Source: Pelosinus fermentans DSM 17108 (GTDB lineage: Bacteria > Bacillota > Negativicutes > DSM-13327). Taken from it: a DNA stretch of 64,000 bases. Location: assembly GCF_000271485.2 (NCBI RefSeq), contig NZ_AKVN02000001.1, positions 1,182,001 to 1,246,000 of the forward strand, in the 5' to 3' direction. The position numbers and the translations under genes were made by a program. Below, piece after piece: positions 1 to 64,000 of the stretch; the first letter of the stretch is position 1; each line of letters begins with the position of its first letter. The notes beneath the pieces were generated by a model. It saw only the letters and a program-made list of their open reading frames with translations, made no database searches and had not been told where the DNA came from.

Positions 1-1
1 G

Positions 2-838
2 CAGAAGCTGCAAAACGCTGGCAAAGATGTAGTTCAGATCAATAATCGTCTGCGGGATGCGGCAAAGCGCAAACTACAGCTGTTAAATGTGCCAGACAGT
101 GAGATTGCTCATCTGGAACATACCCGAACACCCAAGGATCATATGATCATCTATGCCCAGTTTGGCGGCACGGTTTTGGAAAAACAGCTGCTGCCAGGAG
201 CATTCATTATGCCGGGGGATAAAATGTACAGTTTATCGGATTTATCCACTCTTTGGCTGTATATCGATATTTATGAAAAGGATATAGCAGGCATTAAACT
301 AGGTCAAAGAGTTGCAGTGACCAGTGGTGCCTATCCGGGAGAAGCTTTTAGCGGACAAGTGACCTTTATTAATCCGGTGCTGGATGATGCCACCAGAACA
401 GTGAAAGTTCGGGTGGAGATGAGTAATCCTGGGGGCAGGCTGAAGCCCAATATGTTTGTTAATGCCAATGTTCAACTGCCTTTAGGGGACAGCGTGGTGA
501 TACCGGAATCCAGCATATTAGACTCCGGCAGCCGTAAGATTGTTTTTGTCGCTCAAAGTGAAGATACATTTGTTAAACGGGATGTAGTCACGGGGCAATA
601 TGCTGATGGCTATGTTCAAATTTTCTCTGGACTGCAGGCAGGTGAAACAGTAGTCACAGCCGCCACTTTCCTCATTGATTCCCAAACGAAATTAGGCAGC
701 TTTGGCTCTCATGCCGGTCACGGTGGCGGGGCCGCTAAAGAGACGAGCGCACCAGCACCTGTGAATGGTACAAATAGCGGCGCGGCTGCTCCGGCACCTG
801 CTTCCGGGAGTGAACACAGCGGCCATGGTGGTCAGTAA
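2..838 (+). CDS. RND efflux periplasmic adaptor subunit (CusB-like), 5' end outside window
   Basis: The frame is open to the left edge, so the N-terminus is missing; a GTG at 89 is internal. The protein is a membrane-fusion adaptor that links an inner-membrane RND pump to an outer-membrane channel. Visible are the end of the alpha-hairpin/lipoyl region, the beta-barrel segment (WLYIDIYEKDIAGIKLGQ and following) and the membrane-proximal domain (VVIPESSILDSG). The last ~40 residues are rich in His, Gly, Ala and Pro (HAGHGG, SGHGG), as in adaptors for Cu/Ag export. It ends 11 bp before the pump gene, so the two are cotranscribed. The family is clear; the metal is inferred from the partner and the His-rich tail. 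Confidence 0.85.
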   Translation, partial: QKLQNAGKDVVQINNRLRDAAKRKLQLLNVPDSEIAHLEHTRTPKDHMIIYAQFGGTVLEKQLLPGAFIMPGDKMYSLSDLSTLWLYIDIYEKDIAGIKLGQRVAVTSGAYPGEAFSGQVTFINPVLDDATRTVKVRVEMSNPGGRLKPNMFVNANVQLPLGDSVVIPESSILDSGSRKIVFVAQSEDTFVKRDVVTGQYADGYVQIFSGLQAGETVVTAATFLIDSQTKLGSFGSHAGHGGGAAKETSAPAPVNGTNSGAAAPAPASGSEHSGHGGQ

Positions 839-849
839 GGAGGGGCAAC

Positions 850-3800
850 ATGCTGAATCAATTAATCGAATTTTCCTTGAAAAACCGCGTGATTATTCTG
901 GTATTATCTGCACTAGTCATTGTCTGGGGAATCTTCGTTGTACGGGATACCCCCATCGATGCTTTTCCTGATCTGAGTGAAAATCAGGTGCTTGTCTCGG
1001 CAGACTGGATGGGGCGTGGACCTCAGGAAATCCAGGACCAAGTCACGTATCCATTAGAGACTGCCTTGCGTGGGCTGCCTAAGGTGAAAGAAGTGCGCTC
1101 GGCTTCCTCATTCGGGATGTCGCTTATAACCGTCATCTTTGAAGACGGTGTAGAGCCTTACTTTGCCCGTCAAGTCGTAAATGAAAAAGTCCAGCAAGCC
1201 ATTCCTCAATTGCCCCGGGGTGTGCAGCCAGCCTTAGGACCAGTCAGCACGCCGATGGGGCAGGTATTCATGTATACCATAGAAAGCGATCGTCATAATC
1301 TGGCAGATCTGCGTACGGTTGAGGATTTTACCATCAAGCAGCAGCTCAGTGCGGTGCCGGGAGTTGCGGAAGTGGCCAGCATCGGCGGTTATGTGATGCA
1401 GTATCAAATCAATCTTGATCCTCATCTTCTGCAAAACTACCGGATTACTTTCAACCAGGTATTTGGTGCTCTTGGTGCCAACAACGCTAATATTGGTGCG
1501 AAGGTTGTCGAGCAAAACGGTCAGGAATTTATTATTCGCGGGTTGGGATTAATCCAATCTCCAGATGATATTAAGAATATTGTGATCTCGCAAAATAACA
1601 ATGTACCCATTTACATCAAGGATGTAGCCAACGTAACTGCTGGACCGGATTTTCGCCGGGGCGTGCTAACCAAATCTGGTTATGAAGCGGCTGGAGGGAT
1701 TGTGATTCAGCGCATGGGCGAAAACACCCTGGACGTGATTGATCAGGTGAAATCCAAGATTGCTGAAATCGAGCCGTCATTACCGGAAGGTATGCGGATT
1801 GTACCATTTTATGACCAGACGGATCTGGTAAAAAAAGCAGTCAATACGCTGACCCGGGCATTAATTGAAGAATTTATTTTAGTCTCTATCATTGTCATTC
1901 TCTTTTTAGGGAATGTCCGGTCCAGCCTGATCGTGACCAGTGCCATTCCCATTGGTATTTTGATTGCGCTGATTGCCATGAAACAAATTCATCTGTCGGC
2001 TAACCTAATGTCTCTTGGCGGCATTGCCATTGGAATTGGTGTCATGACAGATGCTGCGATTGTTATGGTGGAAAATATTTATCGCCATTTGGCGGAGGAC
2101 GGCGGGCGGCGCAGCATTGTGGATGTGACCCTGGAAGCGGCAAAGGAAGTAGCCGCACCTATCTTCTTTTCCATTACGATTATCATTGTTACCTTCCTGC
2201 CCGTATTTACGATGACTGGGACAGAGGGCAAGATGTATACCCCAATGGCCTGGGCGAAATCCTTTGCCATGAGCGGGTCACTGCTGCTGGCTTTCACTTT
2301 GGTGCCTGTGTTGTGCACTTTGCTGCTCAAAGGGAAAATTCAGGAAAAGGATACCTGGATTGTTGCCAAACTGCATCGATGGTATGTACCGACTTTGAAA
2401 TCAGTACTAAAACACAGTAAAATCACGATTAGTATCGCCGTCGTCGTAATGCTGGCCGGATTTTCTCTGCTGCCTTTCATTGGCACTACCTTCATGCCGG
2501 AATTGGATGAAGGAACGTTTCTGGTCATGCCGACCATGCTGCCCAGCGTGTCCTTAACTGAGGCGCTTGAAGCGGCTAAAACCATGGATAAAGTCATCAT
2601 GGATATCCCGGAAATCGACATGTCTGTAGGGAAGGTTGGTCGTGCTGAGTCGGCTATGGACCCGGCACCGATTAGTATGATTGAAACGATTGTCACACTA
2701 AAACCGAAAGAGCAATGGCGGGACGGCATGACAAAACAAAAAATTGAACAAGAAATGATGGTTAAACTTGCCAATATGCCTGGGCTTAATTTTGCCTTTA
2801 CCCAGCCTATTGCCGGACGGTTGTCCATGCTGACAACGGGAGTTCGTACGGAACTAGGTATTAAACTTTATGGAGAAGACCTGCAGGTACTGCAGCAAAA
2901 AGCCTTCGATATTGAAAAGGCACTGGCTGCTGTGCCAGGAGTCAGTGATCTGCTGGCGGAACGAGTTTTTGGCGCTTCCTATCTAGAGATTCAAGTTAAC
3001 CGGGAAAAAGCGGCCCGATATGGTCTTAACATTGCTGATGTGGAGGATGCCATTGAATTGGCAGTAGGAGGTAAAAATGCCACTACTACCATTGAAGGAC
3101 GCAAGCGCTTTAACGTCCTGGTGCGTTACAATCGGGAAAATCGGGAATCCATTGATGCAATGGAGAATATTCTCATTCCAGTAACGACTGGCGGTGCGTC
3201 GGCAAAAAGCAGCGGCGGAATGGACCCGGGTATGGGTGGCGGCGCAACTGCTGCAGCGGCACCGGCTAGCGGTGCTTATGTACAGCTTGGTGAAGTAGCC
3301 CAGTTCCAGGTCGTGGACGGTCCATCGATGATCAGCAGTGAAAATGGGGTCTATCGAATGATTGTTCAGATGAATACCCGGGGACGGGATGTGGTAAGTT
3401 TTGTGAATGAGGCCAACCAAGTCATTAAGGAAAAAGTCGACTTGCCTCCGGGTTATTCTTTAAAGTGGACTGGTCAGTATGAAAATCAGCAGCGGGCGAA
3501 AGATCGACTTTCTTTAGTAGTGCCGGCGGTTATCGTACTCACATTCTTCTTGCTTTATATGACCTTTAAGTCTGCCAGCGATGCTTTCCTCATTTTGATG
3601 AACATTCCCTTCTCTTTAGTGGGTGGTATTGTAGCTATGTATGTTACTGGCACCTACATGACAGTAGCTGCAGCTGTCGGTTTTATTGCTCTCTTTGGAA
3701 TTGCTGTGCAAAATGGGGTCATCATGGTTACCTATATTAAACATCTGCGGGATCACCGAACCTTGGAAGAAGCTATCACCGAGGGTGCATTTACCCGCTT

Positions 3801-4032
3801 GCGCCCGGTTATGATTACCGCATTGGTTGCGAGTTTAGGATTATTTCCATTACTCTTTGCCACAGGGACTGGTGCCGAGGTACAGCGGCCAATGGCTACC
3901 GTTGTTGTTGGGGGATTGGTTACTTCCACCATATTGACATTGATCGTGCTGCCTTGCATCTATCTGGTGTGGAACCAATGGCAAGAGCGCAGGAATTCAG
4001 CTATTTCTAGCAAATCCCATACTACTGAGTAG
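850..4032 (+). CDS. cusA: Heavy-metal RND efflux pump, CusA-like
   Basis: 1060-residue inner-membrane proton-driven exporter with the usual RND layout: TM1, a large periplasmic loop, TM2-7, a second loop and TM8-12. The TM4 segment near residue 400 reads GIGVMTDAAIVMVEN, resembling the Cu(I)/Ag(I) branch rather than the Zn/Co (Czc) branch. Segments matching the three Met ligands of E. coli CusA seem present (LVMP, ISMIE, LSMLTTG); this is from memory of the family. A Gly/Ala/Met-rich insertion lies in the second periplasmic loop around residues 790-815. The ATG follows an AAGGAGGGG ribosome site. Copper/silver is the likeliest substrate; the symbol denotes family resemblance. Confidence 0.85.
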   Translation: MLNQLIEFSLKNRVIILVLSALVIVWGIFVVRDTPIDAFPDLSENQVLVSADWMGRGPQEIQDQVTYPLETALRGLPKVKEVRSASSFGMSLITVIFEDGVEPYFARQVVNEKVQQAIPQLPRGVQPALGPVSTPMGQVFMYTIESDRHNLADLRTVEDFTIKQQLSAVPGVAEVASIGGYVMQYQINLDPHLLQNYRITFNQVFGALGANNANIGAKVVEQNGQEFIIRGLGLIQSPDDIKNIVISQNNNVPIYIKDVANVTAGPDFRRGVLTKSGYEAAGGIVIQRMGENTLDVIDQVKSKIAEIEPSLPEGMRIVPFYDQTDLVKKAVNTLTRALIEEFILVSIIVILFLGNVRSSLIVTSAIPIGILIALIAMKQIHLSANLMSLGGIAIGIGVMTDAAIVMVENIYRHLAEDGGRRSIVDVTLEAAKEVAAPIFFSITIIIVTFLPVFTMTGTEGKMYTPMAWAKSFAMSGSLLLAFTLVPVLCTLLLKGKIQEKDTWIVAKLHRWYVPTLKSVLKHSKITISIAVVVMLAGFSLLPFIGTTFMPELDEGTFLVMPTMLPSVSLTEALEAAKTMDKVIMDIPEIDMSVGKVGRAESAMDPAPISMIETIVTLKPKEQWRDGMTKQKIEQEMMVKLANMPGLNFAFTQPIAGRLSMLTTGVRTELGIKLYGEDLQVLQQKAFDIEKALAAVPGVSDLLAERVFGASYLEIQVNREKAARYGLNIADVEDAIELAVGGKNATTTIEGRKRFNVLVRYNRENRESIDAMENILIPVTTGGASAKSSGGMDPGMGGGATAAAAPASGAYVQLGEVAQFQVVDGPSMISSENGVYRMIVQMNTRGRDVVSFVNEANQVIKEKVDLPPGYSLKWTGQYENQQRAKDRLSLVVPAVIVLTFFLLYMTFKSASDAFLILMNIPFSLVGGIVAMYVTGTYMTVAAAVGFIALFGIAVQNGVIMVTYIKHLRDHRTLEEAITEGAFTRLRPVMITALVASLGLFPLLFATGTGAEVQRPMATVVVGGLVTSTILTLIVLPCIYLVWNQWQERRNSAISSKSHTTE

Positions 4033-4055
4033 AGGCCATTAATGACAAGAGCAAA

Positions 4056-4085
4056 GCTGTGGTGGGGTAAATGCTTCACCACAGC
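4056..4085 (+). other. Intergenic hairpin after the pump gene
   Basis: A perfect 9-bp stem (GCTGTGGTG / CACCACAGC) with a 12-nt loop lies between the pump and lipoprotein genes. No T-run follows, so it is more likely an mRNA processing or stability hairpin, or a weak attenuator, than a full terminator. Confidence 0.5.
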
Positions 4086-4130
4086 AAACAGGAAATATAA
4101 AAACAATGACAATATTGGAGGTTTTAGATT

Positions 4131-4589
4131 ATGAAAAAAAGTAAAGTACTCTTTGCCATGCTGGCTATTATTGCAGTTATTTCTCTAGTGGCGGGGTGTG
4201 GATCGAGTGAAAAAACAACTCAGCCGACAACTGCCAGTCAAGAGCAGGCAGCTGGTCATGAAGGGCACAGCGCAGCAATGCCAAAGGAAGATCCTATGCC
4301 GATGATGAAGGATTTGGATAAATCCTTACAGGATGTGGTCAAACAAGCCAAGGCTGGACAGACGATGGATGCGCAAAAGAGTGCAGCACAACTCGTCAGT
4401 ACTGTGGAAAAAATTGTGCCTCATATGATGGATGCCAATTTAAAAGACAGTTTGCGCAAAGCGGCAGGTGACATCAAAAATACTGTTAACGCCGGAAAAA
4501 TGGACCCGAGTGCCATTGAAGGTAAAGTAAAGACCATGCAGGAGATTATGAAATCAACGACATCCCACTTACAGACCATGCAGCACTAA
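4131..4589 (+). CDS. Small lipoprotein linked to metal efflux
   Basis: 152 residues. Begins with a lipoprotein signal (MKKSKVLFAML... with lipobox LVAGC, Cys at about residue 23). A Gln/Thr linker and a His/Met stretch (GHEGHSAAMPKEDPMPMM) follow, which could bind soft metals. The rest is a predicted helical domain (QDVVKQAKAGQTMDAQKSAA). No family was recognised. Position directly after the CusBA-type genes, and the His/Met residues, suggest a periplasmic metal-binding accessory; this is inference. The ATG is preceded by a good GGAGG. Confidence 0.75.
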   Translation: MKKSKVLFAMLAIIAVISLVAGCGSSEKTTQPTTASQEQAAGHEGHSAAMPKEDPMPMMKDLDKSLQDVVKQAKAGQTMDAQKSAAQLVSTVEKIVPHMMDANLKDSLRKAAGDIKNTVNAGKMDPSAIEGKVKTMQEIMKSTTSHLQTMQH

Positions 4590-4618
4590 AAAAGTTGTCT
4601 GGGGAGGAGAAGTCGAGC

Positions 4619-5182
4619 ATGAAAAAATGGATAGCTTTACTATGTATCGGAATTGTTTTTAATAGCACAGGAGTGGTTCAGGCTTCTCCAATCTCTGGCT
4701 ATAGCCAGTTTATGCAGTCACTGGATTCCATAGTAGCAGGTGCTGTTATGCCGATAGCGGATGAGCAGCACCTGGCAGCTCGATCTTCGATTTCACCTAT
4801 GGTGCTGCCGGGTCAAGCAGCACGACTATTGGCTGTTGCCAGTGGCATGCTTGGCCAGTCGGTAGTGTGGGGAGGAGCTTCACCAGCCCAGGGGTTTGAC
4901 TGCTCCGGATTGGTGCAATATGTGTACCGGCAAGGGGGAATCAATTTGCCTCGTACTGCCGATCTACAGTTTTTAGTTGGCAGAAGCGTGCCGCCAGCTT
5001 CCCTGCAGCCAGGAGATTTAGTGTATTTTACTACCTATGAACCAGGCGCATCTCATGTAGGAATTTTTATCGGCAGGGACAAATTTATTCATACCTCTTT
5101 TTCAAAAGGTGTCGTCGCCATTGGTGACATGAATGATTCTTATTTTGTGCAGCGCTATTATGGTGCAAAGCGTGTGCTCTAA
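4619..5182 (+). CDS. Secreted NlpC/P60 family cell-wall hydrolase
   Basis: 187 residues, starting at ATG 4619 after a GGGGAGGAG ribosome site (a TTG at 4595 lies upstream of that site and is unlikely). A signal peptide (MKKWIALLCIGIVFNSTG) is followed by a C-terminal NlpC/P60 domain with the catalytic Cys in FDCSG (Cys95), His in SHVG (His146) and a third residue in FIHTS (His158). Members are gamma-D-glutamyl-diaminopimelate endopeptidases acting on peptidoglycan. It lies 30 bp after the lipoprotein gene and ends at a strong terminator, so it closes the efflux operon. Its link to metal export is unexplained. Confidence 0.85.
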   Translation: MKKWIALLCIGIVFNSTGVVQASPISGYSQFMQSLDSIVAGAVMPIADEQHLAARSSISPMVLPGQAARLLAVASGMLGQSVVWGGASPAQGFDCSGLVQYVYRQGGINLPRTADLQFLVGRSVPPASLQPGDLVYFTTYEPGASHVGIFIGRDKFIHTSFSKGVVAIGDMNDSYFVQRYYGAKRVL

Positions 5183-5196
5183 AGAAGATATAAAGA

Positions 5197-5227
5197 AACC
5201 ACTCTATCGATTATGATAGAGTGGTTT
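5197..5227. terminator. Bidirectional intrinsic terminator
   Basis: Hairpin AACCACTCTATC / GATAGAGTGGTT with a 6-nt loop, flanked by A-run and T-run. It serves the efflux operon on + and the convergent repeat-protein gene on -. Confidence 0.85.
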
Positions 5228-5247
5228 TTATGTATAGAAATTTATGT

Positions 5248-5874
5248 TTATTGCTTAGAAACACCATCAATTCTAGTGTGAACTACATCATCCTCAATCC
5301 AGCCTTCCACCGTATGACCGCCGATGATCTTTTTACTATAGTGTGTAGGATTGTGATCAATCACTGTATATTGCCGGCTGTTGCTGCTTCCGCTTGCAAT
5401 TGTTTCAAGATCTTTATTGATGGTATAGGAATTGGTGATAACTCCGTCAACTTTGGTACTGACAACGCTATCGTTAGCCCATGATTCCACGGTATGATTG
5501 CCCACAGCTTTTTTATTATAATGGGTAGGATTGTGGTCGATTACCGTATAGCTTCGGCTGTTTTTGCTTCCGCTTATGATTGTTTTAAGATCTTTATTGA
5601 TAGTATAAGATTTAGTGACACCGTCAATTCTGGTACTGACGATATCATTTTTAACCCAGCTCTCCATTGTACGACCGCCGACTATCTGTTTATTATAAAG
5701 AGTTGGATTATGATCAATTGTGGCATATTGCCGACTGTTCTCACTGCCGCTGATGATCGTTTCAATGCCCGGCTTAATTGGGTTTATTTCCGGAAGAATT
5801 TCATTAGCGGAAACCATATTCACCCCCATTGTATTTAGTAGCAATAAGGATGCAGTTATAAAAGTTTTTTTCAT
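5248..5874 (-). CDS. Secreted protein made of three ~60-residue tandem repeats
   Basis: 208 residues from the ATG at 5874, which follows GGAGGG; upstream in-frame codons have no ribosome site. After a Sec signal (MKKTFITASLLLLNTMG) and a short linker come three repeats of about 59, 60 and 52 residues. Each contains GS.NSR.Y, IDHNPT.Y, H/RT.E.W and DGV; the first two end in SYTINKDL. No family was recognised. Acidic/aromatic repeats in a small exported protein suggest a surface or periplasmic binding or structural role, but nothing catalytic is visible. Monocistronic, convergent with the NlpC/P60 gene. Its promoter carries four 11-bp-spaced half sites typical of an OmpR/PhoB-type regulator. 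Confidence 0.8.
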   Translation of the reverse strand: MKKTFITASLLLLNTMGVNMVSANEILPEINPIKPGIETIISGSENSRQYATIDHNPTLYNKQIVGGRTMESWVKNDIVSTRIDGVTKSYTINKDLKTIISGSKNSRSYTVIDHNPTHYNKKAVGNHTVESWANDSVVSTKVDGVITNSYTINKDLETIASGSSNSRQYTVIDHNPTHYSKKIIGGHTVEGWIEDDVVHTRIDGVSKQ

Positions 5875-5905
5875 TTTAATTTCCCTCCTAAATCGTATTA
5901 CCAAT

Positions 5906-5960
5906 ATAATACACAAGTTAAATGAATATCTAGTGAAGGATTTGTGAAGAACTTGTGTTA
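5906..5960 (-). promoter_or_regulatory. Promoter with four 11-bp-spaced half sites (OmpR/PhoB-type)
   Basis: Read on the minus strand, CTTCAC-like hexamers recur at exactly 11-bp steps. On the plus strand they are ATGAAT at 5922, GTGAAG at 5933, GTGAAG at 5944 and GTGTTA at 5955. The promoter-proximal half site ends 10 bp before a minus-strand TATTAT (5906-5911). This is the layout of OmpR/PhoB-family activated promoters lacking a good -35. It drives the three-repeat secreted protein. Confidence 0.55.
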
Positions 5961-6035
5961 TTCTTAAAAACCATAGAATCTTCATAAGAAATCCACAATC
6001 TTTGTTTATAATAAGGATGTAGGATATAAATAAAA

Positions 6036-6095
6036 GTAGTCTCTTGGAATGTTTCATTTGGGACGCAAAGGATAGATTTGTTTTTCCGAGAGTAC
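6036..6095. repeat. Short degenerate copy of the ~140-bp MITE-like element
   Basis: Starts GTAGTCTCT and shares TTTCATTTGGGACGCAAAGGAT with the full elements at 16758 and 38639 (with small differences), then ends GAGAGTAC. It lacks the central palindrome and looks internally deleted. It lies just upstream of the small secreted protein gene. Confidence 0.5.
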
Positions 6096-6114
6096 ACTTA
6101 ACAGGAGGTTGACA

Positions 6115-6393
6115 ATGAAAAAGAAAATGTTAATTATAACAGCACTAGCAGCATTGATTGCGGTGCCAGTTTTCGCGGCTGCCAATGATCAGGCTAAGGA
6201 GCAGTGCGGGCCGGCAAATGGCAATCATCAGCAGATGATACAGCAAGCTGTGACAGACGGTACTATTTCCAGCAACGAGGCTGCGACCTTAAATGAAAGC
6301 ATGGAAAAAGTGGCTCCTATTATGGAGAAAATCAGGAAAAATCGTGGAATGATGCAAAGCGCCGGCAATGACGCAGCGGAAAGCTGCAAATAG
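6115..6393 (+). CDS. Small secreted protein
   Basis: 92 residues from ATG 6115, 6 nt after AGGAGG (the TTG at 6109 abuts the ribosome site and is rejected). Signal peptide MKKKMLIITALAALIAVPVFA, then a mature part of ~70 residues with two Cys and a helical segment (IQQAVTDGTISSNEAATLNES) resembling the V.DGTIT.EQ segment of the secreted protein at 56862. This DGTI-acidic-EA pattern recalls the short helical repeats of DUF2680-like exported proteins, but the assignment is loose. Likely envelope-located; function unknown. Confidence 0.7.
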   Translation: MKKKMLIITALAALIAVPVFAAANDQAKEQCGPANGNHQQMIQQAVTDGTISSNEAATLNESMEKVAPIMEKIRKNRGMMQSAGNDAAESCK

Positions 6394-6402
6394 AGGAATA
6401 GA

Positions 6403-6446
6403 AAAATCCCTGCCAAATTCTAAGATGAATATGGCAGGGATTTTTC
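6403..6446. terminator. Intrinsic terminator
   Basis: AAATCCCTGCCA / TGGCAGGGATTT stem with a ~15-nt loop followed by TTCT. It lies between the convergent secreted-protein gene and rnk and can serve both. Confidence 0.85.
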
Positions 6447-6477
6447 TATTTCTATAACAAATAAGTCCTTATATCTG

Positions 6478-6891
6478 TTATAGTTCAAAATTACCGCTAG
6501 ACTCAGGTTGGAAAAGAATTTTATCCACTTTCAACCTTAAGATGCCGTTGGGAATTTTCCAATCCAGTGTATCCCCGACCCGGTATCCTAAGATCGCTGT
6601 CCCGATAGGTGCCAATACTGAAATTTTATCTTCGGCTATATTAGCTTCATCCGGGTACACCAAGGTATAGATCAATTCTTCATCATTATCCAAATCTTTT
6701 AATACTACCTGAGAATGCATTGTGATGACATCGGCAGGAATCTCTTCCGGCTGTGTGACAACTGCTCGTTCCAGCTCATAGGTCAGATCGTCCAGGTAGT
6801 CTTTATTACCTGGCTGAAATTCCTCTTCCAATACAATTAGCCTTTGCAGTTTCTTCTTGTCCAAATTAGTAATAAAAATTTCTTTTGAAAT
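6478..6891 (-). CDS. rnk: Nucleoside diphosphate kinase regulator (Rnk), apparent ATT start
   Basis: 137 residues if started at ATT 6891. The protein has the GreA/GreB C-terminal domain fold (PADVITMHSQVVLKDLD... SVLAPIGTAILGYRVGD...) behind a short coiled N-terminus, the layout of Rnk, which binds RNA polymerase or modulates Ndk. The first ATG-like codon, TTG at 6864, has no ribosome site and would cut off KEIFITNLD, a segment matching the N-terminal strand of known Rnk proteins (E. coli PTIIINDLD). An AAAGGAG lies 9 nt before the ATT, so initiation at AUU (as in infC) is the best reading. Family sure; start probable. Confidence 0.8.
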   Translation of the reverse strand: MSKEIFITNLDKKKLQRLIVLEEEFQPGNKDYLDDLTYELERAVVTQPEEIPADVITMHSQVVLKDLDNDEELIYTLVYPDEANIAEDKISVLAPIGTAILGYRVGDTLDWKIPNGILRLKVDKILFQPESSGNFEL

Positions 6892-6900
6892 GGTTAGCAG

Positions 6901-6907
6901 CTCCTTT
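6901..6907 (-). promoter_or_regulatory. Ribosome binding site deciding the rnk ATT start
   Basis: Minus-strand AAAGGAG, followed after 9 nt by ATT (6889-6891) in frame with rnk. No ATG, GTG or TTG lies at usable spacing; the nearest TTG is ~36 nt from it. Confidence 0.65.
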
Positions 6908-7260
6908 ATAATAAAATTTGCAGAATTAATTGATAACTTTGCATAAAGAAGATATGATTCAAAGGGAGTGTTAACTCACACTTACATAAGGTGGAGTCTT
7001 AGATCGGTTTAGTCATCGCATAAACATACAGCGACTACCGTTAATATGATAGCCGCTAATCAGATGAATTTATAAAAAGGTTAAAAACCTCTACTTCATT
7101 GTGACATATTTTGTACAATAAGTAAAGTGGTGGTCGATAGAACGGGTACCTAACTATTAAAGTATGAGAAGCAAAGAGAAATCAGTATGAATCTTCTAGG
7201 ATTGAATTTATAATAAATGTAATATAAATAGAACGATGGGTGGTAAGAGGGGGGAAAGAC
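6908..7260. other. Intergenic region without recognised gene
   Basis: Holds the rnk promoter region on - and the upstream region of the DUF5665 gene on +. The only structure seen is an imperfect hairpin at 7030-7056 (AGCG.CTA.C ... TAG.CGCT). No ORF with a ribosome site was found. Confidence 0.4.
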
Positions 7261-7599
7261 ATGGAATTGAAGAAAGGGAATGTGCCTTTAGTAGGTCCGG
7301 AGATCGAAAAGCTAGATCTTGTGAATCGGGCAGAATCTTGTGCTATTACATTACAAAAATTGGTACATCATTTAGAAGCCATACGCATTACTGAGTATTT
7401 AGAAATGTTAGAAAAACCCAAGAAAATCATTATAAATAATTTTCTGGCGGGGATTGCGCGAGGGTTGGGGATGGCTGTAGGAGCCAGTGTAATCTTTGCT
7501 ATCACAATTGAAATGCTGCGAAGGTTTGTATTGTTTAATATGTTTGGACTGGGAAGCTTCATGGCAGAATTTATGAAAATAATTGATGCACAAAAGTGA
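7261..7599 (+). CDS. DUF5665 family small membrane protein
   Basis: 112 residues from ATG 7261 after GAGGGGGG. The middle has the family block LEKPKKIIINNFLAGIARGLG followed by a hydrophobic helix (MAVGASVIFAITIEMLRRF), as in short Firmicute proteins annotated DUF5665. It probably has one membrane span. Function unknown. The asparaginase gene follows after 70 bp with no terminator, so cotranscription is possible. Confidence 0.75.
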   Translation: MELKKGNVPLVGPEIEKLDLVNRAESCAITLQKLVHHLEAIRITEYLEMLEKPKKIIINNFLAGIARGLGMAVGASVIFAITIEMLRRFVLFNMFGLGSFMAEFMKIIDAQK

Positions 7600-7669
7600 A
7601 ATCATTGCAAGACCTTGGCTTGGATGAGCAGGAAAAGGTTTTGTAAATGATTTGCAAGGGAGAAGAACC

Positions 7670-8662
7670 ATGAAAAAAAATATTGTAATCATCGGTACAG
7701 GAGGTACTATTGCTGGCAAAGCTTCTTCTGCAACGGAGACATTGCATTATACTTCGGCGATTCTATCTGTGAATAGTCTGATTCACGAAATTCCAGAAAT
7801 CCATAAGATTGTCCATGTTACAGGAGAGCAGCTTTCGCAAATTGACAGCTGTGATATGACCTGTGGTATATGGCTGCAATTAGCAGCACGTGTGAATGAA
7901 CTGTTAGCGTCTAATAAAGTGGATGGAATCGTTATTACTCATGGCACTGATACGTTAGAGGAAACCGCATATTTTTTGAATTTGGTAATCCAAAGCCAGA
8001 AACCAGTAGTACTGGTTGGTGCTATGCGGCCTGTTACTGCCATGAGTGCTGATGGTCCGATGAATCTTTATAATGCAGTTACTCTTGCAGCCAATGATAA
8101 ATCCATTGGTAAAGGCGTGCTGGTTGCTCTAAATGATACCGTGAATTGCAGCCGCGAAGTTACCAAAACAAATACGATGCTGCAGGATAGTTTTCAAGCT
8201 CCAGATTTGGGATATCTGGGGTATATACAGGGCGGAATTCCTTATTTTTATCGACTTCCAGCACGGAGGCATACACTATGCTCAGAATTTGATTGTAGAG
8301 GAATCACTGATCTGCCTAAAGTTGAAATTATTTACGGCTATGTTGACAGCAGTCCGATCATAGCAGAAGCCGCAGTAAAAGCTGGGGCAAAAGGGCTTAT
8401 TTATGCCGGATTAGGCAATGGAAATATGTCTCAAGATATAAGAAAAGGACTCATCAATATTGAAAAACAAGGTGTTGTTATTGTTAGGAGTACCCGTGTA
8501 AGCAGCGGCATCGTGACCCGCAATGGAGCGGTGCATGATGATGAATATCATTTTGTCGTATCCGATACCTTAAGTCCGCAAAAAGCAAGGATACTTCTTA
8601 TGCTGGCTTTGCTTACCACCAATGATCCCGTGGAAATACAAAGAATGTTTTGGGAGTATTAA
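7670..8662 (+). CDS. ansA: L-asparaginase
   Basis: 330 residues. Hydrolyses L-asparagine to aspartate and ammonia. Both signature blocks are present: TGGTIAG at the N-terminus with the nucleophilic Thr13, and VITHGTDTLEETA near residue 89 with the Thr-Asp pair. No signal peptide, so it is probably cytoplasmic (type I role), although the sequence style SADGPMNLYNAV is shared by type II enzymes. Start ATG 7670 follows AAGGGAGAAG; the upstream in-frame TTG is less likely. No partner gene (ansB/aspartase) is adjacent. Confidence 0.87.
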   Translation: MKKNIVIIGTGGTIAGKASSATETLHYTSAILSVNSLIHEIPEIHKIVHVTGEQLSQIDSCDMTCGIWLQLAARVNELLASNKVDGIVITHGTDTLEETAYFLNLVIQSQKPVVLVGAMRPVTAMSADGPMNLYNAVTLAANDKSIGKGVLVALNDTVNCSREVTKTNTMLQDSFQAPDLGYLGYIQGGIPYFYRLPARRHTLCSEFDCRGITDLPKVEIIYGYVDSSPIIAEAAVKAGAKGLIYAGLGNGNMSQDIRKGLINIEKQGVVIVRSTRVSSGIVTRNGAVHDDEYHFVVSDTLSPQKARILLMLALLTTNDPVEIQRMFWEY

Positions 8663-8695
8663 GAAATTGAAATTATAAGTTTTAGTGGGAATCTG

Positions 8696-8786
8696 GAACC
8701 GCAGAGAACACAGAGTACGCAGAGAACAGAGAGAGCATTTTTATCCTCTCCATCTTTTCTCTGTGTTCTCTGCGCCTCTGTGGTTC
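8696..8786. repeat. Dispersed ~95-bp palindromic repeat, copy 1 (CAGAG type)
   Basis: Long hairpin running from GAACCGCAGAG to CTCTGTGGTTC. Arms are built of CAGAG-containing units about 9-11 bp apart (ACCGCAGAG, CACAGAG, ACGCAGAG). Lies right after the asparaginase gene and could act as its transcript end. Confidence 0.8.
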
Positions 8787-9223
8787 AATTCGTTTTATAG
8801 GAAACTGGTCGTTGTAAAAAGATGTTTTGTGTCGAGGAATGTCTAAAGGGGATAGTTAAAACGCTTTTTATTAGATCATTATTATCCATGTGGATAATGG
8901 ATAATAATTACATAGTGTTATATTGTTATAGAGAGAAGACTATATTTAAGTATGGGCTTTAGACAAGAGGAAATAGTATTCTTTAGATTGCCTTTTACTG
9001 CTGTCTTATGAAAAAGGAGAATGGAGCGATGTTTCCTTTTATGCAGACAGATGTAATATTCAGGAAGAGGAAGTTCCTGAGTTGTATCTAGAATCTCTTC
9101 AATGGATACGTGTTTTTCTAAAGGAAACTGGCAGCTAGTAAGAAGTGGTATTTGATGCGAAGTAATCAAGCAGCTATACAATATCATAAATGAATATTTG
9201 CAAAGTAGGTGAAGGAGGAGAAA
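8787..9223. other. Intergenic region, possible gene remnant
   Basis: No intact gene is supported. On + an open stretch 8984-9137 (frame ending LESLQWIRVFLKETGS) reads like coding sequence but has a stop just upstream and no start, while ATG 8952 (MGFRQEEIVFFRLPF) opens in another frame. A frameshifted ~60-residue remnant is possible. A minus-strand ORF at 8918-9187 has no ribosome site and a biased composition. The leader and promoter of the diguanylate cyclase must also lie here. Confidence 0.3.
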
Positions 9224-10270
9224 ATGAAAGACTTTTATTATGATACGACAACTCCTTTACGCAGAAATTATATATTGTCCAGTCCCCTAGTCATCGCGGT
9301 CATAGTCTTTTTTCTGGCCGCTGCTTTTGCAACCGGGATCATTTGGCAGCTGGAACAAGATCGTATTAAATTTGCCAGAGTGCGTGCCTATGAGATAGTA
9401 AGTGGCTATGCAGATTCAATTAGACACACCAACGAAAGTAGCTTCGCCATCACTCTTTCGCAGCTGGAAAAACAAGGATTTTCCTATGAACTTTGGCGCA
9501 TCCATTCAGACACAAAGCAAAAAGAGATTATTGTTGCATCTACACCTATTTTAATGGGGGACCCCGTAGAAAGAACTGTGCAAGTATCTAACATAACATG
9601 GATACTTAGCGTAACTCCCATCAATGGTTGGGATGATCCTTATGGACTGTCTTTAAAGATGCTGACGGGGCTGATTTTTAGCATATTAGTGGCATGGTTA
9701 GCTAAGTTGATCATTGATTTGAAAAGATACAAGGCAGAGCTGGAGTGTCTTGCCTTTTTTGATACGTTAACAGGTCTTCCCAATCGACGTTTATTATATG
9801 ACCGTCTTAACCAGGCTATCGCCCAGAGTAAGCGAGATAAGAGAATCTTGGCTGTCCGTTATTTAGATCTGGATAATTTTAAATTGGTCAATGATACCTT
9901 AGGCCATGAGAGTGGTGATTGTTTGCTAATCGAGGTAACAAAGCGTTTTAGATCCTGCCTGCGAGAGCAGGATACATTAGCACGGATCGGTGGCGATGAA
10001 TTTGTGCTCCTTTTGCAGAATCTAGAAGAAGCAAATCAGTATAAAGCGGTATTGGAACGTATCTTGAGATCTGCTGCTGACCCGATTATCTTAGGTGATC
10101 AACATGTGATGGCATCCATCAGCATCGGTGTTACTTTATATCCCCAGGATGCCGGTGATCCTGCAACCTTATTACAGCACGCCGATGAAGCGATGTATCA
10201 GGCAAAACGAGACGGCAAGGGAAAAATCTGCTTGTTTGACAAAGAAAATTCTACATTCAAGAAGTGCTAG
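9224..10270 (+). CDS. Membrane diguanylate cyclase (GGDEF)
   Basis: 348 residues from ATG 9224, 4 nt after GGAGGAG (GTG 9209 precedes the ribosome site). Makes c-di-GMP from two GTP. An N-terminal membrane helix (residues ~18-42) and a second (~142-165) enclose a ~100-residue extracytoplasmic sensor of no recognised type. The cytoplasmic GGDEF domain starts DTLTGLPNRRLL, has intact GGDEF at 256-260 and an RxxD product-inhibition site (REQD) five residues before it. There is no EAL domain. It stands alone and ends inside an inverted-repeat element. Confidence 0.88.
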   Translation: MKDFYYDTTTPLRRNYILSSPLVIAVIVFFLAAAFATGIIWQLEQDRIKFARVRAYEIVSGYADSIRHTNESSFAITLSQLEKQGFSYELWRIHSDTKQKEIIVASTPILMGDPVERTVQVSNITWILSVTPINGWDDPYGLSLKMLTGLIFSILVAWLAKLIIDLKRYKAELECLAFFDTLTGLPNRRLLYDRLNQAIAQSKRDKRILAVRYLDLDNFKLVNDTLGHESGDCLLIEVTKRFRSCLREQDTLARIGGDEFVLLLQNLEEANQYKAVLERILRSAADPIILGDQHVMASISIGVTLYPQDAGDPATLLQHADEAMYQAKRDGKGKICLFDKENSTFKKC

Positions 10271-10370
10271 TACCTCATCTGCGTTAAAACTATAGATAAT
10301 TTAGCGAGGATTTTTTGACCTGCAAGGCGGAGGAGCTGCGCAGACCGGGAATCTGTAAGGCAGGTACTAG
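10267..10370. repeat. CTAGTACC-ended inverted-repeat element, copy A
   Basis: Begins CTAGTACCT and ends AGGTACTAG about 104 bp later. The left part (ctagtacct..tctgcgttaaaact.tag) matches the element at 32471. Its first TAG is the stop codon of the diguanylate cyclase. Confidence 0.55.
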
Positions 10371-10401
10371 CCAAGGTCAGCGGTGTATTCGGATAAAAAT
10401 T

Positions 10402-10439
10402 GTTACGCATCGGACTTTCGATGACGTAGCGATTTTTTT
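10402..10439 (+). terminator. Intrinsic terminator
   Basis: GTTACGCATCG / CGATG-a-CGTAGC stem (one bulged A), then GATTTTTTT. Terminates transcripts from the diguanylate cyclase gene. Confidence 0.75.
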
Positions 10440-10557
10440 ATGGTGTAAGAAGGTAAATACTTTAAAATGACGAAACTTTATCAATAAAAGTAAGATTGTG
10501 TATAATCCTTGAAATAATTACTATTTTTATATAGATAATAGGAAGGACTGTTTAAAG

Positions 10558-11076
10558 ATGACACGTAAATATGAATTTAAATGGGATCTTTTGGGAGATG
10601 TTGTTGAGGGACGGCCCAATCTTGGCCCTATGGTGCACATAGAAGCGTATCGGTTGATGCAATATTGCTTCCGGGACATTTTAGAAAAAAACTTTGGTAC
10701 CGAAAGAGCAGATCAGCTTTTTTTTGAGTCGGGACAATTGGCTGGAGTACAGTTTTATAAGAATTTAATAAAAGAAGCCTCTAGTTTTAATGATTTTATA
10801 AAGACATTACAAGCCACCTTAGTTGAGAAGGGAATTGGAATACTAAGGATGGAGGAAGTCGATTTAGATAAAGGAAAATTCGTCATTAGCATATTTGAGG
10901 ATCTGGATTGCTCTGGATTGCCAGAACTAGATTATGAATTTTGCAGATATGATGAGGGCTTTATTGCGGGTTTATTAGAAGCTTTTACAGGACATCGGTT
11001 TAATGTTAAAGAAATTGATTGCTGGTGCACAGGAGATCGTACCTGTCGTTTTGTTGCAGAAATTATTAACGATTAA
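10558..11076 (+). CDS. V4R-domain protein
   Basis: 172 residues. The C-terminal half is a V4R (4-vinyl reductase) domain, a small-molecule-binding fold, with its Cys-rich end CWCTGDRTCRF and the helix EFCRYDEGFIAGLLEAF before it. The N-terminal half (LGPMVHIEAYRLMQYCFRDIL) is typical of V4R proteins found alone or ahead of regulators. ATG follows GGAAGGAC. It lies 46 bp before the PAS-PucR regulator, so the two probably form one unit in which the V4R protein senses a ligand and the partner responds; this is inference. The ligand is unknown. Confidence 0.8.
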   Translation: MTRKYEFKWDLLGDVVEGRPNLGPMVHIEAYRLMQYCFRDILEKNFGTERADQLFFESGQLAGVQFYKNLIKEASSFNDFIKTLQATLVEKGIGILRMEEVDLDKGKFVISIFEDLDCSGLPELDYEFCRYDEGFIAGLLEAFTGHRFNVKEIDCWCTGDRTCRFVAEIIND

Positions 11077-11122
11077 TATTGTTTTGTGCAGTTAGTAGTT
11101 AACGGCGTCAGGGGGATTGAAG

Positions 11123-12724
11123 GTGAAACATACAGAAACCATTGAATTGCTGTTACATGATCTATTAAGAAAGCGTGGCAAACCAGCATTTTTAATTGAT
11201 GAACTTAATGATCATCCGGCTATTTTACAATTAATTGAAGAACTTATGACTATTCGAGAATTCACTTATGGCATATCCAATGGTGATTTATCCCAGAATT
11301 TAAGCATGAAGGGATATTGGGCTGGAGCATTAAAGGCATTACAGTCTAATTTGCGGCATTTAACCTGGCAGACGAGTATGATTGCTTCAGGCGATTTTAA
11401 TCAGCGTATTGATTTTATGGGTGATTTTTCTGCATCCTTTAACATCATGATACAAAGGTTAAAGCAAGCAGAAGAAAATGAAAAAAAATATATGTCGGAA
11501 TTAAAGAAGCGTGAGGTTCAGCTTAAGGAAAGTGAGCAAAAGTATCGACTCATTGCTGAGAATATGGATGACATGATCGTACTTATGGATGATGATAGGA
11601 AGGTTATCTACTGCAGTCCATCCATTGAGAGACTACTCGGCTATTCGGCAGCGGATTTTATTGAATTATCTTTAACGGAGCAAGTGCTGCCTTTTATTGG
11701 TATACAATTAGGCAAGATGGCTGGACAAGAAGGGGGAGACCCTCCTGTGCTTATGGAAGTAGAGCAGCAGCGTAAAGATGGAGAAATCATTTGGCTGGAA
11801 TCATTAATAAGTACCGCTAAGGATGAAGAGGGACAGAATATGGGATTTCTTTGTGTAATCCGAAATATTACACAAAGAAAATTGGCGGAAAATGATTTGC
11901 AGCAATCCTATGAGCGAAGGTTAAAAAATGATTTCTTTACGAAACTTTTAAATGGTGATATCGGAATCGAGTCAGATGCTTACAATCATGCTTATCGATT
12001 AGGAATTCAACTTCCTAATCATTTTTCGTTATATTTTCTGAGTATTGATGATAGTGGTAGTTTTCTTAGTGAAGTCAATGCATTAGAGCAGAGGCAGAAA
12101 AATATGGATATACTGATTGATCAGCTTACGAATCAAGAGACTACGATTGCCTGGGAAGTTTCTGAAGGTATTGGCATATTGAGTGCTATGTGTGATTCTT
12201 CTTACCATAAATCCAAAGAGATACAAATAGCAGAATCTTATATTGACCTTGTAGCATTATCCTTTCCCGGCTTACAAGCTCACATTGGTATCGCCGACTA
12301 TTTTGAGTCGTTAACACACGTCGCCCTTCGATTTAAGCATGCCCAATCAGCAGTACGCATTGGCAAAAGGATTTGGAAGCAGCAGAAGGTGTATCATTTT
12401 GACGATTGTGGTGTATATCAAGTTTTAATTCCCTTTGCTGACTCAGATGAATCCGAGGTATTTGTTAAGAAAACATTAGGACCTTTACTTGAATATGATC
12501 AGAAAAATCAAACTGAATTAGTTGATACACTGGAGAAGATTTTATCGGGGCTTAGCTTGAAGGAAGTTGGAAAACAGACGTTCTTTCATTATAAAACCAT
12601 TCAAAATAGGAAACAAAGGATAGAAAGCATATTGAAGGTATCACTTGATTCAGCAGAAGTACGTATGATGCTTGGTACAGCGATACATCTTCTGAAAATT
12701 GTTCAGGTCAAGGCCGATCTTTAA
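11123..12724 (+). CDS. PAS-domain regulator with PucR/CdaR-type C-terminal HTH
   Basis: 533 residues from GTG 11123 (about 7 nt after AGGGGG; the TTG at 11117 abuts it). Layout: an N-terminal ~90-residue helical part, a HAMP-like stretch (MIASGDFNQRIDFMGDFS), a coiled coil, one PAS domain (~140-255, ending FLCVIRNITQRK), a GGDEF-like CdaR middle region and a C-terminal PucR-type helix-turn-helix (LSLKEVGKQTFFHYKTIQNRKQRIE). No membrane helix, so it is cytoplasmic. Likely a ligand-responsive transcription regulator working with the preceding V4R protein; targets unknown. Confidence 0.78.
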   Translation: MKHTETIELLLHDLLRKRGKPAFLIDELNDHPAILQLIEELMTIREFTYGISNGDLSQNLSMKGYWAGALKALQSNLRHLTWQTSMIASGDFNQRIDFMGDFSASFNIMIQRLKQAEENEKKYMSELKKREVQLKESEQKYRLIAENMDDMIVLMDDDRKVIYCSPSIERLLGYSAADFIELSLTEQVLPFIGIQLGKMAGQEGGDPPVLMEVEQQRKDGEIIWLESLISTAKDEEGQNMGFLCVIRNITQRKLAENDLQQSYERRLKNDFFTKLLNGDIGIESDAYNHAYRLGIQLPNHFSLYFLSIDDSGSFLSEVNALEQRQKNMDILIDQLTNQETTIAWEVSEGIGILSAMCDSSYHKSKEIQIAESYIDLVALSFPGLQAHIGIADYFESLTHVALRFKHAQSAVRIGKRIWKQQKVYHFDDCGVYQVLIPFADSDESEVFVKKTLGPLLEYDQKNQTELVDTLEKILSGLSLKEVGKQTFFHYKTIQNRKQRIESILKVSLDSAEVRMMLGTAIHLLKIVQVKADL

Positions 12725-12769
12725 ATTATAAAGACCAGCACCGATAGGGTGCTGGTCTTTATAATTTAA
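12721..12769. terminator. Long bidirectional terminator holding both stop codons
   Basis: Perfect 22-bp stem with a 5-nt loop (GATAG). Core AAGACCAGCACC / GGTGCTGGTCTT, AT-rich outer arms. Its outer TTAA/TTAA ends supply the stop codons of the convergent PAS-PucR and DeoR genes. Confidence 0.9.
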
Positions 12770-13521
12770 TAAATGACCTTGACATTATGTGTATTAAAAA
12801 GTTCCAGCCAATTAGGATCTGGTTCTTGGTCAGTAACAATATAGTCAATATCACTAAAATCGAATAACTTTATGAAAGCTGTTTTGTCAAATTTCGTATG
12901 ATCGACAAGTAAAATGACGATTTCGGCTTGCTTGATCATTCTTCTTTTAAATTCGCTTTCTGGTTCATTGGATTCCATAATTCCATTATCGAAGGATAAA
13001 CCTTTGCAGCTCATTACAGCCATGTTCACATAGTAATTTTGCAATGCATTTTGTGCGACGGATCCGACTAAGGCAAGGGAATGAGCCCGAAGGGTTCCAC
13101 CGGTAGAAATAATATTAAAATTAGAGCTGATGAAATCATAAGGAATTTTTACAGAATTGGTAATGATGGTAATTCCCTTCTTTTTTTGAAGAGCGTGTAG
13201 TAATTCCAAGCATGTTGTACTGGCATCAATCATAATGGTGTCATTATCATGAATTAAAGTGGCTGCTTTCAAAGAAATATTTTGTTTCATTTCATGGTTC
13301 ATAGACGTTCTTGTCTGAAAGGGCAGATCTTCGAGTGTATATTGATTTAGAACGGCGCCTCCGTAAGTACGGGTTAATATCCCTTCATTCTCTAACTTTT
13401 CTAGATCCCGGCGGATGGTTTCTTCTGTAACTTTGAATAATTGACTTAAGTTGGATACATACACTTTTTTGTCGTCTTGAATTAATTTAATAATTCTTTG
13501 CCGACGTTCAATTCCAAGCAT
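12766..13521 (-). CDS. DeoR-family transcriptional regulator of the rhamnose operon
   Basis: 251 residues from ATG 13521, 7 nt after GGAGG. N-terminal DeoR HTH (ERRQRIIKLIQDDKKVYVSNLSQLF... TEETIRRDLEKLENEGILTRTYGGAVL) and C-terminal sugar-phosphate-isomerase-like effector domain (IMIDASTTCLELL... VDHTKFDKTAF). Divergent from rhaB across 455 bp, the usual place for the rhamnose repressor (DeoR-type RhaR in Bacilli). The inducer is probably a phosphorylated intermediate such as L-rhamnulose-1-phosphate; inferred from family. Confidence 0.82.
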   Translation of the reverse strand: MLGIERRQRIIKLIQDDKKVYVSNLSQLFKVTEETIRRDLEKLENEGILTRTYGGAVLNQYTLEDLPFQTRTSMNHEMKQNISLKAATLIHDNDTIMIDASTTCLELLHALQKKKGITIITNSVKIPYDFISSNFNIISTGGTLRAHSLALVGSVAQNALQNYYVNMAVMSCKGLSFDNGIMESNEPESEFKRRMIKQAEIVILLVDHTKFDKTAFIKLFDFSDIDYIVTDQEPDPNWLELFNTHNVKVIY

Positions 13522-13833
13522 CAAGCTTCCTCCTTTGGATTTGCTGAAATGACAGTTTTCAAGATAATTTTAGTATAATGGCATTTGAGATAAAAAACAA
13601 ACAAAAATCTGTTTTCTAGTGGGAATAAAGAATTGAAATAGGAAAAAGAAGAAAAAAGAAGAGGGAGAAATATAGAATAAAGTTTCTTGAAATCAGGTAT
13701 ATATGGAAGAAGATTGGTTTTAATTCTCAATTTAAAAATCAAAAATAGCAGAAACAGTTCAGCAAATAAAGAATCTGGATTATGATTTAAATGTATGAAT
13801 AAAAGAAAAAAGAAGAAAAAACAATAAAAAATA
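13522..13833. other. Purine-rich intergenic region between deoR gene and rhaB
   Basis: On + this stretch is strongly A/G-rich (aaaagaagaaaaaag and similar), producing a spurious Phe/Leu-rich minus-strand ORF. It must hold the DeoR-gene promoter and operator sites, but no clear palindrome or repeat was identified. Confidence 0.4.
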
Positions 13834-13861
13834 TTGACAATACAGAAAATCGTGATAGAAT
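13834..13861 (+). promoter_or_regulatory. Sigma-70-type promoter of the rhamnose operon
   Basis: TTGACA at 13834-13839 and TAGAAT at 13856-13861 with a 16-bp spacer, about 115 bp before rhaB. Confidence 0.65.
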
Positions 13862-13976
13862 AAAAACAAAAATATGAGGAAAATAATGGGAGGAATAAGA
13901 AAGCTAATTCATAAAATAAAAGAATGAAAAGTAAGAGATAGTAGGTGGGAGATGTGCAAATTAAAGGATGGTGTTG

Positions 13977-15440
13977 ATGAAAAAGCATATTGCAGTGGAC
14001 ATCGGAGCCTCAAGTGGGCGCTTAGTAGTGGGAACCTATGAGAATGGAAAGATTCTTTTAAAGGAATTTTACCGTTTTCCTAATGGAATTGAAGAGCAAA
14101 ATGGCAATTATTTTTGGAATATTGAAAAAATAATAAATGAAATTGTCAATGGCCTAAAAGCGGCAAAAAAAGAGGGCATTGATGAATGTACCTTAGGTAT
14201 TGATACCTGGGGTGTGGATTATGCATTGATCGACGTGGATGGCAATCGGATTCAGGAAATCTATGCGTATCGTGATGAACGGACTAAAACTGCTATTGAA
14301 AAGATAAAAAAACAAAAGTCCTTGAAAGACATTTACAAAAAGATTGGAATTCAATTTTTAAGTTTTAATACTTTATTTCAGCTGTATGCCCATGATCAGG
14401 AAGAATTGATGAAGGCACATAAAATATTACTGGTACCAGATTATTTATATTATCGTTTATCAGGAAGGCTGATTAGCGAGAAAACGAATGCTTCTACCAC
14501 CCAATTGTTAAATCTGGAGACAAAAGAGTATGATGAAGAGCTGCTGCAGCTGATTGGCGTGAAACGCGAGCAGTTTGAAACTCTGACCGAACCTGGAGAA
14601 TTCTTAGGACCCGTTAGGGAATCCATCATAAAAGAGCATGATATACCTCAATGCGAATTAATCTGTGTAGCAACTCATGATACGGCTTCTGCAGTTCTTG
14701 GGGTTCCAGGAGCAGAGAAACATTTTGCATATCTTTGCAGCGGGACTTGGTCATTGATGGGGGTAGAAAATAGGTATCCCATAGCAAATGAACAATCCTA
14801 TAGTATGAATTATACAAATGAGTGGGGTGCCTATGGTACCTATCGCTTTTTGAAAAATATTATGGGACTTTGGCTCATTCAAGAAGTCCGTCGTCAGCTT
14901 GAAAAGGAGTATTCTTTTGCAGATCTAGTTATGGAAGCGAAGAAAATAAAACCCTTTCAATTTCTAATTGACTGTAATGATGAATGTTTTCTAAAACCGG
15001 AAAATATGGTGCTTGAAGTGCAGCATTATTGTCAAAAATCTGGACAATCGGTACCACAAACAGCAGGAGAATTAGCACGATGTATTTTTGACAGTCTTGC
15101 ATTGATGTATCGCAAGACATTAAAAGAACTTGCTTTGCTGAATGAATATCCGATTCATTCGCTGCATGTAGTTGGTGGTGGGGTGCAAAATGAAATGCTT
15201 TGTCAGCTCACGGCTGATGTTGCAGAACTTCCCGTTATTGCAGGTCCCATTGAATCCACTGCCCTTGGCAATATTATCGTGCAGATGATTAGTTGTGGTG
15301 AAATCGCAGATGCAGCAGAAGCACGAAAGGTGACTCGGGAGTCTTTTCCGATTACAATCTATCAGCCTGCTCCGGTACATCAGCTTGAGAGAATCGTTAA
15401 GCAGTTTATACAGCTGACCTCTGGCGGATTAGAGAGATAA
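13977..15440 (+). CDS. rhaB: L-rhamnulokinase
   Basis: 487 residues. Phosphorylates L-rhamnulose to L-rhamnulose-1-phosphate with ATP. FGGY-kinase fold: N-terminal [13 protein letters not shown] with the RhaB-type NYFWNIEKI block, [29 protein letters not shown], then SGTWSLMG and the C-terminal [10 protein letters not shown] motif near the nucleotide site. Start ATG 13977 lies 8 nt after AAAGGA; the ATG at 13968 is inside that site. First gene of the rha operon; rhaA follows after 52 bp. Confidence 0.93.
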
Positions 15441-15492
15441 ACAGCCAGAGGAAAGAGGCTGTCATTATGCAAGAAACAAGGAGGGAATCAAA

Positions 15493-16746
15493 ATGAGTAC
15501 TGCAATACAAAACCAGTATCAAGCTGCAAAAGTCCTTTATAGTGGCTTTGGAATTGATGTGGACAGAGTGCTGGAAACATTAAGCCGAGTGAAAATCTCC
15601 ATACATTGCTGGCAGGGAGACGATGTACACGGATTCTTAAGAAATGAAGCATTATCCGGAGGCATTTCTGTGACGGGCAACTATCCAGGAGCAGCTCGAA
15701 CGCCTCAAGAGCTTCGCTGCGATTTAGAAAAAGCGCTTTCTATGATTCCAGGAAAGCATAAAGTTAATTTACATGCTATTTATGCAGATACAAAAGAACA
15801 AGTAGATTTGGATCAATTGGAGCCCAGACATTTCGAGACCTGGGTAGAATGGGCAAAAAAGCAGGGACTCGGTCTGGATTTTAATCCAACTTGTTTTTCT
15901 CATCCTAAATTTCAAGATGGATTTAGTATCAGCCATCCCAATCCTGAGATTCAGGAATTCTGGATCAAACATTGTAAAGTTTCTCGAAAAATAGCAGAAT
16001 ATTTTGGCAGGGAACTACAGCAGACCTGTGTTACTAATTTTTGGTTTCCCGATGGTTTTAAGGATGTGCCTATTGATCGTATGGCACCTAGAAAACGGAT
16101 GAAAGAAGCTCTTGATAAAGTGTTTGCGGAAAAAATAGATCCCCAGTTTAATGTGGATGCAGTAGAAAGTAAGCTTTTCGGTATCGGATCAGAAAGCTAC
16201 GTAGTAGGCTCCCATGAGTTCTGCATGAGTTATGCTCTTAAAAATAATAAAGTCATTTGTCTGGATGCAGGACATTTTCATCCGACGGAAACCATTTCTA
16301 ATAAACTCTCAGCGTTAGCACTATTTGATACACAGATTTTATTGCATGTCAGTCGCCCTGTACGCTGGGATAGCGATCATGTTGTCATTATGGATGATGA
16401 ACTGCAAGAAATCGCTAAAGAATTAGTCCGTAATCAATTATTAGATAAAGTGCATATTGGGTTAGATTACTTCGATGCCAGTATCAATCGCATTGCTGCA
16501 TGGATCATTGGCTCGCGCAACATGATTAAAGCACTGCTTCGTGCCATGTTAGAGCCGACAGATATGCTGAGAAAGGCAGAACTAGGGGCTGATTTTACGA
16601 CTCGCCTGGCCATTTTAGAAGAACTAAAATCCTATCCTTTTGGTGCGGTTTGGGATTACTATTGTCAGCAAAATCAGGTTCCTGTGCGAGAAGCCTGGCT
16701 TACAGAAGTAAAACAATATGAGGCAGAGGTATTGCAGAAACGCTAA
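15493..16746 (+). CDS. rhaA: L-rhamnose isomerase
   Basis: 417 residues, normal length. Metal-dependent (Mn) TIM-barrel enzyme that interconverts L-rhamnose and L-rhamnulose. Diagnostic stretches: [43 protein letters not shown] and [12 protein letters not shown]; the Asp/Glu/His residues in the last two supply metal ligands in the family. ATG follows AAGGAGGG. A MITE-like element is inserted between this gene and rhaD. Confidence 0.95.
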
Positions 16747-16757
16747 TTACATAAAGA

Positions 16758-16898
16758 GTAGTCTATCGGAAAATCTCATTTAGGACGGCAAAGGATGAGC
16801 ATAGCTAACGCTTCGCCGTTGTACTTAACCTACGCTTATAGTTATGCTCATCCTTTGCCTGTCTGTGGCTATAGATAGTTGCTTTCGAAAGAAACTGC
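16758..16898. repeat. MITE-like ~140-bp element, copy 1
   Basis: Ends are GTAGTCT and AGAAACTGC (imperfect terminal inverted repeat), flanked by AAAGA on both sides (16753-16757 and 16899-16903), as from target duplication. Inside is a long inverted repeat whose arms carry GGATGAGCATA and TATGCTCATCC. No ORF. Same family as 38639-38774. It separates rhaA from rhaD and leaves the rhaD ribosome site just outside. Confidence 0.75.
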
Positions 16899-16921
16899 AA
16901 AGAGTAATGGGAGGAATGGAT

Positions 16922-17752
16922 ATGAGTTTTATGATTGAGCATGAAATCCCTTTTGTGAGAGAGATGATGGAAGTTACCCGCAACCTGTGGGAAATGGGCT
17001 GGGGAGAACGTAATGGGGGGAATATTAGCTATCTGCTTAGGGAGGACATTGTAAAACAACACATGAATGTGCTGGATATAAAACGCAGTGTGGCTTTGCC
17101 CTTTCCTGTTCCGGAATTGGCAGGCAAATACTTTATTGTGACGGGGACGGGAAAATATTTTAAAAATGTAGTCATGAACCCAGAGGAAAATTTGGGCGTG
17201 CTTCGGGTTAATCGTGATGGAAATGGAATTGAAATCTTATGGGGCTATAAAGACGGTGGTTTGCCAACCAGTGAATTAGCGGCACATTTTATGAGTCATA
17301 TCGAGCGTTTGAAAAAAGATGAAAATCACCGTGTTATTATGCATACTCATGCAACGAATGTACTGGCGATGACCTTTGTACATGATCTTGATGAAAAAAA
17401 AATCACGAAAACCTTGTGGCAGATGTGTACAGAATGTTTGATTGTTTTTCCCGATGGTATTGGAGTCATCCCATGGATTGTTCCAGGGACTAACGAAATT
17501 GGAAAAAGTACAGCTCAAAAAATGCAGGATTTTCGTTTAGTCATCTGGCCTCAGCATGGAATTTTCGGTGCAGGCAGAACCATGGATGAAACTTTTGGTT
17601 TGATTGAAACAGTTGAAAAAGCAGCGCAAATTTATATGTTAATCAGCTCTCATCAAGGCGGAGTGCAGCAAAGTCTTACCGATCAGGAATTAATTGATTT
17701 GGCAAAAGAATTTGGCGTGAAACCGGCAGCTGGAGTATTAGATATTCGGTAA
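16922..17752 (+). CDS. rhaD: L-rhamnulose-1-phosphate aldolase
   Basis: 276 residues from ATG 16922, 7 nt after GGGAGG (upstream in-frame starts run into the inserted repeat). Class II zinc aldolase splitting rhamnulose-1-phosphate into DHAP and L-lactaldehyde. Zn ligands are seen as [11 protein letters not shown] (two His) and [10 protein letters not shown] (third His); [10 protein letters not shown] holds the catalytic Glu region and GTGKYFKN the phosphate-binding part. Third enzyme of the rha operon; the importer genes follow. Confidence 0.93.
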
Positions 17753-17787
17753 GTACTCTTAATCAATTGAGATTGGAGGAGAGCAGG

Positions 17788-19281
17788 TTGACCTCAGATT
17801 ATATTGTTCAATTAAAGCATGTCAGCAAAACATTTGGCGGCATTAAGGCGTTAGATGATGTTTCTTTAGATATTAAGCGTGGTGAAGTTCATGCCCTGGT
17901 AGGTGAGAATGGAGCAGGAAAATCCACCTTAATTAAGGTGTTGTCTGGTGTTCATTTTCCAGATGATGGTGCCGAAATCTATATTAATAATGAAAAAGTT
18001 ATCATACGAAATCCAATGGATGCTATTCGCAAGGGAATTTCGGTTATTTACCAAGATATTAGTTTGTTTCCCAATTTAACGGTTGCCGAAAACATCTGCA
18101 TTGGCAATGATGAAGTGTGGAAAAGGAAGCTGAATTGGTCTCAGATTCAGCAATTGGCTGAATCTGCCATTGCAAAAGTAGGGGCAGCGATTGATCCTGG
18201 CATGATGTTAAAAGATTTGAATTTGGCTTCCCAGCAAATTGTTGCTATTGCCAGAGCGATTAGTTTTAATGCCAGCTTAATTATTATGGATGAACCTACA
18301 TCTGCCTTATCATCAGGAGAAGTGGAGAATTTGTATCAGATTGTTGATAATTTGCACAAAAACAACATAGCTGTTTTATTTATCAGTCACAAATTTGATG
18401 AAATCTATCATGTTGCTGCCCGCGTAACCATATTAAGAGATGGTAAATTTATCGCTGCTCATGATATACAGGATGTGGATCGTCCAGAATTAATACGGTT
18501 AATGGTTGGCAGGGATGTAGAATATATCTCCATGAATTCTGAAAAAATCTGGGATGAAGAAGTTTTAAAGGTGAATCATCTAAGTAAAAAAGGGAATTTT
18601 CGTGATATTTCTTTTTCTTTAAAAAAAGGTGAAATTATTGGGATTACAGGTTTAGTTGGTTCAGGGCGCAGCGAATTGGCAAAGGCAATCTTTGGTCTCA
18701 ATAAGCCGGATTCTGGTGAGATCATCTTGAATGGCAGCGCTGTTACTATTGCTTCCTCCAATGATGCTGTTCAGCACGGCATTGGCTATGTGCCGGAAAA
18801 TAGACAACTGGAAGGACTTATTGGTAAAAGCAGTGTCTGCCAGAATATTACCTTGCCCATTTTAAACAGTCTTTGCAATTCCTATAACTGTGTAGATGTA
18901 GCAAAAGAGAGGCTGCTTGCTCAGGAATATATTGAAAAATTAGATGTCAGGCCTAAAGATATGGACAAATTGGTTGGGCAGTTAAGCGGCGGCAATCAGC
19001 AAAAAGTAGTTCTGGCAAAATGGCTGGTTACAAAGCCCAAGATTTTAATTACAGATGAGCCTACAAGCGGCGTGGATATAGGAGCAAAAATTGAAATCCA
19101 TAAAGTTCTGCGGCAATTGGCCAATAGCGGTATCGGTATAATCGTCATTTCCTCAGAACTGCCTGAAATAGTAGCAGTCAGTGACAAAATACTCGTTATG
19201 CGGCAAGGCAGCATTGTTAGTGTTATCGATAAAAATCATGCAACTCAGGAAGCCATTTTAGCAAAAGCCTTAGGTGCATAA
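17788..19281 (+). CDS. Sugar ABC transporter ATPase (rhamnose importer)
   Basis: 497 residues with two fused ATP-binding cassettes, as in ribose/xylose-type importers (called RhaT in rhizobial rhamnose systems). The first cassette has GENGAGKST and the Walker B segment LIIMDEPTSALSSGE. The second has a degenerate Walker A (GLVGSGRSE), signature LSGGNQQKV and Walker B LITDEPTSGVDIG. Start is TTG 17788, 7 nt after GGAGGAG; the earlier TTG at 17767 precedes that site. It powers the two permeases that follow. Confidence 0.9.
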   Translation: MTSDYIVQLKHVSKTFGGIKALDDVSLDIKRGEVHALVGENGAGKSTLIKVLSGVHFPDDGAEIYINNEKVIIRNPMDAIRKGISVIYQDISLFPNLTVAENICIGNDEVWKRKLNWSQIQQLAESAIAKVGAAIDPGMMLKDLNLASQQIVAIARAISFNASLIIMDEPTSALSSGEVENLYQIVDNLHKNNIAVLFISHKFDEIYHVAARVTILRDGKFIAAHDIQDVDRPELIRLMVGRDVEYISMNSEKIWDEEVLKVNHLSKKGNFRDISFSLKKGEIIGITGLVGSGRSELAKAIFGLNKPDSGEIILNGSAVTIASSNDAVQHGIGYVPENRQLEGLIGKSSVCQNITLPILNSLCNSYNCVDVAKERLLAQEYIEKLDVRPKDMDKLVGQLSGGNQQKVVLAKWLVTKPKILITDEPTSGVDIGAKIEIHKVLRQLANSGIGIIVISSELPEIVAVSDKILVMRQGSIVSVIDKNHATQEAILAKALGA

Positions 19282-19316
19282 ATGGTAACTCTATTATGAG
19301 AAAAGGAGGATGCACG

Positions 19317-20309
19317 ATGAGTTATTTGCTCAAAAAACGTGAGTTTGCCATGTTTATGATGCTTATGGTTATTAGTTTCTGTATATCACTCATAACTCCC
19401 GCATTTCTGACGCCGTCAAATTTGCTCAGTATCGTTATGAATAATATTATTTTAGCAATTATGGCTATGGGCATGACATTAGTCATTGTTACCTCAGGTA
19501 TTGATGTATCCGTCGGCTCCCAATTGGGTTTTGCCGCTATATTCGTTGGTTTGGCAGCTTTAATTCCTGGTTCTAACATTGTTACCGTTCTGACTGTGGG
19601 AATTATCTGTGGAATTGTATTAGGGCTTTTAAATGGTATATTGATTGCCGGTGCTGAGATACCTGCCATCGTCGTTTCCTTGGGTACCATGAATATTTTT
19701 CGGGGAAGTTTGCTGCTGTATACAAATGGAAAATGGGTTACTTCATTGCCTGCCTGGTACACAAGCTTGTATAACACCACCGTAATGGGAATTCCCATTC
19801 CTATTATCATTTTGCTATTGGTCATTGGGGCAACGTATTTTATTGCCCAGTATACTCGGTTAGGACGCAGTATCTATGCCTTAGGCGGCAATCCTGCCAT
19901 TGCATCACGGGTGGGTATCAATACAGGAATGGTAACCATGTTTGTTTTTGCCTATATGGGTGCATTAACGGGAATTGCCAGTATTTTATATGGGGCACAA
20001 TTAGCAACCATTGATCCGAATGCAGGGACATCTTTTGAATTAATGGTTATTTCCGCTGTCGTTATCGGTGGTGCAAATGTTTTAGGGGGGAGCGGCAGTT
20101 TGCTGGGCAGTCTGATTGGTGTGCTGATTCTTGGTGTATTGCAAAACGGTATTATTTTGATGCGTATAGAGCCTTACTGGCAGAATGTAGTTGTCGGATT
20201 GATTTTAATTACGGCTGTAACGTTAGATGTTGTGAATAACCGTAAGAAGGAAGAACGTAAAAAAGTAATCTATGTAGCCGAAGAAGTAAAGGCAGGTGGC
20301 AGCATGTGA
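19317..20309 (+). CDS. Sugar ABC transporter permease 1 (rhamnose importer)
   Basis: 330 residues, RbsC/XylH-type (BPD_transp_2) integral membrane subunit with about 9-10 helices. Family motifs: SGIDVSVGS near the N-terminal third, the GRSIYALGGNPAIASRVGI cytoplasmic loop that contacts the ATPase, and the GGANVLGGSGS near the end. ATG 19317 follows AAGGAGG. Its TGA overlaps the GTG of the next permease by 4 bp, so translation is coupled. Confidence 0.9.
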   Translation: MSYLLKKREFAMFMMLMVISFCISLITPAFLTPSNLLSIVMNNIILAIMAMGMTLVIVTSGIDVSVGSQLGFAAIFVGLAALIPGSNIVTVLTVGIICGIVLGLLNGILIAGAEIPAIVVSLGTMNIFRGSLLLYTNGKWVTSLPAWYTSLYNTTVMGIPIPIIILLLVIGATYFIAQYTRLGRSIYALGGNPAIASRVGINTGMVTMFVFAYMGALTGIASILYGAQLATIDPNAGTSFELMVISAVVIGGANVLGGSGSLLGSLIGVLILGVLQNGIILMRIEPYWQNVVVGLILITAVTLDVVNNRKKEERKKVIYVAEEVKAGGSM

Positions 20310-21262
20310 TTGGAGTAAAGCGGTCTCACGAATGGATTCTACTGCTGTTTTTCATAGGCTTGATTATCATTATGAGCTTATTGGCGCCTTCCTTCTTAAC
20401 CGTTAACAACCTCTTATCTGTTACTCAGCAGATGTCAGAATTCGGGATCTTAGCCTTAGGTGTTACTGTTGTTATTATTACTTCTGGCATTGACCTTTCT
20501 GTCGGGTCCATTGCTGGCTTGACTACCATTGTGATTGCCATGACCTATGGCTGGTCTGGCAGCCTTGTTGCAGCGATTCTGCTAGGAATCTTGACAGGAG
20601 CATTATGCGGCGCATTTAATGGGGTATTGATCGCGAAAATTGGCGTACCGCCGATTCTGGTAACCTTGGGAACGATGACATTCTTCAATGGCATCGCATT
20701 GGTACTAAGTAAAGGCAATGCGATTTCTGACCTGCCGGAGGAGTTTTACTTTGTAGGACAGGGTTACTTGTTTGGCAATATACCCGTGCAAACTGTAATT
20801 TTTCTTGTACTGGCAATTTTGACCTCTCTTTTATTATCCAGGACACCGTGGGGACGAAGGGTATATGCAGTGGGCAATAATTCTGTTGCTGCAGTTTTTT
20901 CTGGGGTGCGAGTCGATAAAGTACTGCTGTATGTATATATTTTTGCCGGTATTATGGCTGCTGTTTCTGGCTGGATTATATCCTCCAGGGTTTCTACTGC
21001 CAGAGCGGATCTGGGTGCCGTATATGTAATGCAAAGCATTGCAGCTACTGTTCTCGGAGGAACAAATATTGCCGGAGGCTCTGGCACCATTTTTGGTACG
21101 GTAATTGGTGTCAGTGTATTTGCAGTGCTTGCTAATGGGCTAAATCTGATAGGGGTCAGCCCTTTTGCTCAAAACTTATTGATGGGATTGGCTTTGATTT
21201 TGGTGCTGCTCATTAATAATATGTCGATTATCAAAAGGAAATTTACAATATTTATCCGATGA
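20306..21262 (+). CDS. Sugar ABC transporter permease 2 (rhamnose importer)
   Basis: 318 residues, paralogue of the preceding permease: SGIDLSVGSIAG, the GRRVYAVGNN loop with SGVRVDKV, and GGTNIAGGSGT. Two distinct permeases are usual for rhamnose-type importers (RhaP/RhaQ in rhizobia). GTG start overlaps the upstream stop (GTGA). 148 bp separate it from the binding-protein gene. Confidence 0.88.
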   Translation: MIGVKRSHEWILLLFFIGLIIIMSLLAPSFLTVNNLLSVTQQMSEFGILALGVTVVIITSGIDLSVGSIAGLTTIVIAMTYGWSGSLVAAILLGILTGALCGAFNGVLIAKIGVPPILVTLGTMTFFNGIALVLSKGNAISDLPEEFYFVGQGYLFGNIPVQTVIFLVLAILTSLLLSRTPWGRRVYAVGNNSVAAVFSGVRVDKVLLYVYIFAGIMAAVSGWIISSRVSTARADLGAVYVMQSIAATVLGGTNIAGGSGTIFGTVIGVSVFAVLANGLNLIGVSPFAQNLLMGLALILVLLINNMSIIKRKFTIFIR

Positions 21263-21410
21263 CGAAACTGCGATAAGTGCGACTATGCCGGTGGTGGAAG
21301 TACCCGGTTTTTAAGGAGAACAAGGCTTCATAGTAAAAGAAAGGAGGAGCTGTGGTAGAGCCGATTAGGAACTAGGTATTTCAAAAATATAATAATGAGG
21401 TGACCTCTAG

Positions 21411-22436
21411 ATGAAAGCTAAAAAGATAGTTACAATGATATTGGTTTTTATGTGTACTGCATTGTTGTTAACTGGATGTGGCAGCAGCAGCAGTAATGCT
21501 CCTAAAGCAGACAACGGAGGGAAGGCGGATAAAAAAGTAGTTGCAATGGTTCCTAAAGTAATCGGCAGTCCTTATTTTGACACTTGTGCAGAAGGTGCGA
21601 AAAAAGTAGCTGCTGAATTTGGTTTTGAATTTCTCTATACAGGTCCAACCTCTGCAGATGCTGCACAGCAAGTTAATATTATTCAAGACTTAATCAATAA
21701 AAAAGTGGATGTATTGATCGTTGCTGCTAATGATGCTCAATCTGTTGCTCCAGCTCTCAAGAAGGCAAAAGCAGCCGGAATTAAAGTAATGACCTATGAT
21801 GCTGATTCTACACCTGACGCTCGCGACTTATTTATTAATCAAACCACTCCTGAAATACTTGGCCGTCATATTATGGACAATGTAGCGAAAGAAATCGGCG
21901 GCAGTGGTGAATATGCAATCTTAACAGCCTCATTAACAGCCTCAAATCAAAATGTCTGGATTAAATGGATGAAAGAGCAGCAGGCTGATAAATATCCCAA
22001 TATTACTCTTGTAACCATTGCACCAAGTGAAGAAGATCAGCAAAAAGCATTTGCACAAACTCAGAATTTAGTGAAAGCCTATCCGAATTTAAAGGGGATT
22101 GCTGCTTTATCTACCGTTGCTGAGCCAGGAGCTGCCCAGGCAATTGAACAATTAAACGTAATTGGGAAAATCAAGCTGGTTGGTTTGGCTACCCCCAATG
22201 GAATGAGACAATATCTAAAGAGCGGCGCGGCCCAAAGTGCTACCTTATGGGATGTTGGTAAGCTTGGTTATTTGAGTATGTATATGGCAAAACAACTTCT
22301 TGACGGGAAAACTCCCACTGATGGCATGGAGGTTCCTACTGTAGGTAAAGTTGCTTATAAAGCCGATAATAAAGAAATTATTATGGGAGAGCCTTTAGAT
22401 TTTACTAAGGAGAATGTAGATACTTTTAATTTCTAA
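21411..22436 (+). CDS. Rhamnose-type sugar-binding lipoprotein
   Basis: 341 residues. Lipoprotein signal with lipobox LLTGC (Cys at about residue 23), Ser-rich linker, then a type-I periplasmic binding fold: VVAMVPKVIGSPYFDTCAEG, LINKKVDVLIVAANDAQSV, KVMTYDADSTPDARDLFINQ. This matches the RhaS class of rhamnose-binding proteins. It captures the sugar outside the membrane and feeds the two permeases. Immediately followed by the mutarotase gene (16 bp). Confidence 0.9.
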   Translation: MKAKKIVTMILVFMCTALLLTGCGSSSSNAPKADNGGKADKKVVAMVPKVIGSPYFDTCAEGAKKVAAEFGFEFLYTGPTSADAAQQVNIIQDLINKKVDVLIVAANDAQSVAPALKKAKAAGIKVMTYDADSTPDARDLFINQTTPEILGRHIMDNVAKEIGGSGEYAILTASLTASNQNVWIKWMKEQQADKYPNITLVTIAPSEEDQQKAFAQTQNLVKAYPNLKGIAALSTVAEPGAAQAIEQLNVIGKIKLVGLATPNGMRQYLKSGAAQSATLWDVGKLGYLSMYMAKQLLDGKTPTDGMEVPTVGKVAYKADNKEIIMGEPLDFTKENVDTFNF

Positions 22437-22452
22437 AAGGGATGGGGTATAA

Positions 22453-22767
22453 ATGATTCGTAAAGCATGCCTTATGAAGGTGTTTGCTAATTGTCACGCA
22501 GAGTATAAAAAAAGGCATGATGAAATATGGCCGGAAATGGTGCAGATGCTTAAAGAACATGGTGCACATCATTATTCTATCTATCTTGATCCTACCAGCA
22601 ATACCCTGTTTGCCTATTTGGAGATTGAAGATGAAGAAAGATGGAATAGAAGTGCCCAGACCCAGATCTGTCAAAAATGGTGGGACTATATGAAAGATGT
22701 GATGGAGACCAATCCGGGTAATTCTCCAATCGTCATGAATTTACAAGAGGTATTTTATCAAGAATAA
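22453..22767 (+). CDS. rhaM: L-rhamnose mutarotase
   Basis: 104 residues, full length for the family (~104). Interconverts alpha and beta anomers of L-rhamnose, helping supply the form used by RhaA. Key features: [10 protein letters not shown] with the catalytic His, HYSIYLDP, and [16 protein letters not shown] with the paired Trp of the sugar pocket. Last intact gene of the rha operon; the broken fucO copy follows after 22 bp. Confidence 0.93.
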
Positions 22768-22789
22768 GCTGCAAAAAGGAGCAATTCTG

Positions 22790-23160
22790 ATGGAAAATCG
22801 TATTTATTGAATGAAACTTCCTATTTTGGTGCTGGGTTCATCCATGCCATTCATGAGGAAGTGAAAAGTAGGCAGTTTAAAAAAGCATTAGTCGTAACAG
22901 ATAAAGATTTATTGAGTTTAATGTTGCACAAAAAGTAACTGCAGTCTTGGAAGAAGCCCAGATACCCTATGAAATTTATAACAATGTAAAACAAAATCCT
23001 ACGATTGAGAATGTGCAAAGTGGCGTTAAGAAATTTGCGGTAAGAAGAAGACCTGCTGTGATTAGCAAAGATAGCTTATCAAGATGTATGTACTTCGGGA
23101 AAGTCGAAAGATACAAATGAAGTAGAAATATTAGAAATTTACAAAAAAGCTTTTCAATGA
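22790..23160 (+). pseudogene. Decayed copy of the fucO-like lactaldehyde reductase gene
   Basis: Aligns by eye with the intact gene at 28888-30048 from ATG to TGA. About 787 bp corresponding to 29139-29925 are missing, joined at TTTGC|GGTAA, and three 1-bp deletions are seen (near 22806, 22914 and 23043). The lengths agree exactly: 1161 - 787 - 3 = 371. The deletion removes the NAD-binding and Fe-binding parts, so no function remains. It sits at the end of the rha operon, where a lactaldehyde reductase would be expected. Even its terminator resembles that of the intact copy. Confidence 0.92.
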
Positions 23161-23176
23161 TGAAATAAGATAAAAG

Positions 23177-23212
23177 GGAGCTGCATCGTAGTTAAACGTA
23201 GCTCCTTTTTTT
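23177..23212 (+). terminator. Intrinsic terminator of the rhamnose operon
   Basis: GGAGCT / AGCTCC stem followed by TTTTTTT. The AGCT core and inner CGTA resemble the terminator after the intact fucO copy (30094), as if duplicated with it. Confidence 0.8.
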
Positions 23213-23263
23213 GTGAGTATAGAGCGTATATGTTTTCAGATGGGAAAACATAAAAATTTTTAT

Positions 23264-23310
23264 GAACTACAAAGACACAATGCTGCTGATGCAGCACATT
23301 AAGGAGAACA
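23264..23310. repeat. Dispersed palindromic repeat, partial copy 2 (left half)
   Basis: Left half only: GAACTACAAAG, then a small hairpin TGCTGCtgatGCAGCA and AAGGAGAACA. It matches the left half of the copy at 31374, where the small hairpin is TGCCGCtgatGCGGCA. Confidence 0.6.
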
Positions 23311-23329
23311 TATAAAAACAAAATCATTC

Positions 23330-23358
23330 TTGACGAATTAATTAAAGCATGATATATT
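23330..23358 (+). promoter_or_regulatory. Promoter of the IclR-family gene
   Basis: TTGACG (23330-23335) and TATATT (23353-23358) with a 17-bp spacer. The palindromic operator at 23384-23401 lies ~25 bp downstream, where a bound repressor would block transcription. Confidence 0.7.
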
Positions 23359-23383
23359 TGACTCGAAATACAGATGCAAACTT

Positions 23384-23401
23384 AATTCGCATATGCATAA
23401 C
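23384..23401. promoter_or_regulatory. IclR-type operator, site 1 (autoregulation)
   Basis: AATTCGCATATGCATAAC, same core ATTCGCATATG as the sites before the MFS gene (27244) and, with GTA for TA, before the dehydratase gene (24264). It covers the ATG at 23393, just before the regulator's ribosome site. Confidence 0.65.
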
Positions 23402-23416
23402 GAGGAGGGGCTTCTT

Positions 23417-24211
23417 ATTTTAAAAATAAATAAATCGGCATCTAGAACGATTGAATTATTGAATTTACTCGCAATCAGTTCAAAGCCATTGACGCAGCTA
23501 GAGATTAGCCAATCTCTGGGTATGCCTAAAAGCAGCACTTATGAGCTTATATATACATTATTGGAAAAGGGAATCGTGGAATTTGATAATGAGGACTTAA
23601 GAACTTTCCGCTTGAGTCTCAAAATCTTTGAAATGGGAATGACTGTTTTAGATAAGACTGATTTTCATAAAATATCCCGACCTTTGCTAGAAGAATTAAG
23701 TTTCAAAACAGGTGAGACAGTATTTATGGCGGTGGAGGATAAGGGGGCCATCGTATATGTAGATAGAGTTGAGAAAAACACTTCCATAACTACTTCCGCA
23801 GGGTTAGGAACAAGAAGACCGATGAATTGTACCGGTCTAGGAAAAGCCTTATTAGCCACTTATTCAATGGAACGAGTTAAAGAAATCTGGGAAATGCGAG
23901 ATCAAAAAGCTATTTATACCAACTATACCATTCGAGAATATAATGACCTAATTGATGATCTTCAGCAGACTCGTGAACGCGGTTATGCTATTGATAATCG
24001 GGAAATAGAAGATGAAATATTTTGCGTTGCAGCACCTATCTATGACCGTACAGACAAAGCCATTGGTGCTATTAGTATAGCGTCAATTTATTTAAAAATG
24101 GATCAGAAAAAGACAGAAACATTTGGGAAAATGATAATGGAGACTGCATTAGCTATTTCAAAAAGATTAGGGTTTCGTAGAAATCAAACTTATGAAAAAT
24201 TAATACATTAA
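23417..24211 (+). CDS. IclR-family transcriptional regulator, probable ATT start
   Basis: 264 residues if begun at ATT 23417, 6 nt after AGGAGGGG; the in-frame ATG at 23393 has no ribosome site and lies inside the operator, so it is less likely. N-terminal winged HTH (SASRTIELLNLLAISSKPLTQLEISQSLGMPKSSTYELIYTLLEKG) and C-terminal IclR effector domain (GKALLATYS, ERGYAIDNREIEDEIFCVAAPIYD). Probably represses the downstream dehydratase/aldolase and MFS/reductase units through a shared palindrome. The effector is likely a sugar acid or its keto-deoxy product (inference). Confidence 0.85.
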   Translation: MLKINKSASRTIELLNLLAISSKPLTQLEISQSLGMPKSSTYELIYTLLEKGIVEFDNEDLRTFRLSLKIFEMGMTVLDKTDFHKISRPLLEELSFKTGETVFMAVEDKGAIVYVDRVEKNTSITTSAGLGTRRPMNCTGLGKALLATYSMERVKEIWEMRDQKAIYTNYTIREYNDLIDDLQQTRERGYAIDNREIEDEIFCVAAPIYDRTDKAIGAISIASIYLKMDQKKTETFGKMIMETALAISKRLGFRRNQTYEKLIH

Positions 24212-24227
24212 ATTGTATTAATTTTTC
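24194..24227 (+). terminator. AT-rich hairpin terminator after the IclR gene
   Basis: Perfect 14-bp stem GAAAAATTAATACA / TGTATTAATTTTTC with a 6-nt loop, overlapping the end of the coding region. AT-rich, so moderate strength. Confidence 0.55.
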
Positions 24228-24263
24228 AACAGGGTAATTTTTATTAACATGAATATCGAATTT

Positions 24264-24281
24264 GATTCGCATGTATGAATC
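24264..24281. promoter_or_regulatory. IclR-type operator, site 2
   Basis: GATTCGCATGTATGAATC, an inverted repeat (GATTC/GAATC) with extra flanking CGAATT and GAATTA half sites. Lies 166 bp before the dehydratase gene. Confidence 0.65.
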
Positions 24282-24446
24282 GAATTATAATTGAATGTAA
24301 TAGGAATATAGAGTTATTTTAGATTAAGTCTGACTTGAACTAAGATAGCTGTTATAGAAATAGTTTTAAAGAAAGGAGTGTTATTCGATAGTTAGGAAAA
24401 ATTAACTGTTTATTCAATTAATACTAAGAAAATGGAGGGGAAAATA

Positions 24447-26108
24447 ATGCGTCAGAATAGTTCAAAAGTGGTAGACGGTATTGATCGGAGTCCACAAAGG
24501 TCATTATTTAAGGCAGCAGGATTAACAGATGGTGATTTAAAGCGGCCATTGATAGGTGTAGCAAATTCATGGGCTGAATTTATTCCAGGACATATGCCGT
24601 TAAGGGATTTGGCTGCTTATGTCAAAAAAGGCATTAGCAAAGCTGGTGGAACTCCCTTAGAATTTAATACGATAGCTCTTTGTGATGGTATTGCAATGGA
24701 ACACCAAGGAATGAAATGTGTACTTCCTAGTCGTGATCTCATTGCTGATTCGGTGGAAATGATGGTTCGAGGTCATGGCTTTGATGCAATTGTAATGTTG
24801 GCATCCTGTGACAAAATTATACCAGGAATGTTGATTGCTGCTGCTAGGCTGGATATTCCTGCTATTATTGTTACCGGGGGGCACATGAAACCAGGTGTCT
24901 ATAAAGAGCAAACAAAGTTACATAGTGGTGATGGTTTTGAAATGGTTAGTAAATATTATAATGGTGAAATTACTGAGGCTGAATTATCGGAGTTTGAAAA
25001 CGTTGTTTGCCCTGGTGTAGGATCGTGTTCTCATATGGCAACGGCTAATACAATGAGTTGTGTAGCTGAAGCGCTAGGTATGTCTCTTCCAGGATGCGGA
25101 GCATCGCCTGCGTCAAGTGGAGAAAAAAATCGTATTGCCGAACTTACTGGGGAACAAATCATGAGCTTACTAGAAAAAGGCATTACGGCTCGTAAGATCA
25201 TTACAAGAGAAAATGTAGAAAATGCGATTAAAATGGTATTAGCTGTTGGTGGATCTAGCAATGCCACCATCCATTTGCCAGCGATTGCTCAAGAAGCGGG
25301 TGTGGATATAGTATTAGATGATTTTGATAAGCTGAGCAAGGAAACTCCATATATCTGCTCGCTGACTCCAGGTGGAAAACATACCATACAGGAATTATAT
25401 CATGTTGGCGGTATTCCGGTTGTTCTTAAGCAATTGGAATCTTTACTACATCTTGATGCGTTAACTTGTACTGGTAAGACCTATCGGGAAAACTTAGCGT
25501 CAATTCACTATGTAGATACTGAAGTTGTCAAAGACGTGAGAAATCCTTATCGCTTTGAAGGCGGAATTGCAGTATTAAAGGGGAATCTGGCAGAAAACGG
25601 TGCGGTTATTAAACAGTCTGCTGTTGCGGCGGAAATGATGGTATGTCAAGGTAGTGCCAAAGTATTTGATTGTGAAGAGGATGCTATGGAAGCCATTCAT
25701 AGTAAAAAAATTGCAAAGGGCGATATCGTGGTCATCCGCTATGAAGGACCTAAAGGTGGACCAGGAATGCGAGAAATGCTGGGTGCTACTTCTGCAATTT
25801 GTGGCATGGGGCTAGACAAGGAAGTGGCATTAGTAACGGATGGACGCTTTTCTGGTGCTACGAGAGGCCCTGCTATTGGGCATGTTTCACCTGAAGCAGC
25901 AGATGGGGGGCTAATTGCAATCGTAAAAGATGGTGACAAGATCATAATTGATATCCCGAATCGAATCCTTAGAGTGGAGTTGGATCAAACTGAAATTGCA
26001 GCTAGATACGCTAATTTTATACCTAAGCAGCATACTGAAACAGGATATTTAGCCAGATATGCCAAAAATGTTCAGTCTATTCACAAGGGCGGACTTCTTA
26101 AGGCATAA
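24447..26108 (+). CDS. IlvD/EDD-family dehydratase (probable sugar-acid dehydratase)
   Basis: 553 residues from ATG 24447, 6 nt after GGAGGGG (the upstream ATG lies in that site). Fe-S cluster dehydratase: [30 protein letters not shown] and [22 protein letters not shown] carry the cluster Cys, and [20 protein letters not shown] is the C-terminal block. The family includes dihydroxy-acid dehydratase (IlvD) and gluconate/xylonate/arabinonate dehydratases. No ilvB/C neighbour, but an IclR regulator, a DapA-family protein and an MFS carrier, favour a sugar-acid substrate giving a 2-keto-3-deoxy acid. Exact substrate not readable here. Confidence 0.85.
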
Positions 26109-26169
26109 TGTTTTATGATACTGAACTAGATATAAAATTAGTAGGTACAAATAACCAGGAGGAATGACA

Positions 26170-27081
26170 GTGGATAAGAAACAAACATTTAGGGGAATTA
26201 TCCCACCAGTACCGAGTATTTTTACGAAAGAGGGAAAGTTGGATTTTGGTGGAATGGGACGCTTGATTGATCACGTAATTCACGGCGGCGTTCATGGACT
26301 ATTTTTTCTTGGTAGTGGCGGAGAATTCATTAGTATGTCCGAAGCACTGAGAAAACAAACTGCTGAGTTTTGCGTTAAGCATACAGCTAGGCGTGTGCCA
26401 GTATTGATTGGGATTGCAGCACCAGGGACTGATGAGACTATTATGTTTGGAAAACATGCAGAATCCATAGGTGCTGATGGAGTCGTAGTTATTAATCCGT
26501 ATTATGGATTGTTAGGCGAAGAGAATCTATACAATCACTATAAACAAATTTCTAAAGAGCTGAAACTACCAATTCTTATATATAATTATCCAGGGGTCAG
26601 TGGGCAAAATTTCCCTATTCACATATTAAAAAGATTAGCTTTAGAATGCCCTAATATTATAGGTTTAAAAGATACTGTAGATACAATGAATCATATCAGG
26701 GCTGCAATTTTAGAAGTTAAATCGATTCGTCCAGATTTTCTGGTTTTTTCAGGCTTTGATGAATATTTGCTAAGCACACTAATTATCGGTGGTGATGGTT
26801 GCGTGCCTGCTAGTGCCATTTTTGCTCCACATTTAACTGTAGGGATATATGAAGCTTTTCAGAAAAAGGATTATGAAAGTGCTTTTGAGCTTCAAAGGCT
26901 TTTATCCTATGTGCCACAGGAAATTTATCCATTAGAATCTCCTTTTTATGCTGTAATAAAAGAAAGTGCTCGTATGGTGGGTGTAGATATTTCTGCTCAC
27001 GTGTTGGCACCTGCCGCAGCTTTGTCAGAAGAAAAAAAACAATTACTAAAGGCATCCTTAAAAAAAATTGGAGCCATTTAG
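26170..27081 (+). CDS. DapA-family (DHDPS/NAL) aldolase or dehydratase
   Basis: 303 residues from GTG 26170, 7 nt after AGGAGG (ATG 26164 is too close). TIM-barrel class I lyase with the Schiff-base Lys in IIGLKDT (about Lys167), Tyr in IYNYPG (about Tyr140) and the carboxylate-binding GSGGEF loop (GTTGE in true DapA). Not for lysine synthesis, judging by neighbours. Likely acts on the 2-keto-3-deoxy sugar acid made by the dehydratase, either cleaving it to pyruvate and an aldehyde or dehydrating it further. Same operon as the dehydratase (61-bp gap). Confidence 0.83.
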   Translation: MDKKQTFRGIIPPVPSIFTKEGKLDFGGMGRLIDHVIHGGVHGLFFLGSGGEFISMSEALRKQTAEFCVKHTARRVPVLIGIAAPGTDETIMFGKHAESIGADGVVVINPYYGLLGEENLYNHYKQISKELKLPILIYNYPGVSGQNFPIHILKRLALECPNIIGLKDTVDTMNHIRAAILEVKSIRPDFLVFSGFDEYLLSTLIIGGDGCVPASAIFAPHLTVGIYEAFQKKDYESAFELQRLLSYVPQEIYPLESPFYAVIKESARMVGVDISAHVLAPAAALSEEKKQLLKASLKKIGAI

Positions 27082-27469
27082 TGAGATACCTTAAGTGCTT
27101 TATCGCTGTTGTAAAGTAGATTTCTTTATTGTATGTTGTCAAGGATTGACTATATTTCCGTACGTGTTCCTTGACAACTATACATTTCAAGTGAGAAAGG
27201 GATAGAAAAAGAGGAGCTTTAATATGTTATGGTTTATGAATTTAATTCGCATATGTGAATTATGACTGCATATTGTGAAGCTGCTTTATAAAAATTGGTG
27301 GGAGAGAGGAGGGTTTATCATAATTAGAGGATTATTTAAAAGGTAAGTCAATAGTTGTTGATTTTTTGTCCATAATAGTCTAAATATTCTGTTGGTACTT
27401 TCTGACAGAGTAGCAATAGGACGTAAATAACTGGAGAATGCTAGTAATCTAAAAGTCGAGGAGTGTGTT
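27082..27469. other. Intergenic region with hairpin and operator
   Basis: Contains a 10-bp inverted repeat GTTGTCAAGG / CCTTGACAAC at 27135-27178 with a 24-nt loop (possible terminator of the aldolase unit, but no T-run), and IclR-type operator site 3 at 27244. No gene supported. Confidence 0.5.
27244..27261. promoter_or_regulatory. IclR-type operator, site 3
   Basis: AATTCGCATATGTGAATT, a near-perfect 18-bp palindrome, the best-matching of the three sites. It lies 209 bp before the MFS gene. Confidence 0.7.
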
Positions 27470-28825
27470 ATGAGTATGGAATCTGTTCAAAATAAGAGAC
27501 TTGCAGATCAAGCTATGGATAAAGCCCAAAGAAAAATGGTGCCGTTTATTCTACTCATGTACGTAGTTGCATTTTTGGATCGCGCCAATATTGGATTTGC
27601 CAAACAAGTTTTACAGGTTGACACGGGTCTAAGTGATGCGGCTTTTGCTATGGGCGCTGGCATCTTTTTCTTGGGCTATGCGATTTTTGAAGTGCCAAGT
27701 AACATTATGATGCATCGATTTGGAGCAAGGGCTTGGCTAGCTCGGATCATGATCACTTGGGGAGTTGTGGCTGCTGGGTTTGCTTATGTAGAAACGGAAG
27801 CATCATTTTTAATGCTTCGCTTTTTGTTAGGCTTGTGTGAGGCAGGATTTTTTCCTGGTATAATCTATTACTTAACTTTTTGGTTTAGCTCAAGTCGCCG
27901 TAGTACGGTCATGGGATTATTCTATATGGGTGCACCTCTATCCTTGATTTTTGGTTCGCCAATTTCAGGTTTACTCTTAGATATGGATGGGATACTTAAC
28001 TTTCATGGTTGGCAGTGGATGTTCTTAGTAGAAGGATTATTGGCAGTGGCTGTTGGAATATGGTCCATATGGTATCTTGTTGACAGACCTCAAGATGCTA
28101 GTTGGATTCCAGATAATGAGAAGCAGGCTCTCATTGCTGAAATTCAAGACGAAGATAATAACAAACCCAAAGGAAACGTTAGTCCACTCAAGGTTTTGGG
28201 GAATCCTAAGGTTTTATTTCTATGTGCTATTTATTTCACAGTTCAACTAAGTGTATATGGCGTCACTTTTTATTTGCCTACTCAGGTAGCCGCGTTATTA
28301 GGGAAAAAAGTGGGGACTATGGTTGGTATAGTTAGTGCTATTCCCTGGATTTGTGCCCTAATCGCTACCGTTATCATTCCCAGATACTCTGACCAGTCTG
28401 GAAAAAGAGGTATTCTTGCAGCTTTACTCATGGGTTGTGGAGGTGTGGGGCTCTTTATTTCGAACACAAGTTCACCAGTGCTTGGGATTTTTGCACTTAG
28501 CATAGCATTGGCAGGATATGTGTCTGTCCAGCCAATTTTTTGGACTATGCCTACACGATTTCTATCTGGTATAGCGGCAGCCAGTGCAATTGCTCTTATC
28601 AATTCCGTCGGTAATTTAGGAGGCTTTATTGCCCCTAACTTACGCGTATGGGCTGAACAGACCTTTCATAATTCTTATGCAGGGCTATATGCTATTGCTA
28701 CATTAGCCTTGGTAGGAGCATTGCTCTTGCTGATTTCTATTCCTCTAGGTATTGGGCAAAATACAACATGTATGCGAAGCCCTATTCATAGTTCCCATGA
28801 ACCGCAGAACAAGAAGATCGACTAG
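27470..28825 (+). CDS. MFS transporter, ACS (anion:cation symporter) family
   Basis: 451 residues with 12 predicted helices and a central cytoplasmic loop (~200-235). MFS motif region LDRANIGFAKQVLQVDTGLSDAAFAMGAG and the segment FFLGYAIFEVPSNIMMHRFGAR are typical of the ACS branch that carries hexuronates, glucarate, galactonate and other organic acids by proton symport. This fits uptake of the acid used by the upstream dehydratase/lyase. ATG 27470 follows GAGGAG. Gap of 62 bp to the alcohol dehydrogenase gene without terminator, so they are cotranscribed. Confidence 0.87.
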   Translation: MSMESVQNKRLADQAMDKAQRKMVPFILLMYVVAFLDRANIGFAKQVLQVDTGLSDAAFAMGAGIFFLGYAIFEVPSNIMMHRFGARAWLARIMITWGVVAAGFAYVETEASFLMLRFLLGLCEAGFFPGIIYYLTFWFSSSRRSTVMGLFYMGAPLSLIFGSPISGLLLDMDGILNFHGWQWMFLVEGLLAVAVGIWSIWYLVDRPQDASWIPDNEKQALIAEIQDEDNNKPKGNVSPLKVLGNPKVLFLCAIYFTVQLSVYGVTFYLPTQVAALLGKKVGTMVGIVSAIPWICALIATVIIPRYSDQSGKRGILAALLMGCGGVGLFISNTSSPVLGIFALSIALAGYVSVQPIFWTMPTRFLSGIAAASAIALINSVGNLGGFIAPNLRVWAEQTFHNSYAGLYAIATLALVGALLLLISIPLGIGQNTTCMRSPIHSSHEPQNKKID

Positions 28826-28887
28826 TGTATATAAATCATCGAATGAATAACGTTAAGATATGAAAATTATAAAAAGAGGTGCTTGTC

Positions 28888-30048
28888 ATGGCAAATCGTA
28901 TTGTATTGAATGAAACTTCCTATTTTGGTGCTGGGTCCATCCATGCCATTCCTGAGGAAGTGAAAAGAAGGCAGTTTAAAAAAGCATTAGTCGTAACGGA
29001 TAAAGATTTATTAAAGTTTAATGTTGCGCAAAAAGTAACTGCAGTTTTGGAAGAAGCCCAGATACCCTATGAAATTTATGACAATGTAAAACAAAATCCT
29101 ACGATTGAGAATGTGCAAAGTGGCGTTAAGAAATTTGCAGAGGAAAAAGCAGACTTTTTGATTGCTATTGGCGGTGGTTCCTCTATCGATACAGCCAAAG
29201 GAATCGGCATTGTTACTAATAATCCTGAATTTTCCGATGTGAAGTCTCTAGAAGGGGTTGCAGATACCAAAAATAAAAGTGTGCCAATTATTGCTGTGGC
29301 TACGACAGCAGGCACGGCAGCAGAAGTAACGATTAACTATGTAATTACGGATGAAATAGCGGTAAAGAAGATGGTCTGTGTAGATCCCAATGATATTCCG
29401 ATAGTGGCGATTATAGATCCGGAATTAATGACTTCCATGCCAAAAAGCCTTACTGCTGCTACTGGTATGGATGCTCTTACTCATGCGATTGAAGGCTACA
29501 TCACAAAAGGAGCATGGGTATTGACGGACATGTTTGAATTAAAAGCCATTGAGCTCATCACAAAACATCTGGAAAAAGCAGTTTTTGAACCTGCCAATAT
29601 TGAAGCTAGAGATGGTATGGGTACCGCACAGTACATAGCTGGTATGGGGTTCTCAAATGTAGGGCTTGGTATTGTCCATTCCATGGCTCATTCGTTAGGA
29701 GCGGTTTATGACACGCCGCATGGTGTGGCTAATGCACTATTGCTGCCTTATGTTATGGAGTATAATGCATCTGCTACGGGAGAAAAGTATAGAGAAATTG
29801 CCCGCAATATGAACGTTGAAGGCGTGGATACTATGAGTCCCGAAGAATATAGAAAGGCGGCTGTTAATGCTGTAGTTACCTTGTCTAAAAAGATAGGAAT
29901 TCCGCAAAAGCTAGTGGAAATTGGCGGTAAAGAAGAAGACTTGCCGCGATTAGCAAAGATGGCTTATCAAGATGTATGTACTCCGGGAAATCCGAAAGAT
30001 ACAAATGAAGCAGAAATATTAGAAATTTACAAAAAAGCTTTTCAATGA
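28888..30048 (+). CDS. fucO: Iron-containing alcohol dehydrogenase, lactaldehyde reductase-like
   Basis: 386 residues from ATG 28888 after AGAGG. Group III Fe-dependent alcohol dehydrogenase: NAD-binding IGGGSSIDTAKG near residue 95, TAGTAAEVT, and iron ligands in DALTHAIEG and VHSMAHSLGAVYDTPHGVANA. Closest in style to FucO, which reduces L-lactaldehyde to 1,2-propanediol. It is the intact twin of the pseudogene ending the rha operon, so it probably serves rhamnose breakdown as well as any aldehyde made by the IclR-controlled pathway. Ends at its own terminator. Confidence 0.88.
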   Translation: MANRIVLNETSYFGAGSIHAIPEEVKRRQFKKALVVTDKDLLKFNVAQKVTAVLEEAQIPYEIYDNVKQNPTIENVQSGVKKFAEEKADFLIAIGGGSSIDTAKGIGIVTNNPEFSDVKSLEGVADTKNKSVPIIAVATTAGTAAEVTINYVITDEIAVKKMVCVDPNDIPIVAIIDPELMTSMPKSLTAATGMDALTHAIEGYITKGAWVLTDMFELKAIELITKHLEKAVFEPANIEARDGMGTAQYIAGMGFSNVGLGIVHSMAHSLGAVYDTPHGVANALLLPYVMEYNASATGEKYREIARNMNVEGVDTMSPEEYRKAAVNAVVTLSKKIGIPQKLVEIGGKEEDLPRLAKMAYQDVCTPGNPKDTNEAEILEIYKKAFQ

Positions 30049-30093
30049 TGCTTTTGTAGCGAAAGCTTCTTTGAGGCAGTGAATTGAGGTGAA

Positions 30094-30129
30094 ACGAGCT
30101 GTGTAGGATTATCTACGTAGCTCGTTTTT
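30094..30129 (+). terminator. Intrinsic terminator after fucO
   Basis: ACGAGCT / AGCTCGT stem, T-run TTTTTG. Similar core to the terminator at 23177. Confidence 0.8.
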
Positions 30130-30163
30130 GTTTGTTTAAATTTAGATAAACATCCAAGAAAGA

Positions 30164-30192
30164 TTGCGTTTGTTATTAATGTTAACTATAAT
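30164..30192 (+). promoter_or_regulatory. Promoter of the Lrp-family gene
   Basis: TTGCGT (30164-30169) and TATAAT (30187-30192), 17-bp spacer, 31 bp before the start codon. Confidence 0.65.
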
Positions 30193-30223
30193 TACTATAA
30201 AAGATACTAAACGGAGGTATGAT

Positions 30224-30673
30224 ATGGTTGATTCAATTGATTCGAAAGTGTTAAAGCAACTAATGGAAAAAGCCCGCACCACTTGGGCGGAATTGGGAGC
30301 TCTCTTAGGTTTATCAGCGCCAGCGGCAGCTGAGCGCGTACATAAGTTAGAGGAGCGTGGTATTATCAAAGGATATTATGCGCTAATAGACCCTGAAGCA
30401 GTTGGCTATGGCTTAGCTGCGTATATTGCTATCTATCTTGACAAGCCTGAACATCGAAAAGGATTTCTGGAATTTGTGCAAGATACGAAGGAAATACAAG
30501 AATGTCACCATATTGCTGGAGACGAGGATTATGTGTTGAAAGTACGGTGTAAAGGGACACGCGATTTAGAACGGATAGTGAGTGAAAATATCAAATCCAT
30601 TCCAGGTGTTGCTAAAACACGTACTACGGTCATTTTATCTACAGTGAAAGAAAATCCTATATTGCCTATATAG
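30224..30673 (+). CDS. Lrp/AsnC-family transcriptional regulator
   Basis: 149 residues from ATG 30224 after ACGGAGG. N-terminal HTH (DSIDSKVLKQLMEKARTTWAELGALLGLSAPAAAERVHKLEERG) and C-terminal RAM ligand domain (YIAIYLDKPEHRKGF... VKCKGTRDLE-like segment). Such regulators sense amino acids. It lies 60 bp before a LysE-type exporter gene in the same direction, a common pairing in which the Lrp protein controls export of a specific amino acid. Confidence 0.87.
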   Translation: MVDSIDSKVLKQLMEKARTTWAELGALLGLSAPAAAERVHKLEERGIIKGYYALIDPEAVGYGLAAYIAIYLDKPEHRKGFLEFVQDTKEIQECHHIAGDEDYVLKVRCKGTRDLERIVSENIKSIPGVAKTRTTVILSTVKENPILPI

Positions 30674-30727
30674 AGAAGATTGGAGTTAGGTAGAAATTCA
30701 CTCCAATAAAATCAGAGAGGAAGTTGT

Positions 30728-31369
30728 TTGCAGATGCTGGATTCGATGTGGCTGATCAAGGGCCTATTACTGGGATTTTCTATCGCCGCTCCGGTGGGGC
30801 CTATTGGAATTTTGTGTATTCGTCGAACATTAACCCAAGGGATGCGTAATGGGTTGGCTGCAGGTTTAGGAGCGGCAACTGCAGATGCTTTTTATGGAAG
30901 TATAGCAGCCTTTGGACTTACCATAATTACGAATTTATTTGTAGATAATAGCCTATATTTTCGTATTGTAGGCAGTGGTTTTTTATTTTATCTTGGGTAT
31001 GGTACTTTTATTGCCAAACCTGCTCCAATAAATGAAGAGGTTTATCAAGACGGATGGATAAGAGCCTATCTTACCACGTTTTTCCTGACCATAACGAATC
31101 CGATGACCATATTGTCTTTTAGTGCTGTTTTTGCAGGTTTTGGGATTGTTGATGCAAAAGACGATTTCTTTTCCTCTTGTTTATTGGTAACAGGAGTATT
31201 CTTAGGATCTTGCTTATGGTGGTTTATGTTAAGTGGAACGGTTCAGTTGCTGCGACATAGATTCAATTACCAGAGATTGATATGGGTTAATCGCATATCA
31301 GGCACTCTTATCGTTGGATTTGCGATTGTTTCCTTGTTAGGCTGTATAAGTTTTAAGTTAAACAATTAA
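30728..31369 (+). CDS. LysE/RhtB-family amino-acid exporter
   Basis: 213 residues with about six membrane helices. Family start GFSIAAPVGPIGILCIRRTLTQG, followed by GLGAATADAFYGSIAAFGL and NPMTILSFSAVFAGFG. Exports lysine, threonine, leucine or related amino acids. TTG 30728 lies 7 nt after GAGAGG; ATG 30734 is a possible alternative (two residues shorter). Paired with the preceding Lrp-type gene; ends before a palindromic repeat. Confidence 0.85.
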   Translation: MQMLDSMWLIKGLLLGFSIAAPVGPIGILCIRRTLTQGMRNGLAAGLGAATADAFYGSIAAFGLTIITNLFVDNSLYFRIVGSGFLFYLGYGTFIAKPAPINEEVYQDGWIRAYLTTFFLTITNPMTILSFSAVFAGFGIVDAKDDFFSSCLLVTGVFLGSCLWWFMLSGTVQLLRHRFNYQRLIWVNRISGTLIVGFAIVSLLGCISFKLNN

Positions 31370-31373
31370 AAAG

Positions 31374-31471
31374 AAACCACAAAGGCGCAATGCCGCTGAT
31401 GCGGCACCCAAAGGAGTACACAAAATAAGTTATAAATAGAACTCTTTGTGTCCTTTGCGTCTTTGTGGTTC
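31374..31471. repeat. Dispersed palindromic repeat, copy 3 (CAAAG type)
   Basis: Full copy: GAAACCACAAAG ... CTTTGTGGTTC. Internal units also use CAAAG/CTTTG. Contains the extra small hairpin TGCCGCtgatGCGGCA in the left arm. Lies between the convergent LysE and LysR genes. Confidence 0.8.
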
Positions 31472-31494
31472 GATTTTATATATGTTTTATTATG

Positions 31495-32373
31495 CTATTT
31501 CACATATTCGAATTCATTTACAAAATCGATAAAGGCTTTGCAAGCCAGAGGTAAAATTTTATTTGGTTTCCAAATGAGACCCATTTCAAGGAACAGGTGG
31601 GGGTGAAGAGGGATCTTTGTGACGTGGTTTACGACCTTTATTGAATTCTTTGGTAAAAAGGAGATTCCCACTCCTTTTGCTACTAATGCTTTTATGGTCT
31701 GAAATTGGTTTGTTGAGAGTGCGACCCTGGGAACTAAACCGTATTTTGCATATTCATCCAAAATGATTCTTCGCAGGACAAAACCTTCATTGTAGAGTAT
31801 GATGGGTTCATCTTTTAGTTGTTCAAAGGTCAAAAAGGGCTGGCTGCTTAAGGGATGGTCAGTAGGAAGGCAAACGACGATTTCTTGTGAAGTAATTAAG
31901 TGGGAATGAAGGTCGGTTAATGTGGGCGGTAAGATGACAAGACCTACATGTACGTCTTCCTGTTGTACCAAATCAACAGCTGTTGAAGATCCGTCTTCGA
32001 TAACGGACATCTCAAGAGAGGGATAGCTTTTCTTAAAATCTGCAAATAACTGAGGGAACACATACGCTCCCAATAATGGCGGAACGGCAATCCGAAAAGT
32101 ACCTCGCGTCAAATTCTTATATTCAATCATGGTGTTCTGGGCAGCAGCCATTCTTGCCAAGATATCTTCTGCCAAACTAAGGAATACGACCCCTTCTTCC
32201 GTTAGTAGTACTTTTTTCTGGGTTCGGTCCAGCAGCTGAAATCCTAGTTCTTCCTCTAACTTATGAATGGCTTTCGAAATAGCTGGCTGAGATATGTGCA
32301 ATTTATGAGCAGCTGCCGTGAAATTCTTTAGTTCAGAAACAGTAACAAAATATTCTAATTCTCTTATATCCAT
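31495..32373 (-). CDS. LysR-family transcriptional regulator
   Basis: 292 residues. N-terminal HTH (RELEYFVTVSELKNFTAAAHKLHISQPAISKAIHKLEEELGFQLLDR) and a C-terminal periplasmic-binding-like effector domain. Transcribed away from the FAH-family hydrolase gene with 211 bp between, the classical LysR divergent arrangement. A T-N11-A palindrome lies 20 bp upstream of its start, so it probably autoregulates and controls the hydrolase. CynR/CidR-like in style; effector unknown. Confidence 0.87.
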   Translation of the reverse strand: MDIRELEYFVTVSELKNFTAAAHKLHISQPAISKAIHKLEEELGFQLLDRTQKKVLLTEEGVVFLSLAEDILARMAAAQNTMIEYKNLTRGTFRIAVPPLLGAYVFPQLFADFKKSYPSLEMSVIEDGSSTAVDLVQQEDVHVGLVILPPTLTDLHSHLITSQEIVVCLPTDHPLSSQPFLTFEQLKDEPIILYNEGFVLRRIILDEYAKYGLVPRVALSTNQFQTIKALVAKGVGISFLPKNSIKVVNHVTKIPLHPHLFLEMGLIWKPNKILPLACKAFIDFVNEFEYVK

Positions 32374-32392
32374 TTTTTATTCCACCCCGTCA

Positions 32393-32407
32393 ATAACTTA
32401 TAGTTAT
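32393..32407. promoter_or_regulatory. LysR-type T-N11-A operator
   Basis: ATAACTTATAGTTAT, an inverted repeat (ATAAC/GTTAT) of the LysR box form, between the divergent LysR and FAH-family genes. Confidence 0.7.
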
Positions 32408-32470
32408 CATACCATGATTAATTGATATTTTCATTATATTTAGGATCGTACTATACTAAAAGTGCAGAAA

Positions 32471-32546
32471 CTAGTACCTTGTCAGCTTTAAAACTGTAGG
32501 AAAATAGACCGTCAGTATTCACTGATTTAGGGCTGATAAGGTACTA
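32471..32546. repeat. CTAGTACC-ended inverted-repeat element, copy B
   Basis: Left arm CTAGTACCTTGTCAGC, right arm GCTGATAAGGTACTA, 76 bp overall. Left part matches the element at 10267 (ctagtacct, ttaaaact.tag). Lies in the promoter region of the FAH-family gene. Confidence 0.6.
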
Positions 32547-32584
32547 TATAAAGTGTTCTTGCGCAGAGTGAGGAGAGATTTATA

Positions 32585-33469
32585 ATGGAAAAAGAATATC
32601 ATGAAGGAATGTTAGCAGGAGAGCTTTTAGCTGCTTCTTGCGTTGGCACAGCAGAAGGAACGATTCCTGAAGATACCATAGTAACAAAGTCAAAGAGAAT
32701 TGTTCGCTATCAAGATAGCGATGGAAACATACATTATGGCGTTATTGAGGGAGAAACTATCTTTCAATTAGCCAATGAATTTGCAGAAATCGCTGCTGGT
32801 ACATGTTCCTATGAGGGGACGGAAGTCGCTCTTGGAGATGCAAAAATTCTAATTCCTGTAGAGCCATCAAAGGTAGTCAATTTTGGCTGGACATTTGCCG
32901 GACATGCTAAAGAAACGGGTGGTACGGCAAATTTAAAAGAACCTTTTCTTTTCTTAAAACCGCAATCTGCGCTAATTGCAGACAAAGAAACCATATGCTT
33001 GCCGCCAATTGATTTAACGAACAAGGTTGAGCTTGAAGGCGAAGTTGCCTTAGTAATTGGTAAGAGCGGCAGAAACATTCCGGAAGAAGAGGCGTTAAGC
33101 TACGTTTTTGGTTATACCGTGTTTAATGATGTAACGGCAAGAGATTTGACTAAAACAGACCCGCAGTTTACACGGGGAAAAGGTTTTGATACTTTTGGAC
33201 CTATTGGGCCATGGGTGGTAACTGGTATTGATCCGACCCATTTGAGAATTGTTACAACCTTAAACGGAAAAGTGGTACAGGATGGAAACACAAGTGAAAT
33301 GTCCTTGAGTATTCCATTTTTGATCAGCTGGGTTTCAAAGATCATGACCCTGGAAACTGGTGATGTTTTGGCATTGGGATCTCCTTCTGGCACTTGCCCG
33401 ATGAAATCCGGTGACGTGGTAACGGTAGAAGTGGAGAACATTGGTAAGCTAACGAATTATGTGAAATAA
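32585..33469 (+). CDS. Fumarylacetoacetate hydrolase (FAH) family protein
   Basis: 294 residues. An N-terminal ~60-residue domain precedes the FAH fold: VNFGWTFAGHAKE, metal-ligand Glu residues in KVELEGEVALVIGK, NDVTARDLTKTDPQFTRGKGFDTFGPIGPW, and LETGDVLALGSPSGTCPMKSGDVV. Members are Mg-dependent hydrolases, hydratases or decarboxylases of 2,4-dioxo or 2-keto acids (acylpyruvases, 2-keto-4-pentenoate hydratase, diketo-deoxy-sugar-acid hydrolases). The LysR gene divergent from it is its likely regulator. Nearness to a sugar-acid module makes a keto-deoxy-acid substrate possible but unproven. Confidence 0.83.
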   Translation: MEKEYHEGMLAGELLAASCVGTAEGTIPEDTIVTKSKRIVRYQDSDGNIHYGVIEGETIFQLANEFAEIAAGTCSYEGTEVALGDAKILIPVEPSKVVNFGWTFAGHAKETGGTANLKEPFLFLKPQSALIADKETICLPPIDLTNKVELEGEVALVIGKSGRNIPEEEALSYVFGYTVFNDVTARDLTKTDPQFTRGKGFDTFGPIGPWVVTGIDPTHLRIVTTLNGKVVQDGNTSEMSLSIPFLISWVSKIMTLETGDVLALGSPSGTCPMKSGDVVTVEVENIGKLTNYVK

Positions 33470-33503
33470 TTTGAAAAAATATATAACGTTATAAAACAGA
33501 AAT

Positions 33504-33602
33504 GAACCGCGAAGATCGCGAAGAAAATACGAAAGACACGAAGGATATTATGACTATTTCATATCCTTCGTGTTCTTTATAATCTTCGCGTCTTCGCGGT
33601 TT
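33504..33602. repeat. Dispersed palindromic repeat, copy 4 (CGAAG type)
   Basis: GAACCGCGAAG ... CTTCGCGGTT with CGAAG/CTTCG in every internal unit. Lies between the FAH gene and the T-box promoter. Confidence 0.8.
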
Positions 33603-33651
33603 AAAATGTTTTATTATTAAATACAGTCTATATTTTATATTATAAAACTTC

Positions 33652-33680
33652 TTGACAAAAGATCAATGTCCTGTGATAAT
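33652..33680 (+). promoter_or_regulatory. Promoter of the T-box/liv operon
   Basis: TTGACA (33652-33657) and GATAAT (33675-33680) with 17-bp spacing. Confidence 0.7.
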
Positions 33681-33784
33681 GAATACACCATTACAAAAAA
33701 GAATTATGGTGTGGGATTTGAAATGTGGAATGCTACTTTGAAAAGGCAGCGCAGGATGTACATCATTGATCTTTTAGGAAAAAC

Positions 33785-34070
33785 TTTATAACAAAAAGTA
33801 ATGACTAGGAGCGACGCAGCAGATAAAACGCTACAGAGAGCTGGCGGTTGGTGTGAGCCAGAGCGAAATTGTGAGTGTCATCTCGCCTAGGAACTCTTTT
33901 GCCGAAATCAATACTGTTGCAGCTGCATTCCGTATTGTTAAGCAAAAGCGCCGCCGAGCGTTAATCGGAAGTCTGATTACATAATCAGATGCAATGAGTC
34001 CAATGTAGGGTGGTACCGCGTATCGTCGCCCCTATCAACGCCAATAAAAGCGTTGATAGGGGCTTTTTGA
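33785..34070 (+). ncRNA. T-box leader (branched-chain amino acid type)
   Basis: Conserved T-box AGGGTGGTACCGCG at 34007-34020, then terminator GCCCCTATCAACG / CGTTGATAGGGGC plus TTTTT at 34028-34068. Upstream, Stem I has AGTA, CTAGG pairing with CCTAG and the AGAGAGCTGGcGGTTGGTG distal loop. The 3' side of the specifier loop reads GAACTC, giving CTC (Leu, 33894-33896) as candidate specifier. A second GAA-codon-A pattern, ATC (Ile) at 33907-33909, fits Stem I less well. Uncharged cognate tRNA would prevent termination and switch on the downstream importer. Confidence 0.9.
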
Positions 34071-34105
34071 TTTGGCAAAAAGAAATAAAAAAGGTGGAGA
34101 GTCGT

Positions 34106-35266
34106 ATGGTAACAAGGAGTATAAAAAAGAAGAGTATAGTAAGTCTTTTCCTGATGGTTTTAGCGGTTATGGTTCTAGGATGCGGCAGTGAAAAGTCTGA
34201 GAATAAAGGGGGGGCAGGCTCAGATGGCAGTACTGCTAAAATTGGAGTGGTTTCCTATCTGACTGGAGCTGGTGCGGCTTATGGTGAGTCAATCCGTCAA
34301 GGATTAGAACTGGCTAGAGATGAGGTCAATGCCCAGGGAAAAGTAAAGCTTGAACTTATTTTTGAAGATTCTAAAGGTGAGAAGAATGAAGCGATTAATG
34401 CTGTTAACAAACTGATTCACAAGGACAATGTATTATCCCTCATTGGTCCCACATTAAGTGGTGAAATGTTTGCTGTTGGACCAATTGTCAATCAAGAAGG
34501 AGTACCCATTATGGGAACGTCATTGACAGTAGAAGGAATTACGGAGATCGGCGATTATGTCTTCCGCAATTCTTTGCCTGATTCGGCTGCTATACCACAG
34601 TCTGTAAAAAAGGCTAAAGAAAAATTCAATTTGAAAAAAGTAGCGATTATGTATTCCGATAATAATGATCTGGCGGTATCAGGGTTTAAGATATTTGAAA
34701 AGACTTTAAAGGAAATTGGCGTAGAAGTAATTGCAGTGGAAACGTTTGCTGACAAAAATACTGATTTTTCCGCTCAGTTAACCAAGATTGCCACACTGAA
34801 TCCTGATGCCATTATGGTTGCTGGATTGTATCAGGAGGCTGCGTTGATTCTTAAAAAAGCACGGGAAATTGGAATTGTTGTTCCCGTTGTTGGTAATAAC
34901 GGCTTTAACTCGCCGCAGCTGATTAAATCAGCTGGTAATGCAGCCGAGGGAGCCATCGTAGCGAGTCCTTGGTTTCCGGGAAAAGATGATGCTAAGGTTA
35001 AAAGCTTTATAGCTGCTTACAAGGCAAAATACAATAAAGAACCTGACCAATTCGCAGCTCAGGCTTATGATGCACTGCAAATTATGGCAATTGCAATCGA
35101 AAAAACAGGCTCAGTTACGGATCGGCAAAAACTTCGTGATACATTGGCTACGGTCAAAGATTATTCGGGTGTAACTGGTACGTTTGCCTTTGATGAGAAA
35201 CGTAATCCGGCGATGGATGTTACGGTTCTCGTTGTAAAAGACGGTCAGTTCACAGAACTAAAATAA
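34106..35266 (+). CDS. livK: Branched-chain amino-acid ABC transporter substrate-binding lipoprotein
   Basis: 386 residues from ATG 34106, after AAGGTGGAG; the earlier in-frame GTG at 34010 falls inside the T-box. Lipoprotein signal with Cys in VLGC (about residue 24), then a type-I binding fold: IGVVSYLTGAGAAYGESIRQGLELA, SLIGPTLSGEMFAVGPI, KVAIMYSDNNDLAVSG. Captures Leu/Ile/Val outside the membrane for LivHMGF. First gene of the T-box-controlled operon. Confidence 0.92.
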   Translation: MVTRSIKKKSIVSLFLMVLAVMVLGCGSEKSENKGGAGSDGSTAKIGVVSYLTGAGAAYGESIRQGLELARDEVNAQGKVKLELIFEDSKGEKNEAINAVNKLIHKDNVLSLIGPTLSGEMFAVGPIVNQEGVPIMGTSLTVEGITEIGDYVFRNSLPDSAAIPQSVKKAKEKFNLKKVAIMYSDNNDLAVSGFKIFEKTLKEIGVEVIAVETFADKNTDFSAQLTKIATLNPDAIMVAGLYQEAALILKKAREIGIVVPVVGNNGFNSPQLIKSAGNAAEGAIVASPWFPGKDDAKVKSFIAAYKAKYNKEPDQFAAQAYDALQIMAIAIEKTGSVTDRQKLRDTLATVKDYSGVTGTFAFDEKRNPAMDVTVLVVKDGQFTELK

Positions 35267-35299
35267 GGTCGAGTAAGGTTAAGACTGGGGGAGTTATAC

Positions 35300-36181
35300 T
35301 TGTTTTTGCAGCAGATGGTTAACAGCATCACCTTAGGCAGTACCTATGCATTGATTGCTTTAGGCTACACCCTGATTTTTGGTGTATTAAATATTGTTAA
35401 TATGGCTCATGGTGAAATATTCATGTTTGGTGCCTTCATTGGTTTGATTTTGGCTACTAAATTCAAGATGAGTATCTTTAGTGCCTTGTTCGGGGCTATG
35501 ATTGCAGGAGCAGTGCTGGGCTATCTTATGGAGCGTGTGGCACTGAGACCGCTGCGCCGTCGTAAGGTTTCTGAATTAGCGCCGCTGATTAGTACGATTG
35601 GGGTATCCATTTTTCTTGAGAGCTTGGCACTTCGACTATTTGGACCACAAGCGCAATCTTTTCCATCCATTTATGCTGCACAACTATTTGAGGTGGGCGG
35701 ACTTAAAATTTCAGCGGTGCAGATTATTATTTTGGCCATTTCATTTGGGCTAATGGTTGCTTTGCGTTTCTGGCTGGCAAAAACACGATTGGGCAAATCC
35801 ATTCGTGCTACGGCTGAAAATATTGAAACGGCTAATCTGTTAGGTGTGGATACACAAAAAGTAATCGTGCTGACGGTTATGCTGGCATCGGCTCTGGGAG
35901 GAGGAGCTGGGGTACTTGTTGGGCTGGCCTTTAATGCAATCGAGCCAACCATGGGAATTACTATGGGATTCAAAGGGTTAGCAGTACTTATTTTGGGTGG
36001 TTTAGGCAATATTACCGGAGCAATGGTTGGCGGATTGCTCTTAGGCATCGCTGAAATATTCAGTGTAGCCTATGGGGTATCGTCGTACCGGGATGCTGTA
36101 GCTTTTGGTTTCATTATTTTACTGTTATTTTTGCGTCCTCAGGGGATTTTTGGCAGCAAAGAGCAGCAAGGAGGACGGTAG
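35300..36181 (+). CDS. livH: Branched-chain amino-acid ABC transporter permease LivH
   Basis: 293 residues, about eight helices, N-terminus MVNSITLGSTYALIALGYTLIFGVLNIVNMAHGE as in LivH, cytoplasmic loop GKSIRATAENIETANLLGVD contacting the ATPases, and NAIEPTMGITMGFKGLAVLILGGLGN. TTG start 7 nt after GGGGGAG. Heterodimer partner of LivM, whose gene begins 2 bp after the stop. Confidence 0.92.
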   Translation: MFLQQMVNSITLGSTYALIALGYTLIFGVLNIVNMAHGEIFMFGAFIGLILATKFKMSIFSALFGAMIAGAVLGYLMERVALRPLRRRKVSELAPLISTIGVSIFLESLALRLFGPQAQSFPSIYAAQLFEVGGLKISAVQIIILAISFGLMVALRFWLAKTRLGKSIRATAENIETANLLGVDTQKVIVLTVMLASALGGGAGVLVGLAFNAIEPTMGITMGFKGLAVLILGGLGNITGAMVGGLLLGIAEIFSVAYGVSSYRDAVAFGFIILLLFLRPQGIFGSKEQQGGR

Positions 36182-36183
36182 GC

Positions 36184-37164
36184 ATGGAGTTTTTATTAAA
36201 TCCGTATTATATGCAGCTCATAACTTTTATCATCATAAATGCCATTTTAGGCATTAGTATTTATCTAACGTTGTCTACTGGACAATTATCCTTGGGCAAT
36301 GCCGGTTTTATGAGCGTAGGAGCTTATACTTCAGCTCTTCTTACTTTAAAAACTGGAGTTCCTTTATATGCAGCGGTTCCTTTAGGCGGCGCCGCGGCTT
36401 GTCTATTGGCAGCAATCATCGGTATTCCCACCACTCGATTGCGGGGCATCTATCTGGCAATTGCGACTCTCGGGTTTGGCGAAGTAGTTAGGGTGATTAT
36501 TCTCAATCTTAAGATTACCAATGGTGCTTTAGGGCTTTCGTCAATTCCTTCTATGGGTGTAATGCTCAGTAAAGGGATTGCTGCTTTTGGGCTAGCAGGT
36601 GGTATTGGCGGAATCGGTGTACGGCAATTAGGCAGTATTGCTGTGATTCTCATTCTGGCTCTGATTTTAGGGTTCTTGATTTTTTTTGCCTTGCGTCTTA
36701 GCACTTCCCGTTTAGGCAGAGCATTTGCTGCAATTAAAGCGGATGAACATGCCGCAGAAGTTTCTGGTATTGATACCCGCTACTATAAATTATTAGCCTT
36801 TTTTATGGGGGCTTTTGTAGCTGGTATTGCTGGTGGTCTGGCAGCCCATATCACTTTTTATATTGGCCCGAAAGATTTTGCGTATCATCGGGCAGTAGAA
36901 ATATTATTGTTTGCTGTTCTCGGTGGCAGTGATGTGGTATGGGGACCAATTTTAGGAGCAGTACTTCTGACCGTATTGCCGGAAGTACTGCGGTTTGCCA
37001 CTGAGTATCGGGAGATGATCTATGGGGGAATACTAGTTTTGATGATGGCTTTTCGTCCCCAGGGACTTATTAGTGAAAGTACTCTTGCATTATGGCGGGC
37101 AAAGCTGACTCGTGGGTCTAAGGTTGCGGGCCAAGATGAGGTAACAAGGAGGACGACGCCATGA
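36184..37164 (+). CDS. livM: Branched-chain amino-acid ABC transporter permease LivM
   Basis: 326 residues. Typical LivM features: LSTGQLSLGNAGFMSVGAYTSAL near the N-terminus, RGIYLAIATLGFGEV, GRAFAAIKADEHAAEVSGID loop, and the C-terminal VVWGPILGAVLLTVLPEVLR ... YGGILVLMMAFRPQGL. ATG overlaps none; the next gene's ATG overlaps its TGA (ATGA at 37161), so translation is coupled. Confidence 0.93.
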   Translation: MEFLLNPYYMQLITFIIINAILGISIYLTLSTGQLSLGNAGFMSVGAYTSALLTLKTGVPLYAAVPLGGAAACLLAAIIGIPTTRLRGIYLAIATLGFGEVVRVIILNLKITNGALGLSSIPSMGVMLSKGIAAFGLAGGIGGIGVRQLGSIAVILILALILGFLIFFALRLSTSRLGRAFAAIKADEHAAEVSGIDTRYYKLLAFFMGAFVAGIAGGLAAHITFYIGPKDFAYHRAVEILLFAVLGGSDVVWGPILGAVLLTVLPEVLRFATEYREMIYGGILVLMMAFRPQGLISESTLALWRAKLTRGSKVAGQDEVTRRTTP

Positions 37165-37922
37165 CCTTACTACTTGAACAAGTCACGAAACAATTCGGTG
37201 GTTTGGCGGCTCTGACGGATGTGGGTTTTACGGTTAATCCAGGAGAAATAGTAGGAGTTATTGGACCGAATGGAGCAGGTAAAACCACATTGTTTAATCT
37301 CATTACGGGTGTACTGGCACCTAGCTCTGGCAGGATTATTTATCAAGAACAATCATTAGTCGATTTTAAACCACATAAGATTACAGAACTGGGGATTGCC
37401 AGAACCTTTCAAAATATTCGTCTGTTCGAGCATCTTACAGCCTTAGAAAATGTTGTAATTGGCGCACATTGCCGAATGAAGGCCGGATTGTGGCAGGGCA
37501 TATGGCGTACAGTTGCTCAGCGGCAAGAAGAAAAAAATATCCGCGAAAAGGCAAGAGAATTATTGAATTTAGTAGGAATTGGTGAAGATGAATTGTCTTT
37601 GGCAGGAGCCCTGCCCTATGGCAAACAGCGGCGTTTGGAGATTGCCAGGGCGTTAGCGTCCCAGCCGGATTTATTGTTACTTGATGAACCGGCTGCTGGA
37701 ATGAATGAGAGTGAAACCGATGATCTTCAGATATTGATAAAGAAAATTCAAGCATTGGGTAAAGCCGTTATTCTGATTGAGCATGATATGGGCTTGGTAA
37801 TGAATATTTGTGACAGACTGGTAGTATTGAATTTTGGCAAAAAAATTGCCGAGGGTATTCCAAAGATCATTCAGGATCATCCGGCAGTAATTGAGGCCTA
37901 TCTTGGCAAGGAGGAAGACTAA
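37161..37922 (+). CDS. livG: Branched-chain amino-acid ABC transporter ATPase LivG
   Basis: 253 residues. Walker A GPNGAGKTT, Q-loop RTFQNIRLFEHLTALENVVIG, signature LPYGKQRRLEIARAL, Walker B LLLLDEPAAGMN, switch His in LIEHDMGLVMNI; the C-terminal GIPKIIQDHPAVIEAYLG tail is typical of LivG. It forms the ATPase heterodimer with LivF. Confidence 0.93.
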   Translation: MTLLLEQVTKQFGGLAALTDVGFTVNPGEIVGVIGPNGAGKTTLFNLITGVLAPSSGRIIYQEQSLVDFKPHKITELGIARTFQNIRLFEHLTALENVVIGAHCRMKAGLWQGIWRTVAQRQEEKNIREKARELLNLVGIGEDELSLAGALPYGKQRRLEIARALASQPDLLLLDEPAAGMNESETDDLQILIKKIQALGKAVILIEHDMGLVMNICDRLVVLNFGKKIAEGIPKIIQDHPAVIEAYLGKEED

Positions 37923-37923
37923 T

Positions 37924-38631
37924 ATGTTACGGCTGCAACAGCTTGCCGCAGGATATGGCAATATTAAGGCATTGAAAAATATTGATCTTACTGTCCCTGC
38001 AGGGTCGATTGTTTCTTTAATTGGCGCGAATGGTGCCGGCAAGACGACGGTTATGAAGGTTATTATGGGATTGATTAAGCCAGAGTCGGGTCAGATTTTG
38101 TTCAAAGGTCAGAATATTAGTGGGGCAGCAACCCATAAAATCGTGAGTTTAGGACTTTCTCTAGTACCGGAAGGACGCAGCATACTGTCCCGAATGACGG
38201 TATTGGAAAATTTGGAGATGGGAGCTTGCCAGCGCAATGATAATGAAGTGCAGGCAGATTTACAGCGGATCTTTCAACGATTTCCCATACTGGAAGAGCG
38301 AAAATCCCAATTGGGAGGGACGCTTTCGGGTGGTCAGCAGCAAATGCTGGCGATTGGCAGAGCGTTGATGTCCAGACCCGAATTATTGCTGCTTGATGAA
38401 CCTTCAATGGGATTAGCACCGCTGGTAGTGGCGGACATTTTTAAGGTAATTCAGGAAATTAACCAAGAAGGAACTACGGTATTGCTTGTGGAACAAAATG
38501 TAAGGCAGGCATTAAAGATTGCCAAGTACGCCTATGTATTAGAAACGGGACGCATAAGTCTTCATGGCCAGGCGGTTGATATTGCTAAAGATTCACGGGT
38601 TATGGAAGCCTATTTAGGCGGCAAAAAATAA
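37924..38631 (+). CDS. livF: Branched-chain amino-acid ABC transporter ATPase LivF
   Basis: 235 residues from ATG 37924 (ribosome site GGAGG inside the end of livG). Walker A GANGAGKTT, VPEGRSILSRMTVLENLEMG as in LivF, signature LSGGQQQMLAIGRALM, Walker B LLLLDEPSMGLAP, switch segment LLVEQNVRQAL. Last gene of the liv operon; a MITE-like element follows 7 bp after its stop. Confidence 0.93.
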   Translation: MLRLQQLAAGYGNIKALKNIDLTVPAGSIVSLIGANGAGKTTVMKVIMGLIKPESGQILFKGQNISGAATHKIVSLGLSLVPEGRSILSRMTVLENLEMGACQRNDNEVQADLQRIFQRFPILEERKSQLGGTLSGGQQQMLAIGRALMSRPELLLLDEPSMGLAPLVVADIFKVIQEINQEGTTVLLVEQNVRQALKIAKYAYVLETGRISLHGQAVDIAKDSRVMEAYLGGKK

Positions 38632-38638
38632 ATGATTA

Positions 38639-38774
38639 GCAGTCTCTGGGGAAGTCTCATTTAGGACGGCAAAGGATGAGCATAACTAACGCTTCAACTT
38701 TCTACTACCTACGCTTATAGTTATGCTCATCCTTGGCCCGTTTGTGGCTATAGATAGTTTTCGAAAGAGACTGC
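38639..38774. repeat. MITE-like ~140-bp element, copy 2
   Basis: Perfect 9-bp terminal inverted repeats GCAGTCTCT / AGAGACTGC, flanked by ATTA on each side (38635-38638, 38775-38778). Internal long inverted repeat with GGATGAGCATAACTA / TAGTTATGCTCATCC. No ORF. Nearly the same sequence as 16758-16898. Sits between livF and ilvE. Confidence 0.8.
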
Positions 38775-38799
38775 ATTAGAATGAGGAGGAACTGTAGGG

Positions 38800-39714
38800 A
38801 TGGAAAATATGTATGTTTTTTATGAGGGAAAGATTGTTTTGGAGAGGGAAGTACATATCAGTGTACGCTGTAAAGGATTTAACTATGGGCTCGGTTGTTT
38901 TGAAGGAATACGGGCTTATTGGGATGAGACTGAAAAACAGCTGTATGTATTTCGGCTGAGAGAGCATTATGAACGTCTTCTGCAATCTTGCAAAGTGTTG
39001 TATATTAATATTCCTTATACGGTAGATGAGCTATGCCAAGCTACGATTGAATTGCTTAAGAAAAATAATCTTCAGACGACAACCTATATCAGGCCAGTTG
39101 CATTTAAAGGCTCCAATCATGTTGCTCCTAGCTTATTAGATGATGATAACCGAATTGTGATCTATTGTCAGCCGATGGGTAACTTTACGGGCAAAGATGA
39201 GCTTCGGGCCGCATTTACTTCCTGGGAACGCTTAGGGGATAACATGCTGCCGCCTCGCACTAAGCCTACAGCCGCTTATCTTAATTCGGCTCTGGCTTCT
39301 TTAGAAGTAGTGAGCAAAGGGTATGATGAGGCTTTATTTTTAACACGCAATGGTCATGTTTGTGAAGGTCCGGGGGAAAATGTATTTATGGTTCGCAATG
39401 GGAAAATAATTACTCCACCTCCATCTGACAATATTCTTGAAGGTATTACCAGAGATACAGTCATGCGTTTGGCACGCCAGGAGCTTGGCATTGAAGTGAT
39501 TGAGCGCAGTATTACCAGAACGGAATTATATGCAGCGGATGAAGTTTTCTTCAGCGGTACAGCGATGGAAGTGGTGGCTGTTGTTGAAGTGGATGACCGA
39601 AAAATTGGCAATGGTCATCAAGGCCCTGTGTGCCGTAAACTCAAGGAATTATTTTTTCAGGTTGCTACGTCCAAAATAAAGACATATTCGGATTTTTGCA
39701 CACCTGTATATTAA
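38800..39714 (+). CDS. ilvE: Branched-chain amino-acid aminotransferase
   Basis: 304 residues, PLP fold type IV. Transaminates Leu, Ile and Val with 2-oxoglutarate. Motifs: FNYGLGCFEGIRAYW, RPVAFKG, PRTKPTAAYLNSALA with the PLP Lys (about residue 155), EGPGENVFMVRNG and GITRDTVMRLARQELG, and FFSGTAMEVVAVVEVD. Follows the Leu/Ile/Val importer, separated only by the inserted repeat, so it may once have been (or still be) read from the T-box operon. ATG 38800 follows GAGGAAC. Confidence 0.92.
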   Translation: MENMYVFYEGKIVLEREVHISVRCKGFNYGLGCFEGIRAYWDETEKQLYVFRLREHYERLLQSCKVLYINIPYTVDELCQATIELLKKNNLQTTTYIRPVAFKGSNHVAPSLLDDDNRIVIYCQPMGNFTGKDELRAAFTSWERLGDNMLPPRTKPTAAYLNSALASLEVVSKGYDEALFLTRNGHVCEGPGENVFMVRNGKIITPPPSDNILEGITRDTVMRLARQELGIEVIERSITRTELYAADEVFFSGTAMEVVAVVEVDDRKIGNGHQGPVCRKLKELFFQVATSKIKTYSDFCTPVY

Positions 39715-39732
39715 AAGTTTTGTAAAATATGG

Positions 39733-39803
39733 ATTACAGAGGCACAACGCTGTATTGACGGCGTTGTGTCTATTCTTTGTAATCTTTACGTTTTCACAGT
39801 TCA
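39733..39803. repeat. Dispersed palindromic repeat, degenerate copy 5
   Basis: ATTACAGAGGCACAACGC ... GCGTTGTGTC..TCTTTGTAAT..CACAGTTCAA: recognisable arms but eroded, with an inner hairpin CACAACGCtgtattgacgGCGTTGTG. Follows ilvE and may end its transcript. Confidence 0.5.
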
Positions 39804-39884
39804 ATTTTTTTGTTTTTTTAAGGGATACATAGAGGGTTTCTAAAAAAGATCCTTGCTTGGAGGACTTTAGTCCTTAAGTTTTAC

Positions 39885-39913
39885 TTGACTTAATAATAAT
39901 AAGGCAATACAAT
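39885..39913 (+). promoter_or_regulatory. Promoter of the riboswitch-controlled GGDEF-EAL gene
   Basis: TTGACT (39885-39890) and TACAAT (39908-39913), 17-bp spacer, about 40 bp before the aptamer. Confidence 0.7.
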
Positions 39914-39947
39914 TATATGTATAATTTGACAAAAATTTCAAAGTTAA

Positions 39948-40025
39948 TATTGGGCAAACTTACTGAAAGGTAAGGACGCAAAGCCGTGGGTCTAAGGAAT
40001 TGTCTATGACTGCCAGGTTGCGAAT
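39948..40025 (+). ncRNA. c-di-GMP-I (GEMM) riboswitch aptamer
   Basis: The ordered GEMM signatures are all present: GGCAAAC, the GAAA tetraloop stem (TTACtGAAAgGTAA), GGACGCAAAGCC, GGTCTAA and the tetraloop-receptor side CCAGGTTGC. A terminator follows and the downstream gene turns over c-di-GMP, so ligand feedback is likely. Specificity for c-di-GMP rather than 3',3'-cGAMP (GEMM-Ib) cannot be settled by eye. Confidence 0.9.
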
Positions 40026-40050
40026 ATAATTACAATGTAATTATTAAATT

Positions 40051-40083
40051 GGCACCCGCTTTCTGTAGCTGGTGCTTTATTTC
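40051..40083 (+). terminator. Expression-platform terminator of the riboswitch
   Basis: GCACCcGCT / AGCtGGTGC stem followed by TTTATTTC, 25 nt after the aptamer. An overlapping ATAATTAC / GTAATTAT hairpin (40026-40044) may compete. The tail overlaps half a dispersed repeat (TCTCTGTGTCCTTTGTGG). Confidence 0.7.
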
Positions 40084-40093
40084 GTATTCTTTA

Positions 40094-40115
40094 TTCTCTG
40101 TGTCCTTTGTGGTTC
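40094..40115. repeat. Dispersed palindromic repeat, partial copy 6 (right half)
   Basis: Right arm only, TCTCTGTGTCCTTTGTGGTT, just after the riboswitch terminator. Confidence 0.5.
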
Positions 40116-40168
40116 TCATCGTAGAGCCAAAAGAATTACTAATTACCGGGAAATAGGAGATGATATAG

Positions 40169-41932
40169 TTGACCCTGCGATCCAAAATAACAATGCTAGT
40201 GATCGTAACCTTTGGTCTATTTATTTTTTGTGTATATGCTTCCTTACATTATTCATTGGATCAGCAATTTGAGGAAAAACAAATCTTTATTAAAAATTCA
40301 GCTACTGGTAGGTATGAAAATCTTGCTCTTACTATGCCTTTCTTAGAGGAGCAGCATTTACACCTAGTAGGTCGAAAAAGTATTTATTATGGAGCTATTT
40401 TGATATTGTGCAGTGGTTTGATTTTTAGTTTTCTGTTACCGATGATATTAGAAAAAATATTATTTCGTCGTTTGTATTCATTAATTAGGAGTATCGTCTA
40501 TATAACCAAGACCCAGGATCTGTCATCAACTCTATGTGTATCAGGAACGGATGAGATTGCTATTTTGGCAGGAGAAATGAATGAGATGCTGCTCGCTCTG
40601 TCCAATGAAAAAATGTTGAGGCAGCAAGCCTTGCAAGAAGTGCAGGAGCTTAATAGAAATCTGGAAGAGCGGGTACAAGAAAAGGCAGTACAGCTGCAAA
40701 AACAGATGTATACGGATCAACTTACGACAACTCCCAACCGGCTGCAGCTGAATGAAGATATGAAAGATGCAAGAGAGCCTCATTTAGCAATTATTAATGT
40801 AGAACAATTTCGCACGATCAATGAGTTTTACGGCTATCAGGCAGGAGATGATTTATTGCTGGAACTGGCAGAACGTCTGATAAAGCTGATAGAACCATAT
40901 CACTATAAATTATACCGTTTAGCAGGTGATGAATATGCCATCCTGGCTAATGAGGGAAATGAGAAGGACTTTAGTGATTGGATGCTGAATATTCATAATG
41001 TAATTGAAAAGGTGCCTTTTAAAATTCATGGTCATAGTTCATATCTTTTTGTTACTATCGGTATTGCAATTACGAAAGATAAACCTTTAGAAAAAGCACA
41101 AATGGCTTTGGAATACGCCAGGCAATACTGTCTGCCGCTAAAAGTGTATCATGATGATTTGCCTATGAAGGAGACTCATCGCAATAATCTTCATTGGATA
41201 CATGAAGTGCAAGATGCAATACAGGAAGATCGGGTCATGGTATATTATCAGCCGATCATGAATACTCTTACTTTTGAAATTAGTAAATATGAAGTATTGG
41301 TTCGTCTGCTTGGCCGAGATGGGCAGGTGATTTCACCTGGAACATTCTTGCCTATTATTAAGAAAACTAAGCTGTATCCACGTCTGACAGAAGTGGTTTT
41401 AGAAAAATCTTTTACTCACTTCGCAGACAAAGATGTTGATTTTTCCATCAATCTAAGTGCAGCGGATATATTAGACCATGGAGTACAAGAGTTAATTGGA
41501 GAATTATTGGAAGACTCTTGCATCGCGAAAAGAGTCACTTTTGAATTTGTTGAATCAGAAGAATTTAAGAACCCAGAGGATTTATCTTTTTTTATCAAAA
41601 AAATAAAAGCATTTGGTGCCAAAATAGCAATTGACGATTTTGGCAGCGGTTACTCAAATTTTGCTTATATTCTTAATATGGGAGCTCATTATATTAAAAT
41701 TGATGGCTCATTAATTAGTGAAATTGGAACAAATCCTGCAATGGTCGCCATTGTTGAAAGCATCGTGTATTTTGCCAAGCAGCTTGGTATTCGAACCATT
41801 GCTGAATACGTTAGTTCCGAGTCTGTTTTTCTAGAAGCCAAAAGAATTGGTTTGGATTATGTACAAGGTTACTATATAGGAAAACCAAGCCCTATTTTAG
41901 TAGAGGAAAACAAGTTCTGCTGTATTCATTAG
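40169..41932 (+). CDS. GGDEF-EAL c-di-GMP signalling protein under riboswitch control
   Basis: 587 residues, TTG start with GGAG 9 nt before. Two N-terminal membrane helices (~5-28 and ~72-95) flank a short (~45-residue) outer loop, then a HAMP-like segment and coiled coil (~100-180). The GGDEF domain has AGDEY at its active site (about residues 251-255), probably weak or inactive. The EAL domain keeps the catalytic pattern: YEVLVR in place of EALLR, NLSA, FEFVESE, IAIDDFGSGYSNF, KIDGSLI, QGYYIGKP. A phosphodiesterase role (c-di-GMP to pGpG) is likeliest. Its own riboswitch would tie its level to c-di-GMP. Confidence 0.88.
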   Translation: MTLRSKITMLVIVTFGLFIFCVYASLHYSLDQQFEEKQIFIKNSATGRYENLALTMPFLEEQHLHLVGRKSIYYGAILILCSGLIFSFLLPMILEKILFRRLYSLIRSIVYITKTQDLSSTLCVSGTDEIAILAGEMNEMLLALSNEKMLRQQALQEVQELNRNLEERVQEKAVQLQKQMYTDQLTTTPNRLQLNEDMKDAREPHLAIINVEQFRTINEFYGYQAGDDLLLELAERLIKLIEPYHYKLYRLAGDEYAILANEGNEKDFSDWMLNIHNVIEKVPFKIHGHSSYLFVTIGIAITKDKPLEKAQMALEYARQYCLPLKVYHDDLPMKETHRNNLHWIHEVQDAIQEDRVMVYYQPIMNTLTFEISKYEVLVRLLGRDGQVISPGTFLPIIKKTKLYPRLTEVVLEKSFTHFADKDVDFSINLSAADILDHGVQELIGELLEDSCIAKRVTFEFVESEEFKNPEDLSFFIKKIKAFGAKIAIDDFGSGYSNFAYILNMGAHYIKIDGSLISEIGTNPAMVAIVESIVYFAKQLGIRTIAEYVSSESVFLEAKRIGLDYVQGYYIGKPSPILVEENKFCCIH

Positions 41933-41970
41933 GAGTCAGTTAAGTAATTTGCTAAAAATGATAAAGGATA

Positions 41971-42042
41971 ATGGATTTCTCATATAATCACGTTCTCTAA
42001 TCGGCAGAGGTGATTATATAAGAAATCCATTTTTGTTTTTTT
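41971..42042 (+). terminator. Intrinsic terminator after the GGDEF-EAL gene
   Basis: Long stem ATGGATTTCT.ATATAATCAC / GTGATTATATaAGAAATCCAT followed by TTTTGTTTTTTT. Confidence 0.85.
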
Positions 42043-42142
42043 ATAGCCTGTAAACTAGTTTTAGTGATTTGTAATATTTATCCTATGTGGTGGCAATAAT
42101 AAAGACAGAACGCTAAGGATAAATAAGGATGTGATGATAACA

Positions 42143-42247
42143 ATGAATGAAACAGAGGAAAGCTGGAAAGAAAGTCCAATCGTGATTTTTGCAGGTGTGT
42201 TAGTAGTATATACAGTTAGCCACTCCATCATGGTATTATTTAGTTAA
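42143..42247 (+). CDS. Tiny membrane protein (34 residues), hypothetical
   Basis: ATG 42143 opens a 34-residue frame: a charged N-terminus (MNETEESWKESP) and one hydrophobic helix (IVIFAGVLVVYTVSHSIMVLF). The upstream sequence (AAGGATGTGATGATAAC) holds only a weak, distant ribosome site. In the same frame, after two stops, a further hydrophobic stretch (IGFFVFAARFVMVLTIYYL, to about 42335) could be a second tiny ORF or the rest of a broken gene. Function unknown. Confidence 0.45.
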   Translation: MNETEESWKESPIVIFAGVLVVYTVSHSIMVLFS

Positions 42248-42362
42248 TAAGAGAATTTGATATGGATTGGGTTTTTCGTATTTGCTGCACGATTTGTGAT
42301 GGTATTGACAATTTATTATCTGCGATGTTATCCTTAAAGCATGAGAATTGTAGGTGAATTCT

Positions 42363-42704
42363 ATGTTTGGATCTAATACCATTTGCATTGTGGGTGATGC
42401 CAAGTCACCGCAGAATGACGCAGTAACTCATCAATATGGACGTTTTTCCATTTGTTTCGTAGTAGATAAAGACTCTGGAAACATTATTACGTGCAGCAGT
42501 ACATTTGCAATCAGTCTAACGAACGATTTTATTACCACCATTTTTAATAATAAGAGTTTAACAACGGATAGTGAGATCATTCGCACAGAAGTGGAAAATC
42601 GCTATTTTGGGGCTTCTCAGAAAGCGATTATTGTAGCATTTAAAGATGCTCAAAAAAAATATAACAGTATAAAAAAAGGCATTCATGTACAAATGACAGA
42701 GTAG
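42363..42704 (+). CDS. DUF3870 family protein
   Basis: 113 residues from ATG 42363 (AGGTGA 5 nt upstream; GTG 42354 is an alternative lying in that site). Matches the short Firmicute family annotated DUF3870: VGDAKSPQNDAVTHQYGRFSICFVVDKDSG, IITCSSTFAISLTNDFI, EVENRYFGASQKAIIVAFKDA. Soluble, no membrane helix; function unknown. Followed by a strong terminator. Confidence 0.8.
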   Translation: MFGSNTICIVGDAKSPQNDAVTHQYGRFSICFVVDKDSGNIITCSSTFAISLTNDFITTIFNNKSLTTDSEIIRTEVENRYFGASQKAIIVAFKDAQKKYNSIKKGIHVQMTE

Positions 42705-42757
42705 TGATACTCTCAAAAAAATATGTGGCTGTTTCATTTATTACTAACGTAAATGAA

Positions 42758-42806
42758 ATCCAGCAAAGCAATCCTTTTATCAGGATTGCTTTGCTGGATT
42801 TTTTTA
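42758..42806 (+). terminator. Strong intrinsic terminator
   Basis: Perfect 17-bp stem ATCCAGCAAAGCAATCC / GGATTGCTTTGCTGGAT, 8-nt loop, then TTTTTTT. Separates DUF3870 from murI. Confidence 0.92.
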
Positions 42807-42826
42807 TTTAATAAGGAGGAGATATC

Positions 42827-43639
42827 ATGAAAAGAAGTTTGCCAATTGGAATATTTGATTCAGGTATTGGTGGTCTTAGTGTTTACAAGCAAATAAAGAA
42901 GGTATTGCCAAATGAGGATATCATCTACTTTGGCGATACGGCGCGTGCTCCGTACGGCCCTCGAAATCCATGGCAAATACGAGAATTCGTGAATCAAATG
43001 CTGTCTTTTTTTGATCGCTGTAATATAAAAATAGCTGTAAGTGCCTGTAATACCATTACTGTACTGGGATTGGAGGATTTTCAGAAGAATCATGACTTTA
43101 AAATAATAGGAATGAGCACAGGAGCACAGCAAGCGATAGCTGCCAGCGTCAATAAACGTATCGGCGTTATTGGAACAGAGGTGACAATTCGTAGTGGGAT
43201 GCACCACAAAAACTTGTTAGCATTAAGACCGGAGAGTAAGGTGTACGCTCAGACTTGCCCTAAATTTGCACCTCTCATTGAACAAGGAAAGTTAACTGGT
43301 ATAGAAATACAAGATGCAATTGATGAATACTTAACTCCCTTAAAAAAAGAGAAAATAGATACGTTATTATTAGCTTGCACTCATTATCCGTATATAAGCG
43401 GGTTCATAAAAGAATTCATGGGAGATCAAGTGAAGGTAATTGATCCAGCAGAAGAAACGGCTAATCAAATTAGGAATGCCCTTAGCAATGCTGGGATTTT
43501 AAATGACAATGGCAAATTAGGAATAGGGAGGTTATATTTTTCAGGGCAGGCGCAGCAGATACGCAGGATTGCCGGGAATATTATGGACACTTCAAAATGC
43601 TTGTTTTTAGAAAGAAATTTGGAAGGAATAGTTTCATAA
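42827..43639 (+). CDS. murI: Glutamate racemase
   Basis: 270 residues. Interconverts L- and D-glutamate for peptidoglycan. The two catalytic Cys are in SACNTIT (Cys74) and LLACTHYPY (about Cys187); N-terminal GIFDSGIGGLSV and FGDTARAPYGPR are diagnostic. ATG 42827 follows AAGGAGGAG. Stands alone between terminators, convergent with the Fur-family gene. Confidence 0.93.
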   Translation: MKRSLPIGIFDSGIGGLSVYKQIKKVLPNEDIIYFGDTARAPYGPRNPWQIREFVNQMLSFFDRCNIKIAVSACNTITVLGLEDFQKNHDFKIIGMSTGAQQAIAASVNKRIGVIGTEVTIRSGMHHKNLLALRPESKVYAQTCPKFAPLIEQGKLTGIEIQDAIDEYLTPLKKEKIDTLLLACTHYPYISGFIKEFMGDQVKVIDPAEETANQIRNALSNAGILNDNGKLGIGRLYFSGQAQQIRRIAGNIMDTSKCLFLERNLEGIVS

Positions 43640-43656
43640 AAAGGATATTAGATAAT

Positions 43657-43697
43657 AAAAGATAAGAACCTGTAATTTTCGCGGGTTCTTATCTTTT
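43657..43697. terminator. Bidirectional intrinsic terminator
   Basis: AAAAGATAAGAACC / GGGTTCTTATCTTTT stem between the convergent murI and Fur-family genes. Confidence 0.88.
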
Positions 43698-43698
43698 A

Positions 43699-44118
43699 TC
43701 ATTGAGTATGACAACTTGCACAATAACCATAGAATTCAAGGGAATGGGAAATGATCTTAAAGTGTTTCTTACCAATTAAATCAAAACTTTCTTTAGTGAC
43801 AGGGCAGAAATCTAAACATTCTGTCTTACCGCATTCCAGGCAGACTAAATGATGGTGATGCGCTGTAGTAATAAGCTCATATATATTGCTATCCTTACCG
43901 GGGGTATGAATTTCACAAATGATTCCAAGGTTCACTAACAATGTTAAATTGCGATATACCGTATCTAAGCTGACATCAGGATATAACTGCTTTACATGGT
44001 CTAGGATCTGCTGTGCAGTGGCAAATCTGTCGCAGTTCATGAATGCAGTGATTACAGCTCGTCGCTGCGGTGTTATTTTATATCCCTTTTCGCGCAGGAG
44101 CGTAATAAACTTTTCCAT
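43699..44118 (-). CDS. Fur-family metalloregulator
   Basis: 139 residues. Winged-helix N-terminus (REKGYKITPQRRAVITAFMNCDRFATAQQILDHV) and dimer domain with HHHHLVCLECGKTECLDFCP and CASCH, giving the two CxxC pairs of the structural zinc site. The family covers Fur, Zur and PerR; the residues seen do not separate them, though the short TECLDFCP is Zur/Fur-like. Controls metal or peroxide response genes. A perfect palindrome 37 bp upstream (44155) is a candidate autoregulatory operator. Confidence 0.87.
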   Translation of the reverse strand: MEKFITLLREKGYKITPQRRAVITAFMNCDRFATAQQILDHVKQLYPDVSLDTVYRNLTLLVNLGIICEIHTPGKDSNIYELITTAHHHHLVCLECGKTECLDFCPVTKESFDLIGKKHFKIISHSLEFYGYCASCHTQ

Positions 44119-44154
44119 TATAGATCTCTCCTAAATAATAATGTTACTGTATTT

Positions 44155-44171
44155 TACAGTATTGATGGATA
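44155..44171. promoter_or_regulatory. Candidate Fur-family operator
   Basis: TACTGTATTTTACAGTA, a 7-3-7 perfect inverted repeat just upstream of the Fur-family start codon. Confidence 0.55.
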
Positions 44172-44372
44172 AATTGCAATTCATAGAAGAAATTTTAAAA
44201 ATTGCAGGAATATAGGTGAGAAGTAATGAAGTAATGCAGTATTTCATAGAATTTTTAATAATGGTGTTGTTTACACGTTGTATCACCTTAGGATATTGTG
44301 GTTTTCTAAGACTGAAAATTCGAAACAAGGGATTAGTAAGAGGCTTTGCGTAGTGATTGGAGGGAAGAGTTC

Positions 44373-46373
44373 ATGGATATGAATGTTCTCGGTGAGCCCG
44401 TTGGTCATAATATGGTGGTAGCTTGGAATCAATTTATTCGTTCAGGAAAAATCGCAGCAGGAATTGTTTCGCCTTTGGTTGCTAAATCATGGGAAAAATG
44501 TGCCAATCGAAATATGAACCCTACAGAAGGTCGGGGGCAAATTGAATTAGGGCGTAATGAGCTTAAAGAGCTGCTAGATAAGAACGAAAGAACAATTCGT
44601 ATTGCCAATCCTTTTATGAAAAATCTTTATAAAATGTTTTCCAATACGGGATTCATTATCGTATTGGCGGATATTAAAGGATATATATTAGAATCTTTTG
44701 GTGATAAGGAACGTTTAAAGAATGCACAATATCTTAACTTTGTTCTTGGAGCCAATTGGTCAGAGGCAAGCGTAGGGACAAATGCAATTGGACTTGCGCT
44801 GGCTACGGGAAAGCCGGCTCAAGTCTCAGGCTGGGAGCATTTTTCACAACCGCATCACTGCTGGACTTGTTCGGCAGCACCCATTTTTAATAAACAAGGA
44901 GAAATGGTTGCCGTACTAGATATTTCCGGTCCTGTACATGAGAAAAATTCTCATACCCTGGGCATGGTGGCTGCGGCTTCAGAGGCAATTTCCATGCAGC
45001 TGAAGATGCAGCAGAAACAAAATGAAATGATTCTAGTGAATAAACATCTGGAAAGTATTTTTAATGCCATGTCAGACGGTGTGATCCTCATTGATAAATG
45101 TGGCATTATTAAAGACGTAAATACGATTACGAAACAAATGCTCAATCGCAATGACCAAAATATGATCGGCTGCTCGATTGATACTATTTTTAAAGAAATA
45201 TCACCTGTTACAAAAGAGATGCTGCATCATAAGAAATCGTATTCTGGTATTAAGCTGTCAGTGCCTGGCTCTAAGGGAATAAATCATTGTTTGGCGTCAG
45301 GTGAAATTGTTGCTGATGATCAGGGAGGAGTGAGCGGTGGTGTAGTGATCCTGCGTCCGATTCAACAAGGCAAGAGTTCAGCAAATTGCTATAGTGCCCA
45401 TAATGCGGATTTCACATTTAATGATATTATTGGTAATAGTTCTTCTATGCGTGAAGTGATGGGAGTGGCAGTATTAGCGGCTGAAAGCAGTTCAAATATA
45501 CTCTTGCAAGGGGAGAGCGGCACCGGAAAGGAATTATTTGCTCAGGCGATTCATAACCAAAGCGCTAGACGTAAGGGACCATTTATTGCTGTGAATTGTG
45601 GTGCAATCCCCCGGGAATTGATTGGCAGTGAACTTTTCGGCTATGAAGAAGGGGCTTTTACAGGAGCCAAGCGAGGGGGGCGTCCAGGAAAGTTTGAGTT
45701 GGCGGCAGGTGGAACGCTATTCTTGGATGAAATTGGTGACATGCCTTTAGAACAGCAAGTATCCTTACTGCGGGTACTGCAGGAAAAAAAGATAAATCGC
45801 ATTGGCAGCGATAAAATAATTGCTACAGATGTACGAATCATTTGTGCTACAAATAAAAATCTGTTGAAAGAAGTGAGAATGGGGAGCTTTAGGCAAGATC
45901 TTTATTATCGTCTCAATGTAATCTCTGTTACCATACCTCCTTTACGTGAACGGGGGGAAGATATCATCTTACTGCTTACTTCCTTTTTGCAAAATTTGAG
46001 CAAAGGCCGAAAATGCGAATTTGACCTAGATCCGGAAGTATTGCATTGCTTAAAAAAATATAGCTGGCCAGGGAATGTGCGTGAACTTCATAATGTAGCA
46101 GAACGAATTATCCATTTGGTTAAGGGAAGGACAGTATCCTTAGTACATTTGCCTGCCGATGTATATCATTGCTGCGAAGAGTTGACAGAACTGCCAACCC
46201 AAAGAAGCTCTTTTAAGGAACAGCGCAGGCGGGAGAATGAAAAAACAGAACGAGAAGAAATCATTACACTGCTTCATGAGTGCAACGGAAATATTAGTCA
46301 TATTGCCAAACGAATGGGCGTAGCTCGTACCACGGTTTATCGAAAGATGCAATTGTATGCAATACAATATTAA
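44373..46373 (+). CDS. acoR: Sigma-54-dependent activator, AcoR-like
   Basis: 666 residues from ATG 44373, 7 nt after GGAGGGA. Layout: N-terminal GAF-type sensor (ANWSEASVGTNAIGLALATGKPAQVSGWEHF, as in AcoR), PAS (~245-340), AAA+ domain with Walker A GESGTGKE, the sigma-54 contact loop GAFTGA and Walker B GGTLFLDEIGDMP, and a C-terminal Fis-type HTH (NGNISHIAKRMGVARTTVYRKM). It activates the aco operon, whose -24/-12 promoter lies ~275 bp after its stop. Acetoin is the usual inducer of AcoR. Confidence 0.92.
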   Translation: MDMNVLGEPVGHNMVVAWNQFIRSGKIAAGIVSPLVAKSWEKCANRNMNPTEGRGQIELGRNELKELLDKNERTIRIANPFMKNLYKMFSNTGFIIVLADIKGYILESFGDKERLKNAQYLNFVLGANWSEASVGTNAIGLALATGKPAQVSGWEHFSQPHHCWTCSAAPIFNKQGEMVAVLDISGPVHEKNSHTLGMVAAASEAISMQLKMQQKQNEMILVNKHLESIFNAMSDGVILIDKCGIIKDVNTITKQMLNRNDQNMIGCSIDTIFKEISPVTKEMLHHKKSYSGIKLSVPGSKGINHCLASGEIVADDQGGVSGGVVILRPIQQGKSSANCYSAHNADFTFNDIIGNSSSMREVMGVAVLAAESSSNILLQGESGTGKELFAQAIHNQSARRKGPFIAVNCGAIPRELIGSELFGYEEGAFTGAKRGGRPGKFELAAGGTLFLDEIGDMPLEQQVSLLRVLQEKKINRIGSDKIIATDVRIICATNKNLLKEVRMGSFRQDLYYRLNVISVTIPPLRERGEDIILLLTSFLQNLSKGRKCEFDLDPEVLHCLKKYSWPGNVRELHNVAERIIHLVKGRTVSLVHLPADVYHCCEELTELPTQRSSFKEQRRRENEKTEREEIITLLHECNGNISHIAKRMGVARTTVYRKMQLYAIQY

Positions 46374-46383
46374 AACAAATAAG

Positions 46384-46432
46384 TGTAGCGAGGTGTAGCA
46401 CCGTAATACACCGTTACGACATTCACGCTACA
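46384..46432. promoter_or_regulatory. Candidate AcoR enhancer (UAS) region
   Basis: Outer inverted repeat TGTAGCG (46384-46390) / CGCTACA (46426-46432) enclosing GTGTAGCACCG and ACACCGTTACGAC, which pair with the same motif. It is 220-270 bp upstream of the sigma-54 promoter, normal for an enhancer. Confidence 0.5.
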
Positions 46433-46444
46433 GTTCATTTATAC

Positions 46445-46474
46445 AAAACCCACCTAAACCAGGTGGGTTTTTCT
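46445..46474 (+). terminator. Intrinsic terminator of acoR
   Basis: AAACCCACCT / AGGTGGGTTT stem, 5-nt loop, then TTCTATTTT. Confidence 0.88.
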
Positions 46475-46534
46475 ATTTTAGAAGCTATATGTTGGATTGA
46501 TAAATCGAATGTACAGAGGTACAAAAGGAGTTTT

Positions 46535-46622
46535 GAACCACAGAGAGCACAGAGGACGCAGAGAACAGGGAGAGAATTGCCTTATCTATTCCTTCTCTGT
46601 GTTCTCTGCGCCTCTGTGGTTC
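46535..46622. repeat. Dispersed palindromic repeat, copy 7 (CAGAG type)
   Basis: GAACCACAGAG ... CTCTGTGGTTC, internal units CACAGAG, CGCAGAG. Lies between the acoR terminator and the aco promoter, inside the enhancer-promoter spacing. Confidence 0.8.
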
Positions 46623-46649
46623 GATAGCGTTTTTATTATCTGTAAAGAG

Positions 46650-46667
46650 TTGGTATGAAAATTGCAA
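46650..46667 (+). promoter_or_regulatory. Sigma-54 (-24/-12) promoter of the aco operon
   Basis: TTGGTATGAAAATTGCAA: GG at 46652-46653 and GC at 46664-46665 with the required 10-nt interval. About 130 bp before acoA and downstream of an AcoR-type activator gene. Confidence 0.85.
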
Positions 46668-46795
46668 CATAATAGTATGTGAAGAATTAAAAGCAGCTTA
46701 CGAGCGAATTACTTACAAGGGAGGAGAGGATTGGAGCATTCATAAAAAATGTCTGAGTAATAAGAAAAGTCAAAATAGTTTAGGAGGGTTATGAT

Positions 46796-47761
46796 ATGGG
46801 CGATGTTACGAAAGAACAATTATTGGATTTTTATAAAACAATGCTGACAATCCGTAAATTTGAAGATAAGGCAGCCGAATTATTTGCAGCAGGCAGGCTT
46901 CCTGGCTTTGTTCATCTGTATAGCGGGGAAGAGGCTGTGGCTGCAGGCGTATGTGCCAGCCTGACAAATAAAGATTATATCACCAGTACTCATCGAGGTC
47001 ATGGTCATTTAATTGCCAAAGGCGGGCAAGTGGATAAGATGATGGCCGAACTGTTTGCTAAAGTGACAGGCTATTGTAAAGGCAGAGGCGGGTCCATGCA
47101 TATTGCGGATGTGGAGCTGGGTATTTTGGGGGCCAATGGTATTGTTGGCGCAGGACAGCCCATTGCTGTTGGTGCAGCATTTGCGAATCAGTATCTAAAG
47201 AATGATGCAGTTTCCGTATGTTTTTTTGGTGATGCTGCTTCCAATCGAGGTACCTTTCATGAAGCATTAAATCTGGCATCCGTTTGGAAGCTGCCAGTGA
47301 TTTTCGTCTGTGAAAATAATCGTTTTGGTATTTCTATGAATCAGAAAGATCATATGAATATTGTGGATGTTTCTCAGCGGGCCATATCCTATGGTATTCC
47401 GGGAGTTACAATTGATGGTAATGATGTTGCTGCTGTTTATGAAACGGCAAAGGATGCAATCAGCCGCGCAAGAAAGGGTGAAGGCCCAAGCTTAATTGAA
47501 TGCAAAACATGGAGACATTATGGGCATTTCCAAGGAGATGCCGGTTTATATAAAGATGCCCAAGAACAAGAAGAGTGGTTGAAAAAAGACCCCATACTAA
47601 AATTAGAAGAAAAATTAAAGGTCCTGAAATTTGCCAAGGATACGGAACTCAAGGAAATACAACAACAGATACAAGGGCAAATTGATGCGGCGGTTGAATT
47701 TGCCGAAAGTAGTCCCGAGCCAAGTCCAGAAGATGTTCTGGCCGATGTGTATGCTCCCTGA
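46796..47761 (+). CDS. acoA: Acetoin dehydrogenase E1 component, alpha subunit
   Basis: 321 residues. Thiamine-diphosphate-dependent subunit: HRGHGHLIAKGGQVDKMMAELF, GRGGSMHI, and the ThDP motif GDAASNRGTFHEALNLASVWKLPVIFVCENN. With AcoB it cleaves acetoin (or oxidises a related 2-oxo substrate) and passes the acetyl group to lipoyl-E2. The AcoR/sigma-54 context supports acetoin rather than pyruvate. ATG follows AGGAGGG. Confidence 0.9.
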   Translation: MGDVTKEQLLDFYKTMLTIRKFEDKAAELFAAGRLPGFVHLYSGEEAVAAGVCASLTNKDYITSTHRGHGHLIAKGGQVDKMMAELFAKVTGYCKGRGGSMHIADVELGILGANGIVGAGQPIAVGAAFANQYLKNDAVSVCFFGDAASNRGTFHEALNLASVWKLPVIFVCENNRFGISMNQKDHMNIVDVSQRAISYGIPGVTIDGNDVAAVYETAKDAISRARKGEGPSLIECKTWRHYGHFQGDAGLYKDAQEQEEWLKKDPILKLEEKLKVLKFAKDTELKEIQQQIQGQIDAAVEFAESSPEPSPEDVLADVYAP

Positions 47762-47874
47762 TTGCCGCTGCATTGCTGGTCTGCGAGGAAAGGGATATAG
47801 GCTATGACTTTCCTAAGGATTGCTATTTAGAATCGGTAGTTTGATTGATATAGAACAAAGAAAGGATGAAGAAA

Positions 47875-48843
47875 ATGAAAAAAATGACATATGCCGAAGC
47901 CATTCGGGATGGTATGAGAGTAGAAATGCAAAGGGACGCCAACGTATATATTGCAGGTGAAGATGTAGGAAAATTTGGGGGCTGCTTTGGAGTTACGGCA
48001 GGATTATTTGATGAATTTCCTGGTCGGGTACTTGATACACCGATTAGCGAAACAGCGATTGTCGGTCATGCTGTTGGTGCGGCGGCAGCCGGACTGCGTC
48101 CAGTTGTTGAAATTATGTTCATTGACTTTATGGGTGTATGCATGGATGAATTGTTCAATCAGGCTGCAAAGATGCGATATATGTTTGGCGGCAAAGCAAA
48201 AGTCCCTATGGTGGTACGGACTCCTTGCGGCGGCGGTATGACGGCATCGGCTCAGCATTCTCAATGTATAGAAGCATGGTTCACTCATATACCCGGGATA
48301 AAAACAATTATGCCTTCAACCCCAGCCGATGCAAAAGGCTTAATGGCGGCAGCCATTCGCGATGATAACCCTGTCATGTATATTGAGCATAAGCAGCTGC
48401 TGGCCATGAGCGGTGAGGTACCGGAAGGTGAATATGTCATTCCTCTGGGCAAAGCAGATATAAAAAGAGCAGGATCGGATGTAACGATCGTAGCTTGGTC
48501 ATGGATGGTTCACAAGGCATTAGCAGCGGCTGAACAATTAGCAAAGGAAGGAATTAGTGCAGAAGTCGTTGATTTGCGTACGCTGGTTCCTTTAGATAAG
48601 GAATGTATTTTGCAGTCTGTTGCGAAGACAAACAGACTCGTGGTGGTAAACGAAGCGGTTCGTACCAGCGGCTTTGCTGGTGAGATCGCAGCCATTGTTG
48701 TGGAAGAAGGTTTTGATTTGCTCGATGCTCCCATCGTGCGGGTCACTGCTCTTGACATCCCCGTTCCCTTTAATGCGAAACTAGAAGCCGTTTACTTACC
48801 CAACGAAACCAAAATCATAGCAGCAGTAAAGAGCTTATTTTAG
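47875..48843 (+). CDS. acoB: Acetoin dehydrogenase E1 component, beta subunit
   Basis: 322 residues from ATG 47875, 8 nt after AAAGGA (ATG 47866 lies in that site). Transketolase-like E1 beta: GEDVGKFGGCFGVTAGLFDEFP, RVLDTPISETAIVGHAVGAAAAGLRPVVEIMF, RTPCGGG, AQHSQCIEAWFTHIPGIKTIMPSTPADAKG. Completes the alpha2beta2 E1. A palindromic repeat lies between this gene and acoC. Confidence 0.9.
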   Translation: MKKMTYAEAIRDGMRVEMQRDANVYIAGEDVGKFGGCFGVTAGLFDEFPGRVLDTPISETAIVGHAVGAAAAGLRPVVEIMFIDFMGVCMDELFNQAAKMRYMFGGKAKVPMVVRTPCGGGMTASAQHSQCIEAWFTHIPGIKTIMPSTPADAKGLMAAAIRDDNPVMYIEHKQLLAMSGEVPEGEYVIPLGKADIKRAGSDVTIVAWSWMVHKALAAAEQLAKEGISAEVVDLRTLVPLDKECILQSVAKTNRLVVVNEAVRTSGFAGEIAAIVVEEGFDLLDAPIVRVTALDIPVPFNAKLEAVYLPNETKIIAAVKSLF

Positions 48844-48862
48844 CTTTGTAAAAAACGATATA

Positions 48863-48956
48863 TCACGAAGGTCGCGAAGAAGTACAAGAACACGAAGAGC
48901 TTATATTTTTATGAATTTTATTCCTAATCTTCAAATCTTCGCGTCTTCGCGTTTCA
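48863..48956. repeat. Dispersed palindromic repeat, copy 8 (CGAAG type), inside aco operon
   Basis: TCACGAAGGTCGCGAAG ... CTTCGCGTCTTCGCG. Sits between acoB and acoC and could alter relative expression through mRNA structure. Confidence 0.75.
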
Positions 48957-49035
48957 ACGTATTTTTTTTCTAATGTGGTAAGGGTGAGAAGAATCGTTGA
49001 GACTGAAACTTTTAATGATAAAGGAGTGCGAACAT

Positions 49036-50259
49036 ATGGCAGTAGAAATTACTATGCCGAAAATGGGTCTGTCTATGGTAACAGGGACCATCGTGAAATG
49101 GCTAAAGAATGAAGGGGATGCAGTCAGTAAGGGAGATATTATTCTGGAGGTTATGACTGATAAACTGACCAATACCATTGATGCTCCAGCGGATGGCGTG
49201 CTGCTCAGGATTGTTGCCCAAGAGGAAGAAGAACTTCCCATTGGTGCTTTACTGGGTGTGATTGGTATGGAAGGTGAAGTAGTTCAAGGTGCAAAAACTG
49301 CCGGCAAAGCAGCACCTGCTGCAGAGCCAGTGATTTCCGAAACGAAGCAGGCAGATAGTGGCAGCCAGGAAGTTACGGGAAATAGAGTGAAGGCTTCTCC
49401 TTTAGCCCGCAAGTTAGCCAAGAAAAACAATGTGGATTTTACGCAGATTACTGGTACCGGTCCATCAGGGCGCATTGTCCGAGATGACGTTCTTGCATTT
49501 ATTGCCCAAGGTGGCAATTCCCAGCAGGCAAGCACACCAAAGAGCATTGGCAGCCCTGCTCCCATCGAAGAGCAAGAGAACTTTACTCTGACTCCTTATG
49601 CCGGCATGCGAAAAGCCGTCGGTGATAATATGTCCCTTAGTTGGTCCGTTGCACCAAAAGTCAATTACCATGTCAGCACGGATCTTTCTGCATTGCTAGC
49701 CTTACGAAAAACCATTAATGAAGAAGCGGAAGTTAAGATCACCATTACAGATATGCTGGTGAAAATTGTTGCTGTGGCACTTAAAATGTCGCCACATATT
49801 AATATCGCATTGGTTGACAAAAATATTAGAAATTATAAAGAAGTCCATGTAGGGGTGGCTGTTGCCATTAATCAAGGGTTAGTTGTACCGGTAGTGAAAA
49901 ATGCAGATATCAAAACCATCTCTCAAATTAGCCGGGAAATTAAAGACTTATCCTTGCGGGCAAGAGATAATCAGTTAGGTATGCAGGAAATGCGGGGAGG
50001 AACCTTTACGGTTACGAATATCGGCGCTTATCAATCCGTTGATTGGTTTACCCCTATCATCAATCAGCCGGAAGCAGCGATTTTAGGAGTAGGCAGAACG
50101 GTAGACACACCTGTAGTAGAAAATGGAGAAATTGTAATTAAACCAATGATCGGACTTTCTTTATCCTTTGATCATCGCGTCATTGATGGGGCGCCTGCCG
50201 CTGAATTTTTAGGATTACTCTTAAAACTGATTAAAAAACCATATCAAGCTTTGATTTAG
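49036..50259 (+). CDS. acoC: Dihydrolipoamide acetyltransferase (E2) of the acetoin dehydrogenase complex
   Basis: 407 residues from ATG 49036 after AAGGAG. One N-terminal lipoyl domain with lipoate-bearing Lys43 in EVMTDKLTN, an Ala-rich linker, a peripheral-subunit-binding domain (VKASPLARKLAKKNNVDFTQITGTGPSGRI, ~120-155), another linker and the catalytic domain ending SFDHRVIDGAPAAEF with the active-site His. Moves the acetyl group to CoA and forms the core of the complex. Confidence 0.92.
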   Translation: MAVEITMPKMGLSMVTGTIVKWLKNEGDAVSKGDIILEVMTDKLTNTIDAPADGVLLRIVAQEEEELPIGALLGVIGMEGEVVQGAKTAGKAAPAAEPVISETKQADSGSQEVTGNRVKASPLARKLAKKNNVDFTQITGTGPSGRIVRDDVLAFIAQGGNSQQASTPKSIGSPAPIEEQENFTLTPYAGMRKAVGDNMSLSWSVAPKVNYHVSTDLSALLALRKTINEEAEVKITITDMLVKIVAVALKMSPHINIALVDKNIRNYKEVHVGVAVAINQGLVVPVVKNADIKTISQISREIKDLSLRARDNQLGMQEMRGGTFTVTNIGAYQSVDWFTPIINQPEAAILGVGRTVDTPVVENGEIVIKPMIGLSLSFDHRVIDGAPAAEFLGLLLKLIKKPYQALI

Positions 50260-50287
50260 CCATGGATCTAGAATAGGAGGATGCAGA

Positions 50288-51016
50288 ATGGGACGCAAGG
50301 GATACTGTATAGAACTTGAAGTTTGCAGTTATGATGAAATTCTTCATTTACAGGAGACTCTAAATCGGGCCAGGCAGCTGGGCGCTATCCCGGATACGCT
50401 GCTTCTCCTTGAGCATCAGCCTTGCTTTACCATAGGAAGAAAAAAAGGCAGTTCCAATCATCTATTAGTCAGTCAACAGGTATTAGATGAGCAGCACATC
50501 AAAGTGTTTGAGTCAAACCGGGGCGGGGATATTACCTATCATGGCCCGGGACAACTGATCTGTTATCCTATCATTGGTTTAACAGGAGTGCAGAAGGATG
50601 TTCATGCTTACGCCAACAAAATGGAAGAATTATTGATTAGAACACTGGCGTGTTTTGGGATTGCAGCGACGCGCAAAAAAGAATATCCGGGAGTATGGGT
50701 TGAGGATCAAAAAATTGGGGCAATTGGCATTGCGATCCGAAAATGGGTTACGATGCATGGCGTTTCTTTAAATGTTTGCCCCAATCTAACACATTTTTCC
50801 TTTATTGTGCCTTGCGGTATTACTTCTTTAGGAGTCACCTCTATGTCCCGGATATTGGAGACGGTAGATTCTAGAGCGGTACGGAGGCAATTGCGAAAAC
50901 AATTTGAAGAATTATTTGAAATACAAACAGAGCTAGTGAGTGTAGAGCGGATAAAGGAGATGGTCCACTATGCTGAGACCGGCATGGTTAGTTGTTCCGG
51001 CACCCAATCAGGATGA
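50288..51016 (+). CDS. lipB: Octanoyl-[ACP]:protein transferase (LipB)
   Basis: 242 residues. Transfers octanoate from ACP to lipoyl domains, first step of lipoate synthesis. Family blocks: LLLEHQPCFTIGRKKGSSNHLL, NRGGDITYHGPGQLICYPII, GVWVEDQKIGAIGIAIRKWVTMHG, and FIVPCGI with the catalytic Cys preceded by the Lys region. Overlaps lipA by 47 bp. Its place inside the E1/E2/E3 operon shows lipoate is made on site for the E2. Confidence 0.92.
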   Translation: MGRKGYCIELEVCSYDEILHLQETLNRARQLGAIPDTLLLLEHQPCFTIGRKKGSSNHLLVSQQVLDEQHIKVFESNRGGDITYHGPGQLICYPIIGLTGVQKDVHAYANKMEELLIRTLACFGIAATRKKEYPGVWVEDQKIGAIGIAIRKWVTMHGVSLNVCPNLTHFSFIVPCGITSLGVTSMSRILETVDSRAVRRQLRKQFEELFEIQTELVSVERIKEMVHYAETGMVSCSGTQSG

Positions 51017-51827
51017 TCTTGCCCAGATGCAGTCTATGCTGAATGCAGGCAATTTGCATACGGTATGTGAAAGTGCAAATTGCCCCAACATCGGAGAATG
51101 TTTTTCCCAGAAGACTTGTACATTTATGATTTTGGGAAACATATGCACTCGCAATTGCCGATTTTGTGCCGTAGAGCATGGGCAGTTACCCTTGCCTGTG
51201 GACAGGGAAGAACCTAAGGCCGTGGCATTGTCTGCCAAGCAGCTGAACCTTGCCTATGTGGTGGTAACCTCTGTCACAAGAGATGATTTGCCTGATGGTG
51301 GTGCAGGACATTTTGCTAAAACCATACAGGAGATTCGTCAGGCATTGCCGACAGCGAAAGTCGAAGTGCTGATTCCTGATCTTTTGGGACAGTTTGCATC
51401 ACTAAGGCAGATTATTGATGCGGGGCCAGAGGTAATTAGTCATAATATCGAAACCGTGCCACGCTTATATAAAGATGTGCGGCCACAGGCGATTTATGAA
51501 CGGTCTCTTCAACTACTCAAACGGGTTAGTACTAGTGGTAAAAATATTGCCAAAGCGGGTATTATGCTTGGGTTGGGAGAAGGACATGACGAGGTGCTGC
51601 AAACCATGGTTGATATAAAAGCAGTGGGCTGCCAAATCCTGACTATTGGACAGTATCTTCGCCCGTCTGCCCAGCATCACCCGATTATGGAATATATCCA
51701 TCCCACTGCTTTTAAAATGTGGGAAGAGAAGGCATATGAGATTGGCTTTAGCCAAGTTGTTTCCGGTCCAATGGTGCGGAGTTCCTATCATGCCGGACAA
51801 TGTTATGCAAAAACCTTTCGTAGTTAA
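50970..51827 (+). CDS. lipA: Lipoyl synthase (LipA)
   Basis: 285 residues. Radical SAM enzyme that inserts two sulfurs into the octanoyl chain. Auxiliary cluster Cys33, Cys38, Cys44 (CESANCPNIGEC) and radical-SAM CTRNCRFC (Cys59, Cys63, Cys66); TSVTRDDLPDGGAGHFA and SHNIETVPRLY are typical. Starts within the end of lipB, so translation is coupled. Confidence 0.95.
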   Translation: MLRPAWLVVPAPNQDDLAQMQSMLNAGNLHTVCESANCPNIGECFSQKTCTFMILGNICTRNCRFCAVEHGQLPLPVDREEPKAVALSAKQLNLAYVVVTSVTRDDLPDGGAGHFAKTIQEIRQALPTAKVEVLIPDLLGQFASLRQIIDAGPEVISHNIETVPRLYKDVRPQAIYERSLQLLKRVSTSGKNIAKAGIMLGLGEGHDEVLQTMVDIKAVGCQILTIGQYLRPSAQHHPIMEYIHPTAFKMWEEKAYEIGFSQVVSGPMVRSSYHAGQCYAKTFRS

Positions 51828-51853
51828 TCAAAAAAGAGTAGGAGGTAGATAGT

Positions 51854-52159
51854 ATGGCTCTTCAAGCTGCCTTTATATTTATAGCCCCAGAGGCTGATCC
51901 TATCCACCATCGATCGATTGTGAAAACACCCGAGGTTCACTTAACGGTAGTGGGAGTCAAAGACTATCAAGAAGCTGAACACGTTGCCAAAGAGCTGGTA
52001 GATCAGGGAATTACATCTCTTGAATTATGTGGTGGTTTTGGCAGTATTGGAACGGCTGCGGTTACCAAGGCTGCCCAGAACAAAGCAAATGTGGGAGCGG
52101 TTCGTTTTGATATCCATCCCGGTCTTGGCTTTAAAAGCGGTGATGATCTTTTCAGCTAA
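51854..52159 (+). CDS. DUF6506 family small protein in the aco operon
   Basis: 101 residues, soluble. Sequence pattern ALQAAFIFIAPEADPIHHRS, VHLTVVGVKDYQEAEHVAKELVDQGI, LELCGGFGSIG matches the short family annotated DUF6506. It lies between lipA (26-bp gap) and the E3 gene (36-bp gap) and so is coexpressed with the complex. No catalytic motif seen; function unknown. Confidence 0.78.
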   Translation: MALQAAFIFIAPEADPIHHRSIVKTPEVHLTVVGVKDYQEAEHVAKELVDQGITSLELCGGFGSIGTAAVTKAAQNKANVGAVRFDIHPGLGFKSGDDLFS

Positions 52160-52195
52160 TTCTAAGTAATAGAAAAAAACAAATGGAGAGAAAAC

Positions 52196-53596
52196 ATGAA
52201 AAAAAAAGTAATTATTGTTGGAGGCGGTCCCGGGGGATATGTGGCAGCCATTCGCGCGGCACAACTGGGGGCTGAGGTTCATATTGTTGAAAAGGAAAAA
52301 ATGGGTGGGACATGTTTAAATGTGGGCTGCATTCCCACCAAAGCCCTTCTCCATACTGCCAAGCTGTACCACAATGTGCAGGAAGAAGCAAATAATGGAC
52401 TGCGCGTCGAAGGAATATCCTTGGATTGGCCAGCTCTTATGGCTCGTAAGGATACGATTGTAAATCGCCTGGTTCAAGGAGTAAAGGGACTCTTAAAAGC
52501 CCATGGAGTGAAGACTCATAGTGGGCAGGCAGTATTGAAAGATGCCCACAAAGTTCAGGTGGTAGGGGAGACTACAGTAACTCTTGATGCAGATATTATT
52601 GTGCTGGCTTCCGGTTCTGTTCCCAGTAAAATCCCTGTACCCGGTGCAAATAGTGCTGGAGTCATTGACAGTACGGCAGCGCTGAGTTTACCTAAAGTGC
52701 CAAAGTCCTTGGTTATCATTGGCGGTGGTGTTATTGGTACAGAGTTTGCATCATTATATAGCTCTTTTGGTACAAAGGTCACAATTGTCGAGATGCTGCC
52801 GGAAATATTACCGATGGTAGATCGTCAAATTGCCAAGAGAGTAAAGGAAAAGTTAACAGAGTGCAACATCGATTTTATGCTGGAAGCAGGATTAAAAGAA
52901 ATACTGCCAGCCTCTAACGGATTAAGTGCCGTAGTGCAAACTGCTGGTAAAAACCATGAAGTGGCAGGAGAATATATTTTGATGGCCACAGGGCGTAAGG
53001 CCAATATTCATAATATGGGGCTTGAAGAAGTGGGAATCCAGACGGAGCGGGGGAAAATTGTTGTAAATGAATATTTTGCAACGAATATACCTCATATTTA
53101 TGCAATCGGCGACTGCAATGCGCAGATGATGCTGGCACATGCAGCATCTGCCCAAGGCGTTGCAGCCGTTGAATATGCGTTAGGTCATCGTCCTTTCTAC
53201 AATCCTAAAGTCATCCCTTCTTGCATTTATACCATTCCAGAAGCTGCAGGTGTGGGACTTACGGAAGATGAAGCAGCGGCTCAAGGGATATCCTATAAAG
53301 TTGGTTTATTTCCTTTATTGGCAAATGGAAAGTCCCTCATTGAAGGATGTGAGTCTGGTCTGATTAAATTAATTGTCGCTGAAAAAAGCGGAGAAATTCT
53401 AGGCGGACATATTTTTGGACCAAGAGCCACTGATTTGATTGGGGAAATAGCACTGGCAATGAATCTGGAAGCAACGGTGGATGAAGTCATTGCAACAATC
53501 CATGCCCATCCTACAATGAGTGAAGGAATCGCCGAGGCAGCGCTCAGCGTGAGCGGCAATGCAATCCATTGGCCCCCAGGAGCAAAAATACTTTAA
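52196..53596 (+). CDS. lpdA: Dihydrolipoyl dehydrogenase (E3)
   Basis: 466 residues. FAD flavoprotein reoxidising dihydrolipoamide with NAD. FAD-binding VGGGPGGYVAAIRAAQLGA, redox disulfide in GGTCLNVGCIPT (Cys40, Cys45), NAD-binding IGGGVIGTEFASLYSSFG, IYAIGDCNAQMMLAHAA and C-terminal HAHPTMSEGIAEAAL with the active-site His-Glu pair. No extra lipoyl domain. Last gene of the aco operon (AcoL role), ended by a palindromic repeat. Confidence 0.95.
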   Translation: MKKKVIIVGGGPGGYVAAIRAAQLGAEVHIVEKEKMGGTCLNVGCIPTKALLHTAKLYHNVQEEANNGLRVEGISLDWPALMARKDTIVNRLVQGVKGLLKAHGVKTHSGQAVLKDAHKVQVVGETTVTLDADIIVLASGSVPSKIPVPGANSAGVIDSTAALSLPKVPKSLVIIGGGVIGTEFASLYSSFGTKVTIVEMLPEILPMVDRQIAKRVKEKLTECNIDFMLEAGLKEILPASNGLSAVVQTAGKNHEVAGEYILMATGRKANIHNMGLEEVGIQTERGKIVVNEYFATNIPHIYAIGDCNAQMMLAHAASAQGVAAVEYALGHRPFYNPKVIPSCIYTIPEAAGVGLTEDEAAAQGISYKVGLFPLLANGKSLIEGCESGLIKLIVAEKSGEILGGHIFGPRATDLIGEIALAMNLEATVDEVIATIHAHPTMSEGIAEAALSVSGNAIHWPPGAKIL

Positions 53597-53617
53597 TCAA
53601 AAATATAAAGAATTAAT

Positions 53618-53710
53618 GAACCGCGAAGATCGCGAAGAGCTGCAAAGGACACGAAGGAGTATAGATATTTTACCTTCGTGTTCTTCAGAGTCTTCGTATT
53701 TTCGCGGTTC
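53618..53710. repeat. Dispersed palindromic repeat, copy 9 (CGAAG type)
   Basis: GAACCGCGAAGATCGCGAAG ... CTTCGTATTTTCGCGGTTC. Lies at the end of the aco operon, convergent with the chemoreceptor gene. Confidence 0.8.
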
Positions 53711-53748
53711 AAAACGTTTTTATTTTTTGAATTTGTGAAGTGCTTTTC

Positions 53749-55437
53749 CTAGAGTTTGAACGTAGCGATTGTTACTTGCAGTTCTTCAGCTAGATGGGCC
53801 AGTGCTTCACTGGAGGAGGCGATTTCTTCCATGGAAGCCGATTGTTCTTCCGTGGCCGCGGAAACGGTTTGTGTTTGCCCGCTTGTTTCCTTGCTAATGG
53901 TTTCAATCTCACGGATTGAGACAACCATTTCTTCACTGCCTGCAGCTACGCGCTCAATGGCAGAGGCAATATCTTTCACTTGGCTGGAGACTTGACTGGC
54001 TAAACTGGAAATTTCCGTAAAAGCCCCGCCGGCAGTATTTACTACATCGGTACCCAGTTTCACCTCACGGGTTCCGTCATTCATAGCAGTAACTGCATTG
54101 TCTGTTTCATTTTGTATCTCTTGAATGAGTGATGCAATTTGTTTCGTTGCTGCTTGGGATTGTTCTGCCAGTTTGCGAACTTCCTCTGCTACAACGGCGA
54201 AACCTCTGCCTTGTTCTCCTGCCCGTGCTGCCTCAATAGCTGCATTTAAAGCCAGCAGATTTGTTTGATTGGCAATATTGGAAATGGTATCAACGATTTG
54301 ACCAATTTCTCGGGAACGTTCACCTAGTTTTGTGACAACTTTAGCAGATTCTGTAACGGTTTGATTAATCGTATTCATTTGTTGGATGGCCGCTTCGATG
54401 GAGTTTCCACCATTTTGTGCAGCAGCAGCAGCCCGGTCGCTAATTCCAGTGGCAATGCCGGCATTGCTGGCGATTTCTTGAATCGCTGTTGTTATATTTC
54501 CAACTGTTGCTGCCGCAGAATTAATGTTTCGCCCTTGCGCTTCCGTACCCGTAGCTACTTCCATAATGGATATAGCTACTTGCGTAGATGCCTGAGCTGA
54601 TTGTTCTGCACTTGCCGTTAATTCTTCTGATGAAGCGGCAAGTTGTTCTGCAGAGACGGATACTTGGGATATGACAGTTCGCAAATTCGTACGCATTTTA
54701 TTAAAAGCATCGGCAAGCTGTCCAATTTCGTCTTCTGATTGGTAGGTTATTGTGTCGGCGGCTAAGTTTCCAGCGGCGATTTGGCTGGCAACTTCAGCAA
54801 CAGTATGTACGGGGCGCGAAATATTACGAGAAATGAAAAATGCAATGATACTAGATACAATAATGACAATGATATTGATAACAATTAAAAAGACTTGAGA
54901 AGATCTAGCATCTTTCGCGTATTGTTCTTGCTCTTGGGCGACATAGGTTCTTGTCTCGAGGGTTAATTTTTCTGTAGCAGTCATAGTAGCTTTATAGGGA
55001 CTTCCTGCTTCAGCCATATAATGAGCGACCTCATCAGACTTACCAGCTTGTTTGGCGGCCATCGATAGTTCAGCGATTCTTTCATATTCTTCTTTTGCTT
55101 GCTTTATAGAAGTAATGTATTCTTTTCCTGTTCCTGTATTAAGATTTTTTTCTAACCATTTCAAGCGGTCATTTGATTTCGTTTTATAGTCATTGTAGAC
55201 TGGAATATCATTTGGATCGCCAACAAAGTTGAAGCGACGCATGGTCACGGCCTCATTGGCAATATCAGCGGCTGCGCCTTGGACCATTTCCATTTTTTCG
55301 ATATTTAGTTTACTAAATGTGTGATAATTTGCAGTTATTTCACCTATTTTCCAAATGGTAAAACCGCTCATCAGAATAACAAGAGCTAGGACAAGGGAAA
55401 ATCCTCCGCCTATTTTTTTGCCTACAGTCCATTTCAT
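53749..55437 (-). CDS. Methyl-accepting chemotaxis protein
   Basis: 562 residues. N-terminal helix (~8-30), a ~155-residue four-helix-bundle extracytoplasmic sensor (4HB_MCP type: [23 protein letters not shown]...), second helix (~187-210), HAMP ([36 protein letters not shown]) and a long signalling coiled coil whose tip carries [34 protein letters not shown]. Signals to CheA/CheW. No chemotaxis genes adjacent. ATG 55437 follows GGAGGA. Confidence 0.93.
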
Positions 55438-55505
55438 AAAATATCCTCCTTCAATTTAGTGGTAAGTAATTGCTATATTTCACTATTATAAAGAATAGTT
55501 TGATT

Positions 55506-55561
55506 TTCTTGAATTCTAAAAAACAAAAAACTACCAGGTATCATCATGTCATTTACAGATG
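55506..55561 (-). terminator. Intrinsic terminator on the minus strand
   Basis: Minus-strand CTGCTAGGT / ACCTGGTAG (with G-U pairs) and a ~24-nt loop, followed by TTTTTTGTTTTTT. Ends the LysR transcript before the chemoreceptor gene. Confidence 0.65.
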
Positions 55562-55735
55562 GAACCTAGCAGTCACTTTAGACTTAGCTAATGGATGATT
55601 GCTGTTAATAGATTCTTACATGATTATATTGTATATTTTATACGGATAAAATATACTTGTCAATAATTATTAGTATTTAATAATTATTTAAAATACTAAA
55701 TATAAGGATTAATAAGGAGAATGCAGGTAATTTGA

Positions 55736-56635
55736 TTATTCAAAATCAAGGAAATTATGCTCTCGCAGCCAGGAACGGGTACAAGCAATAAACTTCTTTC
55801 CAGCAGGAGATATATTCTTCATAGAAAGGGAAGCTAATCCTAAGATGCGGTAATCCGTTTTTTCTAATTCAACGATATGAATGTCTCCAGGTATATTAAT
55901 TAAAATTAGTTCAGGAAGAATACTGATTCCTAATCCCATTTGCACCATTGCAAAAATAGTACGTTCTTCCATTAGTTCATATTTGACCTGCAGTTTCACT
56001 TTGTTCTCATGTAAAAGCCGCTTAATATTGTCATCACTACCCCATTGAGGCATAATAAAATGTTCACCTCTTAGTTGATTGAAAGATATGAATTTTTGAT
56101 GCTGCAAAGGGTGGTCAGGTGGCAGGAGAACGACCAGCTTATCCTTTTTTAAAGGCATCACTTCAAATGGTTTAGACGTGGGCAATGAAACAAATCCAAA
56201 ATCAATGGTGCTGTTTGAAATCCAATCGCTCATTTCATCATAGCATCCTAAATAGGTTTTCACTTCGATAAGAGGATACGCTTCATGAAACTGAGATAAA
56301 ATTCCAGGAAGCCATTGCATGGAGACACTGGATAATGTTCCTAAACGAACAGTGCCTGTATTTAAGCTTTTAATTGAGATTACTTCTTGCTGTAGAAGTT
56401 CCTCTTGCTGCAAAATTTTCTGAATAAATATAAGAATACGTTCCCCATTGCTGGTCAGACTTACACCGGAACGATTCCTTTTAAGCAAAGAAAACCCCAG
56501 TTCGGATTCAAGAGTAGAGATTGCATAGCTTACACCTGATTGTGTCAGATGAAGTTTTTCAGCGGCTTTGGTCAAGCTGCCAAGTTCAACAATTGTGTTG
56601 AAAATCTCATATTTTGAAATAGTCAATTGAACCAC
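55736..56635 (-). CDS. LysR-family transcriptional regulator
   Basis: 299 residues. HTH at the N-terminus (ISKYEIFNTIVELGSLTKAAEKLHLTQSGVSYAISTLESELGFSLLKRNRSG), then an effector domain (VRLGTLSSVSMQWLPGILSQF... MQMGLGISILPELIL-like segment). No obvious target gene is divergent from it; the 226 bp upstream hold only the terminator of the next gene. Target and ligand unknown. Confidence 0.87.
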   Translation of the reverse strand: MVQLTISKYEIFNTIVELGSLTKAAEKLHLTQSGVSYAISTLESELGFSLLKRNRSGVSLTSNGERILIFIQKILQQEELLQQEVISIKSLNTGTVRLGTLSSVSMQWLPGILSQFHEAYPLIEVKTYLGCYDEMSDWISNSTIDFGFVSLPTSKPFEVMPLKKDKLVVLLPPDHPLQHQKFISFNQLRGEHFIMPQWGSDDNIKRLLHENKVKLQVKYELMEERTIFAMVQMGLGISILPELILINIPGDIHIVELEKTDYRILGLASLSMKNISPAGKKFIACTRSWLREHNFLDFE

Positions 56636-56799
56636 TTCCTATAATTATTCGATACATAGCATTGTACGTTAAGCGGGTGATATCCACTTAAATATACTAT
56701 ACGTGATGCATATCTGCCAGAGAAAATTTATCCGATAGTCAATTTAGTTTAACGTTCTTATATTCTGCAGGTATGAGCTTAGAGTGAGGTAGTCATGAA

Positions 56800-56840
56800 A
56801 AATAGCCTGCACTCTTAGAAAATAAGAGCGCAGGCTATTT
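56800..56840. terminator. Bidirectional hairpin terminator
   Basis: AAATAGCCTGC..CTCTTA / TAAGAG.GCAGGCTATTT stem with a 4-nt loop; minus-strand reading ends in TTTTTC. Ends the small secreted-protein transcript. Confidence 0.8.
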
Positions 56841-56861
56841 GAATATCTTTGATTGTACTGG

Positions 56862-57338
56862 TTAGGGAGTAGGCAGCTTAGGGCAGCATGGACCGCCCTC
56901 AGGACCTGGTCTATGAGGAGGACGCAGTGCATCGTCTACGGCTTTGGCTTGCTCATCAGATAAGCCTGCAGCGTCCTTTAATTCTTTGGTCATGTCTGGA
57001 GGTTGATTAAACTTTTCCTTGAAGAATGTATCTCTTTCCTCAGGAGTCATGGATCTCGTTTTTTCCATTTCTGATTTGCGCTGTGTATCTTTTTCTTTGA
57101 AAAATTTAATCAGATTATCTTCTTGCTCTTGCGTGATGGTACCGTCATTTACTAATTTATCCATAGAAATTTTCATATGTTTTTCTCTGTCTTCAGGATT
57201 AGGCATTCGGTGATTCATACCTGGTCCAGGCATGAATTCTTGTTGTCTATCATGAGCAAAGGCGACTGCTCCAACTGATAATGCAAGGCATCCCAGAATC
57301 AGTCCGCTAACCAATTTTTTTGTGAAATATTGCTTCAT
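56862..57338 (-). CDS. Small secreted Pro/Met-rich protein, likely two-component target
   Basis: 158 residues. Signal peptide (KLVSGLILGCLALSVGAVAFA), then a Met/Pro/His stretch, a helical charged region (DKLVNDGTITQEQEDNLIKFFKEKDTQRKSEMEK) and MTPEERDTFFKEKF, ending in a Pro-rich tail with a Cys-Cys pair. Helical, charged periplasmic proteins of this size recall Spy/CpxP-type chaperones, but no LTxxQ motif is seen, so this is only a resemblance. It lies just downstream of the sensor kinase gene on the same strand, with its own promoter sharing the GTAAC-N6-GTAAC block of the MacA-like operon. Confidence 0.72.
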   Translation of the reverse strand: MKQYFTKKLVSGLILGCLALSVGAVAFAHDRQQEFMPGPGMNHRMPNPEDREKHMKISMDKLVNDGTITQEQEDNLIKFFKEKDTQRKSEMEKTRSMTPEERDTFFKEKFNQPPDMTKELKDAAGLSDEQAKAVDDALRPPHRPGPEGGPCCPKLPTP

Positions 57339-57379
57339 TTGAATCTCTCCTTTATATAAGTGGCTTCCTTGAGATTAGT

Positions 57380-57408
57380 ATGAAGGAAAAATGTTACAAT
57401 TTAGTTAC
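57380..57408 (-). promoter_or_regulatory. Response-regulator box upstream of the small secreted protein
   Basis: On the minus strand GTAAC-N6-GTAAC (11-bp step, 57393-57408) runs into TTCCTTCATAC. The same arrangement precedes the MacA-like gene at 59721. Confidence 0.7.
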
Positions 57409-57411
57409 GGA

Positions 57412-58956
57412 CTAGTATAGATTTCCTATATTTTTTGCTTTGGTAAGATCAAACCAAAAAACAACACCATCTTCCACATTATTTACACCATAATGATTGC
57501 CGTGTAATTCCTGGATTGCGCGGACAATGGATAGGCCTAGACCATAACCGCCGTACTCTCTGGTTCGAGCTTTGTCTACTTTATAAAAGCTCGTCCATAT
57601 TTTTTCGAGGCTTTCTTCTGGAATGGGGCGTCCTGAATTATAAATAAAAACTCTGATGTGATTGTCTGCTTCTTTTACCCAGATTTTAATGGTCTTCTTA
57701 AATTCGGCATGATCAATGGCGTTAGTAAAGAGGTTGAGCAATACCTGCTCAATGCGGAGTTCATCCCCGTTTACTGCATAGGGATGGATGCTGTCCATTT
57801 CCAAAAGAATGTTTCTTTCTGCCAAAATGGTAGAGTATTTAAGGAGAATATCGTGCAGAAGCAGGGAAAGATCGAAGGTGGTTCTGCTTAATTGAAAGAA
57901 CCCGGATTCAATTTGGGATAGATTTAGCAGATCTTTTACTAATTTATCCATTTTTTCTGCTTCGTCAATGATGACAGAGCAGTAATAGTTTTTACTGTCC
58001 TCATCCCGTGCCACATCTTCTCTTAAGCCTTCTGCATATCCTAAAATGAGGGAAAGGGGAGTTTTTAGTTCATGGGAGACACTGGATACAAAGTTTTTAC
58101 GCATTGTATCCAGTTTTCTTTCCTTTTCTACATCTGCCATGAGCTGCTGATTTTTTTGGTTGAGCTCTGAGATGGCTGTATCCAATTGATAGGATAAGTG
58201 GTTAATGCTTTTACCTAGTTCGCCAATCTCATCGTTGTGGTTGATCGTACATTTCTGAGAAAAATCAAGCTGTGACATGCTTTGTGCAATGCGATTCAGT
58301 TCTATGATGGGCAGGGTAAATCGTTTCGCAAAGAAAAAGGCCCAAATACAGCCTGCTGCAACAGAGAGTATGCCCGTAAAAATAATAAATTGGGCTGCGA
58401 CACTCACGCTTTCAGATATTAATGCCAGGGGCTGCTTTATAACCAGAATGTCATCGTTTGTCATTTTATGGCGAATTACCATAAAATCAATCCTTAAATC
58501 TTGGTCATGCTCCATTTCCAAAATGGTGCGGTTATCAATGATTTCTCTGCTTTTGATGATAGGTGGAGGACCGGGAGGAAAGCGGGGAGGTGTGGTACGA
58601 GAAAGGGCAGGATTATTAAGAGCATTGGAGATAAAGGGAGGAGGAGGGGATGGGTTAGACAGATCTTGATCCACAAGGGGACCAAAGGAACTATATTTGA
58701 CCTGTCCTTCTTTGGTGAAAATAATAATGGCTGCCCCTAATGTATTGGTAATCCGCTCCAGCTCCAAAGACATTTCCTTTGGATTGCCCTGATATAAAAG
58801 GTCGAAGTTGGTACTGTTAATAATAAGAGCTTCTTTTTTTTGTGAAATATAAAATCTTTCTAAGCCAGCATGGGTAAGCCCTAAGAACATAAGTACAAAA
58901 AATAACACCAAGCCGCTTAAGATAATAAAGAGTTTTGCACGCAGTGAAACCGTCAT
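57412..58956 (-). CDS. Sensor histidine kinase
   Basis: 514 residues. Two membrane helices (~8-30, ~190-212) bracket a ~160-residue periplasmic sensor with an unusual Pro-rich segment (PSPPPPF, PPRFPPGPPP). Then HAMP, coiled coil, HisKA with the phosphorylated His295 (SSVSHELKTPLS) and HATPase (NLFTNAIDHA, GYGLGLSIVRAI). Overlaps the response-regulator gene by 4 bp. Probably senses envelope stress or a compound exported by the divergent MacAB-like system. Confidence 0.92.
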   Translation of the reverse strand: MTVSLRAKLFIILSGLVLFFVLMFLGLTHAGLERFYISQKKEALIINSTNFDLLYQGNPKEMSLELERITNTLGAAIIIFTKEGQVKYSSFGPLVDQDLSNPSPPPPFISNALNNPALSRTTPPRFPPGPPPIIKSREIIDNRTILEMEHDQDLRIDFMVIRHKMTNDDILVIKQPLALISESVSVAAQFIIFTGILSVAAGCIWAFFFAKRFTLPIIELNRIAQSMSQLDFSQKCTINHNDEIGELGKSINHLSYQLDTAISELNQKNQQLMADVEKERKLDTMRKNFVSSVSHELKTPLSLILGYAEGLREDVARDEDSKNYYCSVIIDEAEKMDKLVKDLLNLSQIESGFFQLSRTTFDLSLLLHDILLKYSTILAERNILLEMDSIHPYAVNGDELRIEQVLLNLFTNAIDHAEFKKTIKIWVKEADNHIRVFIYNSGRPIPEESLEKIWTSFYKVDKARTREYGGYGLGLSIVRAIQELHGNHYGVNNVEDGVVFWFDLTKAKNIGNLY

Positions 58957-59618
58957 TTTTCGGCCTCGAATCGATAACCATATCCTCTGATAGTTTGGAC
59001 AAGTGCGCTTTTATCTCCTAGCTTGGTTCTCAGCCGATTGATATGAGTATCTACAGTTCGCAGATCACCAAAGTAATCATAACTCCACACTTGATTTAAG
59101 ATTTGCTGTCGACTTAATGCCTTACCGCTATTCTCGGTCAAATAGGTAAGGAGTTCATATTCTTTAGGGCTTAAATCCAGGAATTGATCATTTATAGATA
59201 CTTGTCTTGCTGTTGTATTAATTTCTAAGCCATCATATACGATGGCTTTTTCTCTTTCTATGCGGCGAAATAATGCGTTTACACGAGCTGTTAACACTTT
59301 AGGGCTAAAGGGCTTAGTGACATATTCATCGGCACCGATTTCAAAAGCAAAAAGCTGGTCTACTTCTTCTCCTTTAGCTGTAAGCATAATGACAGGAATA
59401 TTGCTTTTCTTTCTAAGCTCTCTGCATACGGTCCAACCATCATGTTCTGGCATCATAACATCCAGAATGATCAGGTCCACCTGTTCTGCTGCCAGGAGCT
59501 CCAAGGCGACGCGTCCATTGTCAGCTTCTAGGGTGCTATAACCTTCCCGGACTAGAAAATCAGCAATCAGTTTCCTGATACGCAGTTCATCGTCAACAAT
59601 TAAGATTGTTTTATTCAT
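58953..59618 (-). CDS. OmpR-family response regulator
   Basis: 221 residues. Receiver domain with acidic pocket Asp9/Asp10 and phosphoacceptor Asp53 (LIILDVMMP), Lys in VTKPFSP, and C-terminal winged helix (SPKEYELLTYLTENSGKALSRQQILNQVW... TVDTHINRLRTKLG). ATG 59618 follows GGAGG. Divergent from the MacA-like gene. Likely binds the GTAAC-N6-GTAAC direct repeats at 59721 and 57393; 11-bp tandem repeats suit this family. Confidence 0.93.
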   Translation of the reverse strand: MNKTILIVDDELRIRKLIADFLVREGYSTLEADNGRVALELLAAEQVDLIILDVMMPEHDGWTVCRELRKKSNIPVIMLTAKGEEVDQLFAFEIGADEYVTKPFSPKVLTARVNALFRRIEREKAIVYDGLEINTTARQVSINDQFLDLSPKEYELLTYLTENSGKALSRQQILNQVWSYDYFGDLRTVDTHINRLRTKLGDKSALVQTIRGYGYRFEAEK

Positions 59619-59720
59619 GAGTGTTACCTCCTTATGACTCTACGGCATTCATAGTTTTATTTTTAGCATAAAGAGTATGACGGAAGATGTCAATGAATTG
59701 CTATATTTGTATAAATTTCT

Positions 59721-59752
59721 GTAACAAAACTGTAACAAAATTCCTTCATAAT
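59721..59752 (+). promoter_or_regulatory. Response-regulator box and promoter of the MacAB-like operon
   Basis: GTAAC at 59721 and 59732 (11-bp step; extended repeat TGTAACAAAA twice), then TTCCTTCATAAT with -10-like CATAAT at 59747-59752. Sequence and spacing match the box before the secreted protein gene at 57338. Confidence 0.75.
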
Positions 59753-59788
59753 TAAAAGAAGACTCATTTTAGCAAGTAGAAGAAGATA

Positions 59789-60892
59789 ATGAAACTAAGA
59801 AAGTGGTGGTACGTTATGATTTGGAATAGAATAAATCACTATAAAAAATGGGTCATACTCCTGATTGTTGCAGCAGCCTTGGGCGGAGGAGGAGCCTATT
59901 ACCTTAAGAAAAACAGCACTCCTGTAGTTGCAGGGACAACAGCTGTCATTGGCAGAGGTGACGTTATTGAAGCAATCTCCGCGACCGGCACTATTTCTGC
60001 AGTCAATTCGGTTGATATTAGTTCGCGAGTGACAGGGCTCATTAGCGAGTTGCGGGTACAAGAAAATGATATGGTAAAAAAAGGACAGGTGTTGGTTGTG
60101 CTGGATGATACAACGATTAAAGCACAAATTGCCCAATATCAGGCTCAGATGGAAAATTATGCGGTCATTTATGAACGCAGTCAAAAATTAGCTGCTATTG
60201 GTGCTGAACCGCAGCAGCAGCTAGATACAGACCGGACTAATTATCTTGTAGCCCAATCGACTTACAACAGTAATGCATCCCAGGTGGGATATTATGTAAT
60301 AACAGCACCGATTGATGGCATGGTAATTGGTACACCAACTCCTGCAGGGCAGACCGTGGCCCAAGGGATTTCCACTCCTCAAGTTATCATGACTATCGCC
60401 GATATGTCGAAAATGCAAATCAAAGTTTTGGTAGATGAATCAGATATTGGCAGAGTGAAGATGGGGCAAGAGGTTACTTTCACTGTAGATTCTTATACAA
60501 CCCAGACTTTTGCCGGAAAAGTGACACGGATTTCCCGAAGTGCGACCACTTCCTCTAATGTTGTATATTATCCCGTATATGTAGATGTGGATTCAACTGA
60601 GAGCCTCCTATATCCTACGATGACTGCTAGAGTAACGATCAAAGCCAGCGAAAGCAAAAATGTATTGGTTGCCCCCTTGGCAGCTGTTAAGGAAGATAAG
60701 GGACAAAAATATGTACAATTGATGGTAAATGGTAAAGAACAGAATGTGCCAGTCAGTATCGGACTAAGTGATGATGAAAAAGTGGAAATACGCAGTGGTT
60801 TAAATGAGGGGGATACGATCCTAGTGCCAGCAACGAAGGCGCGTACAGCTGCAACAACCACGCAAAATCAGGGGCCGCCGCCTCCCATGTAA
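59789..60892 (+). CDS. macA: Efflux periplasmic adaptor, MacA-like (HlyD family)
   Basis: 367 residues (340 or so if begun at ATG 59816, also plausible). N-terminal membrane anchor (WVILLIVAAALGGGGAYYL), split lipoyl domain (ISATGTISAVNSVDISSRVTGLISELRVQENDMVKKGQ ... YYVITAPIDGMVIGTP), short alpha-hairpin, beta-barrel (VDESDIGRVKMGQEVTFTV) and membrane-proximal domain; Gln/Pro-rich tail. Pairs with the following ABC ATPase and permease to move substrates out, probably via an outer-membrane channel encoded elsewhere. Confidence 0.88.
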   Translation: MKLRKWWYVMIWNRINHYKKWVILLIVAAALGGGGAYYLKKNSTPVVAGTTAVIGRGDVIEAISATGTISAVNSVDISSRVTGLISELRVQENDMVKKGQVLVVLDDTTIKAQIAQYQAQMENYAVIYERSQKLAAIGAEPQQQLDTDRTNYLVAQSTYNSNASQVGYYVITAPIDGMVIGTPTPAGQTVAQGISTPQVIMTIADMSKMQIKVLVDESDIGRVKMGQEVTFTVDSYTTQTFAGKVTRISRSATTSSNVVYYPVYVDVDSTESLLYPTMTARVTIKASESKNVLVAPLAAVKEDKGQKYVQLMVNGKEQNVPVSIGLSDDEKVEIRSGLNEGDTILVPATKARTAATTTQNQGPPPPM

Positions 60893-60992
60893 GGAAGTCA
60901 AGGTGCTAGGCAACGTTTAACTCCATCTACAATACCTGGAAGATGGTAGTCTTAAAACGACTGATTCATTGGGTTAGAGTGAGGAGAAAATC

Positions 60993-61703
60993 ATGACAAT
61001 TACTTTAAGAAACGTAACAAAAGAATATCACATGGGTGACATTATTGTGCGTGCGTTGGCAGGGGTGAATTTGGAGATTACAGCTGGTGAATTAACTGCT
61101 ATTATGGGGCCTTCGGGATCAGGGAAATCCACATTGATGAACATACTAGGATGTCTTGATATTCCCACCAGCGGATCGTATACCATAGATGGACAGGAAG
61201 TTGGAACATTAAATGATGATGAACTGGCAATTACACGCAATAAAAAGATTGGTTTTGTATTTCAAAATTTTAATCTGCTGCCTCGTATGTCTGCCTTACA
61301 AAATGTGGCTTTACCCATGGTATATGCGGGTGTAAACAAGAAAGACCGCATGGAAACTGCCGCCCGGGCTTTGTCTATGGTTGGTTTAGAGGATCGGCGG
61401 GATCATCGTCCCAATGAATTGTCAGGAGGGCAGCGGCAGCGTGTAGCCATTGCCCGGTCACTGGTGAATAATCCGGCAATTATTATGGCGGATGAGCCTA
61501 CAGGTAATCTGGACACGAAGTCCGGCAATGAGATTATGGAAATCTTCTGTAACCTAAATAATCAAGGGAGAACCATCATCTTGGTTACTCATGAACCTGA
61601 AATTGCAGATTTCACCAGAAGGATACTCCATGTTCGTGATGGTGAAATTGTTCGTGATGAAACACGAGGGGAGGCAAAACAATGTTCTGGGAAAGTGTTT
61701 TAA
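60993..61703 (+). CDS. ABC exporter ATPase, MacB/LolD type
   Basis: 236 residues. Walker [10 protein letters not shown] (39-47), Q-loop [18 protein letters not shown], signature [16 protein letters not shown], Walker [13 protein letters not shown], switch His in LVTHEPEIA. The MacB-like system is split here into separate ATPase and permease genes, the usual arrangement in Firmicutes. Overlaps the permease gene by 22 bp. Confidence 0.92.
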
Positions 61704-62899
61704 TTGCTTTTGAGGGACTAAAAGCCAATAAGCTTCGTGCAATCCTTACGATGCTGGGGATCATCATTGGTGTAGGCGCCGTTGTTGCTATGATATCCCT
61801 CGGATTAGGAGTGCAGCAAAAAGTCCAAAACTCCATTGCAGGTTTAGGCAGCAATCTTCTGATCGTTATGCCGGGAGCTAATTCACCTTCAGGAGGTGTG
61901 CGTCTGGCAGCGGGATCGAACATTACGTTAACTAAGCAAGATGCGAAAGCCATTGGTCAGCAAATTAGCGGGATCAATGCAGTAGCACCTGCTGTCAGCC
62001 AGCAGTTTCAAATTATTTATGGGAATCAAAACTGGAATACCAGTGTTCAAGGGACTACCCCCGAATTTTTGGAAATACGCAATTTTGAAGTTGCTTCGGG
62101 AACTTTTTTTAGTACAAGTGACGAAGATACTCGGGCGCGAGTTGCTGTAATTGGTGAAACGGTAGCTGCTAATTTGTTCGGGGAAATTAGTCCGGTAGGA
62201 CAGACTATGCGAATTGGTCAGGCTCCCTTTCGTGTAATCGGAGTTCTGGGCAGTAAAGGGCAGTCATCCATGGGGTCTGACCAGGACGATGTGATTATTG
62301 TACCTTTAACTACCGCACAAGAACGTCTTATGGGCATATCCTATGTACATAACATTAGTATTCAGGTAGAAAGTGATGACATCATGGATAAAGTCCAGGA
62401 GGATGTTACGACCCTATTGCGGTCACGCCATCACTTGGCACAAAATACGACGGATGATTTTACCGTTCGTAATTTAACAGCACTTATGACCACGATGAAA
62501 GAGACTACAGCAACTCTTACCTTATTTCTCGGAAGTGTTGCTGCGATTTCATTGCTGGTAGGCGGCATTGGTATTATGAATATCATGCTGGTATCTGTAA
62601 CGGAACGGACTCGAGAAATCGGCATACGTAAAGCATTAGGTGCAACCTATAACAATATTTTGCTGCAGTTTATTATAGAAGCCGTTGTGATTGGTGTTAC
62701 AGGCGGAATATTGGGAATTCTTCTTGGCATAGCAGGGGCTCGGATAGTTTCTATGGTAGCAGGCTGGAGTACGGTGATTTCCATTGCTGCCATCATTGGG
62801 GCATTTAGTGTTTCTGTAATGATTGGTTTATTCTTTGGCATCTATCCTGCCCGCAAAGCAGCATTACTTGACCCCATAGATGCTTTGCGCTATGAGTAA
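61682..62899 (+). CDS. ABC exporter permease, MacB type
   Basis: 405 residues. N-terminal helix after the FEGLKANKLRAILTMLGIIIGVGAV motif, a ~230-residue extracytoplasmic MacB periplasmic core domain, then three helices (FtsX-like) with MLVSVTERTREIGIRKALGATYNNILLQFIIEA and a final YPARKAALLDPIDALRYE. Exports peptides, antibiotics or envelope components in related systems; substrate unknown here. Confidence 0.92.
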   Translation: MFWESVLIAFEGLKANKLRAILTMLGIIIGVGAVVAMISLGLGVQQKVQNSIAGLGSNLLIVMPGANSPSGGVRLAAGSNITLTKQDAKAIGQQISGINAVAPAVSQQFQIIYGNQNWNTSVQGTTPEFLEIRNFEVASGTFFSTSDEDTRARVAVIGETVAANLFGEISPVGQTMRIGQAPFRVIGVLGSKGQSSMGSDQDDVIIVPLTTAQERLMGISYVHNISIQVESDDIMDKVQEDVTTLLRSRHHLAQNTTDDFTVRNLTALMTTMKETTATLTLFLGSVAAISLLVGGIGIMNIMLVSVTERTREIGIRKALGATYNNILLQFIIEAVVIGVTGGILGILLGIAGARIVSMVAGWSTVISIAAIIGAFSVSVMIGLFFGIYPARKAALLDPIDALRYE

Positions 62900-62958
62900 G
62901 AAACAGGCAATAGAAAATGATCATAAAGACTTTTAAAGGAAGTAAGGAGAATGTTGTT

Positions 62959-63069
62959 ATGCATATTTGGACAGGAAATCTATGGCTATATTCATTGATG
63001 ATTCTTGTATCCCTGCTGGGATATTATGTTTTTCGCATTTCCCGATATATTGTACAAATTCTACTTTAA
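62959..63069 (+). CDS. Tiny membrane protein (36 residues), hypothetical
   Basis: ATG 62959 lies about 10 nt after AAGGAG and opens a 36-residue frame dominated by one hydrophobic helix (LYSLMILVSLLGYYVF) ending RISRYIVQILL. It lies 59 bp after the MacB-like permease and before a terminator, so it would be cotranscribed and may be an accessory to the exporter. The ATG at 62951 gives only a 15-residue frame. Confidence 0.55.
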   Translation: MHIWTGNLWLYSLMILVSLLGYYVFRISRYIVQILL

Positions 63070-63090
63070 AACCAATATATTTTGATTACA

Positions 63091-63136
63091 AAAAAGCACT
63101 CATGCAGTATGAATAGCTGCATGAGTGTTCTTTTTT
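63091..63136. terminator. Bidirectional intrinsic terminator
   Basis: CACTCATGCAG / CTGCATGAGTG stem with flanking A-run and TTCTTTTTT. Confidence 0.9.
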
Positions 63137-63150
63137 GAGGTAAAATTCCT

Positions 63151-63176
63151 CAGCGCTCTCTGCGCCTCTGCGGTTC
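63151..63176. repeat. Dispersed palindromic repeat, partial copy 10 (right half)
   Basis: Right arm only: CTCTCTGCGCCTCTGCGGTT. Lies between convergent genes. Confidence 0.55.
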
Positions 63177-63196
63177 AAAAAAGTAAGTTATACATA

Positions 63197-63643
63197 TTAT
63201 CTATGCAAAGTATCCTTTAATGTGCGGTATTCTTTAGCAATACGCACAGGTTTCGTCATAAAGCGAACAGGAATAGAACAAAGGAATGTTGTCAAGTCTT
63301 TATGAATTTCTTGGTTTAAACGAGAGGGTTTTGTTATAATACGCGATAATAGCAACTCACCATAGCTCTGGTAAGACGAACTTTTGAACGATTTTTCAAA
63401 CCTGGTATTTTCATTTGCTAAGGCTGTATTACCAATTGGAGCGGGAGAAGAGGTGATGGTGGTTTTATGGGTCAGATTGCTTGGCAGAGGAGTTGCGGTA
63501 ATCTGTTTATAAGGACCGATGGTTTTTCCACACTCTTCACAAGAGATTTGTACAATTAGTTTGTTATTGTATTCAATATCATGAACAGTCTCTTGATTAC
63601 AGCGCATGCAGACTAAAACCGCTTTAAAAGACTCTTTGCACAT
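63197..63643 (-). CDS. Zinc-ribbon protein of unknown function
   Basis: 148 residues. N-terminal zinc ribbon: CMRCNQETVHDIEY and CEECGKTIGPY give two CxxC pairs. The middle (~50-85) is Pro/Thr/Ser-rich and likely disordered; the C-terminus is basic and helical (LLLSRIITKPSRLNQEIHKDLTTFLCSIPVRFMTKPVRIAKEYRTL). No family named with confidence; small bh-type proteins of Firmicutes share the ribbon. ATG 63643 follows GGAGGG. Confidence 0.7.
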   Translation of the reverse strand: MCKESFKAVLVCMRCNQETVHDIEYNNKLIVQISCEECGKTIGPYKQITATPLPSNLTHKTTITSSPAPIGNTALANENTRFEKSFKSSSYQSYGELLLSRIITKPSRLNQEIHKDLTTFLCSIPVRFMTKPVRIAKEYRTLKDTLHR

Positions 63644-63761
63644 AGTGGGACCCTCCTTATTTTCTGGGGAATTTTACTATTGAATATGTAACGAAAGATC
63701 TTTATATAAAATATGGTTTCTATGGTAGCAAGCATATGGAGTTAGTAAACAATAGTTCGAT

Positions 63762-63783
63762 ATCGTAAACAATTGTTTACGAT
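63762..63783. promoter_or_regulatory. Perfect 22-bp palindrome, candidate operator
   Basis: Centre at 63772/63773; core CGTAAACAATTGTTTACG. A partial copy, GTAAACAATAGTT, lies just upstream at 63745. It lies between the zinc-ribbon gene start and the end of the SorC-family gene. Confidence 0.6.
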
Positions 63784-63820
63784 TGAATAATAAAAAAGAA
63801 ATATCGAATACAAAGATATT

Positions 63821-64000
63821 CTACGTTATTTTTAGTATTTCCTGTGCAGTTTCTTCATCAGTGATCAGCACATTGATAAAACCTCCGTTGAGAGCTCCTA
63901 AAATGGCCCTCACTTTATAGTGACCGCCGCTGCCTACACCAATGCGGATCGGAATAGACTGCAGCGTATTCAAAGGAGCAGCAATGAGGCGATCTTCCAA
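63821..64000 (-). CDS. SorC-family transcriptional regulator, C-terminal end (partial)
   Basis: Last 59 residues only; the gene continues past the right edge. PIRIGVGSGGHYKVRAILGALNGGFINVLITDEETAQEIL matches the end of the SorC/CggR sugar-binding domain (IGVAGG..K..AI.AAL.GG.INVLITDE.TA). Such proteins control sugar catabolism genes. Effector and targets lie outside the window. Confidence 0.85.
   Translation of the reverse strand: MEDRLIAAPLNTLQSIPIRIGVGSGGHYKVRAILGALNGGFINVLITDEETAQEILKIT

Follow-up and report, generated by a model that had tools for sequence, protein, structure and literature searches.

A shared promoter block links an OmpR/PhoB-type two-component system to a putative envelope regulon in Pelosinus fermentans and other Negativicutes

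The Negativicutes are Firmicutes that possess an outer membrane, which is unusual for the phylum, and their means of detecting and mending damage to this membrane appear to be little studied; our literature search, which covered mainly open-access papers, turned up no account of a two-component system for envelope stress in this group. In a 64,000-nucleotide stretch of the Pelosinus fermentans DSM 17108 genome (contig NZ_AKVN02000001.1, positions 1,182,001 to 1,246,000; hereafter the window), two similar promoters face away from an intervening pair of regulator and kinase genes, one leading into a macA operon and the other into the gene of a small secreted protein. A sequence-only reading of this DNA had proposed that the two promoters belong to one two-component regulon, with an exporter, a tiny membrane open reading frame (ORF) and the secreted protein as members. 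We asked if the shared promoter block marks such a regulon and, if so, which regulator reads it.

The features of the locus are collected in Table 1. The target operon encodes what is expected of a MacAB-type ABC exporter, i.e., an RND/HlyD-type adaptor, a MacB ATPase and a MacB_PCD/FtsX permease, with ATPase and permease as separate genes, unlike the fused MacB of Escherichia coli; in several relatives, TolC is encoded inside the macAB operon. The regulator and kinase genes have a sigma-70-type promoter of their own, and a sequence resembling it is also present in locus L012. The tiny membrane ORF named as a regulon member (50 aa, 62917-63069) had no counterpart after macB in the relatives inspected, and we dropped it from the regulon.

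Table 1. Features of the locus and of one remote candidate target (window positions unless a locus is named)
Feature	Position	Strand	Remarks
Exported all-helical DUF2680-like protein, 158 aa, putative target gene	56862..57338	-	
Secreted-protein promoter, TTCCTTCATACT	57377..57388	-	Spacer plus -10 (CATACT)
Secreted-protein-side decamer, TTCCTTCATA	57388-57379	-	N4 after second GTAAC
Secreted-protein-side half-sites	GTAAC 57408-57404 and GTAAC 57397-57393	-	
Putative regulator box before the secreted-protein (DUF2680-like) gene, GTAAC-N6-GTAAC	57393..57408	-	Directly past kinase stop codon; model 38.1 bits, E 5.9e-9; position kept in relatives
Sensor histidine kinase (HAMP, HisKA, HATPase_c)	57412..58956	-	
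OmpR/PhoB-type response regulator, proposed binder of the boxes	58953..59618	-	
Sigma-70-type promoter of regulator-kinase genes, TTGACA-17-TATGCT	59665..59693	-	10/12 consensus bases; divergent from macA promoter
macA-operon putative regulator box, TGTAAC-N5-TGTAAC	59720..59736	+	Two half-sites, 11-bp step; kept in orthologous promoters; model 43.2 bits, E 1.4e-10
macA-operon half-sites	GTAAC 59721-59725 and GTAAC 59732-59736	+	Sequence and pattern scans
macA-side decamer, TTCCTTCATA	59741-59750	+	N4 after second GTAAC
macA promoter, TTCCTTCATAAT	59741..59752	+	Spacer plus -10 (CATAAT, 59747-59752); 10 bp past second half-site
MacA-type periplasmic adaptor, first gene of target operon	59789..60892	+	
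MacB-type ATPase subunit	60993..61703	+	
MacB-type permease (MacB_PCD + FtsX)	61682..62899	+	
32-codon single-span membrane ORF, unannotated	L058:3600-4183 (G000:C1, about 2966800-2967190)		Also in L061, L062, L063

As the sequence-only reading had stated, both promoters carry two GTAAC sites at a step of exactly 11 bp, each on its own strand, with the OmpR-family regulator gene between them; the kinase gene lies there too. The two promoters share the exact arrangement GTAAC-N6-GTAAC-N4-TTCCTTCATA; the stretch previously called near-identical is in fact an identical decamer, and it overlaps a -10-like hexamer, CATAAT on the macA side and CATACT on the secreted-protein side. In an alignment anchored on the block, the promoters were identical at 26 of 32 bases, compared to chance-level identity upstream (20/60) and downstream (25/78), and the runner-up 32-base match to the macA block within the window reached 21/32. 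A -35 hexamer was found at the expected place in neither promoter, and a sigma-70 scan missed the macA promoter. The bare repeat GTAAC-N6-GTAAC was rejected as evidence or as a signature, since its frequency is at chance both in the window (2 matches with up to one mismatch against 1.8 expected, not significant) and across the genome (7 exact matches against 19 for the reversed control). In scans of the 5.03-Mb genome that scored the best first-look candidates only, the full block occurred without mismatch at these two places alone and with up to three mismatches at 4 places (2 for the reversed control). The earlier reading had named a motif common at unrelated genes as counting against it, and this was looked for and not observed.

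To follow the block in other genomes, we used a weight matrix built from 14 exact sites, among which the -10 positions and the 11-bp step are conserved and the spacer bases vary. In other Sporomusaceae the matrix located the block 5' of macA or tolC-macA(-macB) and again past the kinase gene before the secreted-protein gene, and the same gene positions carry it in many families of Negativicutes. Of sixteen loci with MacA relatives, all drawn from named genomes, 14 encode close orthologues. Every macA orthologue locus with a regulator-kinase pair beside macA had the block (10/10, L020 weakly with a score of 12.7; L019 and L020 lie outside the training set of the matrix), and all four macA loci that lack the pair (L014, L015, L022 and L024) had no block above chance by the matrix.

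A sequence-only profile, R1, was then run over 200 Negativicutes genomes with a match cut-off of E up to 2e-4, and order- and family-level searches added two genomes. R1 matched in 32 of the 200 genomes, and the regulator was present in 29 of these 32 compared to 45 of 200 overall; the Fisher P value of about 3e-20 overstates the independent evidence because the sampled genomes are related by descent. In the 43 regulator loci (946 kb, counting both strands), part of which trained the matrix, 45 of 46 matrix matches above 10 fell inside short intervals beside the regulator and kinase genes; the sole match elsewhere belongs to L175, a locus with a mis-called regulator ORF, and is its macA promoter. 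Held-out loci (L148-L150, L152-L156, L159, L161, L170, L174 and L175) scored 23 to 55. Despite regulator identities of 74-76%, L158 and L160 show no site, and family f10 (L165-L168) and part of genus g29 (L162, L163) have a weak one on the macA side. Most of the Negativicutes genomes that encode a close relative of the regulator/kinase pair have the block before (tolC-)macAB, before the DUF2680-like gene, or before both. Altogether, sequence comparison establishes the block, its conservation and its link to the regulator. The proposal of a single two-component regulon marked by the block is well supported: the block is conserved at orthologous genes, occurs together with the regulator, is absent from genomes or loci that lack it and, as described below, has further sites at envelope genes; the tiny membrane ORF is the part of it that did not hold.

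Deletions and replacements in close relatives bear on the same link. Relative to the window, genome G002 has a clean 6.1-kb deletion spanning 56946-63026 (L192, G002:C27) and a common stretch of about 6 nt at the junction. All but the last 30 codons of the secreted-protein gene are lost, along with the kinase, the regulator and macAB. The flanks are about 94-98% identical to the window and contiguous on one contig, so an assembly gap was rejected as the explanation for this locus, although the genome is only 83% complete. The Omp85 gene is absent in G002 right behind its site, which is altered at conserved positions. G002 keeps the sites before a 32-codon ORF and an OmpH gene with no regulator of the adjacent type, and these sites may therefore be relics or be read by a second regulator. 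In two congeners, G001 (L072) and G003 (L147), block and regulator are retained but the exporter behind them is another TolC-MacA-MacB set, the MacA of G003 being about 40% identical to that of the window; control has therefore outlived the exporter. Separately, at L072:4567-7221 in G001 the regulator gene is split by an insert with an ORF for a reverse transcriptase of the group II intron type (5276-6520, + strand), and both blocks and the kinase gene are intact.

We next considered which protein reads the box. The regulator has a receiver domain (Response_reg, 2e-31) and a winged-helix domain (Trans_reg_C, 5e-27), and the adjacent kinase has HAMP, HisKA and HATPase_c domains; together with a direct-repeat operator of about 11-bp step that conservation and co-occurrence tie to the regulator, these are the features of an OmpR/PhoB-family two-component regulon. 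The kinase has a predicted sensor region at about residues 34-181 with beta strands, in a full-length model of moderate confidence, and a WalK/HK853-like core, for which WalK was the nearest NCBIfam model and also among the top Foldseek matches. For the regulator, the best NCBIfam model was PhoB at 222.3 bits, below the cut-off of 296.2. Likewise below their cut-offs were WalR (204.7 of 340 bits) and WalK (226 of 725), as well as CpxR (145.9 of 341) and CpxA (116 of 486). Membership in the Cpx family was rejected because both cut-offs are far from reached, membership in WalRK (YycFG) because regulator and kinase score below the curated WalR and WalK cut-offs, and membership in PhoB/PhoR because the regulator falls under the PhoB cut-off and a separate regulator gene lies beside pstB/phoU.

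No gene of the P. fermentans genome scored above the CpxR cut-off (one control genome has one), and none in the genus passed that of WalR. The best match to the WalR model, with 266.6 of 340 bits, adjoins pstB/phoU and is therefore most likely a phosphate regulator; it is 46% identical to the window regulator and has a different recognition helix. Block users share a nearly invariant recognition helix, G[DE]LRTVDTHI[NT]R[LV]R; related regulators of family f4 have the same helix but no block beside their own genes. In the regulator tree, block use is clustered and weakens in a few lineages (f10 and part of g29). We assign the box to the adjacent regulator because no gene of the genus reaches the WalR cut-off and none of this genome that of CpxR, the recognition helix is near-invariant and block use is clustered.

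Another OmpR-family member, an orthologue of WalR/YycF or PhoB, might instead read the block and leave the adjacent regulator a bystander, given that TGTAAC-N5-TGTAAC fits the WalR consensus TGTWAH-N5-TGTWAH, that the PhoB box is very similar (PMC4168254), and that G002, although it lacks the adjacent regulator altogether, still has some of the remote sites. We judge this unlikely, as no WalR over the cut-off exists in the genus, the best-scoring gene is most likely the phosphate regulator and has a different helix, none of the clear sites lies at pst/pho genes, and the distribution of the block tracks the adjacent regulator.

Tandem TGTGAC/TGTAAC repeats at an 11-bp step (L184:4503-4525, L185:5232-5236 and L187:4499-4514) are present in a sister two-component system whose regulator is about 60% identical. 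They lie between its regulator gene and a conserved gene in divergent orientation, the product of which (about 400 aa) looks by eye like a membrane acyltransferase; this suggests a diverged operator of the same type.

The block is highly likely to be an operator-promoter at which the adjacent OmpR/PhoB-type regulator reads the box as activator of an envelope regulon. According to this model, the sensor kinase would detect an envelope disturbance, a signal suggested by the list of targets, and phosphorylate the neighboring regulator, a dimer of which would bind TGTAAC-N5-TGTAAC head to tail. The bound dimer would replace the missing -35 element and recruit RNA polymerase, with the downstream half-site ending 10 bp before the -10. 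A box followed by 10 bp and then the -10 is the arrangement of PhoB-type class II activators. Switched on would be MacAB (often with TolC), the DUF2680-like periplasmic protein, an Omp85 assembly/secretion protein and an OmpH/Skp-like chaperone; further proposed targets are a membrane peptide of 32 residues with a single span and additional small exported proteins.

The sign of control could conceivably be the opposite, with the regulator binding as a repressor until the kinase signals, since a protein bound to the half-sites would occupy the -35 region and might obstruct RNA polymerase, and WalR/VicR works in both directions (PMC4168254). This is very unlikely: the promoters have no -35 hexamer, and the box-to--10 distance of 10 bp, constant in most sites, is the PhoB activator geometry, of which a repressor has no need. 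That the two promoters resemble each other by chance or by descent with no regulatory meaning, as the unremarkable frequency of the bare repeat might allow, is so improbable that it can be set aside, the block being unique in the genome in its full form, flanked by unrelated DNA at the two promoters and, which already contradicts this view, conserved at non-homologous genes across many families.

Returning to the activator model, we examined its putative targets, whose identities follow from sequence comparison. In relatives of the secreted protein, a 'GTITQEQ...PEER...LSDEQAKAVADALRPP' unit occurs one to three times, and one, two or three tandem helical units were seen in different genera (L151:2699-3724, L152-L156 and L172). 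DUF2680 was matched by 10 of 17 relatives, with a best value of 5e-14, and the match of the secreted protein to the Spy model was weak (E 0.0017, 18.6 of 174 bits). Its predicted structure is all-helical, with a folded core of pLDDT about 90; a fold search with this structure returned no clear solved counterpart and no Spy among the PDB matches listed, and a PDB-sequence profile search returned helical bundles only (e.g., protein A), which we took as chance. Identity with Spy/CpxP is thus unsupported by Pfam, NCBIfam, the PDB profile search and the fold search, although a relation is conceivable. Because the DUF2680 match is better than that to Spy and no clear solved counterpart exists, the term Spy-like is an analogy, applying to the protein by position and composition only.

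Across the genome that contains the window, the profile scored the macA site at 43.2 bits and the secreted-protein site at 38.1, followed by sites before an Omp85/POTRA gene (29.1), a 32-codon ORF (26.2) and an OmpH/Skp-like gene (21.2); the gene of a 109-aa charged exported protein gave a weak match (15.7), and all others scored 14.4 or less. In other genera, sites remote from the regulator precede Omp85 (L132), TolC (L138), members of the 109-aa family (L137, L140 and L141), a 200-aa exported-protein gene (L133; present ahead of Omp85 as well in two Pelosinus relatives), a DUF2680-like gene far from the regulator (L134) and proteins with signal-peptide-like N termini (L130, L131 and L142-L144). 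No clear site lies at a pst or pho gene. The 32-residue ORF, MITHLADFGIGLIVGMFICLLVISLMIKYKEK, has a ribosome site and a copy of the block about 170 nt ahead of it (110-185 in relatives). It is kept in four genomes although the upstream gene differs, and between G000 and G003 its codons show five synonymous changes and one conservative non-synonymous change. The regulon is larger and more informative than the sequence-only reading had supposed.

The paired DNA tag is very probably the switch by which the regulator-kinase pair runs an envelope-maintenance program. A broader proposal, which in our judgment is evenly balanced between right and wrong, is that diderm Firmicutes have here a main response for the upkeep of outer membrane and periplasm. 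It would be a system of the WalR/PhoB lineage that arose independently of Cpx and sigma-E yet controls the same kind of targets (Omp85, OmpH/Skp, MacAB-TolC and a periplasmic helical protein); feedback would come from the helical protein or from the peptide of 32 residues. If so, a regulator of Gram-positive lineage would have been adapted to outer-membrane upkeep, in parallel to Cpx. The operator is defined, the regulator named and the list of targets short, which makes the question directly testable.

Among known systems, PhoB/PhoR resembles the one described here in that PhoB is the best NCBIfam model of the regulator and in the promoter geometry of box, 10 bp and -10; it differs in that none of the clear sites is at phosphate genes, and a separate PhoB-type gene adjoins pstB/phoU. 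WalRK/VicRK (YycFG) of monoderm Firmicutes has the kinase core nearest to ours among NCBIfam models, and its regulator has the consensus operator TGTWAH-N5-TGTWAH (PMC4168254), which the macA site TGTAAC-AAAAC-TGTAAC fits fully, the secreted-protein site having CGTAAC as its first half. Unlike WalRK/VicRK, the targets here are outer-membrane and export genes, and the whole locus is dispensable, as it is deleted in G002. In Pseudomonas aeruginosa, CpxR boxes of the form GTAAA-N6-GTAAA precede cpxP (GTAAAGCTTGGGTAAA) and muxA of muxABC (PMC12802237). The likeness to Cpx lies in a direct repeat with an 11-bp step before the gene of a small periplasmic protein near the regulatory genes, and before tripartite efflux genes. 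The differences are half-sites of GTAAC rather than GTAAA, a DUF2680-like periplasmic protein, targets that include Omp85 along with an ABC exporter, and hosts that are Negativicutes, not Proteobacteria. By analogy, then, Cpx is the nearest working counterpart of this system, as distinct from a family to which it would belong.
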